This document shows positions 1 through 64,000 of a DNA stretch of 64,000 nt, piece by piece. The stretch's first letter is position 1. Each line of letters opens with the position of its first letter. The translations under genes and the position numbers were made by a program. The notes beneath the pieces were generated by a model. It was not told the DNA's origin. It saw only the letters and a list, made by a program, of their open reading frames with translations, and did no database searches. Source of the stretch: Phycisphaerae bacterium (GTDB taxonomy: Bacteria > Planctomycetota > Phycisphaerae > UBA1845); assembly GCA_029260235.1 (NCBI GenBank), contig JAJDDP010000100.1:1-64000 (forward strand), given 5' to 3'.

Positions 1-2
1 CC

Positions 3-935
3 TTATTCATGGATCACCTCTGCCTCATCAGGGTTGGCTATGCGGACGAAAATGTCGTGTAGGGATGGCTTAGCCAACTCGAAGTGGCGAACAGTAGCCC
101 GATCCACCAATGTTCTTAGGACTGCCTGAGAGTCGGTGCCCGCGCTCATGCGCAGTTCTTGGAGATTGCCAAAGTCGTTGATTCTCTCAATGCCGGGCAA
201 GTCTGCGAGAATACGGGTTGGGTCTGATGAGCCATTGGTATCTACACGGACGCGGATGATGTCTGCGCCGTAGCGATCCTGAATTGACTCTAGTGTTCCG
301 TCCAAGACTTTACAGCCCTTGAAGATCATGAAGATGAAATCGCACATTTCCTCGGCTACGCCCATATCGTGGGTCGAGAAAATGACCGTCGTGCCGGCTG
401 CCCGAACATCGAGGATGGCGTCTCTAACCACGTTGGTGTTGACCGGATCAAGCCCGGTGAACGGCTCGTCCAGGATGAGCAGGTCGGGCTTGGAGATGAT
501 GGCTGCGATGAACTGGATTTTCTGGGCCATGCCTTTGGAGAGGGCTTCGACCTTCTTTTCGCCCCAATCAGCCATGTCCAAACGGTCGAGCCACTGCTCA
601 GTCTCCTTCTTGCAATCGCGGCACCCTTTGAGCCGGGCTGCGAACTGCAGGACATCCCGAACCTTCATTTTCTTGTATAGGCCTCGCTCTTCAGGAAGGT
701 AGCTGACCCGGTCGCGGGCGGCTCCGACTACAGCTTGGCCTAATACACTGATTAGACCGCTGTTGGCATCTGGATAGATGATGCCCATGGTCATGCGCAG
801 CGTAGTGGTCTTGCCCGAGCCATTAGGTCCGATGAATCCGTAGACCGAACCAGCTGGGACAGTCAGGGAGAGATCATCGACCGCTCGGTGCTGGCCATAC
901 GTCTTGGTGACGTGCTTTATCTCTACTGCATCCAT
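3..935 (-). CDS. ABC transporter ATP-binding protein
   Basis: This is the ATPase subunit of an ABC transporter, of the type that works with a separate export or Na+/drug-like permease. The 310-residue protein has a Walker A near residue 38 (GPNGSGKTT), a signature-type region (LSKGMAQKI), a Walker B (LLILDEPFTGLD) and an H-loop (STHD). The C-terminal 80 residues after the ATPase core resemble the accessory domain of DUF4162-type ATPases. A GGGAGG sequence lies just upstream of the ATG. The stop codon overlaps an ATG (ATGAATAA) at positions 10-8, which is probably the start of the permease gene that runs off the window. The transported substrate cannot be told from the sequence. Confidence 0.93.
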   Translation of the reverse strand: MDAVEIKHVTKTYGQHRAVDDLSLTVPAGSVYGFIGPNGSGKTTTLRMTMGIIYPDANSGLISVLGQAVVGAARDRVSYLPEERGLYKKMKVRDVLQFAARLKGCRDCKKETEQWLDRLDMADWGEKKVEALSKGMAQKIQFIAAIISKPDLLILDEPFTGLDPVNTNVVRDAILDVRAAGTTVIFSTHDMGVAEEMCDFIFMIFKGCKVLDGTLESIQDRYGADIIRVRVDTNGSSDPTRILADLPGIERINDFGNLQELRMSAGTDSQAVLRTLVDRATVRHFELAKPSLHDIFVRIANPDEAEVIHE

Positions 936-1233
936 AGCGCCTCCCGCTTTATCGTGGGATCCAGCGCGATCTTTGCCAGATTCTCTTTGAAAGGTTTGAC
1001 CAACGCGCCGTCGTGCCCACCGACCTAAGCGTACTCGCTCGGAGCGGTCTTGGCAATCGTTGATAGTTGTAAGCCGATTGTTGACAAAACTTTACATTGC
1101 GCCAAGGATTGACGCTGGCGGTGGGGGCCGTTGGCGAAATATACTTGGCCGGGCTTGCGAATAGCTAGTTGAGTGCAGGGCCGACGTTCTGCTTGGAGGG
1201 GCGTGCTTTGCTATGGATACAAAGGGACAAGAA

Positions 1234-2064
1234 ATGACACGAATTAGGATGAATCGCTCTTGGGTTGTATTGGTTTCACTGTCGGTGATGGGCATCGGCA
1301 TGGCCGGTTGTCGGCCCAAGGTCTGGGTCGAGTCCCAGGAACAAATCATTGTCCCCTTGGCGAGTATCGAGAAGTTGTCGGTGCTGACCCATAACGGGCA
1401 CATCGTGGTGAAGGCTGATCCAGCGAGTAACGAAATCAAGATCGAGGTTTCCAAACGCGCAGGCGGAGAAACTCTCGAAGACGCCGAAGCTTGTATGGAC
1501 GCCCTCCAAATCCTAAGCGAGATGGAAGGCAATACTCACTCGTTGAAGTGGAAGTACGAGCCCAAGAAAAAAGGAGATTGGGCTGTGGCGGTTTCCTTCG
1601 ACATCACCGCACCGCCCAGCCTAGCTACCCTCTTGGAGACCCATAACGGCAGGATCGAAGTGTTGAGTATGGCTGGCGACGCCGACCTGACGACGCACAA
1701 TGGTGCGATCAGTGCTGAGACGAGTGCCAATCGTCTGAGCGCAAAGACCCACAACGGCAAGATCACAGCGAGTGCGAATCCCAGCGAAGTTCGCCTTGAA
1801 TCCCATAACGGCGGGATCATTGCTTCGTTAGACGCCCCGGGTGAGATCGCCGGTCGCATTACCACGCACAATGGCCGAATCGAGGTTACGCTTGGCGAAG
1901 CATCAGCCACCAACCTGAATTGCTCAACCCACAACGGAAGCGTCCGATGTGCCCGGAAGCTGGACGAACTTGAAGCGCGGAGGTCACATCTTCGCGGTCG
2001 CTTGGGGAACGCAGAGGCTGTCTTGGAGATCGAATCGCACAACGGTTCAATCCGCGTCGAATAA
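1234..2064 (+). CDS. DUF4097-like lipoprotein with HNG repeats
   Basis: Probable exported lipoprotein: a basic N-terminus, a hydrophobic stretch and a lipobox (GMAGC) about 25 residues in. The mature part resembles the DUF4097 putative adhesin fold, a repetitive beta structure. The motif T/S-HNG followed by a beta-strand-like segment occurs eight times (for example THNGHIVV, THNGRIEV, SHNGSIRV), spaced about 14-25 residues apart in the C-terminal half after a first copy near residue 50. The track begins at 1213, but AGGGA lies six bases before the ATG at 1234, so I prefer that start. The gene is divergent from the ABC ATPase gene and followed by a strong terminator. Molecular function is unknown; a cell-surface or envelope role is inferred. 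Confidence 0.8.
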   Translation: MTRIRMNRSWVVLVSLSVMGIGMAGCRPKVWVESQEQIIVPLASIEKLSVLTHNGHIVVKADPASNEIKIEVSKRAGGETLEDAEACMDALQILSEMEGNTHSLKWKYEPKKKGDWAVAVSFDITAPPSLATLLETHNGRIEVLSMAGDADLTTHNGAISAETSANRLSAKTHNGKITASANPSEVRLESHNGGIIASLDAPGEIAGRITTHNGRIEVTLGEASATNLNCSTHNGSVRCARKLDELEARRSHLRGRLGNAEAVLEIESHNGSIRVE

Positions 2065-2100
2065 GGATGCGCCGGTGGGGCGCAGTTGGTTTTGGGGCGC

Positions 2101-2135
2101 AAAAAGAACGCCGGCAAATTGCCGGCGTTCTTTTT
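2101..2135 (+). terminator. Rho-independent terminator
   Basis: A perfect 15-bp inverted repeat (AAAAAGAACGCCGGC with its complement) encloses a five-base loop and ends in a run of five T. It begins 36 bases after the stop of the HNG-repeat lipoprotein gene. The A-run on the other arm means it could also stop transcription coming from the opposite strand gene at 2195-2467. Confidence 0.9.
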
Positions 2136-2194
2136 GAATACTAATCTGGGGCAATCGTTCAGGCGATTACCTTGGCAATTCGTACGGCGGTGGT

Positions 2195-2467
2195 CTATCC
2201 AACCAACTCTCTGCCGTTCTTGGCCAAGGCAGCCGCATGGATGGATTGGCCTGCATCGTTGAACAGTTGGCCGCTCCAGACGAAACCCTTGGCCTGAAGC
2301 TCAGCAAGCCAGCCTACGATGCGGTCTGTTGCATCTGCGTGGGTGAATCCAGAGTGCTCCGCTATTTCCGAAGCCAATTCAAACTCCGTCAACGGTCCCT
2401 TGCGAAGTCGACGCAAGATCACCAATTCGTGTTGACGAAGATCGTTGATCGTTATCGTTTCGGTCAT
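2195..2467 (-). CDS. Small winged-helix-like protein
   Basis: A 90-residue protein with no signal peptide or membrane segment. The order of predicted helices and the segment RRLRKGPLTEFELASEI resemble a winged-helix DNA-binding fold of the MarR or PadR kind, in which a helix is followed by a recognition helix and a short wing (KGFVWSGQLF). Nothing identifies a ligand or target. The gene stands alone, convergent with the lipoprotein gene and sharing its terminator. It may be a transcription regulator; this is an inference from fold-like pattern only. Confidence 0.65.
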   Translation of the reverse strand: MTETITINDLRQHELVILRRLRKGPLTEFELASEIAEHSGFTHADATDRIVGWLAELQAKGFVWSGQLFNDAGQSIHAAALAKNGRELVG

Positions 2468-2892
2468 GCCCAGTCCCTCCTCAGTCTGCGAGAGTCATTA
2501 CCCATAGGCGTCAAGAGAGCCATTGGGCGATACGCACGATTGTATGGTCAGTTGCTCAGGGAAGTCCACCCTCACCATTGGACGGCTACTGCTTCCTACG
2601 CCGCTTGCTGGCTAGCAAGTGAGCGATTGGATCGCAATTGGGGAAGAGACTGGGGCAGGTTCCAGCATGTAAGATCATGGCCAAGAGGTCGTTGCGCACA
2701 AATGCTACAAGAGCGAAACTGGAAGGATCATGGGGCCGCCGCGATGTCACAAGAAGATACCAGCCTACTCTTTACCGGACCGAATCTGTGCATGCGACTG
2801 TTTTTCCTGGGAATGCCAGAGCCACCACGTTGTTGTCTGCTGCGCGCCGTCGCGGGGGATCCGTGTTGGGTCTGTCTAGCCAAGAGCGTGGT
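2468..2892. other. Gene-free stretch
   Basis: About 425 bases without a convincing gene on either strand. The plus-strand ORFs that cross it have compositions unlike the neighbouring proteins and run antisense into the small exported protein gene. I saw no hairpin or promoter that stands out. Confidence 0.5.
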
Positions 2893-3204
2893 TCAAAGTG
2901 GCGCCGCAGCGATGAGCGCGATGAGAATAGAAGTGGGCACGATGGCTTGGGTTGCGTAGACGCCGATCTCGCTCATTTCACGCGCGTGTTCGGGGCTATA
3001 GCTGGCCCGCACGTCGGCCAACTGCTTGTTGCCGGGCAGAGCAGCGAGTCTCTGGAGGGCTTGGTGCTGGGAGACCTGGACAGGAATGGGTCGATGCGGC
3101 GGAGCGGATTGCTGCAGGCCATCTTGGTCAGCCAGGGCTGGAGGCGCGAAGGCAGCGAAACCTGTGGCGATTAGAATCGCAATCATGGCGGTAAATTTAT
3201 TCAT
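2893..3204 (-). CDS. Small exported protein coupled to peptidase
   Basis: A 103-residue protein starting at MNKFTAM, with a typical Sec signal peptide (cleavage likely after PPALA) and a hydrophobic C-terminal segment (IVPTSILIALIAAAPL) that could anchor it or be a processed tail. The track start at 3309 lies inside the upstream gene; the ATG at 3204 shares its A with the TAA stop of that gene (TAATG), which argues for translational coupling. The mature region is rich in Gln, His and Pro and matches no family I know. Because it is coupled to a C39-like peptidase, it may be that enzyme's substrate or partner; this is inference. Confidence 0.65.
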   Translation of the reverse strand: MNKFTAMIAILIATGFAAFAPPALADQDGLQQSAPPHRPIPVQVSQHQALQRLAALPGNKQLADVRASYSPEHAREMSEIGVYATQAIVPTSILIALIAAAPL

Positions 3205-3884
3205 TATTCTGTTCCCTCGTGTAGGGCTGCTTCGTCCGGGGTCTTGTACATGGGCAACATGATGTTGCCGGCGCTTCCCCAGTAATGGCGAAACAGAATC
3301 GGTTCCCACGTCTCTAGTCTCTTGGGCGAGGCTGGGTCGAGCACATATACTTTCTTGGCTGACTCGATGCCACCTTGGCCCTCAACGCCGATTACGACGA
3401 CCGCATGGTTATTGTCGGCATTTCCGCCCAATTTGTTGATCACGCAGATGACGGGATAACCTCCCTCAAGCACCCACCACCCCAGGCCTACCAAGTCCTC
3501 GCTGCTATATTCGCCGGTCAGCGCTTGCAGCGTGATTCGTTTCTTAGCCAACCACTGTGTTACGTCCCCAACCCGTCCCACGTCCAGGCCTTCTGCTTCC
3601 AGCTCGTCCCGCAGCTTGGAGGAGGCAAAGCGGTCTGTTCGGGTCACATAGTTGGCGCACATGACTGTGCAGGCCACCATGCAATCGGTCCAGTCGTTGG
3701 CTGGCATATACCGAACCCGTAGAACGCCCGGCGGAAACTTGTCTATGGCAATACGCTCGGCGCAACCGCTGGCGCCAAGGAGTAAGATCGCCCCCAGCAT
3801 GAACAGGGCTCTACCTCGCCCGTGGGCGATGAGATCAAATCGATTGTCACGGCTAGTTGCTAGTGCCACGCCAGATTCTTCCAT
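3204..3884 (-). CDS. C39-like cysteine peptidase lipoprotein
   Basis: A probable lipoprotein (lipobox LGASGC near residue 41) with a papain-like C39/bacteriocin-peptidase type domain. The catalytic set can be read in the expected order: Cys in NDWTDCMVAC, His in NNHAVVVIG, and Asp in YVLDPAS. Enzymes of this fold cut peptides, classically after double-glycine leaders when fused to ABC exporters. Here the domain is free-standing and membrane-anchored, with no transporter next to it. No clear Shine-Dalgarno sequence precedes the ATG, so the start could lie further in, at the Met before the hydrophobic stretch. Its stop overlaps the start of a small exported protein. Confidence 0.8.
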   Translation of the reverse strand: MEESGVALATSRDNRFDLIAHGRGRALFMLGAILLLGASGCAERIAIDKFPPGVLRVRYMPANDWTDCMVACTVMCANYVTRTDRFASSKLRDELEAEGLDVGRVGDVTQWLAKKRITLQALTGEYSSEDLVGLGWWVLEGGYPVICVINKLGGNADNNHAVVVIGVEGQGGIESAKKVYVLDPASPKRLETWEPILFRHYWGSAGNIMLPMYKTPDEAALHEGTE

Positions 3885-3907
3885 GGGTATAGGTAACCGC
3901 AGGGGCG

Positions 3908-5029
3908 CTACGACTTCAAACGGTCGGGGTTCAGGCCTTTGAGTTCATCAATGACGAATTCCCCGTCTTTGCGGATGAGCTTGTCATCGAAGTAGATTTC
4001 GCCACCGCCGTACTCGGGGGTTTGAATGTTGACCATGTCCCAGTGGACGGTCGAGCGGTTCCCATTGTCGGCATCGTCCTCGTAGGCGGCGCCGGGCGTA
4101 AAGTGGAACGATCCGGCAATTTTTTCATCGAACAGGATATCCAGCATCGGCTTGGTGATGTAGGGGTTAAAACCGATGGCAAACTCACCGACATAGCGGG
4201 CACCCTCGTCTGAATCCAGCACTTTGTTGAGATGATCGGTATCCGTGCTGCTAGCTTTGATGATTTTGCCGTCCTTGAACTCCAGGCGGATGTTGTCATG
4301 CACTACCCCCTGGTAGAGTGTAGTCGCATTGTGGGCGATCACCCCGTTGACGCTGTCGCGCACCGGGGCGGTGAAGACCTCGCCATCGGGGATGTTCAGC
4401 TTCCCGTCACAGGGAACTGCTGGGATGCCCTTGATGGAGAAGGCCAATTCAGTGCCAGGCCCGATCAGCTTCACGCGGTCCGTTTTCTCCATCAAGTCTG
4501 CCAGCGGCTGCATCGCCTTGGCCATCTTGGCGTAGTCCATGGTGCATACGTCAAAAAAGAAATCCTCAAACGCGTCGGTGCTCATCCGCGCCGACTGAGC
4601 CATAGACGGCGAAGGATAACGCAGCACGACCCAGCGTGTCTTGCGAACGCGGATATCGCCGTGGACAGGCCTCCACCAGATCGACTGGTAGAGCTTCATC
4701 TTGTCGTCGGGAACATCGGACAGTTCAGCCACATTAGTGCTTCCCCGCACACCGATGTAAGCCTGCACCTGTTTCATGCGATGGGCTTCGCAGTCGGCGA
4801 TGAGCTGCATGTGATCTTCGGTAGCGTTTTGGAGTAACGAGCGAAGCACTTGATTGCTCTTGATGGTGACCAAGGGATTCGCCCCAGCCTCCCGGGCAAG
4901 CCGAACCAGCTCAACCGTAATTTCCGCCGGGACGTCAATAGCTTCGATGAGCACGTTTTCGCCGGGCTTCATCTCGGTCGAATAGTTGATCAGCACGTCG
5001 GCAAGCTTGGTGACACGAGGGTCAAACAT
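3908..5029 (-). CDS. M29 family aminopeptidase
   Basis: A cytosolic metallo-aminopeptidase of the M29 (thermophilic aminopeptidase, AmpS/AmpT) family, which removes N-terminal residues from peptides. The 373-residue length is usual for cytosolic members. Family regions can be read in order: the N-terminal PGENVLIEA segment, the DGEVFTAPV and VGEFAIG acidic ligands, and the C-terminal segment with SFHFTPGAAY followed by STVHWD, which supplies the His and Asp ligands of the two-metal centre. AGGAG stands six bases before the ATG. It lies 23 bases downstream of the peptidase lipoprotein start on the same strand, so the three genes may share a transcript. Confidence 0.93.
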   Translation of the reverse strand: MFDPRVTKLADVLINYSTEMKPGENVLIEAIDVPAEITVELVRLAREAGANPLVTIKSNQVLRSLLQNATEDHMQLIADCEAHRMKQVQAYIGVRGSTNVAELSDVPDDKMKLYQSIWWRPVHGDIRVRKTRWVVLRYPSPSMAQSARMSTDAFEDFFFDVCTMDYAKMAKAMQPLADLMEKTDRVKLIGPGTELAFSIKGIPAVPCDGKLNIPDGEVFTAPVRDSVNGVIAHNATTLYQGVVHDNIRLEFKDGKIIKASSTDTDHLNKVLDSDEGARYVGEFAIGFNPYITKPMLDILFDEKIAGSFHFTPGAAYEDDADNGNRSTVHWDMVNIQTPEYGGGEIYFDDKLIRKDGEFVIDELKGLNPDRLKS

Positions 5030-5075
5030 GGTGAACTCCTAAGGTCTGAGGATGAGGCTTCAATACAGAGCAGTC

Positions 5076-5106
5076 CCCCATCCTTCCGCTGCGCTCAAGG
5101 ATGGGG
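5076..5106. repeat. REP-like palindrome
   Basis: A perfect 10-bp inverted repeat (CCCCATCCTT and AAGGATGGGG) around an 11-base loop, just upstream of the aminopeptidase gene. It has the look of an intergenic repeat element of the REP type rather than a terminator, as there is no T-run. Only one copy is present in this window, so the repeat status is inferred. A second smaller hairpin (GCCCC-AGGT-GGGGC) follows at 5151-5164. Confidence 0.45.
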
Positions 5107-5443
5107 CACCCGTACGGCGCGGCTGCTAGGTTAGCAGAAAAAGACGGTCTGCCCCAGGTGGGGCGGCCATCTTCGAGGAGTCCTGTGCCTAATTCAATGA
5201 GGGAGCTGGTCTGTTCGGTCACAGGCGGCTTGGCGCGCCACGCATCAGACTGCCAAAGCCATTGTGCGACCTAATCAAGTTTCCGGCGGTAGTATCTGCT
5301 CAAGCTGCCCGATCAGCTTGGGCAGGTCGATGCTGACGACGCTCCATAGACTGTCAGCACTGTTACTTCGGCGCAAGCAGGAACGCGACAGGAGACGCGA
5401 GCTCGCCAGTAATCGCCCTGCTCATCCGGGGCACCCTGTCTCC

Positions 5444-5680
5444 ATGGATTCGCCCGAACCCCCTTCCCCCCAAAGAAACGTTGATACTAGCGGCGTTGAT
5501 CATTCGCTTGTCCAGACTTTCAAACGAGCTTGGCAAAAAGAAGACCTCCACCTCAAATCGCAGTCTGAACAGGCTGAGGCGATGGCGCTGATGGTCCTAG
5601 TGGTGAATACCGATGTGGAAGATCCGGCTGATCGAAAAGCCACGCTGGATTACATACAGCGGAACATCGATTCCTGGTGA
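5444..5680 (+). CDS. Hypothetical small acidic protein
   Basis: A possible 78-residue soluble protein. The C-terminal half, from HSLVQTFKRAW to YIQRNIDSW, is amphipathic and reads like a real helical protein. The track ORF begins at 5264, but the first 60 residues have the composition of untranslated sequence, so I place the start at the ATG at 5444; the ATG at 5330 is an alternative, and neither has a convincing ribosome-binding site. I do not recognise a family. It sits between the aminopeptidase gene and arfB, convergent with arfB. Confidence 0.5.
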   Translation: MDSPEPPSPQRNVDTSGVDHSLVQTFKRAWQKEDLHLKSQSEQAEAMALMVLVVNTDVEDPADRKATLDYIQRNIDSW

Positions 5681-5730
5681 CCCTTAGCGAGCGAATACTC
5701 AGAAACTGCAGCGGACGTGGGTAGCGGTCA

Positions 5731-6174
5731 TCAATCGTCCATTGACGGTCTGCCGCGGTCGCGTTTTAGGTCGGCTCGGCGGGACTTGTCACGGAGGCGT
5801 CTGGCTTTGGCTGCTTTGGAGGTCTTTGTCTTGATCCTGTGTTTCTTCCGCACGAGGGCGGCAGCAAGTAGTTCGCAGAATCGTTCGGTGGCTGCGTTGC
5901 GGTTGGCCGCCTGAGTGCGGTGCCTTGACGAGATCACCCGGAGTCGGCCTAGACTATCTATCCGGGTCCGCAGCTTGCTCAGCAGGAGCGATTTTTGAGT
6001 GTTGGTCAGCGATGGCGACGCCCTCACATCAAACCGAAGCATCACTTGGGTGTTGACCTTGTTCACATTCTGCCCACCTGGCCCAGAGCTTCGGCTAAAC
6101 GAAAAGGTCAACTCTGACAGAGGGATCTGCAGTCGGGCGTTGATGGCCAGGAATTTGGATCGTTGAGTGGGCAC
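5731..6174 (-). CDS. arfB: Peptidyl-tRNA hydrolase ArfB
   Basis: Ribosome-rescue factor of the ArfB (YaeJ) type, which releases the nascent chain from ribosomes stalled without a stop codon. The release-factor GGQ motif is present (SSGPGGQNVNKVNT), followed by the mixed alpha/beta catalytic domain. The long basic C-terminal tail (KKHRIKTKTSKAAKARR...) matches the tail that enters the empty mRNA channel. The track ORF begins at 6342 inside the kinase gene; the GTG at 6174 gives a 147-residue protein close to the family length and lies 16 bases after the kinase stop. A downstream CTG or ATC start cannot be ruled out. It probably shares a transcript with the kinase gene. Confidence 0.88.
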   Translation of the reverse strand: MPTQRSKFLAINARLQIPLSELTFSFSRSSGPGGQNVNKVNTQVMLRFDVRASPSLTNTQKSLLLSKLRTRIDSLGRLRVISSRHRTQAANRNAATERFCELLAAALVRKKHRIKTKTSKAAKARRLRDKSRRADLKRDRGRPSMDD

Positions 6175-6190
6175 GGGGATCTCGAGGAGG

Positions 6191-8566
6191 CTAGGGCACA
6201 GGAAGGTCGCCCGAATCTCTGTCCGAACCGGACCCACCACGGAAGTTGTCTTTGAATAGGTCCAAGGGTGATTTGCCGGTGGCTGCTGGCCGGGGCGGCG
6301 TCGCTTTCGGTGCCTCCGTTTCCGCCTCCGCTTCTGCCTCACGCTCTGCCCGGGCGTTCTCAGCGTTCACCACGCTTGAGGTGAGCTTGTTCAATAGGGA
6401 TAATTGGTCGCCACCCAGACTCATCGCCTGGCTGTAATCATCCCGAGCTTCTTCGTAGCGTTCTAGAGCATCGAAGCACTCTGCACGGAAAACATACGGT
6501 CCGGGGGATGTCGGTTGAAGTTCAACAGCCAGCTCTGCGTCCTGCAAGGCGGATATGTATTCTCCGGTGTAGGCGCGGGTGTGACCGCGGGCCAGGATAG
6601 CGACCACATGGTCGGGATGACCGGCGATTGCTCTGTTGAAGGCCGCGAATGATTCGCGGACATTCTCAAGGCGGCGGTAGCAAAGCCCGCGCAAGGTGTC
6701 CAGCCACGCTGTGTCACCGGCCTGATCCAGGTTAATCAGGGCCTGCTCCGGGTTGCCTGAAAATAGCAGGCCGGCACCGCGCATCAGGTGACTCTGTGCG
6801 GCGTTGGTCGGTTGTCGTATCAACCACTGGGCCTCTTTGGCCATCTCCTCGAAGCGAAACAGGCGGCAGAGCATCACCGCCCGGAGATGATGCACATAGT
6901 AGTCTCCAGGTGCTGCAGCCAAGGCTTGGTCAAGAAGGTTCAACGCCTGCGCAGGGCGCTCTGCCTTGAGGGCTCTGAGATAGCTGGAATCTGATCGTTG
7001 AAAACGACTGGATGCTTGGCGATTATTCAAATTGCGGACGGCATGTATGCCCACCAGTTTTTCGCCGAGTTGACCGGCTACATATCGCTCGAAAGGCTGC
7101 AGGTTGGCGGTGAGCGTAGTCTCGCCAGTGAGCCCTTGCTTGACCGAGGCGGCGAGGTCCATGATTTGCTTGAACGCCTGCTGTTGGGCGATTCCGGGAT
7201 CGTCGTTTAAGCCCACCTCGGCACCTGCTGGCTTGGATCCGTCGGTGTTGGCGGTTCCAGGTACAGAGAGCGCTCCGGGCACGTTTGAGTCGATGGTTGA
7301 TGGCGCTACAAGGTTCGGTGTGTTCAGCGACGCGACCGAATTGTTGCCCGGCTGAGCACCAATGATCTTTGCCCGCTGCTTGACGATAATGCTTCCCGCA
7401 GCCACGGTGAAGAGGGCCAGTGTCGCCAAGAGGACGCCTACACGACGTTTGCTGATGAATTTTCCGATTCGACGAATCGGCCCTGCCCGTCGAGCCTTGA
7501 TCGACCCACGATCCAGATAACGACGGAGATCCTCAGCCATGAATTGGCCCGATTCGTAGCGCCGGGCAGGGTCTTTCTCTAGTGCTTTGAGGCAAATGGT
7601 TTCCAGATCCGCGGGAATGCCGCTGTTGATTTGGCGCGGAGGTCGTGGCTCGGCATTCAGGATTCCGCCGATCACCTCGTCGCGGCGCTGCCCGGGAAAC
7701 GGAGGCAGCAGCGTCATCCATTCATAGAGTGTTGCCCCGAGTGAATAGATATCCGTGCGGTGATCGACCCCTCGCCCGCCACCGGCCAGCTGTTCGGGCG
7801 ACATATATAGAGGCGATCCCATGATCTCCCCGGTAACGGTCACGCCGGGTTCTTCGAGTATGCGAGCCAAGCCAAAATCAGAGATGCACAGTCGTCCGTC
7901 ATGGCCTAGGAGAAGGTTGTGTGGTTTGACGTCGCGGTGGATGACCCCGGTGTGGTGGGCATAGGCTAATCCCTCAGCCACGGTGGCGGTCAGCCTGGCG
8001 ATGGTGTCGAAGTTGTTGACTGTACTGTTGACAATGGAGTCCGGGCTTATGGTCAACCCCGAATCGGTGCCCGAGGTGCTGGTCCCTTCCGTCACTCTCT
8101 CACGCCAACTGTCAGAAGCACTATCGGTTAGGCTACCACTGTCATCAGGCAAGAAGATTGTTTCGGTGACGCTCAGCTCGTCGTCGGCCCTTCGGTGCCG
8201 GGCCTGTTCGATGATCTCGTAGATGCTTCGCCCGTCGATCAACTCCATGGCGTAGTAGTAGGTGCCGTTGTCTTCGCCCTGGGCATAGACGCGGACGATA
8301 TTGGCGTGGTGTAACTTCGCGGCTGCTTGAGCCTCCAAGCGGAATCGATGCACCGCCGTCGGGCTTAGTGCGCCGGCAGTGGCCAGAATCTTCACGGCAA
8401 CTTGGCGCTGCAGCGACTCTTGCCAGGCTTCATAGACCGTGCCCATGCCGCCGCGGCCGATCTCGCGGCGGATCTCGAAGTCGTCGATGACCCGCCCGAT
8501 CAGCCCGGCAGAAGAACTCCCTGGCGAAGCAGGGGGATCGTTCGCTTTTGGGTGATCAGCGTTCAT
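6191..8566 (-). CDS. Ser/Thr protein kinase with TPR domain
   Basis: A 791-residue membrane Ser/Thr kinase of the planctomycete Pkn type. The kinase domain carries the Gly-rich loop (GRGGMGTVYEA, residue 37 on), VAVK with Lys59, the catalytic loop HRDVKPHN at 210-217 and DFG at 230. A membrane segment lies near 376-395. The outer part from about 500 to 730 has several TPR-like helical pairs. Unusually, a Ser/Thr/Asp-rich stretch of about 60 residues (126-185) interrupts the N/C-lobe junction before helix E. Targets are unknown. The C-terminal 60 residues are Glu/Ala/Pro-rich. arfB follows 16 bases downstream. Confidence 0.95.
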   Translation of the reverse strand: MNADHPKANDPPASPGSSSAGLIGRVIDDFEIRREIGRGGMGTVYEAWQESLQRQVAVKILATAGALSPTAVHRFRLEAQAAAKLHHANIVRVYAQGEDNGTYYYAMELIDGRSIYEIIEQARHRRADDELSVTETIFLPDDSGSLTDSASDSWRERVTEGTSTSGTDSGLTISPDSIVNSTVNNFDTIARLTATVAEGLAYAHHTGVIHRDVKPHNLLLGHDGRLCISDFGLARILEEPGVTVTGEIMGSPLYMSPEQLAGGGRGVDHRTDIYSLGATLYEWMTLLPPFPGQRRDEVIGGILNAEPRPPRQINSGIPADLETICLKALEKDPARRYESGQFMAEDLRRYLDRGSIKARRAGPIRRIGKFISKRRVGVLLATLALFTVAAGSIIVKQRAKIIGAQPGNNSVASLNTPNLVAPSTIDSNVPGALSVPGTANTDGSKPAGAEVGLNDDPGIAQQQAFKQIMDLAASVKQGLTGETTLTANLQPFERYVAGQLGEKLVGIHAVRNLNNRQASSRFQRSDSSYLRALKAERPAQALNLLDQALAAAPGDYYVHHLRAVMLCRLFRFEEMAKEAQWLIRQPTNAAQSHLMRGAGLLFSGNPEQALINLDQAGDTAWLDTLRGLCYRRLENVRESFAAFNRAIAGHPDHVVAILARGHTRAYTGEYISALQDAELAVELQPTSPGPYVFRAECFDALERYEEARDDYSQAMSLGGDQLSLLNKLTSSVVNAENARAEREAEAEAETEAPKATPPRPAATGKSPLDLFKDNFRGGSGSDRDSGDLPVP

Positions 8567-8876
8567 TCGTTAAGCCTAAGGGTTGCTTCTTTGCTGCCTA
8601 GGTTCTCTGACTGCGCTGACTCCCAACGCGCCAAGTAGGGGGCACTCGGTTCCCAACATAGAGACGCACGAGCGGGCCTTTGGGACCAAAAAAAGTTTCC
8701 AAAATACCCCCGCATCGATGGCCCGCTACCTCTACATACAGCTTGTACCGCAGGCTGGGCGCGGTCAATGTGATAAATCGCAATTTATTATAAGGCAGTA
8801 GTTTGGGGCCGATCGTTCACCCCCCACCACTGTTCCAGACACGCTACTTCATTGTTTCTTCGGTGTCGGCGTGTGC
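8567..8876. other. Gene-free stretch upstream of kinase
   Basis: About 310 bases between the gamma-carbonic-anhydrase-like gene and the kinase gene, both on the minus strand. It should hold the kinase promoter. An A/T-rich patch with TATAAT on the minus strand lies near 8790, but no good -35 box is at the right distance. I see no gene. Confidence 0.4.
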
Positions 8877-9413
8877 TTATTGCTGCGGATCCGCAAATTC
8901 CGCCGCGTTTGGAAACTGCCCAGCCGCATGCAATCTGCCCAATTCGACGTAGCTCTTGACGACGTGGTGTGCATATTCTCGATCAGTCGGGGTTGCATCC
9001 CGGGCAATCTTGCCGGGGATGCCCATGACCACCTTGTTGGGCGGAACAATGGTTCCAGGCGGTACAACCGCCCCTGCGGCAATGATGCAACCGTCTCCGA
9101 TTTCGCAATCGTCTAGAATGACCGAGCCGATCCCCACCAGCACGTTGCAACCGATCCGCCGGCAATGCACGACGGCCCGATGCCCTATACCAACATCGTC
9201 TCCAATGATGAGTGGGCATGAATGTTTGGTGTGCACAATTGTACCGTCTTGGATGTTGCAGCGGTCCCCGATGGTGATGGCTGCAATGTCACCACGGACC
9301 ACGACATGATGCATGACAGTGCATTGATCTCCGAGGGTGACATCTCCTCCAACGTATGCAGTTGGGGCGATGTATACGTCTCGACCCAGTGCGACTTGGG
9401 CTGGTTCATTCAT
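8877..9413 (-). CDS. Gamma carbonic anhydrase-like hexapeptide protein
   Basis: A 178-residue left-handed beta-helix protein of the gamma-carbonic anhydrase/YrdA-PaaY family. Hexapeptide repeats run through most of it (YVGGDVTLGD, VVVRGDIAAITIGD, VVMGIPGKIAR). Three candidate zinc-ligand histidines are present at the expected spacing: one in IVHTKH and two in GIGHRAVVHC. Such proteins hydrate CO2 or have related, often unproven, activities. A C-terminal helix of about 30 residues follows the helix domain, as is usual. The gene stands alone and is separated by 58 bases from the next minus-strand gene upstream. Confidence 0.93.
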   Translation of the reverse strand: MNEPAQVALGRDVYIAPTAYVGGDVTLGDQCTVMHHVVVRGDIAAITIGDRCNIQDGTIVHTKHSCPLIIGDDVGIGHRAVVHCRRIGCNVLVGIGSVILDDCEIGDGCIIAAGAVVPPGTIVPPNKVVMGIPGKIARDATPTDREYAHHVVKSYVELGRLHAAGQFPNAAEFADPQQ

Positions 9414-9471
9414 GGGCGGTTCCGCCTAGCTCATAGTGGGTAACGACACGCTGGATGCTGCCCGAGCAGGG

Positions 9472-9939
9472 CTATTGGGGGTCTGGCGTAGTAGTAGCCG
9501 TAGATTGCCCTGTACTGCTGTTCTGGGCGTCACCCTCGCTTGAGGCTTTAGGCTCAGGCTTGGCGACGGGTGCTTTGCGAATGGTCTGGGCACGCGTCGC
9601 TTCGATCCTCCGGGCGATCAATTCCTGTTCGTCGCCGTGGCTCTTAACATAGCCTGTGACGATGACGCGTTCTCCTATATGCAGGTCGGCCAAGGACGAC
9701 ACCACGCCGTTGATCTGAATCTCGGTCCCAGGCAGCACGGTCCCGGAGCGGCTGACTTCTCGATTGCCCTTCGGAGGGGTAAAGCGAACGCTGATCGTTG
9801 ATGCAGTTGCATCAATAGACTGGACAATGCCTTCTATCCGGTGGGCCGTTGGAGCATCTTCCTGCTTCGAGCAGCCACTCAACAGGCCCGCGATCCCAAT
9901 CAGCATGATCACGCCGATTCTGATTGCAACAGCATGCAT
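9472..9939 (-). CDS. Lipoprotein with DUF5666-like beta domain
   Basis: A 155-residue lipoprotein: hydrophobic N-terminus and a clear lipobox (LLSGC). Residues after the lipobox form an OB-like beta domain (RIEGIVQSIDATASTISVRF, then LHIGERVIVTGY) similar in pattern to DUF5666-type domains. The last 40 residues are low-complexity Lys/Pro/Ser/Thr. The track ORF starts at 10062, but GGAG lies eight bases before the ATG at 9939 and two or three before the ATG at 9945, so I start at 9939. Function is unknown; it is probably a periplasmic or outer-membrane-anchored binding protein. Confidence 0.75.
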   Translation of the reverse strand: MHAVAIRIGVIMLIGIAGLLSGCSKQEDAPTAHRIEGIVQSIDATASTISVRFTPPKGNREVSRSGTVLPGTEIQINGVVSSLADLHIGERVIVTGYVKSHGDEQELIARRIEATRAQTIRKAPVAKPEPKASSEGDAQNSSTGQSTATTTPDPQ

Positions 9940-10212
9940 AGACATATCTCCGCTTTTCGATAGGGGTTTGGGCGCTTCAGGCCCTCGATTCCTGCCAGCT
10001 GCCGCCCGGCCCATTCGAGCCTTCTTCCGAGCGTCAATGCTCGCTCGCGTGGGGCGATCCACTGCCGTGGGGCACTGTAGCCAGCGTGTCCGATAACTTC
10101 AACGCCCAACCTGGAGATCAGGAGTGAAGCCGCACTGTCTAAGGGCCGATATCTGTAAGGGGCCTGAGGCACGGCCGAACGAACTGGCGATAAAGGCAAG
10201 CAAGGGTTCAAG

Positions 10213-11178
10213 ATGAGTCTTGAGGTCAATCCAAGGATTCTGGCAGTGATGTATCACTATGTCCGGGATCGTGCGGGCACAGAAATGGCCCGGGTTCGAG
10301 GTCTGGAAGCCTCGGCTTTTGGCGAACAATTGGACTGCCTCTGCCGCCGGTTCGAGCCGATCACCTGGCCCATGCTCTTCGCTTGGCGGCGGGGGGAGGC
10401 TGACCTTCCACGTGAGTCACTCTTGTTGACATTCGACGACGGGTTGGCAGACCACATCGAAGTCGTAGCGCCCGCTCTGGAAATGAGAGGGCTTCGAGGG
10501 GTTTTCTTTGTTCCCGCCCAGATTCTCGAATCAGGTCACATGCTGGGCGTTCACCAAATCCATATTCTGCAGGCTCGGATTGGTGACGATGTCTTGGCCG
10601 GGGAGATCAAGACATGGCTAGGAACTCATTGCCCCGAAATCGACTGGTTCGCCCGGGTCGATTCGGACCAAGCCAGACTGATCTATCACTACGAGTCCGA
10701 TGATCGCGCCCTGCTGAAATATCTTCTGGCCTTCATCTTGCCCGCCGAGATGCGCAGCCAAATGATCGAAGAGATTTTTGACGAGCGGATCGGCAATTCA
10801 CGGGCCTTCTCGGAAGAGTGGTACATGAATTGGGATGACGTCGTCACCCTCAGCGCGGCTGGCCACACCATCGGCGGGCACGGGTACGCCCATGAACCGC
10901 TGCTGACGCTCTCGCCACAGGATCAGTTTCTCGAATTATCCCGATCCGGTGCCCAACTCCGGCAAGTCTTGGGCCCCGAGTCTCGGCCAATGTCTTACCC
11001 GTTTGGCAGCGTAGACCAGGAGGTAGCTCGCCGATGTGAGGATGTCGGTTTCGTTCATGGTTTCACCACGCAGGCAGATTGGATTCTGGCTGGCTCCAAC
11101 GCTCACCTCTTGGGCCGCGTTGATACGATTGAGGTTGACGCTTTCTTGGAAAGGCAGGAAGCATGCACTCTGCATTGA
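10213..11178 (+). CDS. Polysaccharide deacetylase family protein
   Basis: A carbohydrate esterase family 4 (NodB-homology) protein of 321 residues. Motif 1 is present with its Asp pair (LLLTFDDGLADH), and later motifs can be read in GGHGYAHEPL (metal-ligand histidines) and MSYPFGSVD. Such enzymes remove acetyl groups from N-acetylhexosamines in polysaccharides or lipid-linked sugars. No signal peptide is visible, so it is probably cytosolic and acts on a precursor. AAGGG lies six bases before the ATG. It overlaps the next gene, a methyltransferase, by 16 bases, so the two are probably co-translated and work in one glycan or surface-polymer pathway. Confidence 0.9.
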   Translation: MSLEVNPRILAVMYHYVRDRAGTEMARVRGLEASAFGEQLDCLCRRFEPITWPMLFAWRRGEADLPRESLLLTFDDGLADHIEVVAPALEMRGLRGVFFVPAQILESGHMLGVHQIHILQARIGDDVLAGEIKTWLGTHCPEIDWFARVDSDQARLIYHYESDDRALLKYLLAFILPAEMRSQMIEEIFDERIGNSRAFSEEWYMNWDDVVTLSAAGHTIGGHGYAHEPLLTLSPQDQFLELSRSGAQLRQVLGPESRPMSYPFGSVDQEVARRCEDVGFVHGFTTQADWILAGSNAHLLGRVDTIEVDAFLERQEACTLH

Positions 11179-12137
11179 CCGAAGCAAAGGTTGTTGTTCC
11201 TTCGATTGCTCAAGATCAGCGACTTCACCGCTTCATGAATGCCTATTGGCTTCGGCCTGAGAACGCCCTGTGGATGGCGCTGCGCAGCCAAGCGCTCAGC
11301 GACATCAGCTGGGCGCATCGGTCCATCGATTTGAGTTGTGGCGATGGTGTATTCAGCTTCCTCCATGCCGGTGGCCAATTTGAGGACGACTTCGACGTGT
11401 TCACTTCCATCCTTCCCCAGAACCAACGCAACGACGAAAAGGACGACATCTTTGACCATTGCGATGGGCGCTACAAACCCGTGATCGTCTCACCGCCTCA
11501 ATACGGCATAGATGTTGGAACCGATCTGAAGCCCAACCTTTTGGCCAAGGCGGGGCGTTTGGGGCTTTACGAAGAGCTGGAAGTCCACGACAACAATCAG
11601 CCGCTACCTTTTGAGACCCACGCCTTCCAGACGGTTTACTGTAACTCAATCTACTGGGTGGAAAACATCGATCAGTTCCTGGCAGAGATGAGTCGCATCA
11701 CCGCACCGGACGGTCAGATTCTACTTGAAGTCAAAATGGACAGCGTTCTACGCTACACGCTCGAATCTCATCGGGAGCGTTTAGGCGACCGCTTCCTGGA
11801 CATCATAGGCCGGGGCAGGGCGGGTACTTGGCCATCCATGGGCGATCAGGCTCAATGGGAATCAAGATTCGCCAAGGCAGGCCTATCCATCACCAAGGCT
11901 ACCTCCTTCGTAACCAGAACCCACGCCCACATCTGGGACGTCGGCCTAAGACCCATCGCCCCCATGCTCATTGAATTGGCCAACAGCGTGACCGCCCAAA
12001 CCCGAAGCCGGGTCAAGAAGCAGTGGGTGGACCTATTCTGCGAGCTATGCGAGCCGTTCTTCCAAGCCGACATCGACCTCTTACCCGGCGGCGACGAACC
12101 AGCTGAGATTCTCTACGAACTCAAGCAGACGGTGTAG
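11163..12137 (+). CDS. SAM-dependent methyltransferase
   Basis: A 324-residue class I methyltransferase. The SAM-binding motif I is recognisable near residue 57 (IDLSCGDGVFSF), followed by a motif with NQPLPFETHAFQTVYCNSI, typical of Methyltransf_11-like proteins in which this loop precedes the catalytic region. It has a longer middle section than the smallest members. The gene starts inside the end of the deacetylase gene (AGGA just before the ATG), which suggests that both products act on the same sugar or lipid-linked intermediate. The methyl acceptor is unknown. Confidence 0.88.
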   Translation: MHSALTEAKVVVPSIAQDQRLHRFMNAYWLRPENALWMALRSQALSDISWAHRSIDLSCGDGVFSFLHAGGQFEDDFDVFTSILPQNQRNDEKDDIFDHCDGRYKPVIVSPPQYGIDVGTDLKPNLLAKAGRLGLYEELEVHDNNQPLPFETHAFQTVYCNSIYWVENIDQFLAEMSRITAPDGQILLEVKMDSVLRYTLESHRERLGDRFLDIIGRGRAGTWPSMGDQAQWESRFAKAGLSITKATSFVTRTHAHIWDVGLRPIAPMLIELANSVTAQTRSRVKKQWVDLFCELCEPFFQADIDLLPGGDEPAEILYELKQTV

Positions 12138-12371
12138 TTGCGGCGCGGCGTGGATTGGATCATGAGGAGTGCTTCGGATGTGGTCGCCTAGCTCACGGCG
12201 ACTGGCCGCCGGAGAGATGCGGTAGGCCGTCTGTCAAAGCGGGACCGCCCGACCGAGCCATACGTACCCTTGCCTTTGGAGACAGGCCCGGAGTTCCTCT
12301 GCTCAGCCGTCAAAATAGCGACCAGAAGAGGAGGCGCACTCCGGACCCGTCTTCCAACAGACACGATGACT

Positions 12372-13199
12372 CTATTCTTGGCCTTGATCGTTGTCAGCCG
12401 CGTTTGGAATCAGCCTGATTCGGATGCGGGCTATGCGGTACCCGGGGCGGGTGAAGTCGGCGCGCTTGCGGTGGAAGAAGATGCCCGGCGGAGCGACTGA
12501 GGTTCCACCGAGAATGGTTCGAGGCCCTGTGTGGTTGGCGAATGAGCCGGCAAAGCCTTCGTGCTGCTGAACCGAATCCGCTGTGGTCATTCCTGTGTCT
12601 GGTGCGGTCTGGTCGAAGAAGGCAGCATCCATCTCTGTGTTGGCCTCAGTGCCTGCATCGTGAACCATGTCGCCATAAACCATGATGTCGATGGGGCCTT
12701 GGAACGTGCCCTCAGCGTCGAATAGTTCAAGGTGCATCGGATCATCATTGCCGATAAAGGCGTCGTTGGACGGAATCACCATGCTCAAGAAACTGAAATA
12801 TCGATGCTGGTCGGGGCTTACCGTGTAAGCGACCGTAGCGCCTTCGCGTGGGTCAAAGACCGGGGCGTCGGGGAAGCCGTTCGGCGCCAAGATGAGATCA
12901 TCCATTCCCCCTGCCATCCCAGCCGGGCTGGCGGCAAACCCAGCCATGACCGCGGACGCATCCCCATCCTCGGCGATTCGCTCCACGCCGCCGCCCGGCA
13001 TGACTGGTGAACCGACATCGAATGGATCGAACGTGCCATCGTGGAAAGCAACCCAAACCGGAGTCAGGTACAGCCCGTCTCGTTTGGAAAGATTCTTGAT
13101 CGAGACTGATATTTCCTCCGCTTGTGCAACAGACGAAACGGCGATGATCGCCAAGGCAAGAACGCCCCCAAGTAGTTTGCGCGTACGAATGTGCAGCAT
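12372..13199 (-). CDS. Spondin-domain exported protein
   Basis: A 275-residue exported protein with a Sec signal peptide (MLHIRTRKLLGG..., cleavage likely after VAQA). The mature part matches the Spondin_N domain pattern: an N-terminal VSIKNLS strand, the LTPVWVAFHDG region and the characteristic FSFLSMVIPSNDAF segment. In bacteria these domains occur in secreted proteins of unknown role; eukaryotic relatives are extracellular adhesion proteins. The track starts at 13307; an AAGGAG followed by six bases favours the ATG at 13199 over the ATG at 13205. The gene stands alone, with about 230 bases of unassigned sequence downstream. Confidence 0.88.
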   Translation of the reverse strand: MLHIRTRKLLGGVLALAIIAVSSVAQAEEISVSIKNLSKRDGLYLTPVWVAFHDGTFDPFDVGSPVMPGGGVERIAEDGDASAVMAGFAASPAGMAGGMDDLILAPNGFPDAPVFDPREGATVAYTVSPDQHRYFSFLSMVIPSNDAFIGNDDPMHLELFDAEGTFQGPIDIMVYGDMVHDAGTEANTEMDAAFFDQTAPDTGMTTADSVQQHEGFAGSFANHTGPRTILGGTSVAPPGIFFHRKRADFTRPGYRIARIRIRLIPNAADNDQGQE

Positions 13200-13355
13200 G
13201 TCCATCTCCTTTTCTGAATTGAGGTCCGCAGACCAGCCGATGAGGGTCATTGGTAGCCCCTCGCGATGGTTAGTCGTCGTGAGGCCGCGGTCCTTACAGA
13301 TGGGCAAAATATTTTGAAGAGACCTTGATGGCGCGCCGGAGTGGCTCGTGTTGCT

Positions 13356-13796
13356 CTACGAGCTGATGTCTTCGCCACACTCGGGACAATCGGGGCGGGA
13401 AATATTCCCTAGATCATATCCACACGAGCGGCAGTACTCCGTAATTCGATGGCCGCACTTTGGGCAGGGTCCAGGATGTGATGATTCAGTCGGTTTGCCG
13501 CACGCCAAACACCGGCCCTCACCGAATACAGGCGAATAGCGCGCGCGGAGTACGACCGACAGGATCCAGAAGGGGACCATCCAGAGCATGCTGCCAATGA
13601 CCCCCAATTGGCCGCGCATCCACACGGCTGCCATGAGGGTCAAGAACGCCGCAACTAAGCAGATAGATCCAACGGCCGCTCCGTACCAGTACCGTTCGAA
13701 AAGCCTTCCACCGCATCGCTGGCAGGAACGGTCACGTCCCCCCCAAAACACGGCAAGCCATGGCAATCTCGCGAGACAGATCGGGCAGCGATTCAT
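13356..13796 (-). CDS. Zinc-ribbon membrane protein
   Basis: A 146-residue protein with an N-terminal treble-clef or ribbon (CPIC...CQRCGG), two membrane segments near residues 38-58 and 65-83, and two C-terminal ribbons (CLACG...CPKCG and CRSCGYDLGN...CPECG). The CGYDL-x-CPECG ribbon is a recurrent signature of planctomycete, especially Phycisphaerae, proteins and is one of the taxonomic pointers in this window. GGAG precedes the ATG. Function is unknown. The three metal sites on the ends of a hairpin in the membrane suggest a scaffold or sensor role, but this is a guess. Confidence 0.8.
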   Translation of the reverse strand: MNRCPICLARLPWLAVFWGGRDRSCQRCGGRLFERYWYGAAVGSICLVAAFLTLMAAVWMRGQLGVIGSMLWMVPFWILSVVLRARYSPVFGEGRCLACGKPTESSHPGPCPKCGHRITEYCRSCGYDLGNISRPDCPECGEDISS

Positions 13797-13981
13797 CAGC
13801 TCCGTTCATAATTTGCGTTGGCGAACGCGTCAATCGGCCGGAATGTGCCCGGAGATGAACCAAGTCCAGTTATTTGAAGATCGGGTGCCGACATCGGGAT
13901 TGAAGCTGCGGGGAGGACGCCCGCCACAGCGTCCTGACAGGCGGCAAATGGGGAATCTGGGCAAACTAAACCGGAATCCGC

Positions 13982-14010
13982 TTGACATGTATCCGCAACG
14001 GATATAGTAT
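13982..14010 (+). promoter_or_regulatory. Promoter with operator palindrome for padR
   Basis: TTGACA at 13982-13987 is a perfect -35 box; TATAGT at 14003-14008 (15-base spacer) or TAGTAT at 14005-14010 (17-base spacer) serves as -10. The spacer holds a perfect inverted repeat, TATCCG-CAA-CGGATA, at 13990-14004. Its position would let a bound dimer block RNA polymerase. Since the first gene encodes a PadR repressor, autoregulation is the simplest reading. The transcript would have almost no leader before the ATG at 14017. Confidence 0.7.
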
Positions 14011-14016
14011 GGAAGT

Positions 14017-14379
14017 ATGGCAAACAACAATGTCAAGGCGCCCCTCACTCCGGCGGTGCTTCATATCCTCCTTGCGCTCTCAACAAGAGAGCGGCATGGC
14101 TACGGAATCATGAAGCAGGTGAGCGCCGATTCGCAGGCAAAAGTGAAAATGGGGCCAGGAACGCTCTACGGCTCGCTGGGTCGCATGCTCGAGGCCGGTT
14201 TGATACGCGAGAGCGACAAGAAGATAGATCCTGATTTGGATGATGAACGGCGAGTGTATTACAAAATCACCGGTCTCGGCCAGAAAGCGCTCCAGGAGGA
14301 GTTACTGCGATACCGCGAGGTGGTGGCGGTCGCCACGAGCAACAAGCTGTTGCCCAGTACTTACGCTTATGGCACATGA
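14017..14379 (+). CDS. PadR family transcriptional regulator
   Basis: A 120-residue winged-helix repressor of the PadR family. The N-terminal segment (LTPAVLHILLALSTRERHGYGIMKQV), the PGTLYGSLGRMLEAGLI recognition helix and the wing with RRVYYKITGLGQ are all diagnostic. The C-terminal helix (KALQEELLRYREVV) provides the dimer interface of the short PadR-s2 class. It is preceded by a promoter containing a palindrome that it may bind itself. The stop overlaps the start of a membrane protein gene by 11 bases, an arrangement common for PadR regulators that control a transporter or other membrane protein. The signal it responds to is unknown. Confidence 0.94.
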   Translation: MANNNVKAPLTPAVLHILLALSTRERHGYGIMKQVSADSQAKVKMGPGTLYGSLGRMLEAGLIRESDKKIDPDLDDERRVYYKITGLGQKALQEELLRYREVVAVATSNKLLPSTYAYGT

Positions 14380-15172
14380 GCACGTCATCGCGCGATACCG
14401 ACAGCTATACGCAATACTGCTTCGCCTTTACTCGAAGCCATTCCGCGATCGCTTCGGGGAAGGAATGGAGCAGACCTTCAACGATCTCTGCCGAGAACGC
14501 AAAGAAGCCGACGAGGGATTGTTCGCTTTTGCGCTTTGGGCGTTCGCCGAAACGTTCGCGGGAATTATGAGAGACAGGATAACAATGATCATGATGCAAG
14601 ACACTACAAGACGGCTGACTGTGTGGGCGGCCATCATAGCGCTTATATTGATGATACCTCTGGCGGCGATGCAATTTACCAATGAAGTGAACTGGCACTT
14701 TCTCGATTTCGTTGTTATGGGAGCTCTGCTGTCCGGCGTAGGCCTGATGTACGAACTGGTGGCGAGAAGGTCAGAGAAAACCGTGTACCGGGTCGCTTTT
14801 GGAATTGGGCTTGTAGCAGCTTTCCTTCTTTTTTGGGTGAACGGAGCCGTCGGCATTATCGGAAACGAAGGTCAACCCGCCAACCTGTTGTATGGAGCAG
14901 TATTCGCCGTCGGATTCTTTGGTGCCATCATTACGCGCTTCAAGCCACATGGAATGGCGCGTGTGTTGTTCGCTATGGCATTTGTTCAGGCGTTGGTCCC
15001 CGTGATTGCGCTAATTATCTGGCCGCCCCAAGTTATTTCCTGGGGTGAGGCGGGCGTGACCGGCGTGTTCGTTCTGAATGCGTACTTCGTCATGCTGTTT
15101 GCCGGATCGGCCTGCCTGTTTCGGAATGCTGCGCGGGAGCAACCGCCCGCGGGCGCAGGGCCGCTGCATTGA
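14369..15172 (+). CDS. Integral membrane protein in padR operon
   Basis: A 267-residue membrane protein. A cytosolic N-terminal segment (RYRQLYAILLRLYSKPFRDRFGEGMEQTFNDL) resembles the helical lead often seen on proteins co-encoded with PadR regulators and ABC-type permeases in acidobacteria and planctomycetes. Six or so membrane segments follow from residue 80. The track ORF begins at 14240, in another frame of padR; the ATG at 14369 overlaps the padR stop by 11 bases and gives a natural N-terminus. No transporter signature is visible. It is likely to be repressed together with padR. Confidence 0.85.
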   Translation: MAHEHVIARYRQLYAILLRLYSKPFRDRFGEGMEQTFNDLCRERKEADEGLFAFALWAFAETFAGIMRDRITMIMMQDTTRRLTVWAAIIALILMIPLAAMQFTNEVNWHFLDFVVMGALLSGVGLMYELVARRSEKTVYRVAFGIGLVAAFLLFWVNGAVGIIGNEGQPANLLYGAVFAVGFFGAIITRFKPHGMARVLFAMAFVQALVPVIALIIWPPQVISWGEAGVTGVFVLNAYFVMLFAGSACLFRNAAREQPPAGAGPLH

Positions 15173-15401
15173 CTTGCCGGCGAAATGTAGAGAGTTGTGC
15201 GTATTAGACCGGCAATTGGGTGCCCATGGCGCCAAACGCGGTTCTCGGATTGACGAGGAGTATCAGGGACATACCTGCTCATACACAGCCGCGCCCGCCA
15301 GGAAGCGGAGCCCTTCGGTATTCAATGACCGGCTCCCTCACGGTCACGGCTCGAATTCGCGGTGTTCAGAAGCGTCCCACGCTGCTTGCTGAATCCGGGG
15401 G

Positions 15402-16568
15402 TCAGGCTACTTTGGCGCAGACCTTCTTAGCTGCGTCGGTCAGGTCATCAGCCGTGATTAGCTGGGGGATGCTTGCTTCCTTGAGCAGCATGCGTGCTCG
15501 TTCGACGTTGGTGCCCTCCAGGCGGACGACAACTGGGATTTCAAAGCCTATCTCTTTGGCTGCGGCGATGAGGGCTTCGGCGATGACGTCGCACTTGGCG
15601 ATGCCGCCGAAGATGTTGACCAGCACACCCCTTACCTTGCTGTCTGAGAGGATAATGCGGAAGGCTTCGATGGCTCCTTCGGTGGTGACCGAGCCGCCGA
15701 CATCGAGGAAGTTGGCAGGGTCGCCTCCGTAGAGTTTGATGATGTCCATGGTAGCCATGGCTAGTCCTGCTCCGTTGACCAGGCAGCCGATGTTGCCATC
15801 CAGGGCGATGTAGGACAGGTCATGCTCTTGGGCACGCAGTTCGTTGGCGTCCTCCTCGGATGGGTCGAACATTTCTTGCAGGACCGGCTGACGGAAGAGG
15901 GCGCTGTCGTCAAAATTCATCTTGGCATCGATGGCCAATATCTGTCCGTCCTTGGTTTGGACGAGGGGATTGATCTCTGCCAATGAGCAATCGTACTTCA
16001 GAAAAACAGTGACTAGCCCTTTGATGACGACGCCGGCCTGCCTGGCCTGGGCTTTGTCGGTGATGCCCAGGGCGGCGACTAGTCGGTCAGTCTTGAAGTT
16101 CAACAACCCCAGATGGGGGTGGATCCATTCCTTGTAGATGGCATCTGGGCTGCGGGAAGCGACTTCTTCGATCTCTACGCCGCCTTCTTTTGAGACCATC
16201 ACGACAGCCCGTCGTTTCGCCCGGTCGAGGACCACGGCTACGTAGTATTCGCTCTCGATATCCACAGCCTCGGCGATGAGCAGTTTCTTGACCGCAATGC
16301 CCTCAGCCCCGGTCTGCTTGGAGATCATTCGGTTGGACAGCATGAACTCCGCGGCTTCGCGCGTTTCGTCGGAAGTCTTGCAAAGCTTGACAAAGCCCGC
16401 CTTGCCTCTGCCGCCTGCGAATACCTGGGCTTTGACCACCATCGTGCCATCGCCGAGGGCTTTGTGGGCCTGGGCAGCAGCGTCGGCGGTTTCGATGATC
16501 TTAGATGCCGGTACGGGAACGCCTGCTTCTTCAAGCAATTGACGGGCTTGGTATTCATGAACCTTCAT
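15402..16568 (-). CDS. sucC: Succinyl-CoA ligase, beta subunit
   Basis: Beta subunit of succinyl-CoA synthetase, the TCA-cycle enzyme that makes ATP or GTP from succinyl-CoA. The 388 residues match the family length. The N-terminal MKVHEYQARQLLEEAGVPVP, the ATP-grasp region (VVKAQVFAGGRGKAGFVK) and the C-terminal LVNIFGGIAKCDVIAEA, LEGTNVE motifs are all present. The track ORF begins 84 codons earlier, in sequence unlike the family; the ATG at 16568 is the usual start. No alpha-subunit gene (sucD) follows, although the two are normally adjacent: 230 bases without a gene lie downstream, then the padR-linked membrane gene on the other strand. Confidence 0.96.
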   Translation of the reverse strand: MKVHEYQARQLLEEAGVPVPASKIIETADAAAQAHKALGDGTMVVKAQVFAGGRGKAGFVKLCKTSDETREAAEFMLSNRMISKQTGAEGIAVKKLLIAEAVDIESEYYVAVVLDRAKRRAVVMVSKEGGVEIEEVASRSPDAIYKEWIHPHLGLLNFKTDRLVAALGITDKAQARQAGVVIKGLVTVFLKYDCSLAEINPLVQTKDGQILAIDAKMNFDDSALFRQPVLQEMFDPSEEDANELRAQEHDLSYIALDGNIGCLVNGAGLAMATMDIIKLYGGDPANFLDVGGSVTTEGAIEAFRIILSDSKVRGVLVNIFGGIAKCDVIAEALIAAAKEIGFEIPVVVRLEGTNVERARMLLKEASIPQLITADDLTDAAKKVCAKVA

Positions 16569-16814
16569 GGTCTTGACCTTCCAGGTTGGTGACAGAGTGC
16601 GTCCTATATATCCTAGCCCGGCATTTTGGAGGGGTTTGGGTGACCTGGCAAGTCCCTTCGCTCTCCGGCCGCGTTCTGCACTCGAACCAAGCGTCGATTC
16701 AGGTGCAGCAGGGGCAGCAAGCCGCCGATAACTCCAGATGGCGGCTTTGTCTCGACATCGGTATGCGCCAAATCGCATACTAGAGCATAGGCCGCGGCGT
16801 AGCGGACGAATGAA

Positions 16815-17144
16815 ATGCATGCAACTCTAGCCAATTTGATCGCCCAGACAACCTCACCCGGAGAGCGGCTCGACGCGGTACACAAATACTTCGAGCAGCA
16901 GAATCAATCTCAAGGCCTGGGTGTCCTCTGGGGCGGTTTGCTCTTCGCGCTCGGTTTGTGTGTCGTGCTCATGGTCTTGAACCGTATCCAATCGTCCGGA
17001 CGCCGCCGCGAAGAGGTAGCCCGAGACCGGCAGCGGGCAGCTCGCAAGCAGGCTGCCGCGCCCACCGTCCAAGCCACGCACAACTTGTCGCTCCTTCAGA
17101 AGCGGCGAGGTCGAGGTCGATTCAAGAACCGCACATTCAGCTGA
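16815..17144 (+). CDS. Hypothetical single-pass membrane protein
   Basis: A 109-residue protein with one membrane segment (LGVLWGGLLFALGLCVVLMVL, residues 34-54), a short predicted N-terminal helix and a strongly basic C-terminal half (RRREEVARDRQRAARK, KRRGRGRFKN). The topology would put the basic tail in the cytosol. No family is recognised. It is divergent from sucC. The base composition and the coherent membrane-plus-basic-tail design suggest a real gene, but it is short and unsupported by homology I can name. Confidence 0.55.
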   Translation: MHATLANLIAQTTSPGERLDAVHKYFEQQNQSQGLGVLWGGLLFALGLCVVLMVLNRIQSSGRRREEVARDRQRAARKQAAAPTVQATHNLSLLQKRRGRGRFKNRTFS

Positions 17145-17363
17145 CCAAACCGTATCATCAGCCAAGCATGAATCAGCAGACCCTCAGCCCACTTGCTTGC
17201 CGGCATGTCCAACTGCTCCAACCACAGCCAATGCCCGATGCCAGCAGCTTGTCATTGCTAGCGCGGGAAATCCCGTGGCGAGACGATGAATCAGGCAGAA
17301 GCAGGGGCCAACCACACTATGCTCGGATCTGCCGGGGGGGGATCAATCGAATTGCCGCTGTGT

Positions 17364-18902
17364 CTAGCGTTCCTCACCCTGTGGCTGAGGATTCGGTGTG
17401 TGGATGCCCTCCCACATTCGGCGGACGTGCTCCAACTCGTACTGCTCTACCCGGTCTCGGAGCATTTGCACTACGGGGCCGATGTCGTAGGTCTGTTTGG
17501 ACTCGCGGACCACAGGGATCTGCTGCCCCAATACCTTGATGGTTAGGAGTGTCTTGCCGTCGTGGCCATGCGTGCCTCTTAGGCGTAACTGGTTCCCCTC
17601 GATCTCGAGGAGGGCGCCGAGCTTGACGTATTCGATGTGCTCAGGCAGAACGGCGGTCATGTCGTAGCCCAGCAGTTTGCGGGTGGCTAAGTCAAGCAGT
17701 GCCTTGTCAATCGTTCCGGCTTGGCCCTTCGGGGGGATGGCGGTGCATTCGATTTCCGCACGCTGCAATACATCATCGACGACGACGATCGATCGAATTT
17801 CTACCCGCAAATTCCCGGTGATGGTGCCTTTGCCTAGCAACTGGGAAAGGGCTTGGAGCGGAAGATCCGACACCAGTCCGGTCGCGCTAAAATACTTTAC
17901 CAACGGGCCGATCAGCTCAGCCTGATGAACACGCAGTTGAGCGCGGGAGTCCAAACCCGACGCGCCGAGCATGGGCAGCAATTGCCCCACACTCAAATCG
18001 GTGATCTCCCCGCGGAACCGCAACGCGTCCAGGTTTCTGTCCCTAATTCTGGCCAGGTCGAGAACCACGTCGATCTGACCTTCAAAGGGGCCGCCGATCA
18101 ACGGCTCGGTCAGTTCTTCAAGCCTCGCGTCGCTGATCAGCCCAGCCAGTTCGATGCTGGGACCCTGATCCGTACTGCGATAGAGCACTCGACCTCGGAA
18201 GGCACCGTGTTCGGGCTGGGCGCCTAGGAGGCTTTCGAGTCCCAATCGGCTGAACGGAATGTGGGGAAGATCGAGCCGAACTTCGTGAAATCGGAGCTCG
18301 CGCCCCGGCGTGAAGGTGGCAGCGATCGAGATTGAATCATCGACCGGGTATCCGTTCAAGTTGTTGGCCCGAAGGGCGGCTCTACCGGGTTGTTCGTCGT
18401 CGAAGTGCAGCTCCCCGACCGCGCCCCGAATACTCATCGTGATTTCAGGATGTCGCCACTCCAGGTCGATGCCATCCAAGTGGACGCGCTTCAAGTTCAT
18501 CCGGGCAAAATCCTGCCCCAGACCTGAACGCACGATGGCTTGGTAATCCTCCCCCGACCACTGATCGGTGCCGATCAACATCCACCCGTTGGTCAAATCG
18601 AGGGCGTAGGCTGATTGCCCCTGATAAGGTTCGGTGTGCCAGATGGCTGATGCGCAGCGGAAGACCTCGGTATGCCGCATGGGGAGGGCTACCCTCAGGT
18701 CATAAAAAGCACGGCTCTGCCCGGTGAGAGGTTGTACGCGACCAATCCGCACCGGCAAATGCAACTGGTTGGAGAGTTGGTCTTCCAATCGCGCACGGAA
18801 CAGATCGCTGCGTAGGTAAAGGCCGTACGCCAGCGTACCGCTCAGCGAGCCGCCCACACCTAGGAAAGCCAGTACGAACAGCAGTTTGCGGTGGGGGAGC
18901 AT
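17364..18902 (-). CDS. AsmA-like envelope protein
   Basis: A 512-residue protein with an N-terminal membrane anchor (LLFVLAFLGVGGSLSGTLAYGLYL) and a long beta-rich periplasmic region. The N-terminal pattern (anchor, then RLEDQLSNQLHLPVRIGRV) and repeating strand segments such as LNGYPVDDSISIAATFTPGRELRFHEVRLDLP resemble the AsmA/YhdP/DUF3971 group, which form hydrophobic-groove bridges for lipid transport between membranes. I cannot assign a subfamily. Its ATG lies one base after the aroC stop, so it is translated in the same operon; a functional link with chorismate synthesis is not evident. Confidence 0.65.
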   Translation of the reverse strand: MLPHRKLLFVLAFLGVGGSLSGTLAYGLYLRSDLFRARLEDQLSNQLHLPVRIGRVQPLTGQSRAFYDLRVALPMRHTEVFRCASAIWHTEPYQGQSAYALDLTNGWMLIGTDQWSGEDYQAIVRSGLGQDFARMNLKRVHLDGIDLEWRHPEITMSIRGAVGELHFDDEQPGRAALRANNLNGYPVDDSISIAATFTPGRELRFHEVRLDLPHIPFSRLGLESLLGAQPEHGAFRGRVLYRSTDQGPSIELAGLISDARLEELTEPLIGGPFEGQIDVVLDLARIRDRNLDALRFRGEITDLSVGQLLPMLGASGLDSRAQLRVHQAELIGPLVKYFSATGLVSDLPLQALSQLLGKGTITGNLRVEIRSIVVVDDVLQRAEIECTAIPPKGQAGTIDKALLDLATRKLLGYDMTAVLPEHIEYVKLGALLEIEGNQLRLRGTHGHDGKTLLTIKVLGQQIPVVRESKQTYDIGPVVQMLRDRVEQYELEHVRRMWEGIHTPNPQPQGEER

Positions 18903-18903
18903 G

Positions 18904-20082
18904 CTAGGATCCAGCTTGCCCGGGATCAGTGCCCAAGCGACAGGCAGCCTTCAAGAAAAAATCGTACGCAGCTCGGACCTCCGTCAGCGTGTCGCCGGAG
19001 AACTTCTCCAAGAACACGCGGGCAATCTCGAAAGCAACGACATTCTCTGCGACGACACTGGCTGCGGGCACCGCGCAGACGTCGCTGCGTTCATAGTCGG
19101 AGCGCTCTGACGCTTTGCTCAGTAGGTTTACACTATCGAGACCCCGAAGGAGCGTGCTGATTGGCTTCATCACGCCGCGAATGACCAGAGGCTGTCCATT
19201 GGTCATGCCTCCCTCCAGGCCGCCAGCGTTGTTGGAACGACGAACGAAACCCAGGCCGGGCGTGTTGCGGGTGGACGGGTCAAAATCGATTTCATCGTGA
19301 ACTTGGCTGCCCGGTCGTTCGGCACATCCAAACCCCAGACCGATCTCGACGCCCTTGAATGCCTGAATGGAACCAACGGCCTGCATGAGTCGGCCATCGA
19401 GCTTGTCTTGCCAGCGCCAGCAGCTTCCCAGTCCGATTGGTAAACCAAATGCGCAAACTTCCACGATGCCTCCGAGTGTGTCTTTGTCCTTCGTCGCTTG
19501 TCTGATGGCGCCGATCATGGCCTCGCTTTGGCTTGCGTCGGGGCAATAGACCTCATTTGAGTTCCGCGCAGCTATCAATTGGTCGGCGGGCATCTGGTCT
19601 ATGTTTTGGGCGATGACGGATCCAATTTGTACGACGTACCCGACTATCTGGATGTCGAATTCCGCCAGAAGCGACCTGACGATGGCCCCGGCTGCGACGC
19701 GGGCGGCGGTTTCTCGGGCCGATGCCCGTTCCAGTGTTTCGCGGCAGTCGGTGGTTAGCCATTTCACGCTGCCGGCTAAATCGGCATGGCCTGGGCGAGG
19801 CCGGTTGACCTTAGGGGCGGTGTCGATGCGATGATCCTTATTGACCACGGAACCTACGATGGGCGATCCGATGGTCACGCTCTGGCGAAGGCCGGTCTGA
19901 ATATCGAGGGTGTCTTTCTCGATCCTCTGGCGTGCACCGCGACCATAGCCGCCCTGGCGACGACGCAATTCTTTGTTCACGACGTCCATGTTGAGGCGGA
20001 CGCCAGCCGGCATACCCTCAACGATGACCATACACGATGGCCCGTGCGATTCCCCGGCTGTGCGATAATCCAAGCAAGTCAT
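18904..20082 (-). CDS. aroC: Chorismate synthase
   Basis: Last enzyme of the shikimate pathway: it converts 5-enolpyruvylshikimate-3-phosphate to chorismate with reduced flavin. The 392 residues include all three family signatures: GESHGPSCMVIVEGMPAG near residue 10, RRQGGYGRGARQRIEKD near residue 41, and GGLEGGMTNGQPLVIRG near 290. RPGHADLAGSVKW is also present. The start at 20082 is natural for the family. An AsmA-like gene follows after a single base. The upstream 330 bases carry no gene and must hold the promoter. Confidence 0.97.
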   Translation of the reverse strand: MTCLDYRTAGESHGPSCMVIVEGMPAGVRLNMDVVNKELRRRQGGYGRGARQRIEKDTLDIQTGLRQSVTIGSPIVGSVVNKDHRIDTAPKVNRPRPGHADLAGSVKWLTTDCRETLERASARETAARVAAGAIVRSLLAEFDIQIVGYVVQIGSVIAQNIDQMPADQLIAARNSNEVYCPDASQSEAMIGAIRQATKDKDTLGGIVEVCAFGLPIGLGSCWRWQDKLDGRLMQAVGSIQAFKGVEIGLGFGCAERPGSQVHDEIDFDPSTRNTPGLGFVRRSNNAGGLEGGMTNGQPLVIRGVMKPISTLLRGLDSVNLLSKASERSDYERSDVCAVPAASVVAENVVAFEIARVFLEKFSGDTLTEVRAAYDFFLKAACRLGTDPGQAGS

Positions 20083-20412
20083 GCCGACATCATAAACATG
20101 GTTGAAGCTTGTGCAAACCGCCGGTAATCCTAAGAGACAGGGGCACGGCGTTGCCTTCGTGCATCATGTTTGAGTGGCCAAGCAACATCAGGCTGGGCAC
20201 ATGTACCCGATTCAGCCCCCATAACGATTTGTCGAATAGGACGGTCGCATAATGCCAGCCTTGGTGGGCCAGAATTCATAACCCGTGGATAAGCAAGAAT
20301 CTGGATTGTATTTTACTACCAGAAGCGGGGCGGCAATGTCGTCCAACATGTGGCCGAGACGCGGGGGCGCATCCGGCCAAGAACGGTAACCAATACATTG
20401 GGGGAAAGAACA
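20083..20412. other. Divergent intergenic region
   Basis: About 330 bases between aroC (minus) and the PilZ-like gene (plus). It must carry both promoters. A GGGGGAAAG ribosome-binding site for the PilZ-like gene lies at its right end. I could not choose convincing -35/-10 pairs and see no hairpin of note. Confidence 0.4.
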
Positions 20413-20838
20413 ATGTCAATTACGGCAAAGGGTACCAGTGCAATCAAATTGACACCGACTTTGGGTGATCGGACGCTCGCGCAGGAGTGGCTCGACGACG
20501 CAGAGGAGGTGGGACCTACAGATATATACAAGCGCCGCATGCGCAAGGCACGCACCAGCTGGTGCCAACCACTTGAAATCCATGTCTATGATGAGGCTGG
20601 CAACTACGAATCGTATTTTGCTGGGGCTGACTACATCTCTGAAGAGGGCATCGGCTTCAAATGTCGCGAGCAGTTGCCCGCCTACACCAAAATCGTCATT
20701 TGCCTCGAAGGCGAAATGGTTGGCGTTCCGTCCGTGGCAATTGACAACATCCAGACCATTAGCGGCTATATCATCGAGACGGAATTCCGCTTCGAGGAGA
20801 GGCCTCCAGTCGAAAACGTTCTGTCAAAAGTCGGATGA
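20413..20838 (+). CDS. PilZ-like domain protein
   Basis: A 141-residue cytosolic protein. The region from RRMRKARTSWCQPLEIHVYDEAGN to FAGADYISEEGIGFKC has the shape of a PilZ domain (basic N-terminal loop, then a strand pair with an acidic turn), which binds cyclic di-GMP. The classical RxxxR and D/NxSxxG motifs are only partly matched (RRMRKAR and ADYISEEGIG), so c-di-GMP binding is uncertain. The track ORF starts at 20350; GGGGGAAAG followed by four bases supports the ATG at 20413. The gene stands alone, convergent with the exosortase-like pair. Confidence 0.65.
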   Translation: MSITAKGTSAIKLTPTLGDRTLAQEWLDDAEEVGPTDIYKRRMRKARTSWCQPLEIHVYDEAGNYESYFAGADYISEEGIGFKCREQLPAYTKIVICLEGEMVGVPSVAIDNIQTISGYIIETEFRFEERPPVENVLSKVG

Positions 20839-20945
20839 TCGTAACTCCCATTCGACGGCATCGGCCCGCCTCCCCGCGGGCTGTTGAGTCATCGTCTGAA
20901 GAATCAACCCGCCGATCAGCGGGGGCATTGTCCGCCGAGATCAGA

Positions 20946-21545
20946 TCATGGTTGGGCGTTCGGTAGCCATCGCTCAAGATCCTTGCGACGGACAGCCACA
21001 ATGATCCAAATGAACAGCGGAACGATGAAGTGACTTGAGGGGGCTTGCACCAGATCAATGGTAAGCTCGCGATGGACGCTCTCCCAAAACTCTGACGGCT
21101 GAAAAAGAGCGCCGAAGTGGTTGCCCGTAAAGGCGTCGTACAAGAAGAGATACAGCCGAAACGCCACGAATGCGTTGACCAGCACAATCCCCATCAATAG
21201 CTTCTTCCACCGGCGTGCCCAGGGAATCGGCGTGGCTAGCATCAATGCAACAAAGAACGCGGTCGGGTAGTACCCCTTCATCCGGCTGTCGAGTTCCGCG
21301 CTGCCACTGGCTGAGGGTATCGCTCGATTGCGGAGCGTCATCTGAACGTCATTGGGCAGTTTCGAGGCGTCGTATGGCTCGAAGGTGACTTGGCCATTCG
21401 ATCCGAATGAAGAAAAGAGCAGCGTCGCCCCGACTCGAAAACAAGCGGCGTACGCTTGGCGGGTCCCAGGCCAAGGATAGATCAGCAGACCGTAGAGCAG
21501 CACCAACCGAAGAAAGAAGAGGAGCAGTGGCTTGGCCCTGTTCAT
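20946..21545 (-). CDS. Cys-less exosortase-like membrane protein
   Basis: A 199-residue polytopic protein with an N-terminal membrane segment (LLLFFLRLVLLYGLLIYPW) and three more near the C-terminus. Its segment YYPTAFFVALMLATPIPWAR aligns with DPTALFVAAVLATPVGIGR of the gene immediately upstream, and Arg130 aligns with that protein's candidate active-site Arg155. The catalytic Cys position is Met here (SRMKGYYP against RRGCDAIDP); His172 may match the active-site His. It is therefore probably an inactive paralogue or an exosortase-associated partner, similar in concept to the membrane protein encoded next to some XrtH-type exosortases. The track start at 21737 lies in the upstream gene; the ATG at 21545 is taken instead. 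Confidence 0.7.
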   Translation of the reverse strand: MNRAKPLLLFFLRLVLLYGLLIYPWPGTRQAYAACFRVGATLLFSSFGSNGQVTFEPYDASKLPNDVQMTLRNRAIPSASGSAELDSRMKGYYPTAFFVALMLATPIPWARRWKKLLMGIVLVNAFVAFRLYLFLYDAFTGNHFGALFQPSEFWESVHRELTIDLVQAPSSHFIVPLFIWIIVAVRRKDLERWLPNAQP

Positions 21546-21603
21546 GGAAATGCTCCGCGGTTGACGTGTCGGGTCAAGGCAGGGCGACAAGTGCCATCGA
21601 TGG

Positions 21604-22245
21604 CTATGCCGCAGCCGTGGGCGCCGCTTTCGGGATGGGCGGCATTGGTTTTGTCGCCCATAACGCCCAACCAATCCACAGTACGAGTGACAGACAGATA
21701 AACAGTCCTTGCCAAACCTCAAGATGCATGAGGTCAAATGCCTTTGGATAGTGCGCTTTGGTCAGGAAGAGCGTGATGATCCGAATCAGATTGATCAAGG
21801 CCAACGCCAGTGTGCCGCCTAGCGCGCCGACGATCTTTCGGCCAATTCCCACCGGGGTTGCCAAGACCGCAGCGACGAACAAAGCAGTGGGGTCGATGGC
21901 ATCGCAACCGCGACGAATCTCCACAGCCGTAGTCTTCGACGCGAGCGTGTGGTCTTTGGCGGTGACGTCGCCACCAAACAAGTTAAGGATGCCAGCTGAT
22001 AGGTCCGTGTTCAGCCGCAGGTAGGCAGGGAATACCCGCTCCTGCAAAACAGAGAGAGTCATGGCTGCGTAGAACACGCCCATGAAGACGCCGAAGAGGA
22101 CGACAAACTGCCAAACGGGTTTGTTCGATGGGCTGGATTTTACAGGCTTCGCGGCTGACTCGGTTGGCGCAGCAATGCTATCGCGTTTGACCGCATCCTG
22201 TGCAGGAGACTTGGTCTTGCCGTGTTTCTTTCCGCCCGTAGCCAT
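21604..22245 (-). CDS. Exosortase/archaeosortase family protein
   Basis: A 213-residue polytopic protein of the exosortase/archaeosortase superfamily, which are integral membrane transpeptidase-like enzymes that process C-terminal sorting signals of exported proteins. The expected triad is readable: Cys114 in RRGCDAI, Arg155 in NLIRIITLF, His174 in LMHLEVWQG, spread over the last membrane segments. A basic, Lys/Ala/Pro-rich N-terminal tail of about 40 residues precedes the first membrane segment. I use the ATG at 22245 with an AGGAG 11 bases upstream; the track starts at 22356. No PEP-CTERM or similar substrate was seen in the window. A Cys-less paralogue follows 58 bases downstream. Confidence 0.82.
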   Translation of the reverse strand: MATGGKKHGKTKSPAQDAVKRDSIAAPTESAAKPVKSSPSNKPVWQFVVLFGVFMGVFYAAMTLSVLQERVFPAYLRLNTDLSAGILNLFGGDVTAKDHTLASKTTAVEIRRGCDAIDPTALFVAAVLATPVGIGRKIVGALGGTLALALINLIRIITLFLTKAHYPKAFDLMHLEVWQGLFICLSLVLWIGWALWATKPMPPIPKAAPTAAA

Positions 22246-22478
22246 TAGGATCCCAGCTCCTGCACAGCTCATTCCCGATCGAGTATTGCGCTCCGCGACG
22301 ATATTGAATCTATGTGGCCCAATGCAGCAATGCAAGGAGAAATCTCGCAACTGCAAGCCATTACCCGTTCAATCCAGAAGCGAAGGTGGTTTCTTTAGAG
22401 GGAGCAGGGTAAGGTTTGCGATGACGCGTCCAAGGCCGGCGCTATGGATATGCTCAGCGGCCCTAGAGGAAGGTTGAT

Positions 22479-23552
22479 ATGACCATGCAAAGCCTGTGCA
22501 TTCTACTGGCGGTTTCTGCCTGCGGCGCGGCTGCTCCAGGGCAAGAACCCGCGACAGCCATTGATCTGACCGGCGGATTCGCCGACCACATCATGGATAA
22601 ACCTGGTGGGCGGATCGACTGGACCGGCGGGTATATTCTGGCTGACGGTATTGGTGATGCCGTCCGGGGTGAATTTGGCAAACAGCGCGAACTGCTCGCC
22701 CATGAAGCGGCCCGCCAAGCCGCGATGAGGAACGCCCTGGCACTGGCCAAAGGCATTCCGGTGGATATCTCTGGAATCGTCTCCGACATGAAGAATGGCG
22801 CCGTCCGCATCGAAGGTGTCATCAAGGGGCACCAGGAGGTTTCTTTCCGTTGGTACCCGGATCGTGATCCGCCTCAGGCAGAGGTGACGGTTCGTGTTCC
22901 CCTGTGGGGGGTCAAGGGCGTCGCCTCGGTGTTCCGTTCAGGACATCTTGCCCGACAGAAACAGGCGGACGCACCTCGTCCTCCATTGGTGGTTGACCGG
23001 GTCGATGTGTCGGACTTCATTCTGCTGATCGACGTACGCGGGATGGGCTGCTCGGGTTGTCTCTTCCCGGTGATTGGCGATGCGAACGGAAGAGTTCTCT
23101 ATGATGCGACCATCCTGCCGTCCGAGCTATTGGGTCGCATGCCGATGGCTCGGTATGTGGAATCGGAACTGAGCTTCGATGACCTGCAAGCAGCCGTGGA
23201 ATCGGATCGCCCCCTGCGATTCATGCTCGCTTCATTTCAACCCGAACAAGAACAAGTCATGAAATCTGGGGCTGCGACGCAACCGGCAGAGGAGCCCACA
23301 TCCCAACCAGCCAAGAACAGATCCAAGCGACGGGCTAAGCGGCGCATGGCAGTCCGGGCAGCCCAGACCGTCGGTGAGGGCAACGTCAAGGTTGTGCTGA
23401 CCAAGCAGGATGTCGATCGCATTCGCAGATCCCCCGAGGGCGCCAGTGCCTTGCGTAACGCCCATGTGGTCATCGTCACAGATTCTGCGGCTGCAGGCAT
23501 TGAAGGCCGCTTGATCCTTGATGCGGACACCGCCCTTGCGCAGGCGCCGTAG
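22479..23552 (+). CDS. LPP20-like exported protein
   Basis: A 357-residue exported protein. The N-terminus is hydrophobic with a possible lipobox (VSAC) but lacks a basic n-region, so it may be an ordinary signal peptide. Residues 45-155 follow the pattern of LPP20/FlgT-N-type domains: Trp-Gly start, a helix (AHEAARQAAMRNALALAKGIPVDISG), then strands with GVIKGHQEV and AEVTVRVPLWG. A linker rich in Pro, Thr and Lys (TQPAEEPTSQPAKNRSKRRAKRR) precedes a C-terminal domain of about 70 residues. GGAAGG lies five bases before the ATG. It ends just before the CHASE2 cyclase gene, probably in one operon. Confidence 0.75.
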   Translation: MTMQSLCILLAVSACGAAAPGQEPATAIDLTGGFADHIMDKPGGRIDWTGGYILADGIGDAVRGEFGKQRELLAHEAARQAAMRNALALAKGIPVDISGIVSDMKNGAVRIEGVIKGHQEVSFRWYPDRDPPQAEVTVRVPLWGVKGVASVFRSGHLARQKQADAPRPPLVVDRVDVSDFILLIDVRGMGCSGCLFPVIGDANGRVLYDATILPSELLGRMPMARYVESELSFDDLQAAVESDRPLRFMLASFQPEQEQVMKSGAATQPAEEPTSQPAKNRSKRRAKRRMAVRAAQTVGEGNVKVVLTKQDVDRIRRSPEGASALRNAHVVIVTDSAAAGIEGRLILDADTALAQAP

Positions 23553-23586
23553 GTGGTCTAAGAGGCCCGTGGGTTTGTTCGACGCT

Positions 23587-25518
23587 ATGGATCGCCGATC
23601 TCAATTCCCCGACCATTACCTAGAAGAGCGGCCCGCGCTGCGTAAGCCTTGGCGGATGGGCATCTGGTTGTGCATGCCTGCTCTGATTGCGATTGCCTTC
23701 GGGTTCTTGGCATCGTCAGGTGTGCTCGATTGGCTGGAATTCAAGAGTATCGATATCCGCTTTCAGCGCCGGGGAGTGCTGGTAACCGATCCGCGCATCG
23801 TGGTCGTTGAAATCGACGAAGTCAGCCGCCGCGAGTTGACCTCTAATCAGCGGCGGTTCGATTTACGGGCCCAGTTGGACGATGCAATCATAGCCTTGGC
23901 TGATGCCGGCGCGGTTGTCATCGGGATCGATGCGTGGCTTTATGGCCGAGGCGATGACACCACCGATTCAGAGTTGGCCGATGCGATTAGAGAAGCAAAT
24001 GTTGTCTTGGCGAGAACCTACTCCGCTGGCCTGAATATCAAACCAGCCGATATATTCATCGAAGCTGAGGCCTTGCAAGGTGTCGTCAATGTCCGGCCCG
24101 ACGCCGATGGTGTGCTGCGCCGAATCCCAACCCACCCGAACTTGGGGATGGCTGACATTCCCGGCGCCGAGCAGATTCCGCACTTCGCGTTCGTCTTAGC
24201 CTGGATGCTGCTGGCTGAGGAAGAGTATGCCGCAGGTCGCGAACCCGAACCCGCTGATTTTAGTCAGGCTGATCGTGTCGCTCTGATGGGCCGAACTGTT
24301 GAGTACGGACGTTTGCTGAATTTCGCTGCCGGTCCTGGTGAGGGATTTCATACAACCACGCTTGCCGACTTAATCAAGGGTCGGTTTGATTCTGCACCCA
24401 TCGACGGGGCAGCAGTCTTGATCGGTGAAGCCCGTTCCATTCAAGATCAATTGCGGATGCCGCTATCGGATCGACTTTGGCCCGGAGTGTACTACCACGC
24501 CAATGTGTTGGACCAGATCTTGCAAGATAGGCCGCTGCGCGACTGGCCTCATAGGCTCAATGCGGTTGCTTTGCTTGCCGCGGTTGTATCAGCCATCGCG
24601 GGTTGGTACTTCTGGTTCTTGCAACCCTGGTGGGAGCGGCGAGCCGGTTGGTTGGGGATGGTGGCCTACTTCGCCTTGGGGGCCGCCGTCTTCGTGGGTG
24701 GCTGGTGGTATGCCTGCGAACGTGCATTTCAGTCGGGCATCGTGCTGCCGATGGCTGCGCCTATGTTGGGGATAGCGGCCGCGATGTTATCAGGCTTAGC
24801 TGTTCAAGCCTTGATTACCATCATCAGCGCCCGACGCATTGCCCAGCGAAGTCGTCAGATCGAATCGTTGTTTGGCCGATCCGTGTCGCACCAAGTGCTC
24901 GAAGCCATCAAGCAGGATCCACAGCATATCGCTCGGACCGAACTGCATGAGGTGACCGTGCTGTTCTGCGATATTCGAGGGTTCACCTCGGTCTCGACCA
25001 AGCTGTCGCCCGACCAAGTCGCCCAGATGCTAAATGAGTATTTTGATGCCATCACCCAGGCCGTGTTTGCGAATGATGGATTTATCGACAAATTCGTGGG
25101 GGATGAGCTGATGGCTGTCTTTGGTGTTCCCCTTCCCCAACCCGATCATGTGCTCAGGGCGACGCGATCTGCACTAGCCATCAAACAAGAACTGGCTGAC
25201 CTGAACAAGCGGCGCATCGGCCGCGGAGAGACGCCGCTGGATTGTGGCGTCGGCGTCCATTGCGGCGAGGTAGCAGCCGGTCACATCGGCACGGCTGAGC
25301 GGGCCAACTACACGGTGGTCGGCGACACGGTCAACATGGCTGCCCGCATCGAAGGCTTGACCAAGGACGGAGAAATCTTGATCAGCCAAGAAGTCTACGA
25401 GAAACTTGAAGGAGCAATCCCCGCCCGTTCGTGGCAGACCGTAACACTCCGAGGCAGTGATCGCGAACATCGGCTTTACGAGGTGGTCCAAAGCGCCAAC
25501 ATCGGCAATCGTGCTTGA
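23587..25518 (+). CDS. CHASE2-domain adenylate/guanylate cyclase
   Basis: A 643-residue membrane cyclase. An N-terminal membrane segment is followed by an extracytoplasmic CHASE2 sensor (about residues 45-330), three further membrane segments (330-420), a short coiled linker and a class III nucleotide cyclase domain (about 460-630). Catalytic features are visible: LFCDIRGFTS with the metal Asp, DKFVGDELMAVFG with the purine-contacting Lys, and VVGDTVNMAARIEG with the Asn/Arg transition-state residues, all consistent with adenylate cyclase. The track starts at 23518 inside the LPP20-like gene; I use the ATG at 23587, though a GTG at 23569 has a better-placed AGAGG. The signal sensed is unknown. 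Confidence 0.92.
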   Translation: MDRRSQFPDHYLEERPALRKPWRMGIWLCMPALIAIAFGFLASSGVLDWLEFKSIDIRFQRRGVLVTDPRIVVVEIDEVSRRELTSNQRRFDLRAQLDDAIIALADAGAVVIGIDAWLYGRGDDTTDSELADAIREANVVLARTYSAGLNIKPADIFIEAEALQGVVNVRPDADGVLRRIPTHPNLGMADIPGAEQIPHFAFVLAWMLLAEEEYAAGREPEPADFSQADRVALMGRTVEYGRLLNFAAGPGEGFHTTTLADLIKGRFDSAPIDGAAVLIGEARSIQDQLRMPLSDRLWPGVYYHANVLDQILQDRPLRDWPHRLNAVALLAAVVSAIAGWYFWFLQPWWERRAGWLGMVAYFALGAAVFVGGWWYACERAFQSGIVLPMAAPMLGIAAAMLSGLAVQALITIISARRIAQRSRQIESLFGRSVSHQVLEAIKQDPQHIARTELHEVTVLFCDIRGFTSVSTKLSPDQVAQMLNEYFDAITQAVFANDGFIDKFVGDELMAVFGVPLPQPDHVLRATRSALAIKQELADLNKRRIGRGETPLDCGVGVHCGEVAAGHIGTAERANYTVVGDTVNMAARIEGLTKDGEILISQEVYEKLEGAIPARSWQTVTLRGSDREHRLYEVVQSANIGNRA

Positions 25519-25541
25519 ATCGGCATGCGGCTCTCATTTGC

Positions 25542-26444
25542 TCAAGTGGGCAAATCAGGCGGGTCGTCGTCTTCTTGCGTGCCGGAAAAGAGGCGATTGG
25601 TTGGTTGCTCGGGGTCACCATCGACGTCCGCGAATGCTCCGCTTGGGCGGATGCGATAGCCCAATGCTTCGGGCGTGATGACTTCGCCGTGGCCATCACA
25701 GAAAATCACGTTGGTCTTTTCCTGGTGGCGAGGATCAACCGCGGTCCGTGGGCTTCCAGGATCACCCGTTCCCCGATCCGATGTGGCCGTTAGCCTCGGA
25801 GGGTCGAGGGTCCAGCCGTGGTTGCCCTTGGCGGCCATGTCAGTGCCGTCATTTTGGTAGGGGACGCGTTCATTAGCGGCAACACCGGCTGCTGTACCCA
25901 GGCAGTCGGCCGCAAGAACCGTTCCGGCAAATGATCGGATGCGACTTCGGTTCACCGGGAAGTTGTGGAATTGGCCGCTCGTTTTTCGGGCATTGCCTAG
26001 GAACTGATGATTGTATCCGTAGGCAGCGTTGCGCTCATCGGTCCATTCGGGCACCATGGGACAGGCATAGACGGGACTCGCGTAGTCCTGCCGATCTTCG
26101 CTAGTTTTCGGCTGGTTGAAGGCGAAGATCCCAACCTGCTTGCCCATAGTGGCTACCCAGCGGGGCCGATACTTCATTCCGTTGCCGATCTCGTACCAGT
26201 TGTCGGGATTGCTCTTGCCGCCCGGTTCCTTGGCGTATCGTCCGGGGATACAGATGTCGCTATTCTCGTCGGCGTACATGTGCCAACCGTGTGATAGCTG
26301 CCGAAGATGGGTTAGACAGAGAACGCCCTTGGCTTGGTTGCGGGCATTCTTGAGGCTTGGCAAAAGGATAGCCAGGAGCAGGGCGATGATCGAGACTACC
26401 ACCAGTAATTCAATCAAGGTGAAGGCGGGACGAGGACGACGCAT
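25542..26444 (-). CDS. Prepilin-like protein with H-X9-DG tail
   Basis: A 300-residue type II pseudopilin-like protein. The prepilin leader is classical: RRPRPAFTLIELLVVVSIIALLLAI, cut before Phe by the prepilin peptidase, followed by the hydrophobic helix. The rest is the DUF1559-like globular region common in planctomycetes, ending in the H-X9-DG motif (RHQEKTNVIFCDG). Such proteins are present in many copies per planctomycete genome and are presumed to assemble with a GspE-type ATPase such as the one at 41024. GGAG is eight bases upstream of the ATG. It lies 37 bases from a folD remnant. Confidence 0.9.
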   Translation of the reverse strand: MRRPRPAFTLIELLVVVSIIALLLAILLPSLKNARNQAKGVLCLTHLRQLSHGWHMYADENSDICIPGRYAKEPGGKSNPDNWYEIGNGMKYRPRWVATMGKQVGIFAFNQPKTSEDRQDYASPVYACPMVPEWTDERNAAYGYNHQFLGNARKTSGQFHNFPVNRSRIRSFAGTVLAADCLGTAAGVAANERVPYQNDGTDMAAKGNHGWTLDPPRLTATSDRGTGDPGSPRTAVDPRHQEKTNVIFCDGHGEVITPEALGYRIRPSGAFADVDGDPEQPTNRLFSGTQEDDDPPDLPT

Positions 26445-26481
26445 AACCCAAACTCCATGCTCGGCACACTGTCGCCACCAG

Positions 26482-26592
26482 TGCTACAGTTTGACACCTT
26501 CAAGGGCAGCGGCTGCGTCGGCGGTTTGATCGATGAGGGTCGCGATAGTCATGGGGCCTACCCCGCCAGGGACCGGGGTGATGAGCGAAGCG
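26482..26592 (-). pseudogene. folD 3' remnant
   Basis: A 111-base stretch that repeats the end of the folD gene at 28301-28411 with six mismatches and no gaps. On the minus strand it encodes the last 36 residues of FolD and its stop. All six differences fall at third codon positions and are synonymous. Similarity stops abruptly at 26592, and a TGA stands in frame five codons further upstream, so no complete second folD exists here. It is best explained as what is left of a second, once functional or imported, folD copy. Confidence 0.85.
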
Positions 26593-26682
26593 CGCGGGGA
26601 AGCCGATCATCGGTCTCACTATCTGGGCAGCTTCTCGCAAGAGGGTCGCGAAAAGGGAAGAACATTTTGACCTACCAACAGA

Positions 26683-27768
26683 TCAATCTTGACGGGTCAA
26701 CACTATCCGTGTGTTGTTCACTCTATTGCTCTTGCCGTTCCGGCCCGTAATCAACCACCCCCCCCGCCAATCAAGGTGGCCATCTCGATATCCCCCCTCG
26801 CCTCTGATGTTCGAGACCTGGTTGCCAAACTTGACTTTCACGATCAAGCTATCGACCAGCTTACAGTTGGCACCGTCAATTTGGAAAACCCAATCGCGGG
26901 TACCAAATTCCTTGGTTGTTAGGCGGAAGACGACCTTATTGCCGTTATGGCTCTCTACTGTACCGCTAATATTGAGAGGCCCCGTATCGACTGACCAGAT
27001 ACCGGTCCACATCTTGTCAGGTGCGAAGGGGGCGCTCTTTTTTCTGTCTCCAGGCCGTCCCCGGCTTTGCGGAGGTTCTTGGTTTGGAGCGATCTTCTTC
27101 TTCGATCTGCTTTTCTTCTTTGACTTTTTTGACAAGACGACGAGTTCGGCTGAATGGAAGATCGTGGGCGACTCCCAACTCACCAGACCAAGGTGTCCCG
27201 GTGTGACGGCACTACGGCCGGCCGGCGCGAGATCCTTGTAGTTGGTCTTCAGTTTGACGATCTGCGCGTCATCAATCCATGCCTCAACGGAGCCCTTGCG
27301 TACCTTCACCACTGCGGAATGTTTGACGCCGTTTCTAATGATGTCCTTGTCTACGGTACTCCGGTTGTTCCAACTCGGGCTGTCATCGACTTCGGCGAAA
27401 CCGTTGTGGCTTTCGCCGGCGCCTGGACGCACTCCGCCCATGAACCACCCGAAGTCATGCTTGCGATAGGACAACGCCTGTCCCACCGCCCGGTTACCGT
27501 TTAGCCGGGTAAAGGTAATCGTAAAGTCATATTCGCCCTTGGGAGCTTTGCCCAAGTCGAGCCTTGCAGGTTCAGCATCATTGGTTTGGAGGCCGTTGTC
27601 AGTCTCCTCCCACGCTCCGGAAAGCAGAGCATCCTCCAGGTCGATATCTTCAAACAGGTCGATTCGGGTGCCCTCAGAAGATGCCTTTTCCTTGTCTGGC
27701 TTACTGCTGCCGCCACTGGCCCACGCTGAAGTAGTAATCGCAAAAACCAGCAGGATTGACATCCGCAT
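26683..27768 (-). CDS. Exported LamG/DUF1080-like protein
   Basis: A 361-residue exported protein. The signal peptide is short (MSILLVFAITTSAWA). The segment from about residue 35 to 210 resembles a concanavalin-like DUF1080/LamG sandwich: ENGLQT-type edge strand, YDFTITFTRLNGNRAVG, DFGWFMGG, KHSAVVKVRKGSVEAWIDDAQI and HLGLVSWESPTIFHSAELVVL. A highly basic linker (KKSKKKSRSKKK) then joins a second beta domain of about 110 residues. Sugar-binding or hydrolysis is possible but not shown. AGGAGG lies eight bases before the ATG. It lies between the folD remnant and folD. Confidence 0.75.
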   Translation of the reverse strand: MRMSILLVFAITTSAWASGGSSKPDKEKASSEGTRIDLFEDIDLEDALLSGAWEETDNGLQTNDAEPARLDLGKAPKGEYDFTITFTRLNGNRAVGQALSYRKHDFGWFMGGVRPGAGESHNGFAEVDDSPSWNNRSTVDKDIIRNGVKHSAVVKVRKGSVEAWIDDAQIVKLKTNYKDLAPAGRSAVTPGHLGLVSWESPTIFHSAELVVLSKKSKKKSRSKKKIAPNQEPPQSRGRPGDRKKSAPFAPDKMWTGIWSVDTGPLNISGTVESHNGNKVVFRLTTKEFGTRDWVFQIDGANCKLVDSLIVKVKFGNQVSNIRGEGGYRDGHLDWRGGWLITGRNGKSNRVNNTRIVLTRQD

Positions 27769-28302
27769 TTCCAGTTCCTCCTCAATAGTTATTCAAGATA
27801 TGGCGCATGACCTAGGCCCACACATCTGCTGAGATGCTAGACGCCCCATCTGCATAGTGCAACTGGTGCCCTATCCGGAACACCTAGCGGGTATTGCCCA
27901 TTCACGAGATTGCAACCAGTGAGCATGGCCGAACGAACCGCTGGATTGAACCAAACAACCCTTTGTTGCGGTGATTTATTCCTGCGTGGCGGATCCATTG
28001 TTGCAGTTTTGCCCAGAAGGCGAGGGGAAAGCAATTTCGTCCCGTTTCGGAACAGTTTGGGCAACATTGCGTGCTGAGTGCTGCTTGCAATTGCGCGATT
28101 CTCACAACACCGTGATGGCTTGTTTCGGCAGTCACCCACCGGATGCGGCCAGAGGCTGCGATGTGGTTCAGCCCTTCGCCTTGGCGCAGGTACCGGATTT
28201 GCAAGTGCAATCTGCCGATTAGCATGAACTTGTTATCGCGCTCGGGAAAACCCTGTTGAGAAAACAAGAGATCCGGGCTTAAGTGCGCCGTCGGAAAGGA
28301 TG
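27769..28302. other. Gene-free stretch between secreted gene and folD
   Basis: About 530 bases with no convincing gene. The ORFs reported here overlap on both strands and lack family-like features. Together with the remnant at 26482 this region and the exported-protein gene look like sequence lying between two folD copies. No terminator-like hairpin is obvious. Confidence 0.45.
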
Positions 28303-29166
28303 CTACAGTTTGACACCTTCAAGGGCAGCGGCTGCGTCGGCGGTCTGATCGATGAGCGTGGCGATGGTCATGGGGCCGACCCCGCCCGGGACCGGGGTGA
28401 TGAGCGAAGCGTGTTGCCTAGCCGGTTCAAAATCAACGTCGCCAAGGTTGCCCTCGTTATAGCCGGCGTCAATGACGACCGCCCCGGGTTTGATCCAATC
28501 ACCCTGAACGAATCGCGGCTTACCGACCGCAGCCACCACAAGGTCAGCCTGGGCTACGATCTCGGGCAGGTTGCGGGTTCGAGAATGACACACCGTGACC
28601 GTGGCGTGTGCATTGATCAGCATAGCTGCCATCGGTTTACCCAGGATAGGACTTCGGCCAATGACGACCGCGCTAGTGCCGGAAAGCGGCACTTCGTACT
28701 CTGCAAGCAGTCGCATGATGCCAGCCGGTGTACACGATCCAAAGGCAGGCATGCCCAGCATGACCCGTCCGAGTGTTCCAGCCGTCACGCCATCAACATC
28801 TTTGGTTACCGGGATGGCTTCAAACGCCGCCCGTTCGTTAACGCCATCGGGCACCGGATGTTGCAACAGAATCCCATGGATGGACGAATCTTGGCCAAGA
28901 TTGGTGATCTGTTCGATGAGTTGATCGGTCGATGTCTCCGCCGACATCTCAATGGCCACCGATTTGACGCCCGCCGCTTGGCAGCGTTTTTGCTTCATCC
29001 GAACGTACGTGGTGCTGGCAGGGTCGCTGCCGACAAGCACAGTGGCCAGCGCGGGCGTGACGCTGACGGTCAGTTGAATCTTCTCTACCTTGGCGGCTGC
29101 CTGCTTCAGGACTTTCTTAGCCAGGGCAGCGCCGTCCATCAGTTTGTTTGTGTCGGATGTTGTCAT
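28303..29166 (-). CDS. folD: Methylenetetrahydrofolate dehydrogenase/cyclohydrolase
   Basis: Bifunctional cytosolic enzyme of one-carbon metabolism that oxidises 5,10-methylene-THF with NADP+ and hydrolyses the methenyl intermediate to 10-formyl-THF. Of 287 residues, the key regions are STTYVRMKQK (catalytic Tyr and Lys), GILLQHPVP in place of the usual GxLVQLPLP, the NADP-binding VIGRSPILGKP, and the C-terminal [11 protein letters not shown]. The ATG at 29166 follows GAGGG. It lies six bases after the valS stop on the same strand, so the two are probably transcribed together. A decayed second copy of its end lies at 26482-26592. Confidence 0.97.
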   Translation of the reverse strand: MTTSDTNKLMDGAALAKKVLKQAAAKVEKIQLTVSVTPALATVLVGSDPASTTYVRMKQKRCQAAGVKSVAIEMSAETSTDQLIEQITNLGQDSSIHGILLQHPVPDGVNERAAFEAIPVTKDVDGVTAGTLGRVMLGMPAFGSCTPAGIMRLLAEYEVPLSGTSAVVIGRSPILGKPMAAMLINAHATVTVCHSRTRNLPEIVAQADLVVAAVGKPRFVQGDWIKPGAVVIDAGYNEGNLGDVDFEPARQHASLITPVPGGVGPMTIATLIDQTADAAAALEGVKL

Positions 29167-29172
29167 CGGCCC

Positions 29173-32100
29173 TCAGTTTAACAACGCCAAATTTATTGCC
29201 AGGGCGGCGTGCTTGGCTTCTAGTTCTGACAGACGGTCCCGGGCTGCTTGGACGACCTCGGGAGCTGCGTTTTCCACGAACTTCTCATTGGATAACCGCT
29301 TCTTGGAAGCTGCGATCTGATTATCTGTTGCGTCGATTTCCTTCTTCAACCGCTCTGCCTCTTTGGCGTCGTCGCTGATGTCATGCACGAAGATCTGGAG
29401 GTTCCCCAGTACCAATGTGGCTGCGTTCTTGGGCTTGGCTGCCTTGGTGGTCACCGTCAAATCCTTCACGTTGGCTAAGCGTTGAAGAATCCCGGCATCG
29501 GCATTGAGCGCCTCGAGGCGGTCGGCTGGGGCGATAAGCGTAAGGTCAACCGATTCGCGCGGAGAGACGCCGCACTTAGCCCGCAGATCGCGAACGCCGC
29601 GCGTGGCGACTTGCAGATCCTCAAAGACCTCCAAAACGGCATCATCGTCCAGGGCAGGCCATCCTGGGGCGGGCGGGAATTCGGCTTGGATCAGCAACGG
29701 TTCCATCTTCGGCTCGGCCAACCCCGGCAAGCCTCGCTCAGGCACGATGGTATTGAGTTGCTGCCACAACCGCTCAGTAATGTAGGGCATGACCGGATGC
29801 AGCAATCGAAGCGTTTGATCCATCACAAAGGCCAAGACCTGCTTGGTCGTCCCGGCGCCGTCTCCGGTCATCCGGGATTTTGTTAGTTCGATATACCAGT
29901 CGCACAGTGCATCCCAGAAAAACTCGCGGAGATCTTTGACGCACGGCGAGAATTGATACGTTCGCAGTTGCTCGTTGGTGCCCCGGATAATGCTGGACAG
30001 TTTCGCCAGAATCCACCTGTCCTCGGCAGGCAGGCTGCTTAACTCAACGGCCTCGCAAGGGGCGCCCTCGATATTCATGAACGAAAAGCGGGCTGCGTTC
30101 CACAGCTTGTTGGAGAAGTTGCGACCCAGTTCAAACTTGTCCGACGTGTCCAGGGCGACGCCGAGTTCCTTCTGCAGCGCATCGTCAGCCCACTGGGTGG
30201 CGAATTCCTTCTTGCACGCCTTGCACTTGACCCGGGCGATGTCGGATGGGCGCTTATTGTGCGGAACCACCGATGTCTGTGAGGTCAGATCTTGGCAGTG
30301 CGGGCAAAGGTATTCGACCGGCATGCGCACATCCTGCGTCTCGGTAGCCATGCCGGCGATGGTATAGCGGAGGGCGTCGGCGCCGTAGAGCGAGATGATG
30401 TTTACCGGGTCCACCCCGTTGCCTTTGGACTTGCTCATCGTCTCGCCGCGGCCGTCGAGGATTTTCGTGTGGATGTATACCTCCCTGAAGGGCACGTCTC
30501 CGATGCAATACAGGCCAGCCATGACCATGCGGGCGACCCACAAGGTGATAATATCCCTCGACGTGATCAGCGTGCTGCCGGGGTAATAGTAGTCAAGCCC
30601 TAGTTCTTCTTGGGTGCGTTTGTCAGGCCAACCCAGCGTGCTGAACGGCCAAAGTGCCGAACTGAACCAGGTATCCAACACGTCGGCGTCTCGGACAAAG
30701 CCGTAGTCCTCAAGAAAATCAACGAAGCTGTCTTCAATGCCGGGGGCCAAGCAGTAACAGCCTGCCAAGGGATGCACGTCGTCGGTGAATGACTTCTTGG
30801 CAACCAATCCCCGGGCTTCTTCTTCGGCGAGCTTGGTCTGCACAAGATCGATCTCATCGTCGGCCAATTCGCCCTCGAATGTCCATATCGGGATTCGGTG
30901 GCCCCACCAAAGCTGGCGGCTGATGCACCAGTCTCGTTTTTCGCCCAGCCAGTCTAGATACGACTTGGCGTAACGATTCGGGAAGACCTTAACCCGGCCA
31001 TCCGCGACTGCATCCATAGCTGCTTGGGCTAGTCCGGGCGACTCGCTTCCGTTCGCAAGTTTGATGCCTCCGTCAACGTCGCCCATCTCGACGAACCACT
31101 GATCCGAGAGGTACGGCTGAATCTGTGTCTTGCTTCGGTCGGAATGGCCCACCTCGTGCTCGTAGTCCTCGGTCTTCTCAATCAGGCCGAGGTCCTCAAG
31201 GTCTTGGACGATTTTCTTGCGGGCATCTAGGTGGCCCATCTCAGCGTAGGGACCGCCATTTTCATTGACCCGGCCATCGCTGGTCAGCATGTTGATCATC
31301 TCAAGATCATTGCGCAGGCCGCAATCGTAGTCATTCGGGTCGTGGGCCGGCGTGACCTTCACCACGCCGGTACCGAACTCCATGTTAACCAACACAGGAT
31401 CACCGATGATGGGAATCTCCCGGCCCATCAAAGGTAGAACGCATGTCTTACCTATCAGTTGCTTGTATCGCGGGTCGTCGGGATGGACAGCTACCGCAGT
31501 GTCGCCCAGCATGGTTTCAGGCCTGGTTGTCGCTATGACTAGTTTCTCGTCAGAGTCTTTGACTGGGTAGCGAATGTGCGTAAGCGTCGCCTTGACCTTC
31601 TCGTGGTAAACTTCGTCGTCGGCAACGGCTGTTTGAAGCTGCGTATCCCAATTGACCAGCCTCTTGCCGCGAAAAATGAGGCCATCTGAGAAAAGCTTGA
31701 AGAACATGTGCCGAACAGCCTTAGCACAGACGTCATCCAGCGTAAAGCGGGTGCGTTCCCAGTCGCAACTGCCGCCCATCTGTCGGAGTTGACCTAGAAT
31801 GCGGGCTTCGTACTGGTCTTTCCATTCCCAGATGCGGCGGACCAGTTCTTCGCGACCCAAATCGTGGCGGGTCTTGCCCTCGAGTTGGAAGATGCGTTTC
31901 TCGACCACGGCCTGCGTGGCGATGCCCGCGTGGTCGGTTCCGGGCTGCCAGAGGCTGTTGTAACCCATCATCCGGTGATAGCGGGTGACCATATCCTGCA
32001 ACGTGTTGTTGATGGCATGTCCAAGGTGCAGCGCCCCGGTAACGTTGGGCAGGGGAATCATCAGCACGAAGCGTTTGTCTGGAGGACGATCATCAGGTCG

Positions 32101-32196
32101 GGCTGAAAAGCAGCGGTTCTGCTCCCAGAGGGCGTAGATGTCCGATTCCACCTGGGCAGGTTCGTAGGTAGTAGCCAATTCATCATGCAGGGGCAT
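29173..32196 (-). CDS. valS: Valyl-tRNA synthetase
   Basis: Charges tRNA-Val. At about 1007 residues it has the HIGH-type motif (PNVTGALHLGH), the KMSKS loop (TMSKSKGNGVDP), the editing CP1 domain (TTRPETMLGDTAVAVHP), the anticodon-binding region (NKLWNAARF onwards) and a C-terminal coiled coil. Between the KMSKS loop and the anticodon-binding domain there is an inserted four-Cys zinc ribbon (CPHC...CKAC). The track start is a TTG at 32211; I prefer the ATG at 32196. folD follows after six bases. Confidence 0.97.
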   Translation of the reverse strand: MPLHDELATTYEPAQVESDIYALWEQNRCFSARPDDRPPDKRFVLMIPLPNVTGALHLGHAINNTLQDMVTRYHRMMGYNSLWQPGTDHAGIATQAVVEKRIFQLEGKTRHDLGREELVRRIWEWKDQYEARILGQLRQMGGSCDWERTRFTLDDVCAKAVRHMFFKLFSDGLIFRGKRLVNWDTQLQTAVADDEVYHEKVKATLTHIRYPVKDSDEKLVIATTRPETMLGDTAVAVHPDDPRYKQLIGKTCVLPLMGREIPIIGDPVLVNMEFGTGVVKVTPAHDPNDYDCGLRNDLEMINMLTSDGRVNENGGPYAEMGHLDARKKIVQDLEDLGLIEKTEDYEHEVGHSDRSKTQIQPYLSDQWFVEMGDVDGGIKLANGSESPGLAQAAMDAVADGRVKVFPNRYAKSYLDWLGEKRDWCISRQLWWGHRIPIWTFEGELADDEIDLVQTKLAEEEARGLVAKKSFTDDVHPLAGCYCLAPGIEDSFVDFLEDYGFVRDADVLDTWFSSALWPFSTLGWPDKRTQEELGLDYYYPGSTLITSRDIITLWVARMVMAGLYCIGDVPFREVYIHTKILDGRGETMSKSKGNGVDPVNIISLYGADALRYTIAGMATETQDVRMPVEYLCPHCQDLTSQTSVVPHNKRPSDIARVKCKACKKEFATQWADDALQKELGVALDTSDKFELGRNFSNKLWNAARFSFMNIEGAPCEAVELSSLPAEDRWILAKLSSIIRGTNEQLRTYQFSPCVKDLREFFWDALCDWYIELTKSRMTGDGAGTTKQVLAFVMDQTLRLLHPVMPYITERLWQQLNTIVPERGLPGLAEPKMEPLLIQAEFPPAPGWPALDDDAVLEVFEDLQVATRGVRDLRAKCGVSPRESVDLTLIAPADRLEALNADAGILQRLANVKDLTVTTKAAKPKNAATLVLGNLQIFVHDISDDAKEAERLKKEIDATDNQIAASKKRLSNEKFVENAAPEVVQAARDRLSELEAKHAALAINLALLN

Positions 32197-32396
32197 TACA
32201 GCTCGATCCAAATCTACGGGGATGCAGCGAATGCGGCAAAACCGAGAGCATAGGCCTCGAAGGCGAGAAATTCAACTTGCAGTGACGGCTGAGCCTACGC
32301 GGGTTTTCGCCGGGCCACACCAAGCCTATAATCGTCTGCCAAGGTTGGCCATGTTGGCTTGAACCACCCAACCAGAGATAAATTGTTCGGAGTGCC

Positions 32397-33347
32397 ATGT
32401 CCTCAGAAGATTTCTACGACATTCTCAGTGTCGCCAAGACCGCCTCGGCGGACGAGCTTAAGCGAGCCTATCGGAAATTGGCCAAGGAGTATCATCCGGA
32501 CCGCAATCCAGATGATCCCTCGGCAGAGAAAAAGTTCAAAGAGGTTCAGTCTGCATACGATGTTCTCAAGGATCCGGAGAAGCGTGCTCAATTTGACCGC
32601 TTCGGCCCAGCCGCAGTCGGAGATTGGCATTCCAATCCTGATGGCGAGCAAGTCTATAGCTGGTCCTCGGGCGGTCCGGAAATCCGGGTGGAAGACCTGA
32701 AAGATTTGTTCAGCGCATTTGGCGGCGGAGGGCCTCAGCAGAGCGCAAACCCCTTTACCGACATGTTTGGCCGAACCGGCGGGCCTCAACGCGGTCAAAG
32801 AACGCAGCCGCAACAACCCCCAGAAAAAGGTCTGGATGTTGAACGCCGCGTAAACCTTTCCTTCGAACAAGCTGCCAAAGGCACTCAGGTCGAAGTGGAC
32901 ATTGCCGATGAGAGTGGCCAGCGCCAAACTCTCGAAGTAAAGATTCCTGCCGGCGTTGAATCGGGCAAGCGAATTCGCTTGCGGTCCCGGGGTGGGCTGG
33001 GTTCTCTTGGTGGCCCTCGCGGTGATTTGTACTTGATGGTCAATGTCCGTCCGCATCCCTTGTTTCGCCGCGACGGCAAAAATGTGTATATTGATGTTCC
33101 GCTGACCATCATCGAAGCGTCGTTGGGCACCAAGGTAGAAGTACCCACGCTGGAGGGGAAGGTGAGTCTAACCATTCCCCCAGGTGCCAGCAGCGGGGCC
33201 AAGCTGCGTCTGGCTGGGCAAGGCGTCAAGGGCGACAATGGGGCGGCGGGAGATCTGTACGCCGTCGTCAGCATCACAGCCATCAAGGATGCGAACGACG
33301 AACAAACCGAATTGCTACGACAGTTGGCAGCTACGCTCAAGAAATGA
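32397..33347 (+). CDS. CbpA-type DnaJ co-chaperone
   Basis: J-domain co-chaperone without zinc finger (type II). The N-terminal J-domain has the HPD motif (YHPDRNPDDPSAEKKF) and ends near residue 66. A Gly/Phe-rich linker (FGGGGPQQ..., residues 95-145) leads to two DnaJ C-terminal beta domains (RVNLSFEQAAKGTQVEVDI and VDVPLTIIEASLGTKVEVPTLEG). The CxxCxGxG repeats of DnaJ proper are absent. It stimulates a DnaK partner, which is not in this window. It heads a tight run of plus-strand genes (membrane protein, TPR protein, SDR) and is divergent from valS. Confidence 0.93.
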   Translation: MSSEDFYDILSVAKTASADELKRAYRKLAKEYHPDRNPDDPSAEKKFKEVQSAYDVLKDPEKRAQFDRFGPAAVGDWHSNPDGEQVYSWSSGGPEIRVEDLKDLFSAFGGGGPQQSANPFTDMFGRTGGPQRGQRTQPQQPPEKGLDVERRVNLSFEQAAKGTQVEVDIADESGQRQTLEVKIPAGVESGKRIRLRSRGGLGSLGGPRGDLYLMVNVRPHPLFRRDGKNVYIDVPLTIIEASLGTKVEVPTLEGKVSLTIPPGASSGAKLRLAGQGVKGDNGAAGDLYAVVSITAIKDANDEQTELLRQLAATLKK

Positions 33348-33374
33348 GCATCGCGCACAGGAAAGTGAATCTCG

Positions 33375-33782
33375 ATGACGCTCAGTAGCATCACCGGCGA
33401 CAATGATGTAGCGAGGCTCCGCGTGGGCTTGGTTGTCCTGATGGTCGGCGTAGCCATCCTCTTGGCAGCAGTGGGCATGGGTTTCATGAGGACCCCAGCG
33501 CCAGAGGCAGATCATTCTCCATCGCTGACAGGGGCGGCCCGCACCGATCTGACGCAGGGGACCAATTCAAGCATCTTGGCTGTCATCCCGATGCTGGCTA
33601 TCCTGGGCGGAACCTTGGTGGTGACACTCCTGATAGCCGCCTACGCACTCTTTCGACTGACGCGGAACTTGGCGGTACCCCCGACGCCCTCTCCCCAGCC
33701 CAAACCCACTGCCAATGAGGATGTCTGGCAGATGCACAAATTGCCCGATGATAGCCTCGATCGAATGAATCAGGATCAATAG
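33375..33782 (+). CDS. Hypothetical two-segment membrane protein
   Basis: A 135-residue protein with two membrane segments (about residues 15-37 and 60-85), an external loop rich in small and acidic residues between them, and a Pro/Lys/Thr-rich cytosolic tail. No family is recognised. GGAAAG precedes the ATG. It lies 27 bases after the dnaJ-like gene and 14 bases before the TPR protein gene, so it belongs to that operon. Confidence 0.7.
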   Translation: MTLSSITGDNDVARLRVGLVVLMVGVAILLAAVGMGFMRTPAPEADHSPSLTGAARTDLTQGTNSSILAVIPMLAILGGTLVVTLLIAAYALFRLTRNLAVPPTPSPQPKPTANEDVWQMHKLPDDSLDRMNQDQ

Positions 33783-33796
33783 CTGCGCCGGCAGAG

Positions 33797-34990
33797 ATGG
33801 CGTGTCGCTCGACGAAGGTAAAGAACCAGGGGACATCCGTGGACGATCGCCGAGAAGAATTGCTCTATCGCAAAGTAAACCAATTGGCTGCTCTCCTGAT
33901 AGCCGGAGTGAGCATCCTAGCCCTCTTGGTCGGCGTGGTGGCCATCCTGCTTCATGGCTCGATCAAGAACATAGACTCATCACTGGCTGATGCGAACCAC
34001 AAAATCGCCGAATTGCAGGCCCGGCTCGAACTGCTTGAGCGGGCAGAGTCTGCTAGCCCGGAATCGCCAAGATCATCCGATGCTACAGCGACAAGCAGGC
34101 CTACATCTCGGCAGCAGGATCGACGGTCGCGCAAGCGGCCTACGACCAACCCGACCGATGGCGCTGCAGCACCCGTGCCGCAGGAAGAAGCGGGTGTGCT
34201 CGCACTTCGCCGCGGGATCGAAGCCCTTGAATCTGGAAATAATGCCGAGGCGGTGGCGGCGCTAACCGAGGCCAAGAAGGACAAGAAGATCGCCGGCCAG
34301 GCTGCGGTTCTGCTAGCCCGGATCGCTTTGCAGGCAGGCGACCTAGCCGCCGCCACAGCTGAACTGGATGACTGTGCTTCTGTGGATCCCAGAAATGTTG
34401 ATGCGCCAGGTGTCAAGGCTCAGATCGCCTTTGCCAAGCAGCAGTTTGAAGAATGCGCAACCATCATCGCCGCAATGTCACCGGACAATGCCCAAGATGC
34501 AGTGTTGTTGATGATGCTGGGCGAATCACAGCTCCATCTCAACCGGCTTGCCCAAGCTGCTGATGCTTTCGGGCACGTCACCGACTTGGAACCACAAAAT
34601 GCCAAAGCATGGCACCTAGGCGGAGTAGCCTTGCTCAAGAATCTCGATCCAACCCCAGCCGCTTATCGACTGGGCCGAGCAGCTGAACTGTCGCCGGAAG
34701 ATGTCCAGACCTGGTTGCACCTGGGAGTAGCTCTGACCAATTCGGACCAATGCGCTGACGCGGTCCATGCTTTTGCCCAAGGGCTGGCATTGGACGACTC
34801 GGTGGCCGACGCTCATTGGGGTAGGGCGGTGGCCCTGGCTCGATTGGGGCAGGGTGCCGAAGCACGAGGCGCGTTGGCCTTAGCGGTGGCATTGACCCCG
34901 GGATTGGCCGACCGGGCATCTGCAGTTCCTGGGCTGTTAGAGGCTGAACCCGAGCGGGTCAGGAAGAAAACCGGGCGCAAGCAGCGATGA
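33797..34990 (+). CDS. Membrane-anchored TPR protein
   Basis: Up to 397 residues: a membrane segment near residue 32-52 (ALLIAGVSILALLVGVVAIL), a short coiled coil (LADANHKIAELQARLELLE), a Thr/Ser/Arg-rich linker and at least six TPR repeats from about residue 135 to the end (for example KAWHLGGVALLKNLDPTPAAYRLGRA, TWLHLGVALTNSDQCADAV). TPR solenoids bind protein partners. The ATG at 33797 has no good ribosome-binding site; a GTG at 33839 after AGGGGAC is a good alternative that drops 14 residues. It ends in an ATGA overlap with the SDR gene. Confidence 0.82.
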   Translation: MACRSTKVKNQGTSVDDRREELLYRKVNQLAALLIAGVSILALLVGVVAILLHGSIKNIDSSLADANHKIAELQARLELLERAESASPESPRSSDATATSRPTSRQQDRRSRKRPTTNPTDGAAAPVPQEEAGVLALRRGIEALESGNNAEAVAALTEAKKDKKIAGQAAVLLARIALQAGDLAAATAELDDCASVDPRNVDAPGVKAQIAFAKQQFEECATIIAAMSPDNAQDAVLLMMLGESQLHLNRLAQAADAFGHVTDLEPQNAKAWHLGGVALLKNLDPTPAAYRLGRAAELSPEDVQTWLHLGVALTNSDQCADAVHAFAQGLALDDSVADAHWGRAVALARLGQGAEARGALALAVALTPGLADRASAVPGLLEAEPERVRKKTGRKQR

Positions 34991-35724
34991 ACGCCAACCA
35001 CGCGAGAGTCGCCCTGATCACCGGTGCCGCCCGCCGCGTCGGCAAAGCAATCGCCCTGCAATTGGCTACTTCGGGCTATGACCTTGCGATTCACTACCGA
35101 TCCAGCAAAACTGAGGCAGCGCAGCTAGGCCGGCAAATCGCGGCCATGGGTCGTCGCCACTTACTGATCCAGGGTGACCTGATTGATCCAGAAACGCCGG
35201 CCAATTTGGTTCAAGAGACCGTGGCTGGGCTAGGCCGCCTGGACGTACTCATCAACAACGCAGCCCGCTTCGGCTCTATGACCCTCGAAGATTTTGACTT
35301 GGCTACCTGGGACGAAGAAATCCGCGTGAACCTGACGGCCGCAGCTGCGTTGACGCATCATGCGCGGCTGTATTTGGCTGAGCAGGGTAGTGGCTGTGTT
35401 GTGAACATCGGCGACATTTCGGGTGATAGACCTTGGTCAGGTCACCTGGCCTATTGTGTTTCCAAGGCGGGCTTAGCCAGTCTGACCAAGGCGCTGGCGC
35501 GAGAGCTAGCCCCAAACATCCGGGTAAACGCAGTGGCTCCTGGGATCGCCGCTTTTCCAGAGGACTACGACGCCACTACTCAGGAGCGGTTGATCGCCAA
35601 AGTGCCGCTGGCCCGCCCCGGCACACCGGAGGACATCGCCTCAGCCGTTCAGTTCCTGCTGGATGATGCAACCTACATGACCGGACAAGTCCTCAACGTG
35701 GATGGTGGCCGGAGCATCGCCTGA
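34987..35724 (+). CDS. Short-chain dehydrogenase, pteridine-reductase-like
   Basis: A 245-residue NAD(P)-dependent oxidoreductase of the SDR superfamily. The cofactor motif is TGAARRVGKAIA, of the TGx3RxG kind seen in pteridine reductases and FolM as opposed to the TGxxxGIG of most SDRs. NNAA, the catalytic Ser (NIGDISG) and YxxxK (YCVSKAG) are present, and the C-terminal YMTGQVLNVDGGRSIA is usual. Dihydrofolate/dihydropterin reduction or 3-oxoacyl-ACP reduction are both possible. It starts inside the TPR gene stop (ATGA), so its translation is coupled to that gene. Confidence 0.9.
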   Translation: MNANHARVALITGAARRVGKAIALQLATSGYDLAIHYRSSKTEAAQLGRQIAAMGRRHLLIQGDLIDPETPANLVQETVAGLGRLDVLINNAARFGSMTLEDFDLATWDEEIRVNLTAAAALTHHARLYLAEQGSGCVVNIGDISGDRPWSGHLAYCVSKAGLASLTKALARELAPNIRVNAVAPGIAAFPEDYDATTQERLIAKVPLARPGTPEDIASAVQFLLDDATYMTGQVLNVDGGRSIA

Positions 35725-35803
35725 TGATTGTCCAGCAGGGAGCGGACGGCTGCTGCGGGCCTGAAACATGCTGCTGACGAGCGGCGGGACAGAGGAGTAA
35801 ACT

Positions 35804-36376
35804 GTGATCGAAGAAGTTCACCTTCGAGTCCATCTCGGCGCCCCGATCATTCCTGGCGAGGGCGCGGCGGGGTTGCGCTTGGGGCATAAACTCGCCGATT
35901 ATGTTGATCGCAACGGCGACCAGTTTCGCGCTGAGAAACCCAAGCCCGAATCCTGTCATGCCCGGAACAGCCGAGTGCTTCGGTCTGACCATGTGACCGT
36001 CTACACGAACGGGGAGATCATAACTCAAGTCAGCATACACAGCGGGTATCGTGGATCTGTGCGTGATCGTCTTCGGCTGGAGGATGCTGTTGGGAGAGTG
36101 GCGACCGAGCTTGGATGTGTCGGCGAGGATGACGAGGACAATCTTGTCTGCGCCAGTATGGCCGGTATGTGTTTTGAGATACCTGCGTCTCTCTTTGTCA
36201 GTGCCGGCTTGATTCCCTACTCGCGCGCATGGCTCGACCGAATTCGTGACGGGCGTATCTGCGAGATTTTCGTATTCACGGCAAGATGCGACTGCGGAAG
36301 TGATCTTCGAAATCGCCCCGATCACGTTCATTGCCCTGGCTGTGGTCGAACCGTGTTTGAAGCACTGGACTTGTAG
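35804..36376 (+). CDS. Orphan protein with C-terminal zinc ribbon
   Basis: A 190-residue cytosolic protein with no match I recognise. It starts with a GTG six bases after GAGGAG. The middle has mixed alpha/beta character (HVTVYTNGEIITQVSIHSGY, LRLEDAVGRVATELG), and the end carries a four-Cys ribbon (CDCGSDLRNRPDHVHCPGCG). It may be a planctomycete-specific family. It stands between the SDR gene and the NfeD operon. Confidence 0.65.
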   Translation: MIEEVHLRVHLGAPIIPGEGAAGLRLGHKLADYVDRNGDQFRAEKPKPESCHARNSRVLRSDHVTVYTNGEIITQVSIHSGYRGSVRDRLRLEDAVGRVATELGCVGEDDEDNLVCASMAGMCFEIPASLFVSAGLIPYSRAWLDRIRDGRICEIFVFTARCDCGSDLRNRPDHVHCPGCGRTVFEALDL

Positions 36377-36556
36377 CAAGGTGTCGTCTGCGACCCGCAA
36401 GGCAAATACCCATCTCCAGGACAACGGAGGGCTAGAAGTCCAGCCTCGTCTGGTCGGCCCGGTCCACCACGTCGGGATGGTCGGTGTATTCGCTTGCGGC
36501 GACCTGCAGCGGGACAGGGGCGGCTCCACAATTACAATTAGACCCGCGATTTCAAC

Positions 36557-36585
36557 TTGCCGCCCCCCGTATCGTGATCTAAAAT
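36557..36585 (+). promoter_or_regulatory. Promoter of nfeD-floA operon
   Basis: TTGCCG at 36557-36562 and TAAAAT at 36580-36585 are separated by exactly 17 bases and match the sigma-70 consensus at four and five of six positions. They would start a transcript near 36592 with a leader of about 90 bases before the ATG at 36685. The rest of the 308-base gap upstream of the first nfeD gene holds nothing else I can name. Confidence 0.55.
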
Positions 36586-36684
36586 AGGGCTAGATGGGTT
36601 ACACTTGTTCTTGAGGCTGCGATTTGCAGCCGATGCCGGCTCCGTCGGCATGCCCCTCACCGCGTTTTGGATGAGGCGACTCCC

Positions 36685-38334
36685 ATGCGATTGATTCTCC
36701 GACGAAGCCCGATACTTGTTCTGCTGGCTGCATGCGCTGCCACGATGACTCAGGTCGGCGCCACTCAACCCGAAGTAGACTCTTCTGCCGAGATTTCCCC
36801 GGATGCGTCGAGCGTTCTAGCCAGCCCGAGACAGTCCACAATCGTTCCCATCACCGGTGAAATTACTGACGTCACCAGTGAGAGTCTCAAGCGTCGCGTG
36901 GAGCTGGCCAAAGAAGATGGCGCTCAAGTCATCATCTTTGAAATCGAGACGCCGGGTGGGGCGGTGATGGCCGCTCTGGATATTTGTGATTTCATCAAAG
37001 GATTGGGCGATATTCATACGGTGGCGTGGGTTCACTCGCACGCCATCTCTGCCGGTTCGATGATCGCGATGGCCTGTGACGAGATCGTCATGAGCGCTGC
37101 CTCGAGCATCGGCGACTGCGGCGTCATTATGGGCTCGCCGCTGGGGGCTGAGGCGGTCCCCGACGATCTCAAAGCCAAGGCTGAAAGCCCGGTGCTGGCC
37201 CAATTCAGAGACTCAGCCAACCGCTCAGGGTATTCAAGAATCCTTTGTGAATCGCTGGTCGTGCAAGATCGCGTGGTATGGTGGCTGGAAAATACCGAAA
37301 CCGGTGAACGCGTCTTTGTCAGTGACAAGATCAAGAATGCTCGAATTGGTGCGGGCGACGACCCCACTACCCAACCGTCAATAAACCCTACTTGGAAGCT
37401 CGTCGAGTCCTACATCGACGCCCTGGGCGGACACGAGGTTGCCGTCGATCAGCCCGTGGTGGATGACGGCGAGTTGCTGACCATGTCGCAAAGTGAAGCC
37501 GTCGCCTACGGGTTCGCCAAGGGCATCGTCAGCGACGATCAAGCGTTGGTCAGTCGCTACAATTTAGCCGGCACACCCAGTCGCCTCGAATTCACCTGGT
37601 CCGAGCAGTTTGTGGGCTACATGACTTCCATGCCCGTGCGCACCTTCCTGATGATTATTATTCTCTTGGGCGCCTATGTGGAGTTCCACACGCCCGGGGT
37701 CGGCGTTCCAGGTCTGGTAGCCGTGATCGCCTTGGCCGTATTTGTGGGTACGCCTTACCTGACCGGCCTGGCTGACATGTGGGACATCGTGTTCATCCTG
37801 CTGGGGATTGTGTTGTTGATCTTGGAGCTATTCGTCATCCCTGGCTTTGGCTTGGCTGGTATCGCTGGCGTGCTCATGATCCTGATGGGCATGTTCTGGA
37901 CCTTCGTCCCCAACGAGCCAGGACCGTGGCATGTGGTGCCGACCATGCAAGGCACCTGGAATGCGATTCGCCAAGGATTGGTTTCCATGGTGACCGCGAT
38001 GGTTGTCTCGATGGTGGCAATGGTGTACCTCGCCAAGTGGTTGCCGGCCAGTCGGTTCGGCAGCAAGTTGGTGCTCAGCGCCGAACTAGCCCGTGAGGAG
38101 ACGATCAAGACAGGCCTAAGCACCATCAAGACGATTGATGTCGAAGTTGGCGCACGCGGCGAGACACTCTCGATTCTCCGCCCAGCCGGCAAGGCTCGGA
38201 TTGATGGTCAGCGACGTGACGTGGTGACCCAAGGTGAGATGATCGAACAGGGTAAAGCCATCGAAGTGTTGGTCGTTCGGGGTAATCGAGTCGTAGTACG
38301 CGAGTTGGGCGGTTCCAATAGCACGAACGTGTAG
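36685..38334 (+). CDS. NfeD-family membrane serine protease
   Basis: A 549-residue NfeD1b-type protein. After an N-terminal signal or membrane segment comes a ClpP-class protease domain (about residues 60-300) with the SAGSMIAMACDEIVM segment bearing the catalytic Ser, then four to five membrane segments (about 320-460) and a C-terminal NfeD OB-fold (LRPAGKARIDGQRRDVV...). Such proteases cut membrane-associated proteins such as stomatin-family partners. GAGG eight bases upstream supports the ATG at 36685 over the track start at 36667. It heads the nfeD-nfeD-floA operon. Confidence 0.92.
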   Translation: MRLILRRSPILVLLAACAATMTQVGATQPEVDSSAEISPDASSVLASPRQSTIVPITGEITDVTSESLKRRVELAKEDGAQVIIFEIETPGGAVMAALDICDFIKGLGDIHTVAWVHSHAISAGSMIAMACDEIVMSAASSIGDCGVIMGSPLGAEAVPDDLKAKAESPVLAQFRDSANRSGYSRILCESLVVQDRVVWWLENTETGERVFVSDKIKNARIGAGDDPTTQPSINPTWKLVESYIDALGGHEVAVDQPVVDDGELLTMSQSEAVAYGFAKGIVSDDQALVSRYNLAGTPSRLEFTWSEQFVGYMTSMPVRTFLMIIILLGAYVEFHTPGVGVPGLVAVIALAVFVGTPYLTGLADMWDIVFILLGIVLLILELFVIPGFGLAGIAGVLMILMGMFWTFVPNEPGPWHVVPTMQGTWNAIRQGLVSMVTAMVVSMVAMVYLAKWLPASRFGSKLVLSAELAREETIKTGLSTIKTIDVEVGARGETLSILRPAGKARIDGQRRDVVTQGEMIEQGKAIEVLVVRGNRVVVRELGGSNSTNV

Positions 38335-38340
38335 GGCATC

Positions 38341-38850
38341 ATGAATCCACTCATTTGGGCATTCCTGCTTTTCTTGGCTGGGATCGGCTTGGCTGCCGCT
38401 GAGATTCTCATCCCTTCGGCCGGCGTGCTGGCCATCATGAGTCTTGGTGCATTCATTGCCGCGGTGGCGATGGGCTTTGAAGTATCAGCAGGCTGGGGAA
38501 TCAGTCTATTGTTGGCTGCACCGCTGGTGGTTACTGTGGTTGTCGTTCAGGGGTTCAAGATTTTGCCCCGCACCTGGGTAGGTAGACGAATGATTCTTCG
38601 GGCACCGGGACTCGATGACCAGAGCAAGGCGCAAACTGCTCTGGATGAGTCCCAGGATACGAGCGAGATCGACACGGCGCTACTTGGGTTGGAAGGCATC
38701 ACTCATACCGAGCTGAGGCCTAGCGGCTCAGCCGACCTTGCGGGCCGAAGGCATGACGTGGTCTCTCTCGGAGACTTCATCCCTGCAGGAGCGCAGATTC
38801 GAGTCGTCAACGTCGCCGGCAACAGAGTGGTCGTGGAAGAAATCCAATAG
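38341..38850 (+). CDS. Short NfeD-family protein
   Basis: A 169-residue protein with three membrane segments (residues 1-80) and a C-terminal NfeD OB-fold (LRPSGSADLAGRRHDVVSLGDFI...NVAGNRVVVEEI). This is the short NfeD form that lacks the protease domain and normally accompanies a flotillin. The OB-fold repeats the sequence pattern of the longer NfeD encoded six bases upstream. It probably interacts with the FloA protein encoded next. Confidence 0.92.
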   Translation: MNPLIWAFLLFLAGIGLAAAEILIPSAGVLAIMSLGAFIAAVAMGFEVSAGWGISLLLAAPLVVTVVVVQGFKILPRTWVGRRMILRAPGLDDQSKAQTALDESQDTSEIDTALLGLEGITHTELRPSGSADLAGRRHDVVSLGDFIPAGAQIRVVNVAGNRVVVEEIQ

Positions 38851-38910
38851 GTATCCAAAGCAGGGCGGGTGAGCCGTCCTTTTCTCAAGTCACACGCAAG
38901 GACCGATACG

Positions 38911-40086
38911 ATGAAACAGATGCTGGCAACATCAATGGGAGAGCAACTTCAGTGGGTTGGCATCGTGCTGGCGCTGCTGCTGGGCTTCTTCATCCTGATC
39001 ATTTTATTCACCTATGCCAAGATCTACCTGCGGGCACTGTTTTCCGATGCCCGCGTGTCCTTCTTCGAGCTAATCGGCATGAGCCTGCGAAAGGTCCGCG
39101 CCCAGCTCATCGTTGATGCCCGAATCTCGATGGTTCAAGCCGGCATCACCAACCTATCGACCCGCGAGTTGGAATCGGTGTATCTGGTGCGCTACAACCC
39201 GCAGGACTTGCTCACCGTAGTCACTGCGATGATCACAGCACACAAAGCCCAAGTCATGGTCGATTTTGCGACGCTCCAAGCCCACCACTTTGCCGGCGGC
39301 AACATACTGGCCTTGATCAAAGCCTTGATCGGTGCCGCCCGAGCCAAAATTCCTCTCAATGTCGATACAGCCAGGGCGATAGATCTAGCCGGTCGCGACA
39401 TCGTCGATGCGGTCAACACCTCGGTGAATCCAAGAGTAATCGATTGTCCGGCCCACGAGCCTGGCGCAGCACGCTCAGCGGACAAACTGGACGCCGTCGC
39501 CAAAGACGGAATCCGCCTCTTGGCCAAGGCCCGCGTCACGGTGCGGACCAACATAGCTCAACTCATCGGTGGGGCGACCGAAGAAACGGTCGTTGCCCGC
39601 GTCGGGCAAGCTATCGTCAGCGCGATCGGTTCATGCGAGACCTACAAACACGTGCTTGAAAACCCAGACAACATTGCTCAGAGCGCCCTAGCTGGCGGCG
39701 GGTTGGCTGCGGGTACAGCATTCGAGATTCTTTCGGTGGATATCGCCGACATCAGCGTGGCCGCCGTCGGCAATGTCGCCAACGTCGGCGCCCAGCTTCA
39801 GGCAGAGCAAGCCGAGGCAGACAAACGCCGCTTCCAGGCAGAGGCCGAGAAACGACGGGCGATGGCTATCGCCCGAACCGAAGAGATGCGGGCATTGGTC
39901 CACGAGAACCGGGCAAAAGTTGTCGAAGCAGAAGCTACCGTACCACTGGCTATGGCTGAGGCATTCCGCCAGGGCAACCTCGGGATCATGGACTACTACC
40001 GAATGAAGAATATCGAGGCTGACACAGGCATGCGACGATCCATCGGCGGCGAAGAGAAGGGCGACAGTACCGACTCAAGCAAGTAG
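38911..40086 (+). CDS. floA: Flotillin-like protein FloA
   Basis: A 391-residue bacterial flotillin (YqfA/FloA). An N-terminal membrane segment ([23 protein letters not shown]) is followed by the conserved NfeD/flotillin-type SPFH domain and a long Ala/Glu-rich helical region ([21 protein letters not shown]). It organises membrane microdomains. The track starts with a GTG at 38869, but AAGGA eight bases before the ATG at 38911 favours the latter. It lies third in the nfeD-nfeD-floA operon, an arrangement known from Bacillus and others. Confidence 0.95.
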
Positions 40087-40117
40087 GACGTTTTGATTCG
40101 CTGTCAGGAAGAATGAG

Positions 40118-40849
40118 TTGTCGATGAACTCAGGTTTACAAATGCTCGCTCAAGAGGGTGATGGGGCCAATTGGACCTCGCTGCTTTATCTTGTCATCTT
40201 CCTGGTATTGCCCCTGATGAATAAGGTCAAGGACAAATACATCGAATGGTCGCAAGGAACGCAGCCGGAAAAGGGAAGGACCGCGCCGCCGGAACGTCCA
40301 GTGCGAATCCCCAATCTTCGGCCCACCGATCAGGCTGTTCCGCCGGCTGAGGCCTTCAAGAAGATGCGGGCTAAACTCGAGACTGCGGCGCAAGCTGCAT
40401 CAGCAGCTGCCAAGCACGCCGGGCCGCAGATCAAGCCGAGCGTCCATGGTCCGCCGGCTCCACCTAAACCGGTCGCAAGGAAAAGACCGCCAGCCGAGGG
40501 GCAAGCTCAGGAACATCGGTTGGCGGAGTTAGCCGCTCAAATCCAGGTCATCGAATCGGAACCAACGCCTGCAACGCCGCAAGGGGCTAAGCCAATGCCG
40601 CCGGCTGAGCGACGCGTCGATATTCATGACGCGGATCTGCACGTCAATTTGGCTGCGAATCGCCCGGCCATCAGTGCCCACGAGATGAGCACCCAGAGAG
40701 CCGTGATAGACTCGGAAATCGCCCGGCCCAGCCACAGCTTTGAGGGATTGTCGGCCGATCAAATGCGGCAGGCGGTGCTCTTGAGCGAGATTCTCAGGCC
40801 TCCCCTTGCCCTTAGGCCCTCGGCGGAATCGTTCGGGATTAGCGGGTAA
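40118..40849 (+). CDS. Hypothetical membrane-anchored protein
   Basis: A 243-residue protein with one N-terminal membrane segment (SLLYLVIFLVLPLM) and a long Pro/Ala/Lys-rich cytosolic region that ends in a short predicted helical part (SADQMRQAVLLSEILRPPLALRPS). The track uses a TTG at 40118, six bases after AGGAAG; the ATG at 40124 is the other choice. No family is recognised. Its place 31 bases after floA suggests an accessory role in that complex. Confidence 0.65.
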   Translation: MSMNSGLQMLAQEGDGANWTSLLYLVIFLVLPLMNKVKDKYIEWSQGTQPEKGRTAPPERPVRIPNLRPTDQAVPPAEAFKKMRAKLETAAQAASAAAKHAGPQIKPSVHGPPAPPKPVARKRPPAEGQAQEHRLAELAAQIQVIESEPTPATPQGAKPMPPAERRVDIHDADLHVNLAANRPAISAHEMSTQRAVIDSEIARPSHSFEGLSADQMRQAVLLSEILRPPLALRPSAESFGISG

Positions 40850-41023
40850 CTGCATGCTGCATATTAGCTTACGGATTCTCACCGATTGGGAAACCGCGCG
40901 GTGCCGGCCGGGTATACTTAAATGAGGTTCTGGAGATCTGCCCAATCTCTGGAAGGCCCGGACGACTAGACCCGATAGAACAGACTGAGGCACGATGAAG
41001 CAATCCAAGATGGTGGCCAAACA

Positions 41024-42697
41024 ATGAGCCTGGGCGAAGTCCTGCTGCAACGAAAAAAAATCACCCCCGAGCAGCTTGAAGAATGCCGCGCTGCCCGCAA
41101 GGGGCCTCATGACCGCATCGAGCGGATCCTCATCGAGAAGGGCTACGCCAAAGAACGAGATGTACTCGAGATCATCGGCGAGCAGCTCTCCATCCCGGTC
41201 GTCGATCTGACCAATATCAAGATCGAGCCGGAACTGCTCAAACTCGTTCCAGCCAAAGTTGTCCACCGCTATCGGATGATCCCCATCGCCAGGCGGAACG
41301 GGACCATCCGAATCGCTACGGCCAACGCTTTCGACCTCTACGCCTTCGACGAGCTACGAATGCTCACCGGCGCCAAGGTCGAACCCGTCCTCGCTTCTGA
41401 GGCTGAGATTGGCCGGGTAATAAAGCAGTATTACGGCGTGGGCGGGCAGGTCATCGACCAGATGATCGCCGACTCGGACATCGAGGTTGTTTCCGAGATC
41501 GACGAGCAGGACACCGACGCCATCGAGGAGGCTCAGGAGGCGACCGTTGTCAAGTTGGTCAATGAAATCCTCGTCGAGGCCATTCGTGACCGGGCATCGG
41601 ACGTACACATAGAACCCTATGAGGACAAGCTGCGGATTCGTTACCGTATAGACGGCGTCTTGCACACCACCAATGTGCCGCCGCAGATTCGACGATTCCA
41701 AAACGCCATTATCTCGCGAATCAAGATCCTGAGCAATTTGAACATTGCCGAGAAGCGCCTGCCCCAGGACGGCGGATTCAAAATCAAGACAGGCCAGCGC
41801 GAGATCGACTTGCGGGTGAGCATCATCCCCACGAAGTACGGCGAAGGCGTGGTCATGCGTATCCTCGACAAACAGTCGGCTTTGATGTCCCTCGAGGCGC
41901 TAGGCCTGGCAGGTCGCCCAGCCGAACTCTACGGGTCGCTCATCCGGCAACCGTTTGGCATTATTCTGGTGACCGGCCCTACCGGTTCGGGCAAGACGAC
42001 CACGCTCTACGCCTCGCTCAATGCGGTCAAGAGCGACGCGGTAAAAATGATCACCATCGAAGATCCCATCGAGTATTACCTCGACGGCATTAACCAGGTG
42101 CAAATCAAGCCTAGCATTGGGTTGACCTTCTCATCGGGTTTGCGGAGCTTCTTGAGGCACGATCCAGACATTATCCTGGTGGGCGAGATTCGAGACCTGG
42201 AAACGGCTGAAACCGCTATCAACGCCTCGCTGACCGGCCACTTGGTATTCAGCACCTTGCACACCAATGATGCGATCACCTCAACCACCCGGTTGCTAGA
42301 CATGGGCGTCGAGCCGTTTCTGGTGGCCAGCTCGCTCGAAGGTGTGTTGGCTCAGCGACTGGTGCGGCAGCTCTGTCCCGAATGTCGCGAGGCTTACGAT
42401 CCAAGTGCCAAGGACGTTCCCGAGCAGTTGGAACTACAACCAGGACAAAAATTCTATCGCCCCAAGGGGTGTCGCGACTGCCGCAACACCGGGTATCGGG
42501 GCCGGATCGGCATCTACGAACTGCTGCTCATCAGCGACAGCTTGCGCGACATGATCCTGGCCCGAAAGAGCGCTACCGACATGTTAGCCGTTGCCCAGGA
42601 AGAAGGGCTTATCCTTATGCGCGAGGATGGTTGGCACAAAGTGCAGCACGGCGTCACCACCATCGAGGAAATCAACCGGGTCACCAAGTCGCTGTAG
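41024..42697 (+). CDS. GspE/PilB-type secretion ATPase
   Basis: A 557-residue hexameric ATPase of type II secretion or type IV pilus systems. An N-terminal MshEN domain (residues 1-150) precedes the N2 domain and the RecA-like core with Walker A (VTGPTGSGKTTTLYAS), Asp box, Walker B (IILVGEIRD) and His box (GHLVFSTLHTNDA). A zinc-binding CxxC...CxxC element (LCPEC...GCRDC) is present near the C-terminus. It assembles pseudopilins such as those with the H-X9-DG tail at 25542. No other gsp or pil genes are adjacent, as is common in planctomycetes. Confidence 0.95.
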   Translation: MSLGEVLLQRKKITPEQLEECRAARKGPHDRIERILIEKGYAKERDVLEIIGEQLSIPVVDLTNIKIEPELLKLVPAKVVHRYRMIPIARRNGTIRIATANAFDLYAFDELRMLTGAKVEPVLASEAEIGRVIKQYYGVGGQVIDQMIADSDIEVVSEIDEQDTDAIEEAQEATVVKLVNEILVEAIRDRASDVHIEPYEDKLRIRYRIDGVLHTTNVPPQIRRFQNAIISRIKILSNLNIAEKRLPQDGGFKIKTGQREIDLRVSIIPTKYGEGVVMRILDKQSALMSLEALGLAGRPAELYGSLIRQPFGIILVTGPTGSGKTTTLYASLNAVKSDAVKMITIEDPIEYYLDGINQVQIKPSIGLTFSSGLRSFLRHDPDIILVGEIRDLETAETAINASLTGHLVFSTLHTNDAITSTTRLLDMGVEPFLVASSLEGVLAQRLVRQLCPECREAYDPSAKDVPEQLELQPGQKFYRPKGCRDCRNTGYRGRIGIYELLLISDSLRDMILARKSATDMLAVAQEEGLILMREDGWHKVQHGVTTIEEINRVTKSL

Positions 42698-42771
42698 CCC
42701 ACCAGGCGCAGACAGGGCTGGCGAATTACATCCTCGAACTCGACAGTGAGGCAGGACCCCCCAAAGCTACG

Positions 42772-43155
42772 ATGGCCCGACTGATCCTCCACGAATTCTC
42801 AGCAGATTACATCCCGGATTTTGGGGAGATCGATCTAGATCGCCTCCGTCGCGCTGTGGCTGTCCTTATGGAGAAGGGCGCCCAGGCCATTCAGGTCGAT
42901 GGCTACGAACAAGATGACGCTGAACTCGACCGACTCATGGTCGTGCGCTTTCGAGGTGAGAACCGGACGATCACCATTCCGATCGAATCGCTCACCGACC
43001 TGGATCGGCTCCTTGCACCGTTTCATGCAGCCGCTCCCCCTCAAGTTCGCCATAGTGACAGTTCGCGGCATGTGGAGATAGTGGGCCTGGTGGTTCAGGT
43101 CATCGCGGACCCGGACGACCCCCTGGGGGGTACGATTGGCCGCCAATCGCGCTAG
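42772..43155 (+). CDS. Hypothetical soluble protein
   Basis: A possible 127-residue acidic cytosolic protein, starting at MARLILHEFSADYIP. It has alternating helix and strand patterns (DLDRLRRAVAVLMEKGAQAIQVDGYEQ, NRTITIPIESLTDLDRLLAPF) and no signal or membrane segment. The track ORF starts at 42382 inside the GspE gene in another frame, which I reject. No ribosome-binding site is obvious, and no family is recognised. Confidence 0.5.
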   Translation: MARLILHEFSADYIPDFGEIDLDRLRRAVAVLMEKGAQAIQVDGYEQDDAELDRLMVVRFRGENRTITIPIESLTDLDRLLAPFHAAAPPQVRHSDSSRHVEIVGLVVQVIADPDDPLGGTIGRQSR

Positions 43156-43299
43156 GTCATCCCTGCCGCAGGGCTCAAATCTCTATTTTTCGTAGTGAAC
43201 CGGGCCATGGTAGAGCACGTCTAAGTTTTCACCATCCGCGAGCGAGTGGGTCGCTTGCGCGGAGTCAGCATCGCCTCTGGTCCCCATTGGAGAACAGCC

Positions 43300-44829
43300 A
43301 TGCCTTCACATGCCGCCTTGAAACTGATGGTCGCTCTATTCCTCGTTGCTCCCCAGGTGCGGGCCGATCAGCCGGCGGTCACCGTGTACAACCAGAATTT
43401 TGGCGTGGTGCGCGAGCGGTTGTCACTGGATCTCACAGCCGGAGTCAACCAGATTTCGTTCGACGAGGTGACTGCCCATCTCGAGCCGGACTCGGTGATC
43501 CTCCGCGATCCGCAGCACCGCCGCAGAATCCAAATCCTCGAGCAGAACTACCGGGCTGACCCGCTTTCGCAACCCCTGCTGCTCTCTCTGTTTGAAGGCC
43601 AGACCATCGACTTCCAAATCGGTGCTGGCGAGAGCGCGGTAGTCGTCCCCGGGCGGGTCGTCCGCAGCGGGTATGTGCCGCACCCAGCCGCGTGGCAGCA
43701 GTACGGTCAGGCCTATCAGCAGACACAGATGGCCCGGATGAACTACGGCGGCGGCGGCAACCAGCCGCTGATCGAGATCGACGGGAAGCTGCGCTTCGGT
43801 CTGCCCGGCACGCCGCTATTCCCTAGCCTGAACGACGACACCATTCTAAAACCGACGCTGCACTGGCTGCTGGAGACGGATACCACCGGGCCGCTGGAGG
43901 CTGAGCTTAGCTATGTGACCGGAGGGATGAGCTGGAAGGCGGACTACAATGTGGTTTCCCCGGAGACAGAGGACGTGCTCGACCTGGTTGGCTGGGTCAC
44001 GATCGACAATCAGTGCGGCAAGGATTTTGAAAGCGCTCGGATCAAGCTCATGGCTGGAGATGTCAGCAAGCTGCTGCCGACTCCGCAGGATTCAAGCCGC
44101 CGGTTGGGGTACATGAGCTCCAATGTGGTGGGTGGCAGCGGTATGGCGCCGCCGGTTTCCGAAAAATCCTTCGACGAATACCACCTCTACACGCTGGGCC
44201 GACCAACGACATTGCGAGATCGCCAGACAAAGCAGGTCGAGTTCGTCCGGTCCAGCGGCGTCGGATCTCGCCGGCTATATGTGTATGACGGCTATCGGCC
44301 TAACTACAACCAATACCAAGGATGGTCGTGGGAGAGCATCCGTAACCAGGCGGCATACGGAACGTTGTCCAGCACGAAGGTATCGGTCATGCGCGAGATC
44401 GAGAACAGTGATGACAACGGCCTCGGCATTCCGCTGCCAGCCGGCCGCGTCCGGTTCTACCGGCGAGACAATGACGGCCAGCTCGAGTTTGTCGGCGAGA
44501 ACGTCATCGACCACACCCCCAAGGACGAGATGCTGCGGGTCCACACCGGCAGTGCCTTCGACCTTGTAGGAAAGCGCCGCCGCACGAATTTCAAGATCGA
44601 CCACACCGAACGCTACATAGATGAGAGCTTCGAGATTAAGGTGCGGAACCACAAGGCTGAAGCGGTCGAACTCCGCGTCGTCGAGCATCTCTACCGCTGG
44701 CACAACTGGGCGATCCAGGAAAAGTCACAGGACTTCAAGAAGCTAGATTCCCAGACCATCGAATTCCGAGTGAAGCTTCAGCCGGACGAAGAGAAGACCG
44801 TGACCTACCTAGTTCACTATTCGTGGTAG
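43300..44829 (+). CDS. DUF4139 domain-containing exported protein
   Basis: A 509-residue protein with a Sec signal peptide (ALKLMVALFLVAPQVRA) and the DUF4139/DUF4140-type architecture: VTVYNQNFGVVRERLSLDL at the N-terminus, LTAGVNQISFDEV, then the characteristic ELSYVTGGMSWKADYNVV and LDLVGWVTIDNQCGKDFESARIKLMAGDV. The end (ETVTYLVHYSW-like) matches the family. Its role is unknown. GGAG seven bases upstream supports the ATG at 43300, not 43246. The stop abuts the stop of the next, convergent gene with no gap. Confidence 0.88.
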   Translation: MPSHAALKLMVALFLVAPQVRADQPAVTVYNQNFGVVRERLSLDLTAGVNQISFDEVTAHLEPDSVILRDPQHRRRIQILEQNYRADPLSQPLLLSLFEGQTIDFQIGAGESAVVVPGRVVRSGYVPHPAAWQQYGQAYQQTQMARMNYGGGGNQPLIEIDGKLRFGLPGTPLFPSLNDDTILKPTLHWLLETDTTGPLEAELSYVTGGMSWKADYNVVSPETEDVLDLVGWVTIDNQCGKDFESARIKLMAGDVSKLLPTPQDSSRRLGYMSSNVVGGSGMAPPVSEKSFDEYHLYTLGRPTTLRDRQTKQVEFVRSSGVGSRRLYVYDGYRPNYNQYQGWSWESIRNQAAYGTLSSTKVSVMREIENSDDNGLGIPLPAGRVRFYRRDNDGQLEFVGENVIDHTPKDEMLRVHTGSAFDLVGKRRRTNFKIDHTERYIDESFEIKVRNHKAEAVELRVVEHLYRWHNWAIQEKSQDFKKLDSQTIEFRVKLQPDEEKTVTYLVHYSW

Positions 44830-45549
44830 TCACGCGAACCTGGAGGCTGCATAGGTCTTTGATTTTGAGTGGGTTGCAGATTGGCGGGTAATCCACTCGT
44901 ACGGCCTGAATTGGGATTCAACCAGCATCGCGAGGACATCCGTGTCCGTCGTGGGCTTGATTGAAAACTTGTCGCTGGGCGAGTCAAACAAATATTTCTG
45001 CGCGTCACCCTGAACCCGGGAGAAGAACACTTTGCCTGCGCTTGCCTTCTTGTCGAAATCGAACGGAAGGTAGACTGCTTCCTCCCAATCTTCCGCACCA
45101 CAGAACATTGGCTTCTTCATGTTCGATTCGGCGGATCCCATGGTGATTTCAAAAACCCCCTCGGTGCCGATATCGACCTTCATCGACGCCGGGCATGAAG
45201 TGGACAGGGTGACGTCCGCGTGACTGTATGGGGTTGAAAAGAACACGCGTTCGCAAAAGGCGAAGAATCTGCACGAGTTGTACGAGTGAATCAGAAACGC
45301 CGCTTCCTGGCCGTTGAGACAGTGCTCCTCAGATAAAACAATCGCGAAGCTCAGTTCCCGAAAGGCCACACCTCGAAACCGGCCTACGCCGCCGATGATG
45401 ATGATTTCGGCATTGCCGTCGCGTTCTGCAGGCGTAAGGCCATAGCGCCCCAAGTAGGCAGTCCAACACTTCAGGTCTGCCAAACCACGCACAGTCACGT
45501 CACGAACGTCGCGAAGCTGAGCAGCCCACTTGATATTCTTGGTTGACAT
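44830..45549 (-). CDS. Hypothetical protein, possibly acetoacetate decarboxylase-like
   Basis: A 239-residue cytosolic protein with no signal peptide. The segment GRFRGVAFRELSFAIVL, followed by the NSCRFFAFCERVFFSTPY region and HADVTL, has some likeness in layout to acetoacetate-decarboxylase-superfamily barrels, but the catalytic Lys pair is not evident, so I keep it as hypothetical. The ATG at 45549 follows AGGTGG; the track starts eight codons earlier. The gene is ten bases or so downstream of the thioredoxin-like gene. Confidence 0.6.
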   Translation of the reverse strand: MSTKNIKWAAQLRDVRDVTVRGLADLKCWTAYLGRYGLTPAERDGNAEIIIIGGVGRFRGVAFRELSFAIVLSEEHCLNGQEAAFLIHSYNSCRFFAFCERVFFSTPYSHADVTLSTSCPASMKVDIGTEGVFEITMGSAESNMKKPMFCGAEDWEEAVYLPFDFDKKASAGKVFFSRVQGDAQKYLFDSPSDKFSIKPTTDTDVLAMLVESQFRPYEWITRQSATHSKSKTYAASRFA

Positions 45550-45583
45550 CGTACCACCTACCGGCATTGCCAAGCTGCCTGAT

Positions 45584-46033
45584 TTAGTCTTTCGATGCTT
45601 TCACCGCCAGGCGCAAAGCTGCTCTGATCTCGCTGGCCTTATCCGTTTGGACAAACGACAAGACTTCCTTGGTCTTTCCATCAACGTATGTAAGGCTTCC
45701 CATCTTGGACATATCCCCCGTCCAGACGCTCTCAAGGCCCAGTGCCGCGACAAGCAGCGCAGCTTGTTTCTGCGACGTCTCGGTCGATAGGTCCAACGTA
45801 ACCCATAAGACAGAGTCCTTGTTCTTCTCGATGATCTTGGGGAATTCCGGATCGAGTCCCTTGCATATGGGGCACATGTCGTGGCGAACTCTCACGGCAA
45901 TGATGTTGGGCACCTCGACTGTCGCAGCCACTTTCATATTCGCACCCCTCGGGGCGGCGGCCAAGAGCGCCGTCGAGAGGGCGATGATCGCCACGGCTCC
46001 CAATCCGCGTATAGGGTTCATCCTTGCTGTCAT
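45584..46033 (-). CDS. Exported thioredoxin-like protein
   Basis: A 149-residue exported protein. A signal peptide (LGAVAIIALSTALLAAA) is followed by a thioredoxin-like domain with the redox pair in CPIC (RHDMCPICKGLDPEF), a strand-helix-strand pattern and a TYVDGKTKEV segment in place of the cis-Pro loop. It could be a periplasmic thiol oxidoreductase. AAGGA is eight bases before the ATG. It probably shares a transcript with the gene downstream at 44830. Confidence 0.8.
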   Translation of the reverse strand: MTARMNPIRGLGAVAIIALSTALLAAAPRGANMKVAATVEVPNIIAVRVRHDMCPICKGLDPEFPKIIEKNKDSVLWVTLDLSTETSQKQAALLVAALGLESVWTGDMSKMGSLTYVDGKTKEVLSFVQTDKASEIRAALRLAVKASKD

Positions 46034-46698
46034 CCTTCATGTCCTTTCGATATCTGGGTAGTCTCTCGCGGAGGCGTCAGCCGTCACGCGTCCAGTAGCT
46101 GCCAACGGTCAATGAGCGTCTATAGTGCATCCGCATCACCTGAGCTGACATTGCAGCACCAGTGCCTGATCCAGCATTTTCGCCGTGCATTCCACGCGCC
46201 ACATGATTAGTCGCACGAGTCGCAGGTGAGTTCAATCATCTTGAAAATAAACATCGATCTGTGGATTTGGATCGTCCCTCAACCCGACGCTCGCCGTCAG
46301 TCTGATACAGCCCGAAGGGCCGGCCTGGTCGCGAGGCACCACGCGACCAGGCCGTATCTGCCTGTTTGCCGGACACTTGGTCGCCCTAATAATCACCGGT
46401 GGCCGTCCAGTGCGTCGGCGATCCCAAGCAAGACCCAGGTGCAATGATGAGAGAGACTCCCGCTATGAGTGCAGCAAACCGATTGGCCAAGATATTGGTG
46501 ACCGGGACGGTTTTCGGCCTTCCGCAGAAAGATCAATGCGCTGAGAAGAATGCCCATAGCAACAGAGATGCGAATCATGCCAGCGATACCCCCGCGTCGG
46601 TTGGGCCATCCAGCTCCACTATCAAGACCGATAACCAAGGTGTGATGTAAGCCGGTGGCGCGAGAACATGTTCTTCCTGGACAGGAACTCCAAGATGA
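46034..46698. other. Gene-free stretch with hairpins
   Basis: About 665 bases between the disrupted hydrolase gene and the thioredoxin-like gene, both minus strand. It contains a strong hairpin at 46321-46354, a small palindrome AGAACATGTTCT at 46663-46674, and a 34-codon minus-strand ORF (46490-46386) that begins like a signal peptide (NRFAALIAGVSLIIAPGSC) and stops at once, perhaps the start of a lost gene. No intact gene is supported. Confidence 0.45.
46321..46354. terminator. Hairpin, possible terminator
   Basis: A perfect 13-bp inverted repeat (CGGCCTGGTCGCG and its complement) around the loop AGGCACCA. A smaller GCCC-GAA-GGGC hairpin lies just left of it. There is no T-run on either side, so Rho-independent termination is uncertain; it may end the transcript coming from the hydrolase gene on the minus strand. 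Confidence 0.4.
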
Positions 46699-46863
46699 TC
46701 AACTCGGCGAATCGCGGTTGATCTGACTCCGCAACTTCTCCATGATCTCCATGAAACCTCCGCCAAGGAGTTCCTGTACCACGTGCCCTTCATTGGCGTA
46801 GGCGGTTAGCTCTGAGTCCACGCCAAGCTCTTTCAACCGCTCATGCGTATGCCCATTAGCCAG
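46699..46863 (-). pseudogene. Frameshifted 3' end of hydrolase gene
   Basis: In the frame next to the hydrolase ORF the minus strand reads on as GHTHERLKELGVDSELTAY, then NEGHVVQELLGGG and a final MEKLRSQINRDSPS before TGA at 46699-46701. The EGHVV segment has the look of the catalytic His region of the esterase. The switch of frame lies near 46855-46862, after the GGDDRGW segment. This fragment is the true C-terminus of the gene at 46833-47876. Confidence 0.75.
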
Positions 46864-47876
46864 CCACGATCATCGCCACCACATAGCAGTCGCACGCGCA
46901 CCTTGACCAGTTTGGAGAGGCGATCCTCATCAGCATCATAGCTTTCGGCGTTGGCAGGCAGACCCACCAGGGCATGCACCCAGTCTGCGAAATCAATGGC
47001 GATGCGGAAACTGCTCGCTCCACCGCCGCTGCATCCGGCGACGTAGAATTTGCCGCCCTCGATGTTGTATTGGGCTTCGAGCTGTTTCATCAGCTTTGTC
47101 ATGACCGCGTTTCCAGAGGCTCGCAGCCAGCCACCATCCGGTACGATCAAGCTGAGCACAATCCAGCCACGTTGAGCAGCCTGTTCCCCCCAAAACATCG
47201 AAGCACCCGTTTCGGCAGCGCTCCTGCGCTGACTGCCCGGAGGGAAACCGAGCAATACTGGGTAGGTCTTAGCCGCGTCAAAACCGCGAGGTAGAATCAG
47301 GTAGTATTGGAGCTGAGAACCTTCGTCCGTCTTCATTTCTTCAAGCGTCATGCCCTCGGGCATTTTGAAGTTCGGCGCTGCCCGAAGATCCTTGAGGTCC
47401 GAATCATTCTGAATGCTCTGGGTGTCAGCATAGCCGGCTGCATAGGCTTGGTTCAGCGTCCGTAGCGCATCGGTGGTCTGACCTTGCGTCGCGTAGGCAC
47501 AAGCGAGGTTGTACAGCGCTAGGATCCTAGTGCCGGGAAATTCCGCCGCTTTGGTATCAGCCTTGATCGCCTCGTCGATCTGGTCGGTCATGTGCAGTGC
47601 GTAACCAAGCTGGAACCACGCAGTGCCGTTGTCCGGATCGTCCTTGGTGACCCGAGTCAAGATGGTGATGGCCTCAGTCCATTTCTGTTCATTGAAGAGA
47701 TCCTCAGCGGCATCCAGATCATCAATTACGCGGGCTTCTGCCGGAGTGGGGCGATTGTCGTCCTGCGGAATGGCCATAAGCTCCCACCCCGAATTGGCGG
47801 CCAAGCCGATCCCCACCAGAGCAATCACGAATGCCAAGGCCCGAACGTCCGTAAGCTTTGATGGAATGTGGTTCAA
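46833..47876 (-). CDS. TPR-linked alpha/beta hydrolase, frameshifted
   Basis: An exported or membrane-anchored protein: signal segment (ALAFVIALVGIGLAANS), two or three TPR repeats (residues 45-150) and an alpha/beta-hydrolase esterase domain with the nucleophile elbow GCSGGGASS. The ORF stops at GWLMGIRMSG, before the catalytic His; the missing end continues in the next frame, so a one-base loss has cut the gene. The track starts at 47999 in non-coding-like sequence; GGAGG lies six bases before a TTG at 47876, which gives the proper signal-peptide start. Without the end the esterase is probably inactive, unless the frameshift is a sequencing error. Confidence 0.8.
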   Translation of the reverse strand: MNHIPSKLTDVRALAFVIALVGIGLAANSGWELMAIPQDDNRPTPAEARVIDDLDAAEDLFNEQKWTEAITILTRVTKDDPDNGTAWFQLGYALHMTDQIDEAIKADTKAAEFPGTRILALYNLACAYATQGQTTDALRTLNQAYAAGYADTQSIQNDSDLKDLRAAPNFKMPEGMTLEEMKTDEGSQLQYYLILPRGFDAAKTYPVLLGFPPGSQRRSAAETGASMFWGEQAAQRGWIVLSLIVPDGGWLRASGNAVMTKLMKQLEAQYNIEGGKFYVAGCSGGGASSFRIAIDFADWVHALVGLPANAESYDADEDRLSKLVKVRVRLLCGGDDRGWLMGIRMSG

Positions 47877-48041
47877 GATTTTCCTCCCAGGATCTTCTAT
47901 TCGACTTGAGCCGTCTCCGTGCCATAGCCCTTGGGCAAGTAACGACACCCAGTCGGCTAGACTACGCCGGGAGTGGGATTGACGGCAAGGATCAACCATT
48001 CAGTCGGCGTGGAGGCACTTTGGCGTTAACATCCTCTGGCT

Positions 48042-49340
48042 ATGGCTATTGATTCCACCCAATCTGGTCCGACAGAAGATCTGCAGAGGACCACGGGCTT
48101 GTTCCGGCGGATCGCCCCCGGAATCCTGATCGCCGCCACGGGTGTCGGCGCCGGCGATTTGATCACGGCCAGCCTCGGCGGATCAGCTTTGGGAGTAGTG
48201 ATTGTCTGGGCCGCGGTCGTAGGGGCTGTGCTCAAGTGGTTCCTGAATGAGGGCATCGCCCGTTGGCAAATGGGCACGGGCACCACCCTGCTCGAAGGCT
48301 GGGTTAGTAAACTGGGCCGATGGGTCCAGTGGCTGTTCATCGTCTATCTGTTGATCTGGACCCTCTTCACCGGCGGCGCTCTGGTGACCGCCTGCGGCAT
48401 TGCCGGGACGAGCTTGCTGCCGCTGACCGACGACCTCAAGCTCTCAAAGATCATCTGGGGTGTTGCTCATTCCATGGTTGGGCTGGTCCTTGTTTGGGTG
48501 GGCGGCTTCAGGTTGTTCGAGAAGTTGATGGCCATCTGCATCGGCATGATGTTCATCGCCGTCATGGTGACTGCTGTCGTGTGCAAGCCAGATTGGGCCT
48601 CGGCTAGCCGAGGCTTGATTTTCCCTTCGATCCCCTCTGGCGGCATGGGATGGGTACTGGGCATTCTTGGCGGCGTCGGTGGAACGCTGACCCTCCTGTC
48701 GTATGGCTATTGGATTCGCGAAGAGGGGCGCACCGGCCTGGAAGGTGTCAATGCCTGTCGCTTGGATCTTGCTATCGGCTATGCAATGACTGCCTTGTTC
48801 GGTGTCGCCATGATATTGATCGGATCCACCGTGCAGATCGAAGGCAAGGGCGCAGCCATGGCGACGATGCTGGCGAGTCAATTGGCCAACGTGGCTGGGC
48901 CGGTCGGCAAGTGGTTGTTCTTGATCGGATTTTGGGGTGCGGTTTTCTCAAGCCTACTCGGCGTCTGGCAAAGCGTGCCCTACTTGTTCGCCGATTTCTT
49001 GACCATCCGCAAGGGCATTCCGGCGGCCGATCGGGCATCGCTTGATTTCACGCGAACCAAAGCGTACCGGGGATATCTGAGTGCCCTAGCTGTGGTGCCT
49101 CTGCCGGTGCTCTTCCTATCGGTCAAGAAGGCCCAGCTGTTGTACGCGGTCCTAGGGTCGTTGTTCATGCCTCTACTGGCTGTGACTCTGTTGATCATGA
49201 ACAATAGGGCCGACTGGGTCGGCCAAAAATTTCGCAATGGCTGGTTGACCAACCTGGTGCTGGCAGCCACCTTGGCCTTCTTCGCCTACATTGGCACCAC
49301 CGTGATCGTTGACAAGATTCACATTCTGCAAGGACGGTAG
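48042..49340 (+). CDS. Nramp-family transporter, non-canonical
   Basis: A 432-residue integral membrane protein with about 11 membrane segments and the overall pattern of Nramp metal transporters (GPGILIAATGVGAGDLITASLGG in segment 1). The DPGN metal-site motif of classical Nramps is replaced by GAGD and the MPH motif of segment 6 by LLSYGYW. It therefore belongs to an Nramp-related branch whose substrate is probably not Mn2+ or Fe2+ bound in the usual way. It precedes the acyl-CoA dehydrogenase-like gene by six bases and forms an operon with it. Confidence 0.85.
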   Translation: MAIDSTQSGPTEDLQRTTGLFRRIAPGILIAATGVGAGDLITASLGGSALGVVIVWAAVVGAVLKWFLNEGIARWQMGTGTTLLEGWVSKLGRWVQWLFIVYLLIWTLFTGGALVTACGIAGTSLLPLTDDLKLSKIIWGVAHSMVGLVLVWVGGFRLFEKLMAICIGMMFIAVMVTAVVCKPDWASASRGLIFPSIPSGGMGWVLGILGGVGGTLTLLSYGYWIREEGRTGLEGVNACRLDLAIGYAMTALFGVAMILIGSTVQIEGKGAAMATMLASQLANVAGPVGKWLFLIGFWGAVFSSLLGVWQSVPYLFADFLTIRKGIPAADRASLDFTRTKAYRGYLSALAVVPLPVLFLSVKKAQLLYAVLGSLFMPLLAVTLLIMNNRADWVGQKFRNGWLTNLVLAATLAFFAYIGTTVIVDKIHILQGR

Positions 49341-49346
49341 GAATCA

Positions 49347-50399
49347 GTGGAACGAACAGAATTACGCGACAGGCTGCGGCAGCTGGATGAACAGCATGAC
49401 GAGGTTACTTGGCCGACCGAACAAGTCGCCCTGTTGACCGAGGCGGGCGTTTGGCGGGCGTCGGTAGCCATCGAACATGGCGGCGAACGTGCCTCAGCCA
49501 CAGCCCGGGTCGAAACCTACGAACATGTCGCCGCGGGCAGCCTCAACGCAGCGTTGATCCTGACCCAACATGACGGCGCCTGCGAGCTATTGGGCAAATG
49601 CAACAACGCCGAACTGGCTGCCCGGCTGTTGCCCAAATTTGCGACCGGCGAGTTGCTGACCACCGTTGGCATCAGCCAGCTGACAACATCCCAACGAGGC
49701 GATGGACCCGCCATGCGCGCCGAACCCACCCAAGGCGGGTTTCTACTCAACGGCTACATGCCTTGGGTGACCAGTGCCGCCAATGCCGACTACGTTGTCA
49801 CCGGGGCGGTACTGCCCGACGGGCAGCAGATTCTGGCGTGTATTCCAACCGACATCCCCGGACTCGAAGTGCCCAGCCCCATGAAGTTCGTAGCCCTGAC
49901 TGCCAGTTGGACGGGGCAGATTCTATGCAGGGACGTCCGAGTCACCGACGAACACCTGATGCGCGGACCAGCCGAACAAGTGCTAGCCATCCGGGCACCG
50001 GTCAAGTCGCTCACAGTGTCAGCCGTTGGCATCGGCGTCGCTGCCCATCTATTGGACCGCATCGCTGAGCGTTCAAAGCAAACCGGCGGCACCTTCGCCA
50101 AGTTTGAAGAGGCTGCCCGCAACAAATGGCAAGAAGCCCGCCAACGCCTCTACGAAGCCGCCAAACTAAGGGATGATCCCTCAGCCGAAATCCCAGCCCA
50201 GGACATCCGCGCGTCGATCAACGATCTGCTTACGCGTCTAGCCACCACCTACATGGTCCTATCCAAAGGCAGCGGGTACTTGGCAGGCCATCCCGCCCAA
50301 AAACTCTTGCGAGAGACAGCCTTCTTCTTGGTCTGGTCCGCTCCAACTCCAGTGCAGATAGGCACGTTAGAACGTATCTGGGATACCAATAGACATTGA
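49347..50399 (+). CDS. Acyl-CoA dehydrogenase-like protein
   Basis: A 350-residue flavoprotein-like member of the acyl-CoA dehydrogenase superfamily. The N-terminal helical domain, the middle beta domain (FLLNGYMPWVTSAANADYVVTGAVLPDG, matching the GxKxWxTxA region) and a C-terminal helical domain can be traced. It is about 30 residues shorter than usual, and I cannot locate a convincing catalytic Glu, so the reaction is unknown. The GTG start lies four bases after AGGA and six after the transporter stop. Confidence 0.8.
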   Translation: MERTELRDRLRQLDEQHDEVTWPTEQVALLTEAGVWRASVAIEHGGERASATARVETYEHVAAGSLNAALILTQHDGACELLGKCNNAELAARLLPKFATGELLTTVGISQLTTSQRGDGPAMRAEPTQGGFLLNGYMPWVTSAANADYVVTGAVLPDGQQILACIPTDIPGLEVPSPMKFVALTASWTGQILCRDVRVTDEHLMRGPAEQVLAIRAPVKSLTVSAVGIGVAAHLLDRIAERSKQTGGTFAKFEEAARNKWQEARQRLYEAAKLRDDPSAEIPAQDIRASINDLLTRLATTYMVLSKGSGYLAGHPAQKLLRETAFFLVWSAPTPVQIGTLERIWDTNRH

Positions 50400-50415
50400 C
50401 AGGCTGCCCCGGCGA

Positions 50416-51153
50416 CTAGTCGACGACATACATCTCAAGAAACCGGCGCAAAATACCGTCGGCATCGGGTGTCGCTTTGGGGGTTTGTTGAATGCGTTCA
50501 AATTCGTCGTGCTCGGGGATGTAGATTTCCTGGTAGATAGCTAGCCGCTCAGCCAGCCGCTTGGCGGAAAGCTCGGAGTGAAACTGCGTGCCATAAATTG
50601 GCTTGCCCGGTAGGCGCATCGCTTGGTTCGGGCAAACGCTCGAACGGGCCAACTCAACTGCGCCCGCCGGCAACGAGACCGCATAGTCCATGTGGCCCAT
50701 ATGGGCGGAGAATCGCCGGGGTAGATCGGCATAAAGCGGGTCAGCCTGTCCGGCATCGGTAAGTTCGACCTCGTGCGTGCCCACCTCGCCCTTTGATTCG
50801 TCGGTGATCACCGAGCCGCCAAGGGCACGCACCAACATCTGGTGTCCCCAGCAAGCTCCAAAGTAGGGCTTGCCTGCCTGCACAATGCTGAGCAGCGTAT
50901 CGAGCAGCGGCTGGGTGAACGCGTAGTCCTTCGTGGCTGAATAGATACCAGCCCCGCCGACCATGACCACGTCAGCCTCATCGACGCGCGATTGCGGAAC
51001 CACCGGGTCTACCGCCAAGTTCAAAGCGTCAAGCTGCTCCGGCTCGATCCCGCACCGCTCGATAAAGCAAGCCCGCTCTTGCCGCTCAACATCAACCCGC
51101 TCCCGAACCTGCAACAAGAGCACCCGTATGTCACTCAACGTCCCATTCATCAT
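50416..51153 (-). CDS. Class I glutamine amidotransferase-like protein
   Basis: A 245-residue GATase1-type protein. The nucleophile Cys is in FGACWGHQML, and the His-x-Glu pair in GTQFHSELS. It resembles stand-alone GMP-synthase-like amidotransferases that transfer or release ammonia from Gln. The track ORF starts at 51384; I choose MMNGTLSDIRVLLLQ at 51153 because the preceding residues do not look coding. Its stop is 16 bases from the stop of the convergent acyl-CoA dehydrogenase-like gene. Confidence 0.85.
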   Translation of the reverse strand: MMNGTLSDIRVLLLQVRERVDVERQERACFIERCGIEPEQLDALNLAVDPVVPQSRVDEADVVMVGGAGIYSATKDYAFTQPLLDTLLSIVQAGKPYFGACWGHQMLVRALGGSVITDESKGEVGTHEVELTDAGQADPLYADLPRRFSAHMGHMDYAVSLPAGAVELARSSVCPNQAMRLPGKPIYGTQFHSELSAKRLAERLAIYQEIYIPEHDEFERIQQTPKATPDADGILRRFLEMYVVD

Positions 51154-51405
51154 CCATTCCACGTCACACTTGGCCCATTCCAACAGGCCGTTCACTCTAA
51201 GGTCGGTCAGCACTGCAGACAAGCCCAACACTAACACCAAGGTTCGCCGTTCGTATTTAGAGGGGTCCGGTCGTTCTATTTGCCGCCACCAGGATAATGG
51301 TGCGCGGTAGGGCGGCATTGCCCGCCGCAACGGGTTTAGACACTGTCGGGCACCTGCTTTGCAATGATGCCAGCGATTCCACATCCATGAACAAGGAGCA
51401 CAGCC

Positions 51406-52182
51406 ATGACGCTTGCACCGCTACTCTCTGGGTTGGTTGCCTTGTGTTGCTTCGGCGATGCAACGGATCGTCCTCCGCCGCTCACATTTGACGAGCACGT
51501 GGATTACGTCGCCTGGCTCAACGATCTAAACAGCCGAGGCAAAACAGAGAACGCCTTTCCGCTCTACGCTACGCTCTGCCCCGACGCCCAAGGTCGAGGC
51601 GGCTTTCCCGAGCCGCAAGGTGCTGCCAAGGCGCAGTACGATGTAATGATTCCCGCCAGAACTTGGGAGGCGCGCGATTACAATTTCTACGCTGATTACC
51701 TCCGCCGATGCGCGCCTCACTTCGAGACATTCGACAAGGCCACCCAGGTAAGAAGCTTCTGGCAGCCGATTCCGCCTGATACAAAACTGCTTTGGACTGT
51801 GCAGTGCCCACTATTTCGCGCTAGCAGGCGAATATCAAAGGCAATCGTCGCCCAAGCTTGGATGAAGCAAGAAAGGCAAGCGAACAAGACCATAGACGCC
51901 CATCGAGTCGTTCTCTGCAACGCTAGCCACATGCAACAACATGGCTCCGTCATCGGCGGCTTGATCGGCATCTCAGAGCGAGCACTTGTCTACGAGAGCG
52001 TTCTCGCCGCCCTGGGCGAGAATATTCTCGAGGGAAACGATATAGCGAGGGCCTTCAAGGAACTCAGTGAACACGACCCTGGATCGCCCGACTGGGTTCT
52101 CATGATGAACACCGAATGCGGAATGCAACTAAACGTGCTTCAATTCGTTTATCCAAACGGAAAGCTGGATAATGGTTGCTAG
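51406..52182 (+). CDS. Exported protein, N-terminal part (split by TAG)
   Basis: A 258-residue product with a short signal-like N-terminus (LAPLLSGLVALCC) and AAGGAG seven bases before the ATG. It ends at an in-frame TAG after PNGKLDNGC. The ORF at 52201 continues in the same reading frame 15 bases later, and only that second part contains the usual C-terminal end (DPFSGKP...). I therefore take the two as one gene interrupted by a nonsense codon. I do not recognise a named domain; the whole resembles secreted planctomycete proteins of unknown role. Confidence 0.7.
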   Translation: MTLAPLLSGLVALCCFGDATDRPPPLTFDEHVDYVAWLNDLNSRGKTENAFPLYATLCPDAQGRGGFPEPQGAAKAQYDVMIPARTWEARDYNFYADYLRRCAPHFETFDKATQVRSFWQPIPPDTKLLWTVQCPLFRASRRISKAIVAQAWMKQERQANKTIDAHRVVLCNASHMQQHGSVIGGLIGISERALVYESVLAALGENILEGNDIARAFKELSEHDPGSPDWVLMMNTECGMQLNVLQFVYPNGKLDNGC

Positions 52183-52200
52183 AGGACACTCAAGAGCAAG

Positions 52201-52731
52201 ATGAGCGGAATACGTTTTCCTCCGGACCTTGAGCCAGACGCGCAGCCAACAATTACCCTTCTCGATCAACACTTCGAAGCGATGAGGCAGGTCGGGAAGG
52301 GTTCGCCAACCGCAGCAAAAAGTTCCCAATTGCGGGATCATGGTGATGAACACGCCTCTGTCCACAAGAGTAACCCGTGGATGAATGCCTTTACGCCCAC
52401 CCTCACACGAGCTTACGAGCTGTCATTAAGGGCAGAGACCCATCGTCGAGGTACCATGCTCGTCTTGGCCGTCCATGCCCATCACGCCAAACACGGAGAG
52501 TGGCCCAACAGCCTCAAGGTGATCGACAAGAAGCTAGGCCTCGAGGGCCTTAGAGGACTCCGCAGAGATCCCTTCTCCGGCAAGCCCTTCAAATACGAAA
52601 TCAAGGATGGCCAACCTTTGCTCTATACCGTCGGCAGCGACGGCAAAGACGATAGCGGCCGCCACGATCCCAAATGGGGCGAAGGCAAGAAGGGTGGCGA
52701 TTTCGTGTTTTGGCCACCCCAGCCAAAGTGA
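52201..52731 (+). CDS. C-terminal part of split exported protein
   Basis: A 176-residue ORF in the same frame as the gene before it, beginning 18 bases after its TAG. It lacks any signal sequence of its own. Its end carries the DPFSGKPFKYEI and GSDGKDDSGRHD segments that close a family of planctomycete secreted proteins. It is probably the tail of the gene at 51406; a separate start at ATG 52201 has no clear ribosome-binding site. Confidence 0.65.
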   Translation: MSGIRFPPDLEPDAQPTITLLDQHFEAMRQVGKGSPTAAKSSQLRDHGDEHASVHKSNPWMNAFTPTLTRAYELSLRAETHRRGTMLVLAVHAHHAKHGEWPNSLKVIDKKLGLEGLRGLRRDPFSGKPFKYEIKDGQPLLYTVGSDGKDDSGRHDPKWGEGKKGGDFVFWPPQPK

Positions 52732-52873
52732 AGAGGGCAGGCTGACCCATTCGCCCTGAAAAGCTTCCTGAACTCCAGGAACGGTGGCATGCGCGTATGC
52801 CAAAGGATCTGGTAGCGGTCATCGGCGGTGACCCGTTTTGTGATTCGACCTTGCCCGCTGTCGTGGCTATCCT

Positions 52874-53365
52874 TTGGATGTGTTCTTGATCCTTCTCATT
52901 CTCTTCACGGCTGTGCCCGTGGCCGAACTGATGCTGCTGATCCGTATCGGGCAGGCCATCGATCTGCTGCCTACGTTGGCTATCGTGATCCTAACCGGTG
53001 TCATCGGAGCTGCCTTGGCTAGGCATCAAGGCCTGCGGACCCTAGGTCGCATCAACGAAGCGACCGCTCGGGGCGAAATGCCCACCCAAGAACTTCTCGA
53101 TGGGCTGATGATCTTGGTGGCTGCGGTGGTCTTGGTTACGCCGGGCGTAATGACCGACGCCGTGGGGTTCGCCCTCCTGATACCCCCCATCAGAACACTG
53201 CTCCGAAGAAAGGTAGCAGCCTACTTCAAGAAGCGAATGGTCATCATGGCCCCAGGCGGCGAGTTCACTCCTGGATCAGCCGCTGGTCCATTCAAACATG
53301 CAACCTCGGATGACATCATCGATGTGGATGCCCGCGTCATTCCAAAGGACGACCCCGCGGACTAA
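52874..53365 (+). CDS. FxsA family membrane protein
   Basis: A 163-residue protein of the FxsA family, of which the E. coli member, when overproduced, relieves phage T7 exclusion by the F plasmid. Membrane segments: FLILLILFTAVPVAELMLLI, TLAIVILTGVIGAALA and LLDGLMILVAAVVLVTPGVMTDAVG. The polar C-terminal tail (residues 115-163) is cytosolic. The track starts with TTG at 52874; a GTG at 52880 is equally possible. Its cellular role is otherwise unknown. Confidence 0.88.
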   Translation: MDVFLILLILFTAVPVAELMLLIRIGQAIDLLPTLAIVILTGVIGAALARHQGLRTLGRINEATARGEMPTQELLDGLMILVAAVVLVTPGVMTDAVGFALLIPPIRTLLRRKVAAYFKKRMVIMAPGGEFTPGSAAGPFKHATSDDIIDVDARVIPKDDPAD

Positions 53366-53422
53366 GCTCAGGATGTATGGAGTCGGTCCCGGTCATTCCG
53401 AGGTCAGCCATAGGAGGCACCA

Positions 53423-53788
53423 ATGCAGAAAATCAACCTGGCCCAAAAATTCGGCACATTCACCGACACCTGGGTACCCAAAGTCGTGGGCCAACTCAAC
53501 GGCCAACTGGTCAAGCTCGCAAAATTTGAAGGCGAGTATGTCTGGCATGCTCACGAGAATGAAGACGAGTTGTTCCTGGTAGTGGAAGGCCACATCGACA
53601 TCCACTTTAGGGATGAAACTGTCCCGCTGGATGAAGGTGAGTTCTGCATTGTCCCGCGGGGGGTAGAGCACAAGCCTGTAGCAGAGAAACTAGCCAGCGT
53701 CTTACTCTTCGAGCCGGCTACAACCTGCAACACCGGCGTGGTGGATCACAAGTACACGATCGAAACCGACGGGTTGGAGCATATTTGA
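53423..53788 (+). CDS. Cupin-domain protein
   Basis: A 121-residue single-domain cupin. The first metal-binding motif is visible in VWHAHENEDELFLVVEG (two His and Glu), the second in PRGVEHKPVA. Such small cupins bind a metal and act as isomerases, dioxygenases or simple binding proteins; the substrate cannot be told. AGGAGG lies five bases before the ATG. It stands about 57 bases after the FxsA gene. Confidence 0.92.
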   Translation: MQKINLAQKFGTFTDTWVPKVVGQLNGQLVKLAKFEGEYVWHAHENEDELFLVVEGHIDIHFRDETVPLDEGEFCIVPRGVEHKPVAEKLASVLLFEPATTCNTGVVDHKYTIETDGLEHI

Positions 53789-54000
53789 CATCCGTAGGTC
53801 GGGCTCTGCACGACGATTGGCCAAGCATCGGCCAGACCGCGCGGGCAGGACTTGATTCAGCCAAAAGAGTGCGGGGCGTCGTCTTCCCTTATTGAGGCGC
53901 TGGCTGAGCGGCACGAGGTGGGAACGCCGCTAACGCACAAACACGATCCTGCAAATTCCCAAGATGGCTATAGTCCGGCTCAGCATGTGGCTCAGCGTGC

Positions 54001-55182
54001 TTACGTTTGCGGCCCGGTTATATCTGTTTGCAAGAGCGAATAGTCAATCAAGTCCACGTCGCCGTCACAGTCAATGTCGGCACCGCAGCCTGTTTTTTGA
54101 ATAGCGTTCAGGATGCCCAATTGGCCTTGCAGGATAGTCTGTTGAACAGCGGAAAGGCCCGCTAGAGAGCCGTCCTGGACGGCTTGCTTCTCTATGATGG
54201 CGTCAGTAGCGGTGGCAAGCCTGGCTCGTACGTCACCATGCATGCGGACGTTAGTACAATGGCGCACCATATTTGTGATGTAGTTGGCGACCATGAATAG
54301 AGCGTCGGCTGCACCGTCGTGAACTTGCCCCATGCTGCCGAGATGGTCAGTCTTGATTGTAGCCCCGAGGTAACCATGAACCCCGCCCTCGGCGGAAATC
54401 TCAGTCTCTCCCCCTGCAATGTATAGCTTTCCAAGTAGCTTTAATCCGCTGGCAACCAATCCGATATGACGAACCTTCTGGCGTATCAAGTCGTAGCTGT
54501 CTTCAATATACTGGCATCGAACTAGTTCCATGTCCAACCTCGTCAACCCTAGCTCACTATCGCGTACCGCCTGCGCCTCTGTTTGCTGCAATGCATCCTG
54601 AAGTTCCTGCATGCCAGCGGCAGCCTCCGCAAGACGATCGAGCAAGCCCCCGTCGAAGATGTTGGTGTCCCGGGCGGCGTGCCGGTAAAGCGGATATAGG
54701 GCGCGTCCCGGCAGGCCCTGAATCACATTGATGAGCCGTTGAAAATCAACGCTTATGCCGTCCATTCCGGCGATTTCGAACGATGCGTTTAGGAGCGTCT
54801 CAAGGTTCTGAAAAAGTGAGATGAGGTCCTGACGAAACGGCTCGCACTCGGCGAGTGAACACCCGCCGTCGGCAATAAAGTCGCTACGGCCTTCAAGCTG
54901 CTGCCCGAGAACACGTTCGAAGTCCTCGATGGCTTCATTGATCCGTGTTTGGATATCACCGGTGATTCGGTCGATACCGGCGCGCACGTTGTCGCGGGTT
55001 TCTTCAGCAGCGTCGCGGGCTTCCTTGGCTCGGTCTCTTGCTGCCTCGGCTTTATTGGCGGCCTGGGTGGCTGCATCGAGGATCGTGTCCAGAATGTCCG
55101 CATGCACTTGTCCGGACGGAGTCGCGAAAGACAAGACTAGAGTGCATACGGCGATTGGTATCCGAATCATAAGAGGTCTCAT
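54001..55182 (-). CDS. Exported coiled-coil protein with dockerin-like tail
   Basis: A 393-residue secreted protein. After a signal peptide (MIRIPIAVCTLVLSFATPSGQVHA) a long Ala/Glu/Arg-rich coiled coil (about residues 35-100: QAANKAEAARDRAKEARDAAE) precedes a helical middle region. The C-terminus ends in DIDCDGDVDLIDYSLLQTDITG, which resembles half of a type I dockerin repeat (Asp-rich calcium loop) and is frequent at the end of planctomycete exported proteins. GGAG seven bases upstream fits the start. Function unknown; calcium-dependent attachment is a guess from the tail. Confidence 0.75.
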   Translation of the reverse strand: MRPLMIRIPIAVCTLVLSFATPSGQVHADILDTILDAATQAANKAEAARDRAKEARDAAEETRDNVRAGIDRITGDIQTRINEAIEDFERVLGQQLEGRSDFIADGGCSLAECEPFRQDLISLFQNLETLLNASFEIAGMDGISVDFQRLINVIQGLPGRALYPLYRHAARDTNIFDGGLLDRLAEAAAGMQELQDALQQTEAQAVRDSELGLTRLDMELVRCQYIEDSYDLIRQKVRHIGLVASGLKLLGKLYIAGGETEISAEGGVHGYLGATIKTDHLGSMGQVHDGAADALFMVANYITNMVRHCTNVRMHGDVRARLATATDAIIEKQAVQDGSLAGLSAVQQTILQGQLGILNAIQKTGCGADIDCDGDVDLIDYSLLQTDITGPQT

Positions 55183-55789
55183 GTCATATCTCCGTTATGC
55201 CGGAATCGGGCTCTCGGCAGGCGGAATATCCGCCTGAATGGCTCGACCGGCTTTGGCCTCACGTTGACGCGTGAAGACTCGTCGCCCAAAGTCAGGTTTG
55301 GGGCTTCCAAGGCTCATCGCTCCAAGTTCTCAGAGAGCGGTGAGGCGCTTGCTGCCCATCAGTTGCGCACTGGACCCCCGAAACGACGGGGCTCTTTGCT
55401 CAGGTTGCGCGGATGATGTGTGCGAAAGGGACTTCCTCCAGCCAGGCCAACCGTATCAGACGTTGCTCCGAGAATCAATCAAGAGTGCAAAGAACTCGGC
55501 GAAAATGAGAAAAGCAGTCGGGCATCACGGAAAGACAGCCCTTCGGTCTAGAGCGGGGACCACTCTAAGGCGTACCGAGGTTTTGCCAAACCCAATTGCC
55601 CGAGCGCGGTCCGCCGATAAGGAGCCAAAGGACAGCCCGCGCGCCGCTATCGGCAATCTTTGCCTGCTCAAGATTTCTGGAACCGCCGATAGCACCGGAT
55701 GTCGCAGGTCACGACACCCCAGGCACAACATGTAGTCAACCTGGCAAGAGCGGAGAGGCTCATCATGCAGAAAAAAGCGAAAGAAACAT

Positions 55790-55831
55790 TTGACGTTTGG
55801 TCAATGTTAGGTTACACTTGGGTACCTAACA
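55790..55831 (+). promoter_or_regulatory. Promoter with overlapping 8-11-8 inverted repeat
   Basis: TTGACG (55790-55795) and TACACT (55813-55818) are 17 bases apart, a good sigma-70 layout. A perfect inverted repeat, TGTTAGGT...ACCTAACA, spans 55805-55831 and covers the -10 box and start site, where a bound repressor would block initiation. The first gene downstream on this strand is lexA, about 460 bases away, so this may be its promoter with its own operator, or that of an RNA between. Whether LexA binds is not known. Confidence 0.55.
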
Positions 55832-55957
55832 GACTTCAAACGTTTCGAGGCGAGCAGCATGGACTATCACACGGGCGGCAGGCTCTTGACCGAGAGGAAC
55901 GAGTGATGGCAGGGGGAGTAGATCACAGCAGAGCGAGCCGCTTGCCTTTGTGTGTAT

Positions 55958-56002
55958 TCGGCCCCGGAGGCGAATTCCGGACCGCGTGGCTTCCGGGGCC
56001 GA
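55958..56002 (+). ncRNA. Possible structured RNA or attenuator hairpin
   Basis: An 11-bp perfect stem (TCGGCCCCGGA paired with TCCGGGGCCGA) with a 23-base loop, followed by a short T-rich run (TTTCTTC). It lies about 130 bases downstream of the start site predicted from the promoter at 55790. It could end a small RNA or attenuate lexA transcription. It matches none of the known leader or small-RNA classes I checked by eye (T-box, SRP RNA, RNase P RNA, tmRNA). Confidence 0.35.
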
Positions 56003-56287
56003 TTTCTTCGCCTGGGCAACCAAAGAGCAGTAGGGGGGCGGGACCAAATGCCCGGCTGGCAGTGGGGAGTTCGGCGGGGATGCGCCGGGGCGCTCGCCGA
56101 GGCGCTCTGCGGACGGCTCTTCGTCGGGTTTGGTTGCAGGCCAGCGACACTTGCACGTCAATCGCCCGCGGCAGCATTAGGCCATCGTCTGTCTTATCAT
56201 CTGCCGGGCGTCGCCGCGCCCAATCGGTCGATTCCGGCTTGGCCTCCAAGAGAAAACAGCAGACCGTCTTCCTGAGGGAGCAATCCA

Positions 56288-56923
56288 ATGTCCAAAAGTC
56301 CTCGCGGGCACGAACAGCGACGGCTGACCCCCAAGCAACTCCGAGTCCTTACCCTCATTCGCGACGGGAAGCGCAGGAATGGCTTTTCCCCGACGATGCA
56401 GGAGTTGGCCGACGACCTCGGAGTAAGCAAGGTGACGGTCTTCGAGCACGTCGAGGCCCTTCTAAGAAAAGGGTTGCTTCGTCGGATGGCGCACAAGGCA
56501 CGCTCTTTGGAATTGACTGATCACGCGGTCTTCCCGGATCAGTCGGGGGCTCAGATTCCACTGGCAGGGCGCATCGCCGCCGGCCATCCCATCGAAGCGA
56601 TTGAGGATACCGAGACCTTGGATTTGGAAACGGTCTTCGCCAGCCGGTGTGAGACCTATGTGCTGGAGGTCCAAGGGGATAGCATGATTGACGCCCACAT
56701 CCAACCTGGCGACTTCGTCGTCGTCGAACGGCGCAATGACCCAAGGAATGGAGACATAACTGTTGTCCTACTCCAGGATGGCGAAGCAACTCTCAAAGCC
56801 TTCCACCGCCAGGGGCCCAAAATTCGCCTGCAACCGGCCAACGAAGGCTACGAACCCATTTGGGTTACCCCGGGCGAGATCGAGATTCAGGGTGTGGTTG
56901 TGGGTGTCGTTCGTCGGTACTAA
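56288..56923 (+). CDS. lexA: SOS repressor LexA
   Basis: A 211-residue LexA: N-terminal winged helix (LTPKQLRVLTLIRDGKRRNGFSPTMQELADDLGVSKVTVFEHVEAL) and a C-terminal S24 self-cleaving domain. The Ala98-Gly99 scissile bond lies in PLAGRIAAGHPIE; the catalytic Ser132 is in GDSMID and Lys170 in ATLKAF. On DNA damage, RecA filaments trigger the cut and free SOS genes. GGGAG is seven bases before the ATG. The leader upstream is long and may contain its operator (inverted repeat at 55805-55831). Confidence 0.95.
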   Translation: MSKSPRGHEQRRLTPKQLRVLTLIRDGKRRNGFSPTMQELADDLGVSKVTVFEHVEALLRKGLLRRMAHKARSLELTDHAVFPDQSGAQIPLAGRIAAGHPIEAIEDTETLDLETVFASRCETYVLEVQGDSMIDAHIQPGDFVVVERRNDPRNGDITVVLLQDGEATLKAFHRQGPKIRLQPANEGYEPIWVTPGEIEIQGVVVGVVRRY

Positions 56924-57016
56924 GCATCTCTTGGCGGCCTAGATCGATTTCCTGAGAAACTGCTGATGGCTACCTGAACTTAGCTGATCATCTCTGCGAA
57001 TCAGCGATGACGATGA

Positions 57017-59089
<2,073 letters not shown>

Positions 59090-59136
59090 TCGAATCTTGC
59101 TCGCCGCGTAGAGAGTGGCTGGTGATGGCCGATGAT

Positions 59137-59709
59137 TTAGGCGACTGTGGCTGGCTCTTGGATCAAGGCAATTAGATCCCGGATTTCAAAGGGTTTTGCC
59201 AGGAATGCATCAAATCCCTCATGAATGAGGGCTTGTCCTTGTCCGCGGGCGTGGCCTCCGCTTGTGGCGATCAGCTTGACATCGCGAAGTTTCTCATGCG
59301 TCCGCAGGGTGCGGGCAAACTCACGAGGAATGATGTCGGGCAAGGTAGCATCCACGATAACGGCTGAGGGTGCTCTGTTGCCAACTTGGATGCCGGCCTC
59401 AAAAGCGGTTGAGCTAATTGCAACTTCATAATCCCCATTGGCTTCGAGCGATTCCTTGATTACTTGGGCGAGGGACAAGTCGCTATCTACGACCAGCAGA
59501 AAAATCTGGTTGCTCAAGAGATCATCCATAGGAATGCTGTGTGTCTGCATGAACTGCATGAGCTGTGGCTTGGGGATCCGACGATCACGGCTGCCGGGGA
59601 TTCGATAGCCTCGGAGCTGCCCGCTGTCGAACCACTTGGAAACTGTCCGTGGCGCAACGTTGCAGATCTTGGCTACTTCACCAGTTGTATAAACGTCCTT
59701 GCCGTTCAC
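59137..59709 (-). CDS. HTH-receiver response regulator
   Basis: A 190-residue regulator with the domains in unusual order: an excisionase/MerR-like HTH (residues 5-60: YTTGEVAKICNVAPRTVSKWFDSGQLRGYRIPGSRDRRI) before a receiver domain (residues 70-185). The receiver has the acid pocket (VVDSD), the phospho-acceptor Asp in IVDATLPD, the Thr/Ser (IATSGG) and Lys (LAKPF) residues. The start is GTG. It would be activated by a histidine kinase not present nearby. This HTH-first fusion is common in planctomycetes. Confidence 0.9.
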   Translation of the reverse strand: MNGKDVYTTGEVAKICNVAPRTVSKWFDSGQLRGYRIPGSRDRRIPKPQLMQFMQTHSIPMDDLLSNQIFLLVVDSDLSLAQVIKESLEANGDYEVAISSTAFEAGIQVGNRAPSAVIVDATLPDIIPREFARTLRTHEKLRDVKLIATSGGHARGQGQALIHEGFDAFLAKPFEIRDLIALIQEPATVA

Positions 59710-60122
59710 GCTGTTCGCTCTATCTTGGCCTAACCACGTCAGACAAACTCTTTGAGATCGTCGAATTCACCCTAGGCTACCACAATCGCTGTCGCTCAAA
59801 GCGGCAGCCATGTGGGCCAAACCCCTCTGTACATTCAATGTCGGCCACATCTAGAAGTCCAATCACTCAAAAACAATGCCCGTCCAATGCGCACAGCCAA
59901 GCGACTTTCTATTCGGACCTTTGTGCCAGTATAGTCAATCGCTGGCCATTCTGACCTTCGCACTTGCGCGGAGCCGGTGGGGACTCCGATAACCAGAGTC
60001 TCGATTGACCTGCCGTAAAAGCTCCGCTCGCTCAGCCAGAAGTGGGCTTGAGTGGTTGGGGCAATCGCACGGCGTACTCAATGATCGAGCCGAATTGGGT
60101 CTACGACTAGGAGAACCTGCCT
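59710..60122. other. Gene-free stretch
   Basis: About 410 bases between the regulator gene and the polytopic membrane protein gene, both minus strand. The ORFs through it are antisense-like and lack features. It should hold the regulator's promoter; no good box pair could be chosen and no hairpin was noted. Confidence 0.4.
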
Positions 60123-61673
60123 TTATTCGGCAGCCTCAAGAATCTCCCCACGAGGCAGGGCGGCAGCCAATTGCGAAGGCGCTTGCGGATCGGGCAGGCT
60201 TGCTTCCTGTCGGGACCAACGCCGACCCACCTTCGGGAGGGCATAGATCATCGTGGCAACGCAGACCGCGACAGCTGCCAGTCGGAGGCGGCGATGGTTC
60301 TTGACCGCTTCGGGTTCGTGGATAATCACGGTTCCACCGACGGCTGCTAACGAGAGGGCCAAGGCTGCCAAGAGGGAAAACCCACGGCGAACCTCTTCGT
60401 TGGCCAACGACGACAACATGGCGCCGCCTGACGCAACGGCCAAGGTGAGCGAGAGCAGGGCAGTGCCGGTGGCCGCTTTGCTACCAGCCCGGCAAAGCAC
60501 GGTCGTCTGGCCGTACGCCAGTGCGTAGCCTAGAACAAGCGATGAAAAGCAGCCCCAGGCGAAGAAACCCACCGTTGCCCGGTCAACGGTAATCGGGGAT
60601 CCAAGCCCAATTGCAGGAATGGTGATCCCGACTGCTACGGCCAATCCGGCCAGGGTGCATGCCAATCCCAGGGAGCCAGTCGTCGGTGATCGGCCCGCGT
60701 TCACGGCGAGGCCTAGGATCATGCCAATACCTGCTAGTACCAGCAGGATTCCCTGTCCAGCCACACTGCCGGGCATTAGGGCGAAGGATTCATAGAGTCC
60801 TCCCCAAACGACAATAGTGCCGGCCGTCGCCAGGGCTAACCACGCAGTTGTCACACGGGTCAGGATGGGGGCGTGGTCTCGCAGGTCGGGAACTGAGAAG
60901 GCGACAATGGATTCAATCGGCAGCCCATTGACTAGGAGCGCGCTGGAGCGCCAGCCTGCGACAAGAGCGATGATGAGAATCGGGATCGAAGCCGCGAGGG
61001 CGAGGGCACGGCAAGGAACGCCTGCCTCCAAGGCCCAGCTGCTGGCAACGGCGGCTGCACCTGCTCCAACCAATGCCCAGCCGGAAGGGCCGAAGTCCCA
61101 GGTGTGCCCAGGGGCGGCTAGGCGGTGGAAACAACTTTGCATGATGCCGAGCGGCAGCACCACCGGCAACAAGGCCAAGGTGATGAGTAGCAATTGAACG
61201 CCGCCGAGCAGATGCGTCGGCCAAAGAAAGTTTCGCTCGACTCGAATGAATCCGTGCTCGATGGCTGAAATCCAGGTGGGCATGATCACCAAGAGCAGCC
61301 CAGCCGCCAGTGAGCACACCGCCAAGGTTGCCCAAAGCAGCGGCAGATCACCCGAGGCTGCCAAACGGAGTATGGGTCCGCGGTTGCGAAGCCAATCAGC
61401 GAGCCTGAGTGGAATCAGGTGTCCAACAGAAAGGCAAAAAAGACCAGCCCCTGCTACGGCTGCACCGAACGGAGACGGTGATAGAGTTTCTGCGAAGCGT
61501 TGAGTCAGCCCCGCGAGAAGCAATCCCACGCCTAGTCCGCCTAAAAAGGCCAGGCCAGCGCATATGGAGTAGGCGCGCGTACCCGAGGATGGGGCCGCTA
61601 GCGCCTTTCGCTTTGCGGCTGGCGCCTTGGAGGTGTGCTGTTTCTTGCGGCTTCGTGCCCGCGACGGTGGCAT
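60123..61673 (-). CDS. Polytopic membrane protein, MFS-like
   Basis: A 516-residue protein with roughly 12 membrane segments after a basic cytosolic N-terminus (RARSRKKQHTSKAPAAKRK). Overall it resembles the membrane part of MFS-like or spermidine-synthase-linked transporters, but no diagnostic motif is present. GGAGG lies five bases before the ATG. The gene stands alone. Substrate and role are unknown. Confidence 0.75.
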   Translation of the reverse strand: MPPSRARSRKKQHTSKAPAAKRKALAAPSSGTRAYSICAGLAFLGGLGVGLLLAGLTQRFAETLSPSPFGAAVAGAGLFCLSVGHLIPLRLADWLRNRGPILRLAASGDLPLLWATLAVCSLAAGLLLVIMPTWISAIEHGFIRVERNFLWPTHLLGGVQLLLITLALLPVVLPLGIMQSCFHRLAAPGHTWDFGPSGWALVGAGAAAVASSWALEAGVPCRALALAASIPILIIALVAGWRSSALLVNGLPIESIVAFSVPDLRDHAPILTRVTTAWLALATAGTIVVWGGLYESFALMPGSVAGQGILLVLAGIGMILGLAVNAGRSPTTGSLGLACTLAGLAVAVGITIPAIGLGSPITVDRATVGFFAWGCFSSLVLGYALAYGQTTVLCRAGSKAATGTALLSLTLAVASGGAMLSSLANEEVRRGFSLLAALALSLAAVGGTVIIHEPEAVKNHRRLRLAAVAVCVATMIYALPKVGRRWSRQEASLPDPQAPSQLAAALPRGEILEAAE

Positions 61674-62272
61674 GGATGCCTCCGCGAATCCGTTCGATAC
61701 TCATGTTGATCTGACGGTTACGGTAGAATCACCTTCCGGTCCCACCGAAGAAGCGGTAACCACCTTCGCCAAATGTACCACCAAAGCAGCCATGAGGTCC
61801 AGGATATAAGCGGCGGGCAGTTCTGTTGCGCGCAACCCCATGCCCTGCGTCCGACACCCAAATGGGACGGCCATTCTGGCTTGAGATCCGGGAAATCGGC
61901 TGGGCCTTATCGCGGACAAAATCCGACAAGAATCGGCGACGCCTACCTAGTGCCTATGACGTCTCTTTAACTGAACGAACAACCGAGCCAGCCCATTGCC
62001 CTGGGGGCTGATGCTCGATCAACGAGACACCGACCACCGCCGGAACCAACGCACCGGCACTATTGACGCAGGCTGGGAAGATTCCCTTCTTCCCAGCCTG
62101 CGTACCCTCCATTCTGGGCGTGTTCCTCTCAGAAATACGTTCGTCTCTCAGATCCATCCGGGTCGATCTGGCGCTATTGGTCCAACTAATCCTTGCAAAC
62201 GGCCGACATCCGGGTGAACATAGGCCGTCCAGTTGATTTTGAAGCATCGACCCTGATTCTGGGAGACTTGTT
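61674..62272. other. Divergent intergenic region
   Basis: About 600 bases between the membrane protein gene (minus) and the CBS gene (plus). It holds a perfect 15-bp hairpin at 62066-62103 and no convincing gene. The ORF on the minus strand from 62667 to 61954 is a shadow of the CBS gene. Confidence 0.45.
62066..62103. terminator. Long perfect hairpin
   Basis: A perfect 15-bp stem (ACGCAGGCTGGGAAG with its complement) around an eight-base loop (ATTCCCTT). No T-run follows on either strand, so it is not a standard terminator; a factor-binding or RNA-structural role is possible. It lies 170 bases before the CBS gene. Confidence 0.35.
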
Positions 62273-62707
62273 GTGCCAACCGCTGAGACCGTTCTGAATC
62301 GGAAGGGTGGATCGGTAGTTACGGTCCAAAGGCAATGTACCGTCCTCGAAGCCGCCAAAATCATGAATGAGAAGAGGATCGGTGCGGTCATCGTCGTTGA
62401 AGGAGAGACTGCTTCGGGCATTTTTACTGAACGAGATGTTCTGACCCGCATCGTTGCGAAGCAGGAGGATCCTGCCAAGATCCTCGTTGGCGACGTGATG
62501 ACTACGCCGATGGCTTGCTGCACTCGGGCGACCAAACTGGCAGAATGCAAAACCGTGATGACTGAAAAGAAAATCCGCCACTTGCCGGTCGTCGAAGGTG
62601 GGACGCTGTATGGCATGATCTCCAGCGGCGACGTCTTGGCCCATGAAGTTGCCTCCCAAGAGAACACAATTCGCTACTTGAATGACTATCTGTACGGACG
62701 CAGCTGA
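62273..62707 (+). CDS. Two-CBS-domain protein
   Basis: A 144-residue protein made of a pair of CBS domains (VLEAAKIMNEKRIGAVIVVEG...GIFTERDVLTRIV, then KTVMTEKKIRHLPVVEGGTLYGMISSGDVL), which form a Bateman module that binds adenosine nucleotides. The GTG start follows GGAG at seven bases. The protein it controls is unknown. It is followed after 15 bases by the PEGA lipoprotein gene. Confidence 0.93.
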   Translation: MPTAETVLNRKGGSVVTVQRQCTVLEAAKIMNEKRIGAVIVVEGETASGIFTERDVLTRIVAKQEDPAKILVGDVMTTPMACCTRATKLAECKTVMTEKKIRHLPVVEGGTLYGMISSGDVLAHEVASQENTIRYLNDYLYGRS

Positions 62708-62722
62708 TCCCCCCCAGATGTC

Positions 62723-63220
62723 GTGCACGATTGGAAGCTTCGAATGACTTCGACGAATTCTCTATATCCACTTAGCCCCGGAAATGGCAAACGGCATTCA
62801 GTTTGGGAATACCGTCTACATCTCCTGTGTGCTCTGGTGCTTGGCCTTAGTGGACTTATTACCGCTGGCTGCGTTCGTCGCACGCTGACCATCAATACCG
62901 AACCCGCGGGTGCACTGCTTTTCCTCAACGATGAAGAAGTGGGGCGAACTCCGGTGACAACCGATTTCCTCTGGTATGGGGACTACGACGTCATCATTCG
63001 TCACGACGGCTACGAAACACTCCAGACCAACTTGGTTCTCAAGCTGCCGTGGTATCAGCTTGTTCCGATCGATTTTTTTGCCGAAGTCCTATGGCCCGGT
63101 CGGATCGTTGATTGCCGCGTGCAATCCTTTGAATTGGTGCAGGCCAAGCCGCCGGATCGCTCAGAGATGCTTGAGCGCGCCCAAGTCCTTCGCGATCAGG
63201 CGTTAAACGCAAGCGAGTAA
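62723..63220 (+). CDS. PEGA-domain lipoprotein
   Basis: A lipoprotein of about 165 residues with a lipobox (LITAGC) near residue 50 after a long N-terminus. The PEGA domain is clear: LTINTEPAGALLFLNDEEVGRTPVTTDFLWYGDYDVIIRHDGYE. This is a surface beta domain. The GTG at 62723 gives a long lead of 35 polar residues before the hydrophobic stretch; an ATG at 62744 is an alternative. The end is a helical tail. Confidence 0.82.
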   Translation: MHDWKLRMTSTNSLYPLSPGNGKRHSVWEYRLHLLCALVLGLSGLITAGCVRRTLTINTEPAGALLFLNDEEVGRTPVTTDFLWYGDYDVIIRHDGYETLQTNLVLKLPWYQLVPIDFFAEVLWPGRIVDCRVQSFELVQAKPPDRSEMLERAQVLRDQALNASE

Positions 63221-63267
63221 CCGATCGACTTCTTCCTATTTGGCCATGGCAACATGGTTGACGCAAG

Positions 63268-64000
63268 CTATGCCGGTGGCATTGAAACCCTGATGCGGGA
63301 GGCGTTCGACTTGGCGGCATTGATCATCAAGCCGGCAGCACCGATGAGGCCCGCATCATTGTGCAGCGCCGTGATCACGATTCGGGGCCTGTCGTCCACC
63401 AGTTTCCAAGTCAGCTTGTCGAAGTGATCGCGCACCGGACCGAGTAATAGGTCTCCAGCTGCGCTCATCCCACCTCCGAGCACTACCAGCGCCGGGTTGA
63501 AAGCGTGTTGCACGTTCACACAGCCGATGGCGAGGTAACGGCAGGCGTCATCCCAGATTTCCTTGGCGACCTTGTCACCGGTGCCCACAGCTTGGGCGAC
63601 GCGCTCAGCAGTGATGGCCTCTACGCCGCCTTCCATGGTGGCTAGGCAGGAGTCCTCACCCGCTTTGATCCGCTCGGCAGCACGGGTGGCCACATTTCCG
63701 GCAGATGCATAGCGCTCGAGGCAGCCACGTTGACCGCATGTGCAAGGAATGCCGTTTGGTTCGACGATGGTGTGGCCCAACTCGGCTGCGTTCTCAAAAT
63801 GCCCATGGAGCAATTGCCCGCCAATCACAACGCCAGCACCGATTCCCGTGCCCAGGGTGAACAAGACCATCGAGTCAATGTTCTTCCCCACGCCGACCCA
63901 GTATTCGCCAAACGCGGCCGCATCTGCGTCATTGGTCAAGATGGCTGGTAGACGTGTACGCGACGCTACCCGATCTCGCAGGGCTATATTCTGGAAGCCC
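63268..64000 (-). CDS. ROK family sugar kinase (partial)
   Basis: A ROK-family sugar kinase or repressor, cut at the 5' end by the window. The frame is open to base 64000 (upstream residues GFQNIALRDR...LPAILTNDADAAAFGE), so the track start at 63939 (a TTG) is not the true start. Features: ILTNDADAAAFGE with the catalytic Asp, GTGIGAGVVIGGQLLHG for phosphate binding, and the ROK zinc motif CTCGQRGCLERYAS. The sugar is probably a hexose such as glucose. No DNA-binding domain can be seen in the part present. Confidence 0.92.
   Translation of the reverse strand, partial: GFQNIALRDRVASRTRLPAILTNDADAAAFGEYWVGVGKNIDSMVLFTLGTGIGAGVVIGGQLLHGHFENAAELGHTIVEPNGIPCTCGQRGCLERYASAGNVATRAAERIKAGEDSCLATMEGGVEAITAERVAQAVGTGDKVAKEIWDDACRYLAIGCVNVQHAFNPALVVLGGGMSAAGDLLLGPVRDHFDKLTWKLVDDRPRIVITALHNDAGLIGAAGLMINAAKSNASRIRVSMPPA

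Follow-up and report, generated by a model that had tools for sequence, protein, structure and literature searches.

The window, the 64,000-nucleotide stretch of DNA from a Phycisphaerae bacterium that was analysed, contains a pair of genes that most probably belongs to a protein-sorting system of the XrtH type. In this system, an exosortase with the catalytic residue Cys114 would process IPTL-CTERM substrates, and a non-catalytic partner is most likely bound to the enzyme as a heterodimer. We assign this reading a probability of about 85%. The most interesting part of the finding is the exosortase ancestry of the partner. The pair is arranged as follows:

21604..22245, minus strand: gene of the XrtH-type exosortase (P0001), 213 residues, ATG start, with RRGCDAI (Cys114), INLIRI (Arg155) and MHLEVWQ (His174)
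21546..21603, minus strand: intergenic gap of 58 nucleotides, read directly from the sequence
20946..21545, minus strand: gene of the XrtH-associated partner (P0002), 199 residues, ATG start, an apparently degenerate exosortase paralogue with Met89 at the position of the Cys

The two genes are tandem and co-directional, with the exosortase gene upstream and the partner gene downstream. Direct reading of the sequence places a suitably spaced GGAG just 5′ of the partner ATG, inside the intergenic gap, and the genes read as a two-gene operon. The flanking genes on either side are likely encoded on the plus strand, and the pair is therefore an isolated operon. The reading frames of the exosortase and the partner overlap or almost touch in most relatives, as opposed to their separation by 58 nucleotides in the window.

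Near the exosortase pair, positions 23596-25518 of the window (plus strand) encode a membrane sensor cyclase with a CHASE2 domain and an adenylate/guanylate cyclase catalytic domain. The protein encoded at positions 25542-26444 (minus strand) carries the N-terminal prepilin methylation motif PF07963 and recalls the large pseudopilin-like families of planctomycetes. The window also contains a 124-nucleotide direct repeat, the copies of which, at positions 26482-26605 and 28301-28424, are 90% identical. A folD-like open reading frame (28303-29166, minus strand) overlaps at its 3′ end with the second copy, and the first is detached, 1.8 kb from the second.

Judged by its matches to family models, P0001 belongs to the XrtH-type exosortases. 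It passed the exosortase/archaeosortase signature TIGR04178 with 42.6 bits (cut-off 23). Its best subfamily model was TIGR04177 (XrtH), with a score of 83.6 bits that is 2.4 bits short of the cut-off of 86, and for this reason we call the protein XrtH-type rather than XrtH. The next-best subfamilies, XrtX and XrtM, whose cut-offs are 170 and 125, gave 64 to 65 bits, Pfam PF09721 gave 25.2 bits, just under its cut-off of 25.7, and a homologue of P0001 (L028) cleared the XrtH cut-off with 89.4 bits. The sequence-only reading had assigned the upstream protein to the exosortases from the layout of Cys114, Arg155 and His174, which proved exact and agrees with the model matches. The three residues are invariant in all 14 aligned homologues, which come from Planctomycetota, Bacteroidota and Acidobacteria, and P0001 thus has, within membrane segments, the conserved Cys, Arg and His (or Arg) of the exosortase/archaeosortase superfamily. 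The layout fits an active enzyme, since Cys173, Arg214 and Arg253 of the archaeosortase ArtA from Haloferax are described as required for activity (PMC9263693), and P0001 is probably active. The AlphaFold (AF2) model of P0001 has a pLDDT of 86. Searches of the PDB by sequence and by fold with the exosortase and partner as queries returned nothing usable and no solved structure of the family, and a tblastn search against plasmids found no relative.

IPTL-CTERM is the known sorting signal of XrtH. As expected for an XrtH enzyme, such proteins are encoded in the same genome, in which the IPTL-CTERM model (TIGR04174) had 11 matches over the cut-off, located at the extreme C-terminus of proteins. 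The tails are composed of IPTLSEWG, a transmembrane helix and RRR (for example, PIPTLSEWGVIGLTAVLLGAGVWVIRRRQ). The proteins are about 170 to 700 residues long, and most have a signal-peptide-like N-terminal stretch, as read from their open reading frames; contig C5 carries two adjacent ones that are almost identical copies. The contig of the window (C231) holds no IPTL-CTERM or PEP-CTERM match of the genome, and a regular-expression scan of the window open reading frames found no sorting signal followed by a transmembrane segment. These results agree with the earlier view that the window proteins lack a sorting signal and that the substrates must be encoded elsewhere. Of 296 Planctomycetota genomes, five had IPTL-CTERM hits and 11 had hits for XrtH-like enzymes, and all five are within the 11 (Fisher p 2.5e-8). 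The remaining six XrtH-positive genomes had no IPTL-CTERM match at the threshold used; the XrtH matches are weak in five of them and strong in one (G066, 85.5 bits). IPTL-type proteins directly adjoin the gene pair in three other genomes (L033, L035 and L039).

The pairing of the two genes is widely conserved. A small hydrophobic open reading frame is adjacent to XrtH at 13 of the 14 XrtH-model loci in Planctomycetota, being downstream in 12 and upstream in L022, and the locus without an adjacent partner (L026) encodes an 8-TM exosortase and not XrtH. At the more distant of these loci, the adjacent frame was called a partner by its size and hydrophobicity, and weak matches to the XrtH-associated family NF041730 were present in the adjacent frames of L017, L018, L020 and L029. 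In the cross-phylum set, for which genome contigs were scanned with a three-sequence XrtH alignment, a partner was found at all 12 loci with sufficient contig; two of these loci, L034 and L042, lie in the genomes G060 and G205. The gene pair is kept in Bacteroidota and Acidobacteria as well as in Planctomycetota. The distance matrices of the enzyme and partner correlate with an r of 0.966, and none of 10,000 permutations was as high, which is expected because the genes are inherited together and is true of any co-inherited pair.

The best model for P0002 was NF041730 (XrtH_assoc; E 2.1e-4), with a score of 21.1 bits that is under the cut-off of 35. The comparison with the XrtH-associated family that the sequence-only reading had proposed came out in its favour as regards the closest family, with a score short of the cut-off. 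By position, P0002 corresponds to this family, as it is a membrane protein encoded beside xrtH, 58 nucleotides downstream. The NF041730 cut-off was passed in none of the 296 Planctomycetota genomes, although the XrtH genes there have such neighbours. P0002 carries PTAFFVALMLATP, Arg130, and, at the position of the Cys, Met89 within MKGYYPTAFFVALMLATPIPW, and the initial description of a downstream protein that shares the motif and lacks the Cys was accurate.

An alignment of 12 partners, comprising the window partner and 11 orthologues gathered from loci beside XrtH genes, indicates which exosortase features were lost. The catalytic Cys position is occupied by M, C, R, Y, F, I or T, with Cys in one of the 12 sequences. 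The catalytic Arg position contains R in four, K in seven and another residue in one, so that the matching Arg130 noted earlier is present in the window partner and is not a feature of the family. The alignment contains no conserved His, and the catalytic His is missing. The scaffold around the motif is retained (Y-x-P and A-T/S-P-x-x-W); L, L, G and the start Met occupy the columns that never vary, and Y, L, P, A and W are nearly invariant. Because Arg130 is unconserved (R or K) and the catalytic His is missing in the aligned partners, the partner looks like a pseudoenzyme, and P0002 has the appearance of a degenerate exosortase paralogue. In the L033 partner (4582-5235, plus strand), the Cys of an RCDG stretch falls exactly on the catalytic position, yet the His is missing; this protein seems to stand midway from enzyme to pseudoenzyme. 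Some partners end with the SEC-C metal-binding motif (PF02810), with E about 1e-8 in L020:774-1580 (minus strand) and L043:4386-5090 (plus strand) and a weaker match in L022:551-1411 (plus strand); the motif is absent from the window partner.

P0002 could also be an unrelated small membrane protein that travels with xrtH, in which case the shared motif would reflect convergent membrane-protein composition. Comparisons of single sequences are compatible with such an origin, since P0001 and P0002 are 25% identical over a gapped alignment, P0002 has no Pfam match, and none of the exosortase models matched P0002 alone above noise. However, the profile-profile alignment of the partner and XrtH families by hhalign, which sets Met89 opposite Cys114, has a probability of 96.5%, a score of 67.2 and an E of 9.7e-10, whereas reversed profiles scored 20.8 to 20.9 and none of 100 column shuffles exceeded 21.0. 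The score was still 62.9 when the window sequences were dropped from both profiles. The XrtH model was matched individually by eight of the 12 partners (best E 3.4e-5), and the partner profile searched over the 296 Planctomycetota genomes retrieved partners, then XrtH genes from those same genomes, and no other matches. The RCDG retained at the catalytic position of the L033 partner also argues for common descent. The AlphaFold models of P0001 and P0002 (pLDDT 86 and 85), which were compared by element order alone, share the succession of two helices, three short strands and then helices, and the Cys or Met is located in the stretch that links the last strand to the third helix. To see whether the partner is similar to the N-terminal half of a larger exosortase, we compared it by hhalign with the single 8-TM EpsH sequence of the same genome (contig C164); neither half gave a significant match. 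The homology of P0002 to exosortases is thus supported by the profile comparisons, which place the shared motif beyond chance and uphold the initial description of the second gene as a paralogue without the Cys; an unrelated origin is very improbable.

The role of the partner is most likely that of a non-catalytic subunit. Alternatively, the partner might have catalysis of its own and, for example, supply or activate a lipid or sugar acceptor using a different active site. Such a function would suit the presence of R or K at the catalytic Arg position in 11 of the 12 partners and the conservation of the A-T/S-P-x-x-W motif. Furthermore, the maturation by ArtA is described as dependent on separate lipid-pathway enzymes (PMC7157517). 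Nevertheless, the partner alignment shows no conspicuous invariant Cys, His, Ser, Asp or Glu, and the predicted fold of the partner follows that of exosortases and not that of a known transferase, which makes a separate catalytic activity unlikely. With regard to substrates, the genome contains about 29 PEP-CTERM-type matches over the cut-off, and the window exosortase could serve these proteins instead of the IPTL-CTERM proteins. However, the natural partner of the PEP-CTERM proteins is a second exosortase, which is full-length, has eight TM segments and is encoded on contig C164 (L001:1393-2322, plus strand) in a polysaccharide-type locus, downstream of a polysaccharide-export-like gene. This exosortase and the PEP-CTERM-type proteins are a separate system. 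The small enzyme of the window most resembles XrtH, whose presence across genomes IPTL-CTERM follows, so that we find it scarcely credible that the window exosortase serves PEP-CTERM-like proteins.

For the XrtH-type system with IPTL-CTERM substrates and a non-catalytic partner, a sequence of steps may be outlined. The substrates, predicted surface proteins, would be exported via Sec by means of the N-terminal signal peptide and retained by the C-terminal tail with its IPTLSEWG motif, transmembrane helix and arginine cluster. Cys114 of the XrtH-type enzyme, together with Arg155 and His174, would then most likely cut at the motif via a thioester intermediate, and the new C-terminus of the substrate would be passed to a membrane or envelope acceptor. 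The partner is most likely bound to XrtH in a heterodimer, and may stabilise the enzyme or present the substrate tail or the acceptor. The proposed cleavage and transfer chemistry is drawn by analogy from ArtA, for which a model with a thioester and an amine acceptor has been put forward (PMC7157517). We infer a physical complex of the exosortase and partner, a two-subunit enzyme, from the pairing of the genes and their correlated divergence. The sequence-only reading, which had suggested a two-subunit sorting system, was correct on its main points. More tentatively, XrtH-type exosortases may be obligate heterodimers in which an active exosortase is joined to a pseudoenzyme one, the two having originated in an old tandem duplication. 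The NF041730 family would then be a degenerate paralogue throughout, with a Cys in the second subunit in some lineages (L033). We consider this generalisation possible, at somewhat less than even odds.

The pairing of a dead paralogue with the enzyme in at least three phyla makes it testable whether the small exosortase is a heterodimer, and suggests that the exosortase is best studied together with its partner. The current model of the XrtH-associated protein misses the planctomycete members examined.

P0001 belongs to the same superfamily as ArtA of Haloferax volcanii and has counterparts of the Cys and Arg needed for the activity of ArtA, but differs in the third residue, which is a His where ArtA has Arg253. 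ArtA recognises the PGF-CTERM signal, and no tandem paralogue is described for it in the sections of the ArtA literature considered here. With the 8-TM EpsH exosortases of PEP-CTERM systems (TIGR02602, PF09721), a true member of which is encoded on contig C164 of the same genome, P0001 shares the catalytic half; however, about 110 positions at the N-terminal end of the EpsH model have no counterpart in it. The closest similarity is to the system of XrtH (TIGR04177) and IPTL-CTERM (TIGR04174), with which P0001 shares the best-matching subfamily, the small size, the Cys/Arg/His triad, the presence of at least 11 IPTL-CTERM substrates in the genome and the co-occurrence across the phylum, although its score is too low for it to be named XrtH automatically. 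P0002 resembles NF041730 in being best matched by this model, in its position beside xrtH, in its similar length and in an alignment that covers the motif region, but it falls in a branch of planctomycete and Bacteroidota proteins to which the model gives low scores. Here, a protein of the NF041730-like kind was shown by profile comparison to be homologous to exosortases. Because the curated cut-offs were missed, narrowly by the enzyme and clearly by the partner, we refer to the proteins as XrtH-type and XrtH-associated-like. The pair is a divergent example of a known set that comprises XrtH together with its associated protein and the IPTL-CTERM substrates.
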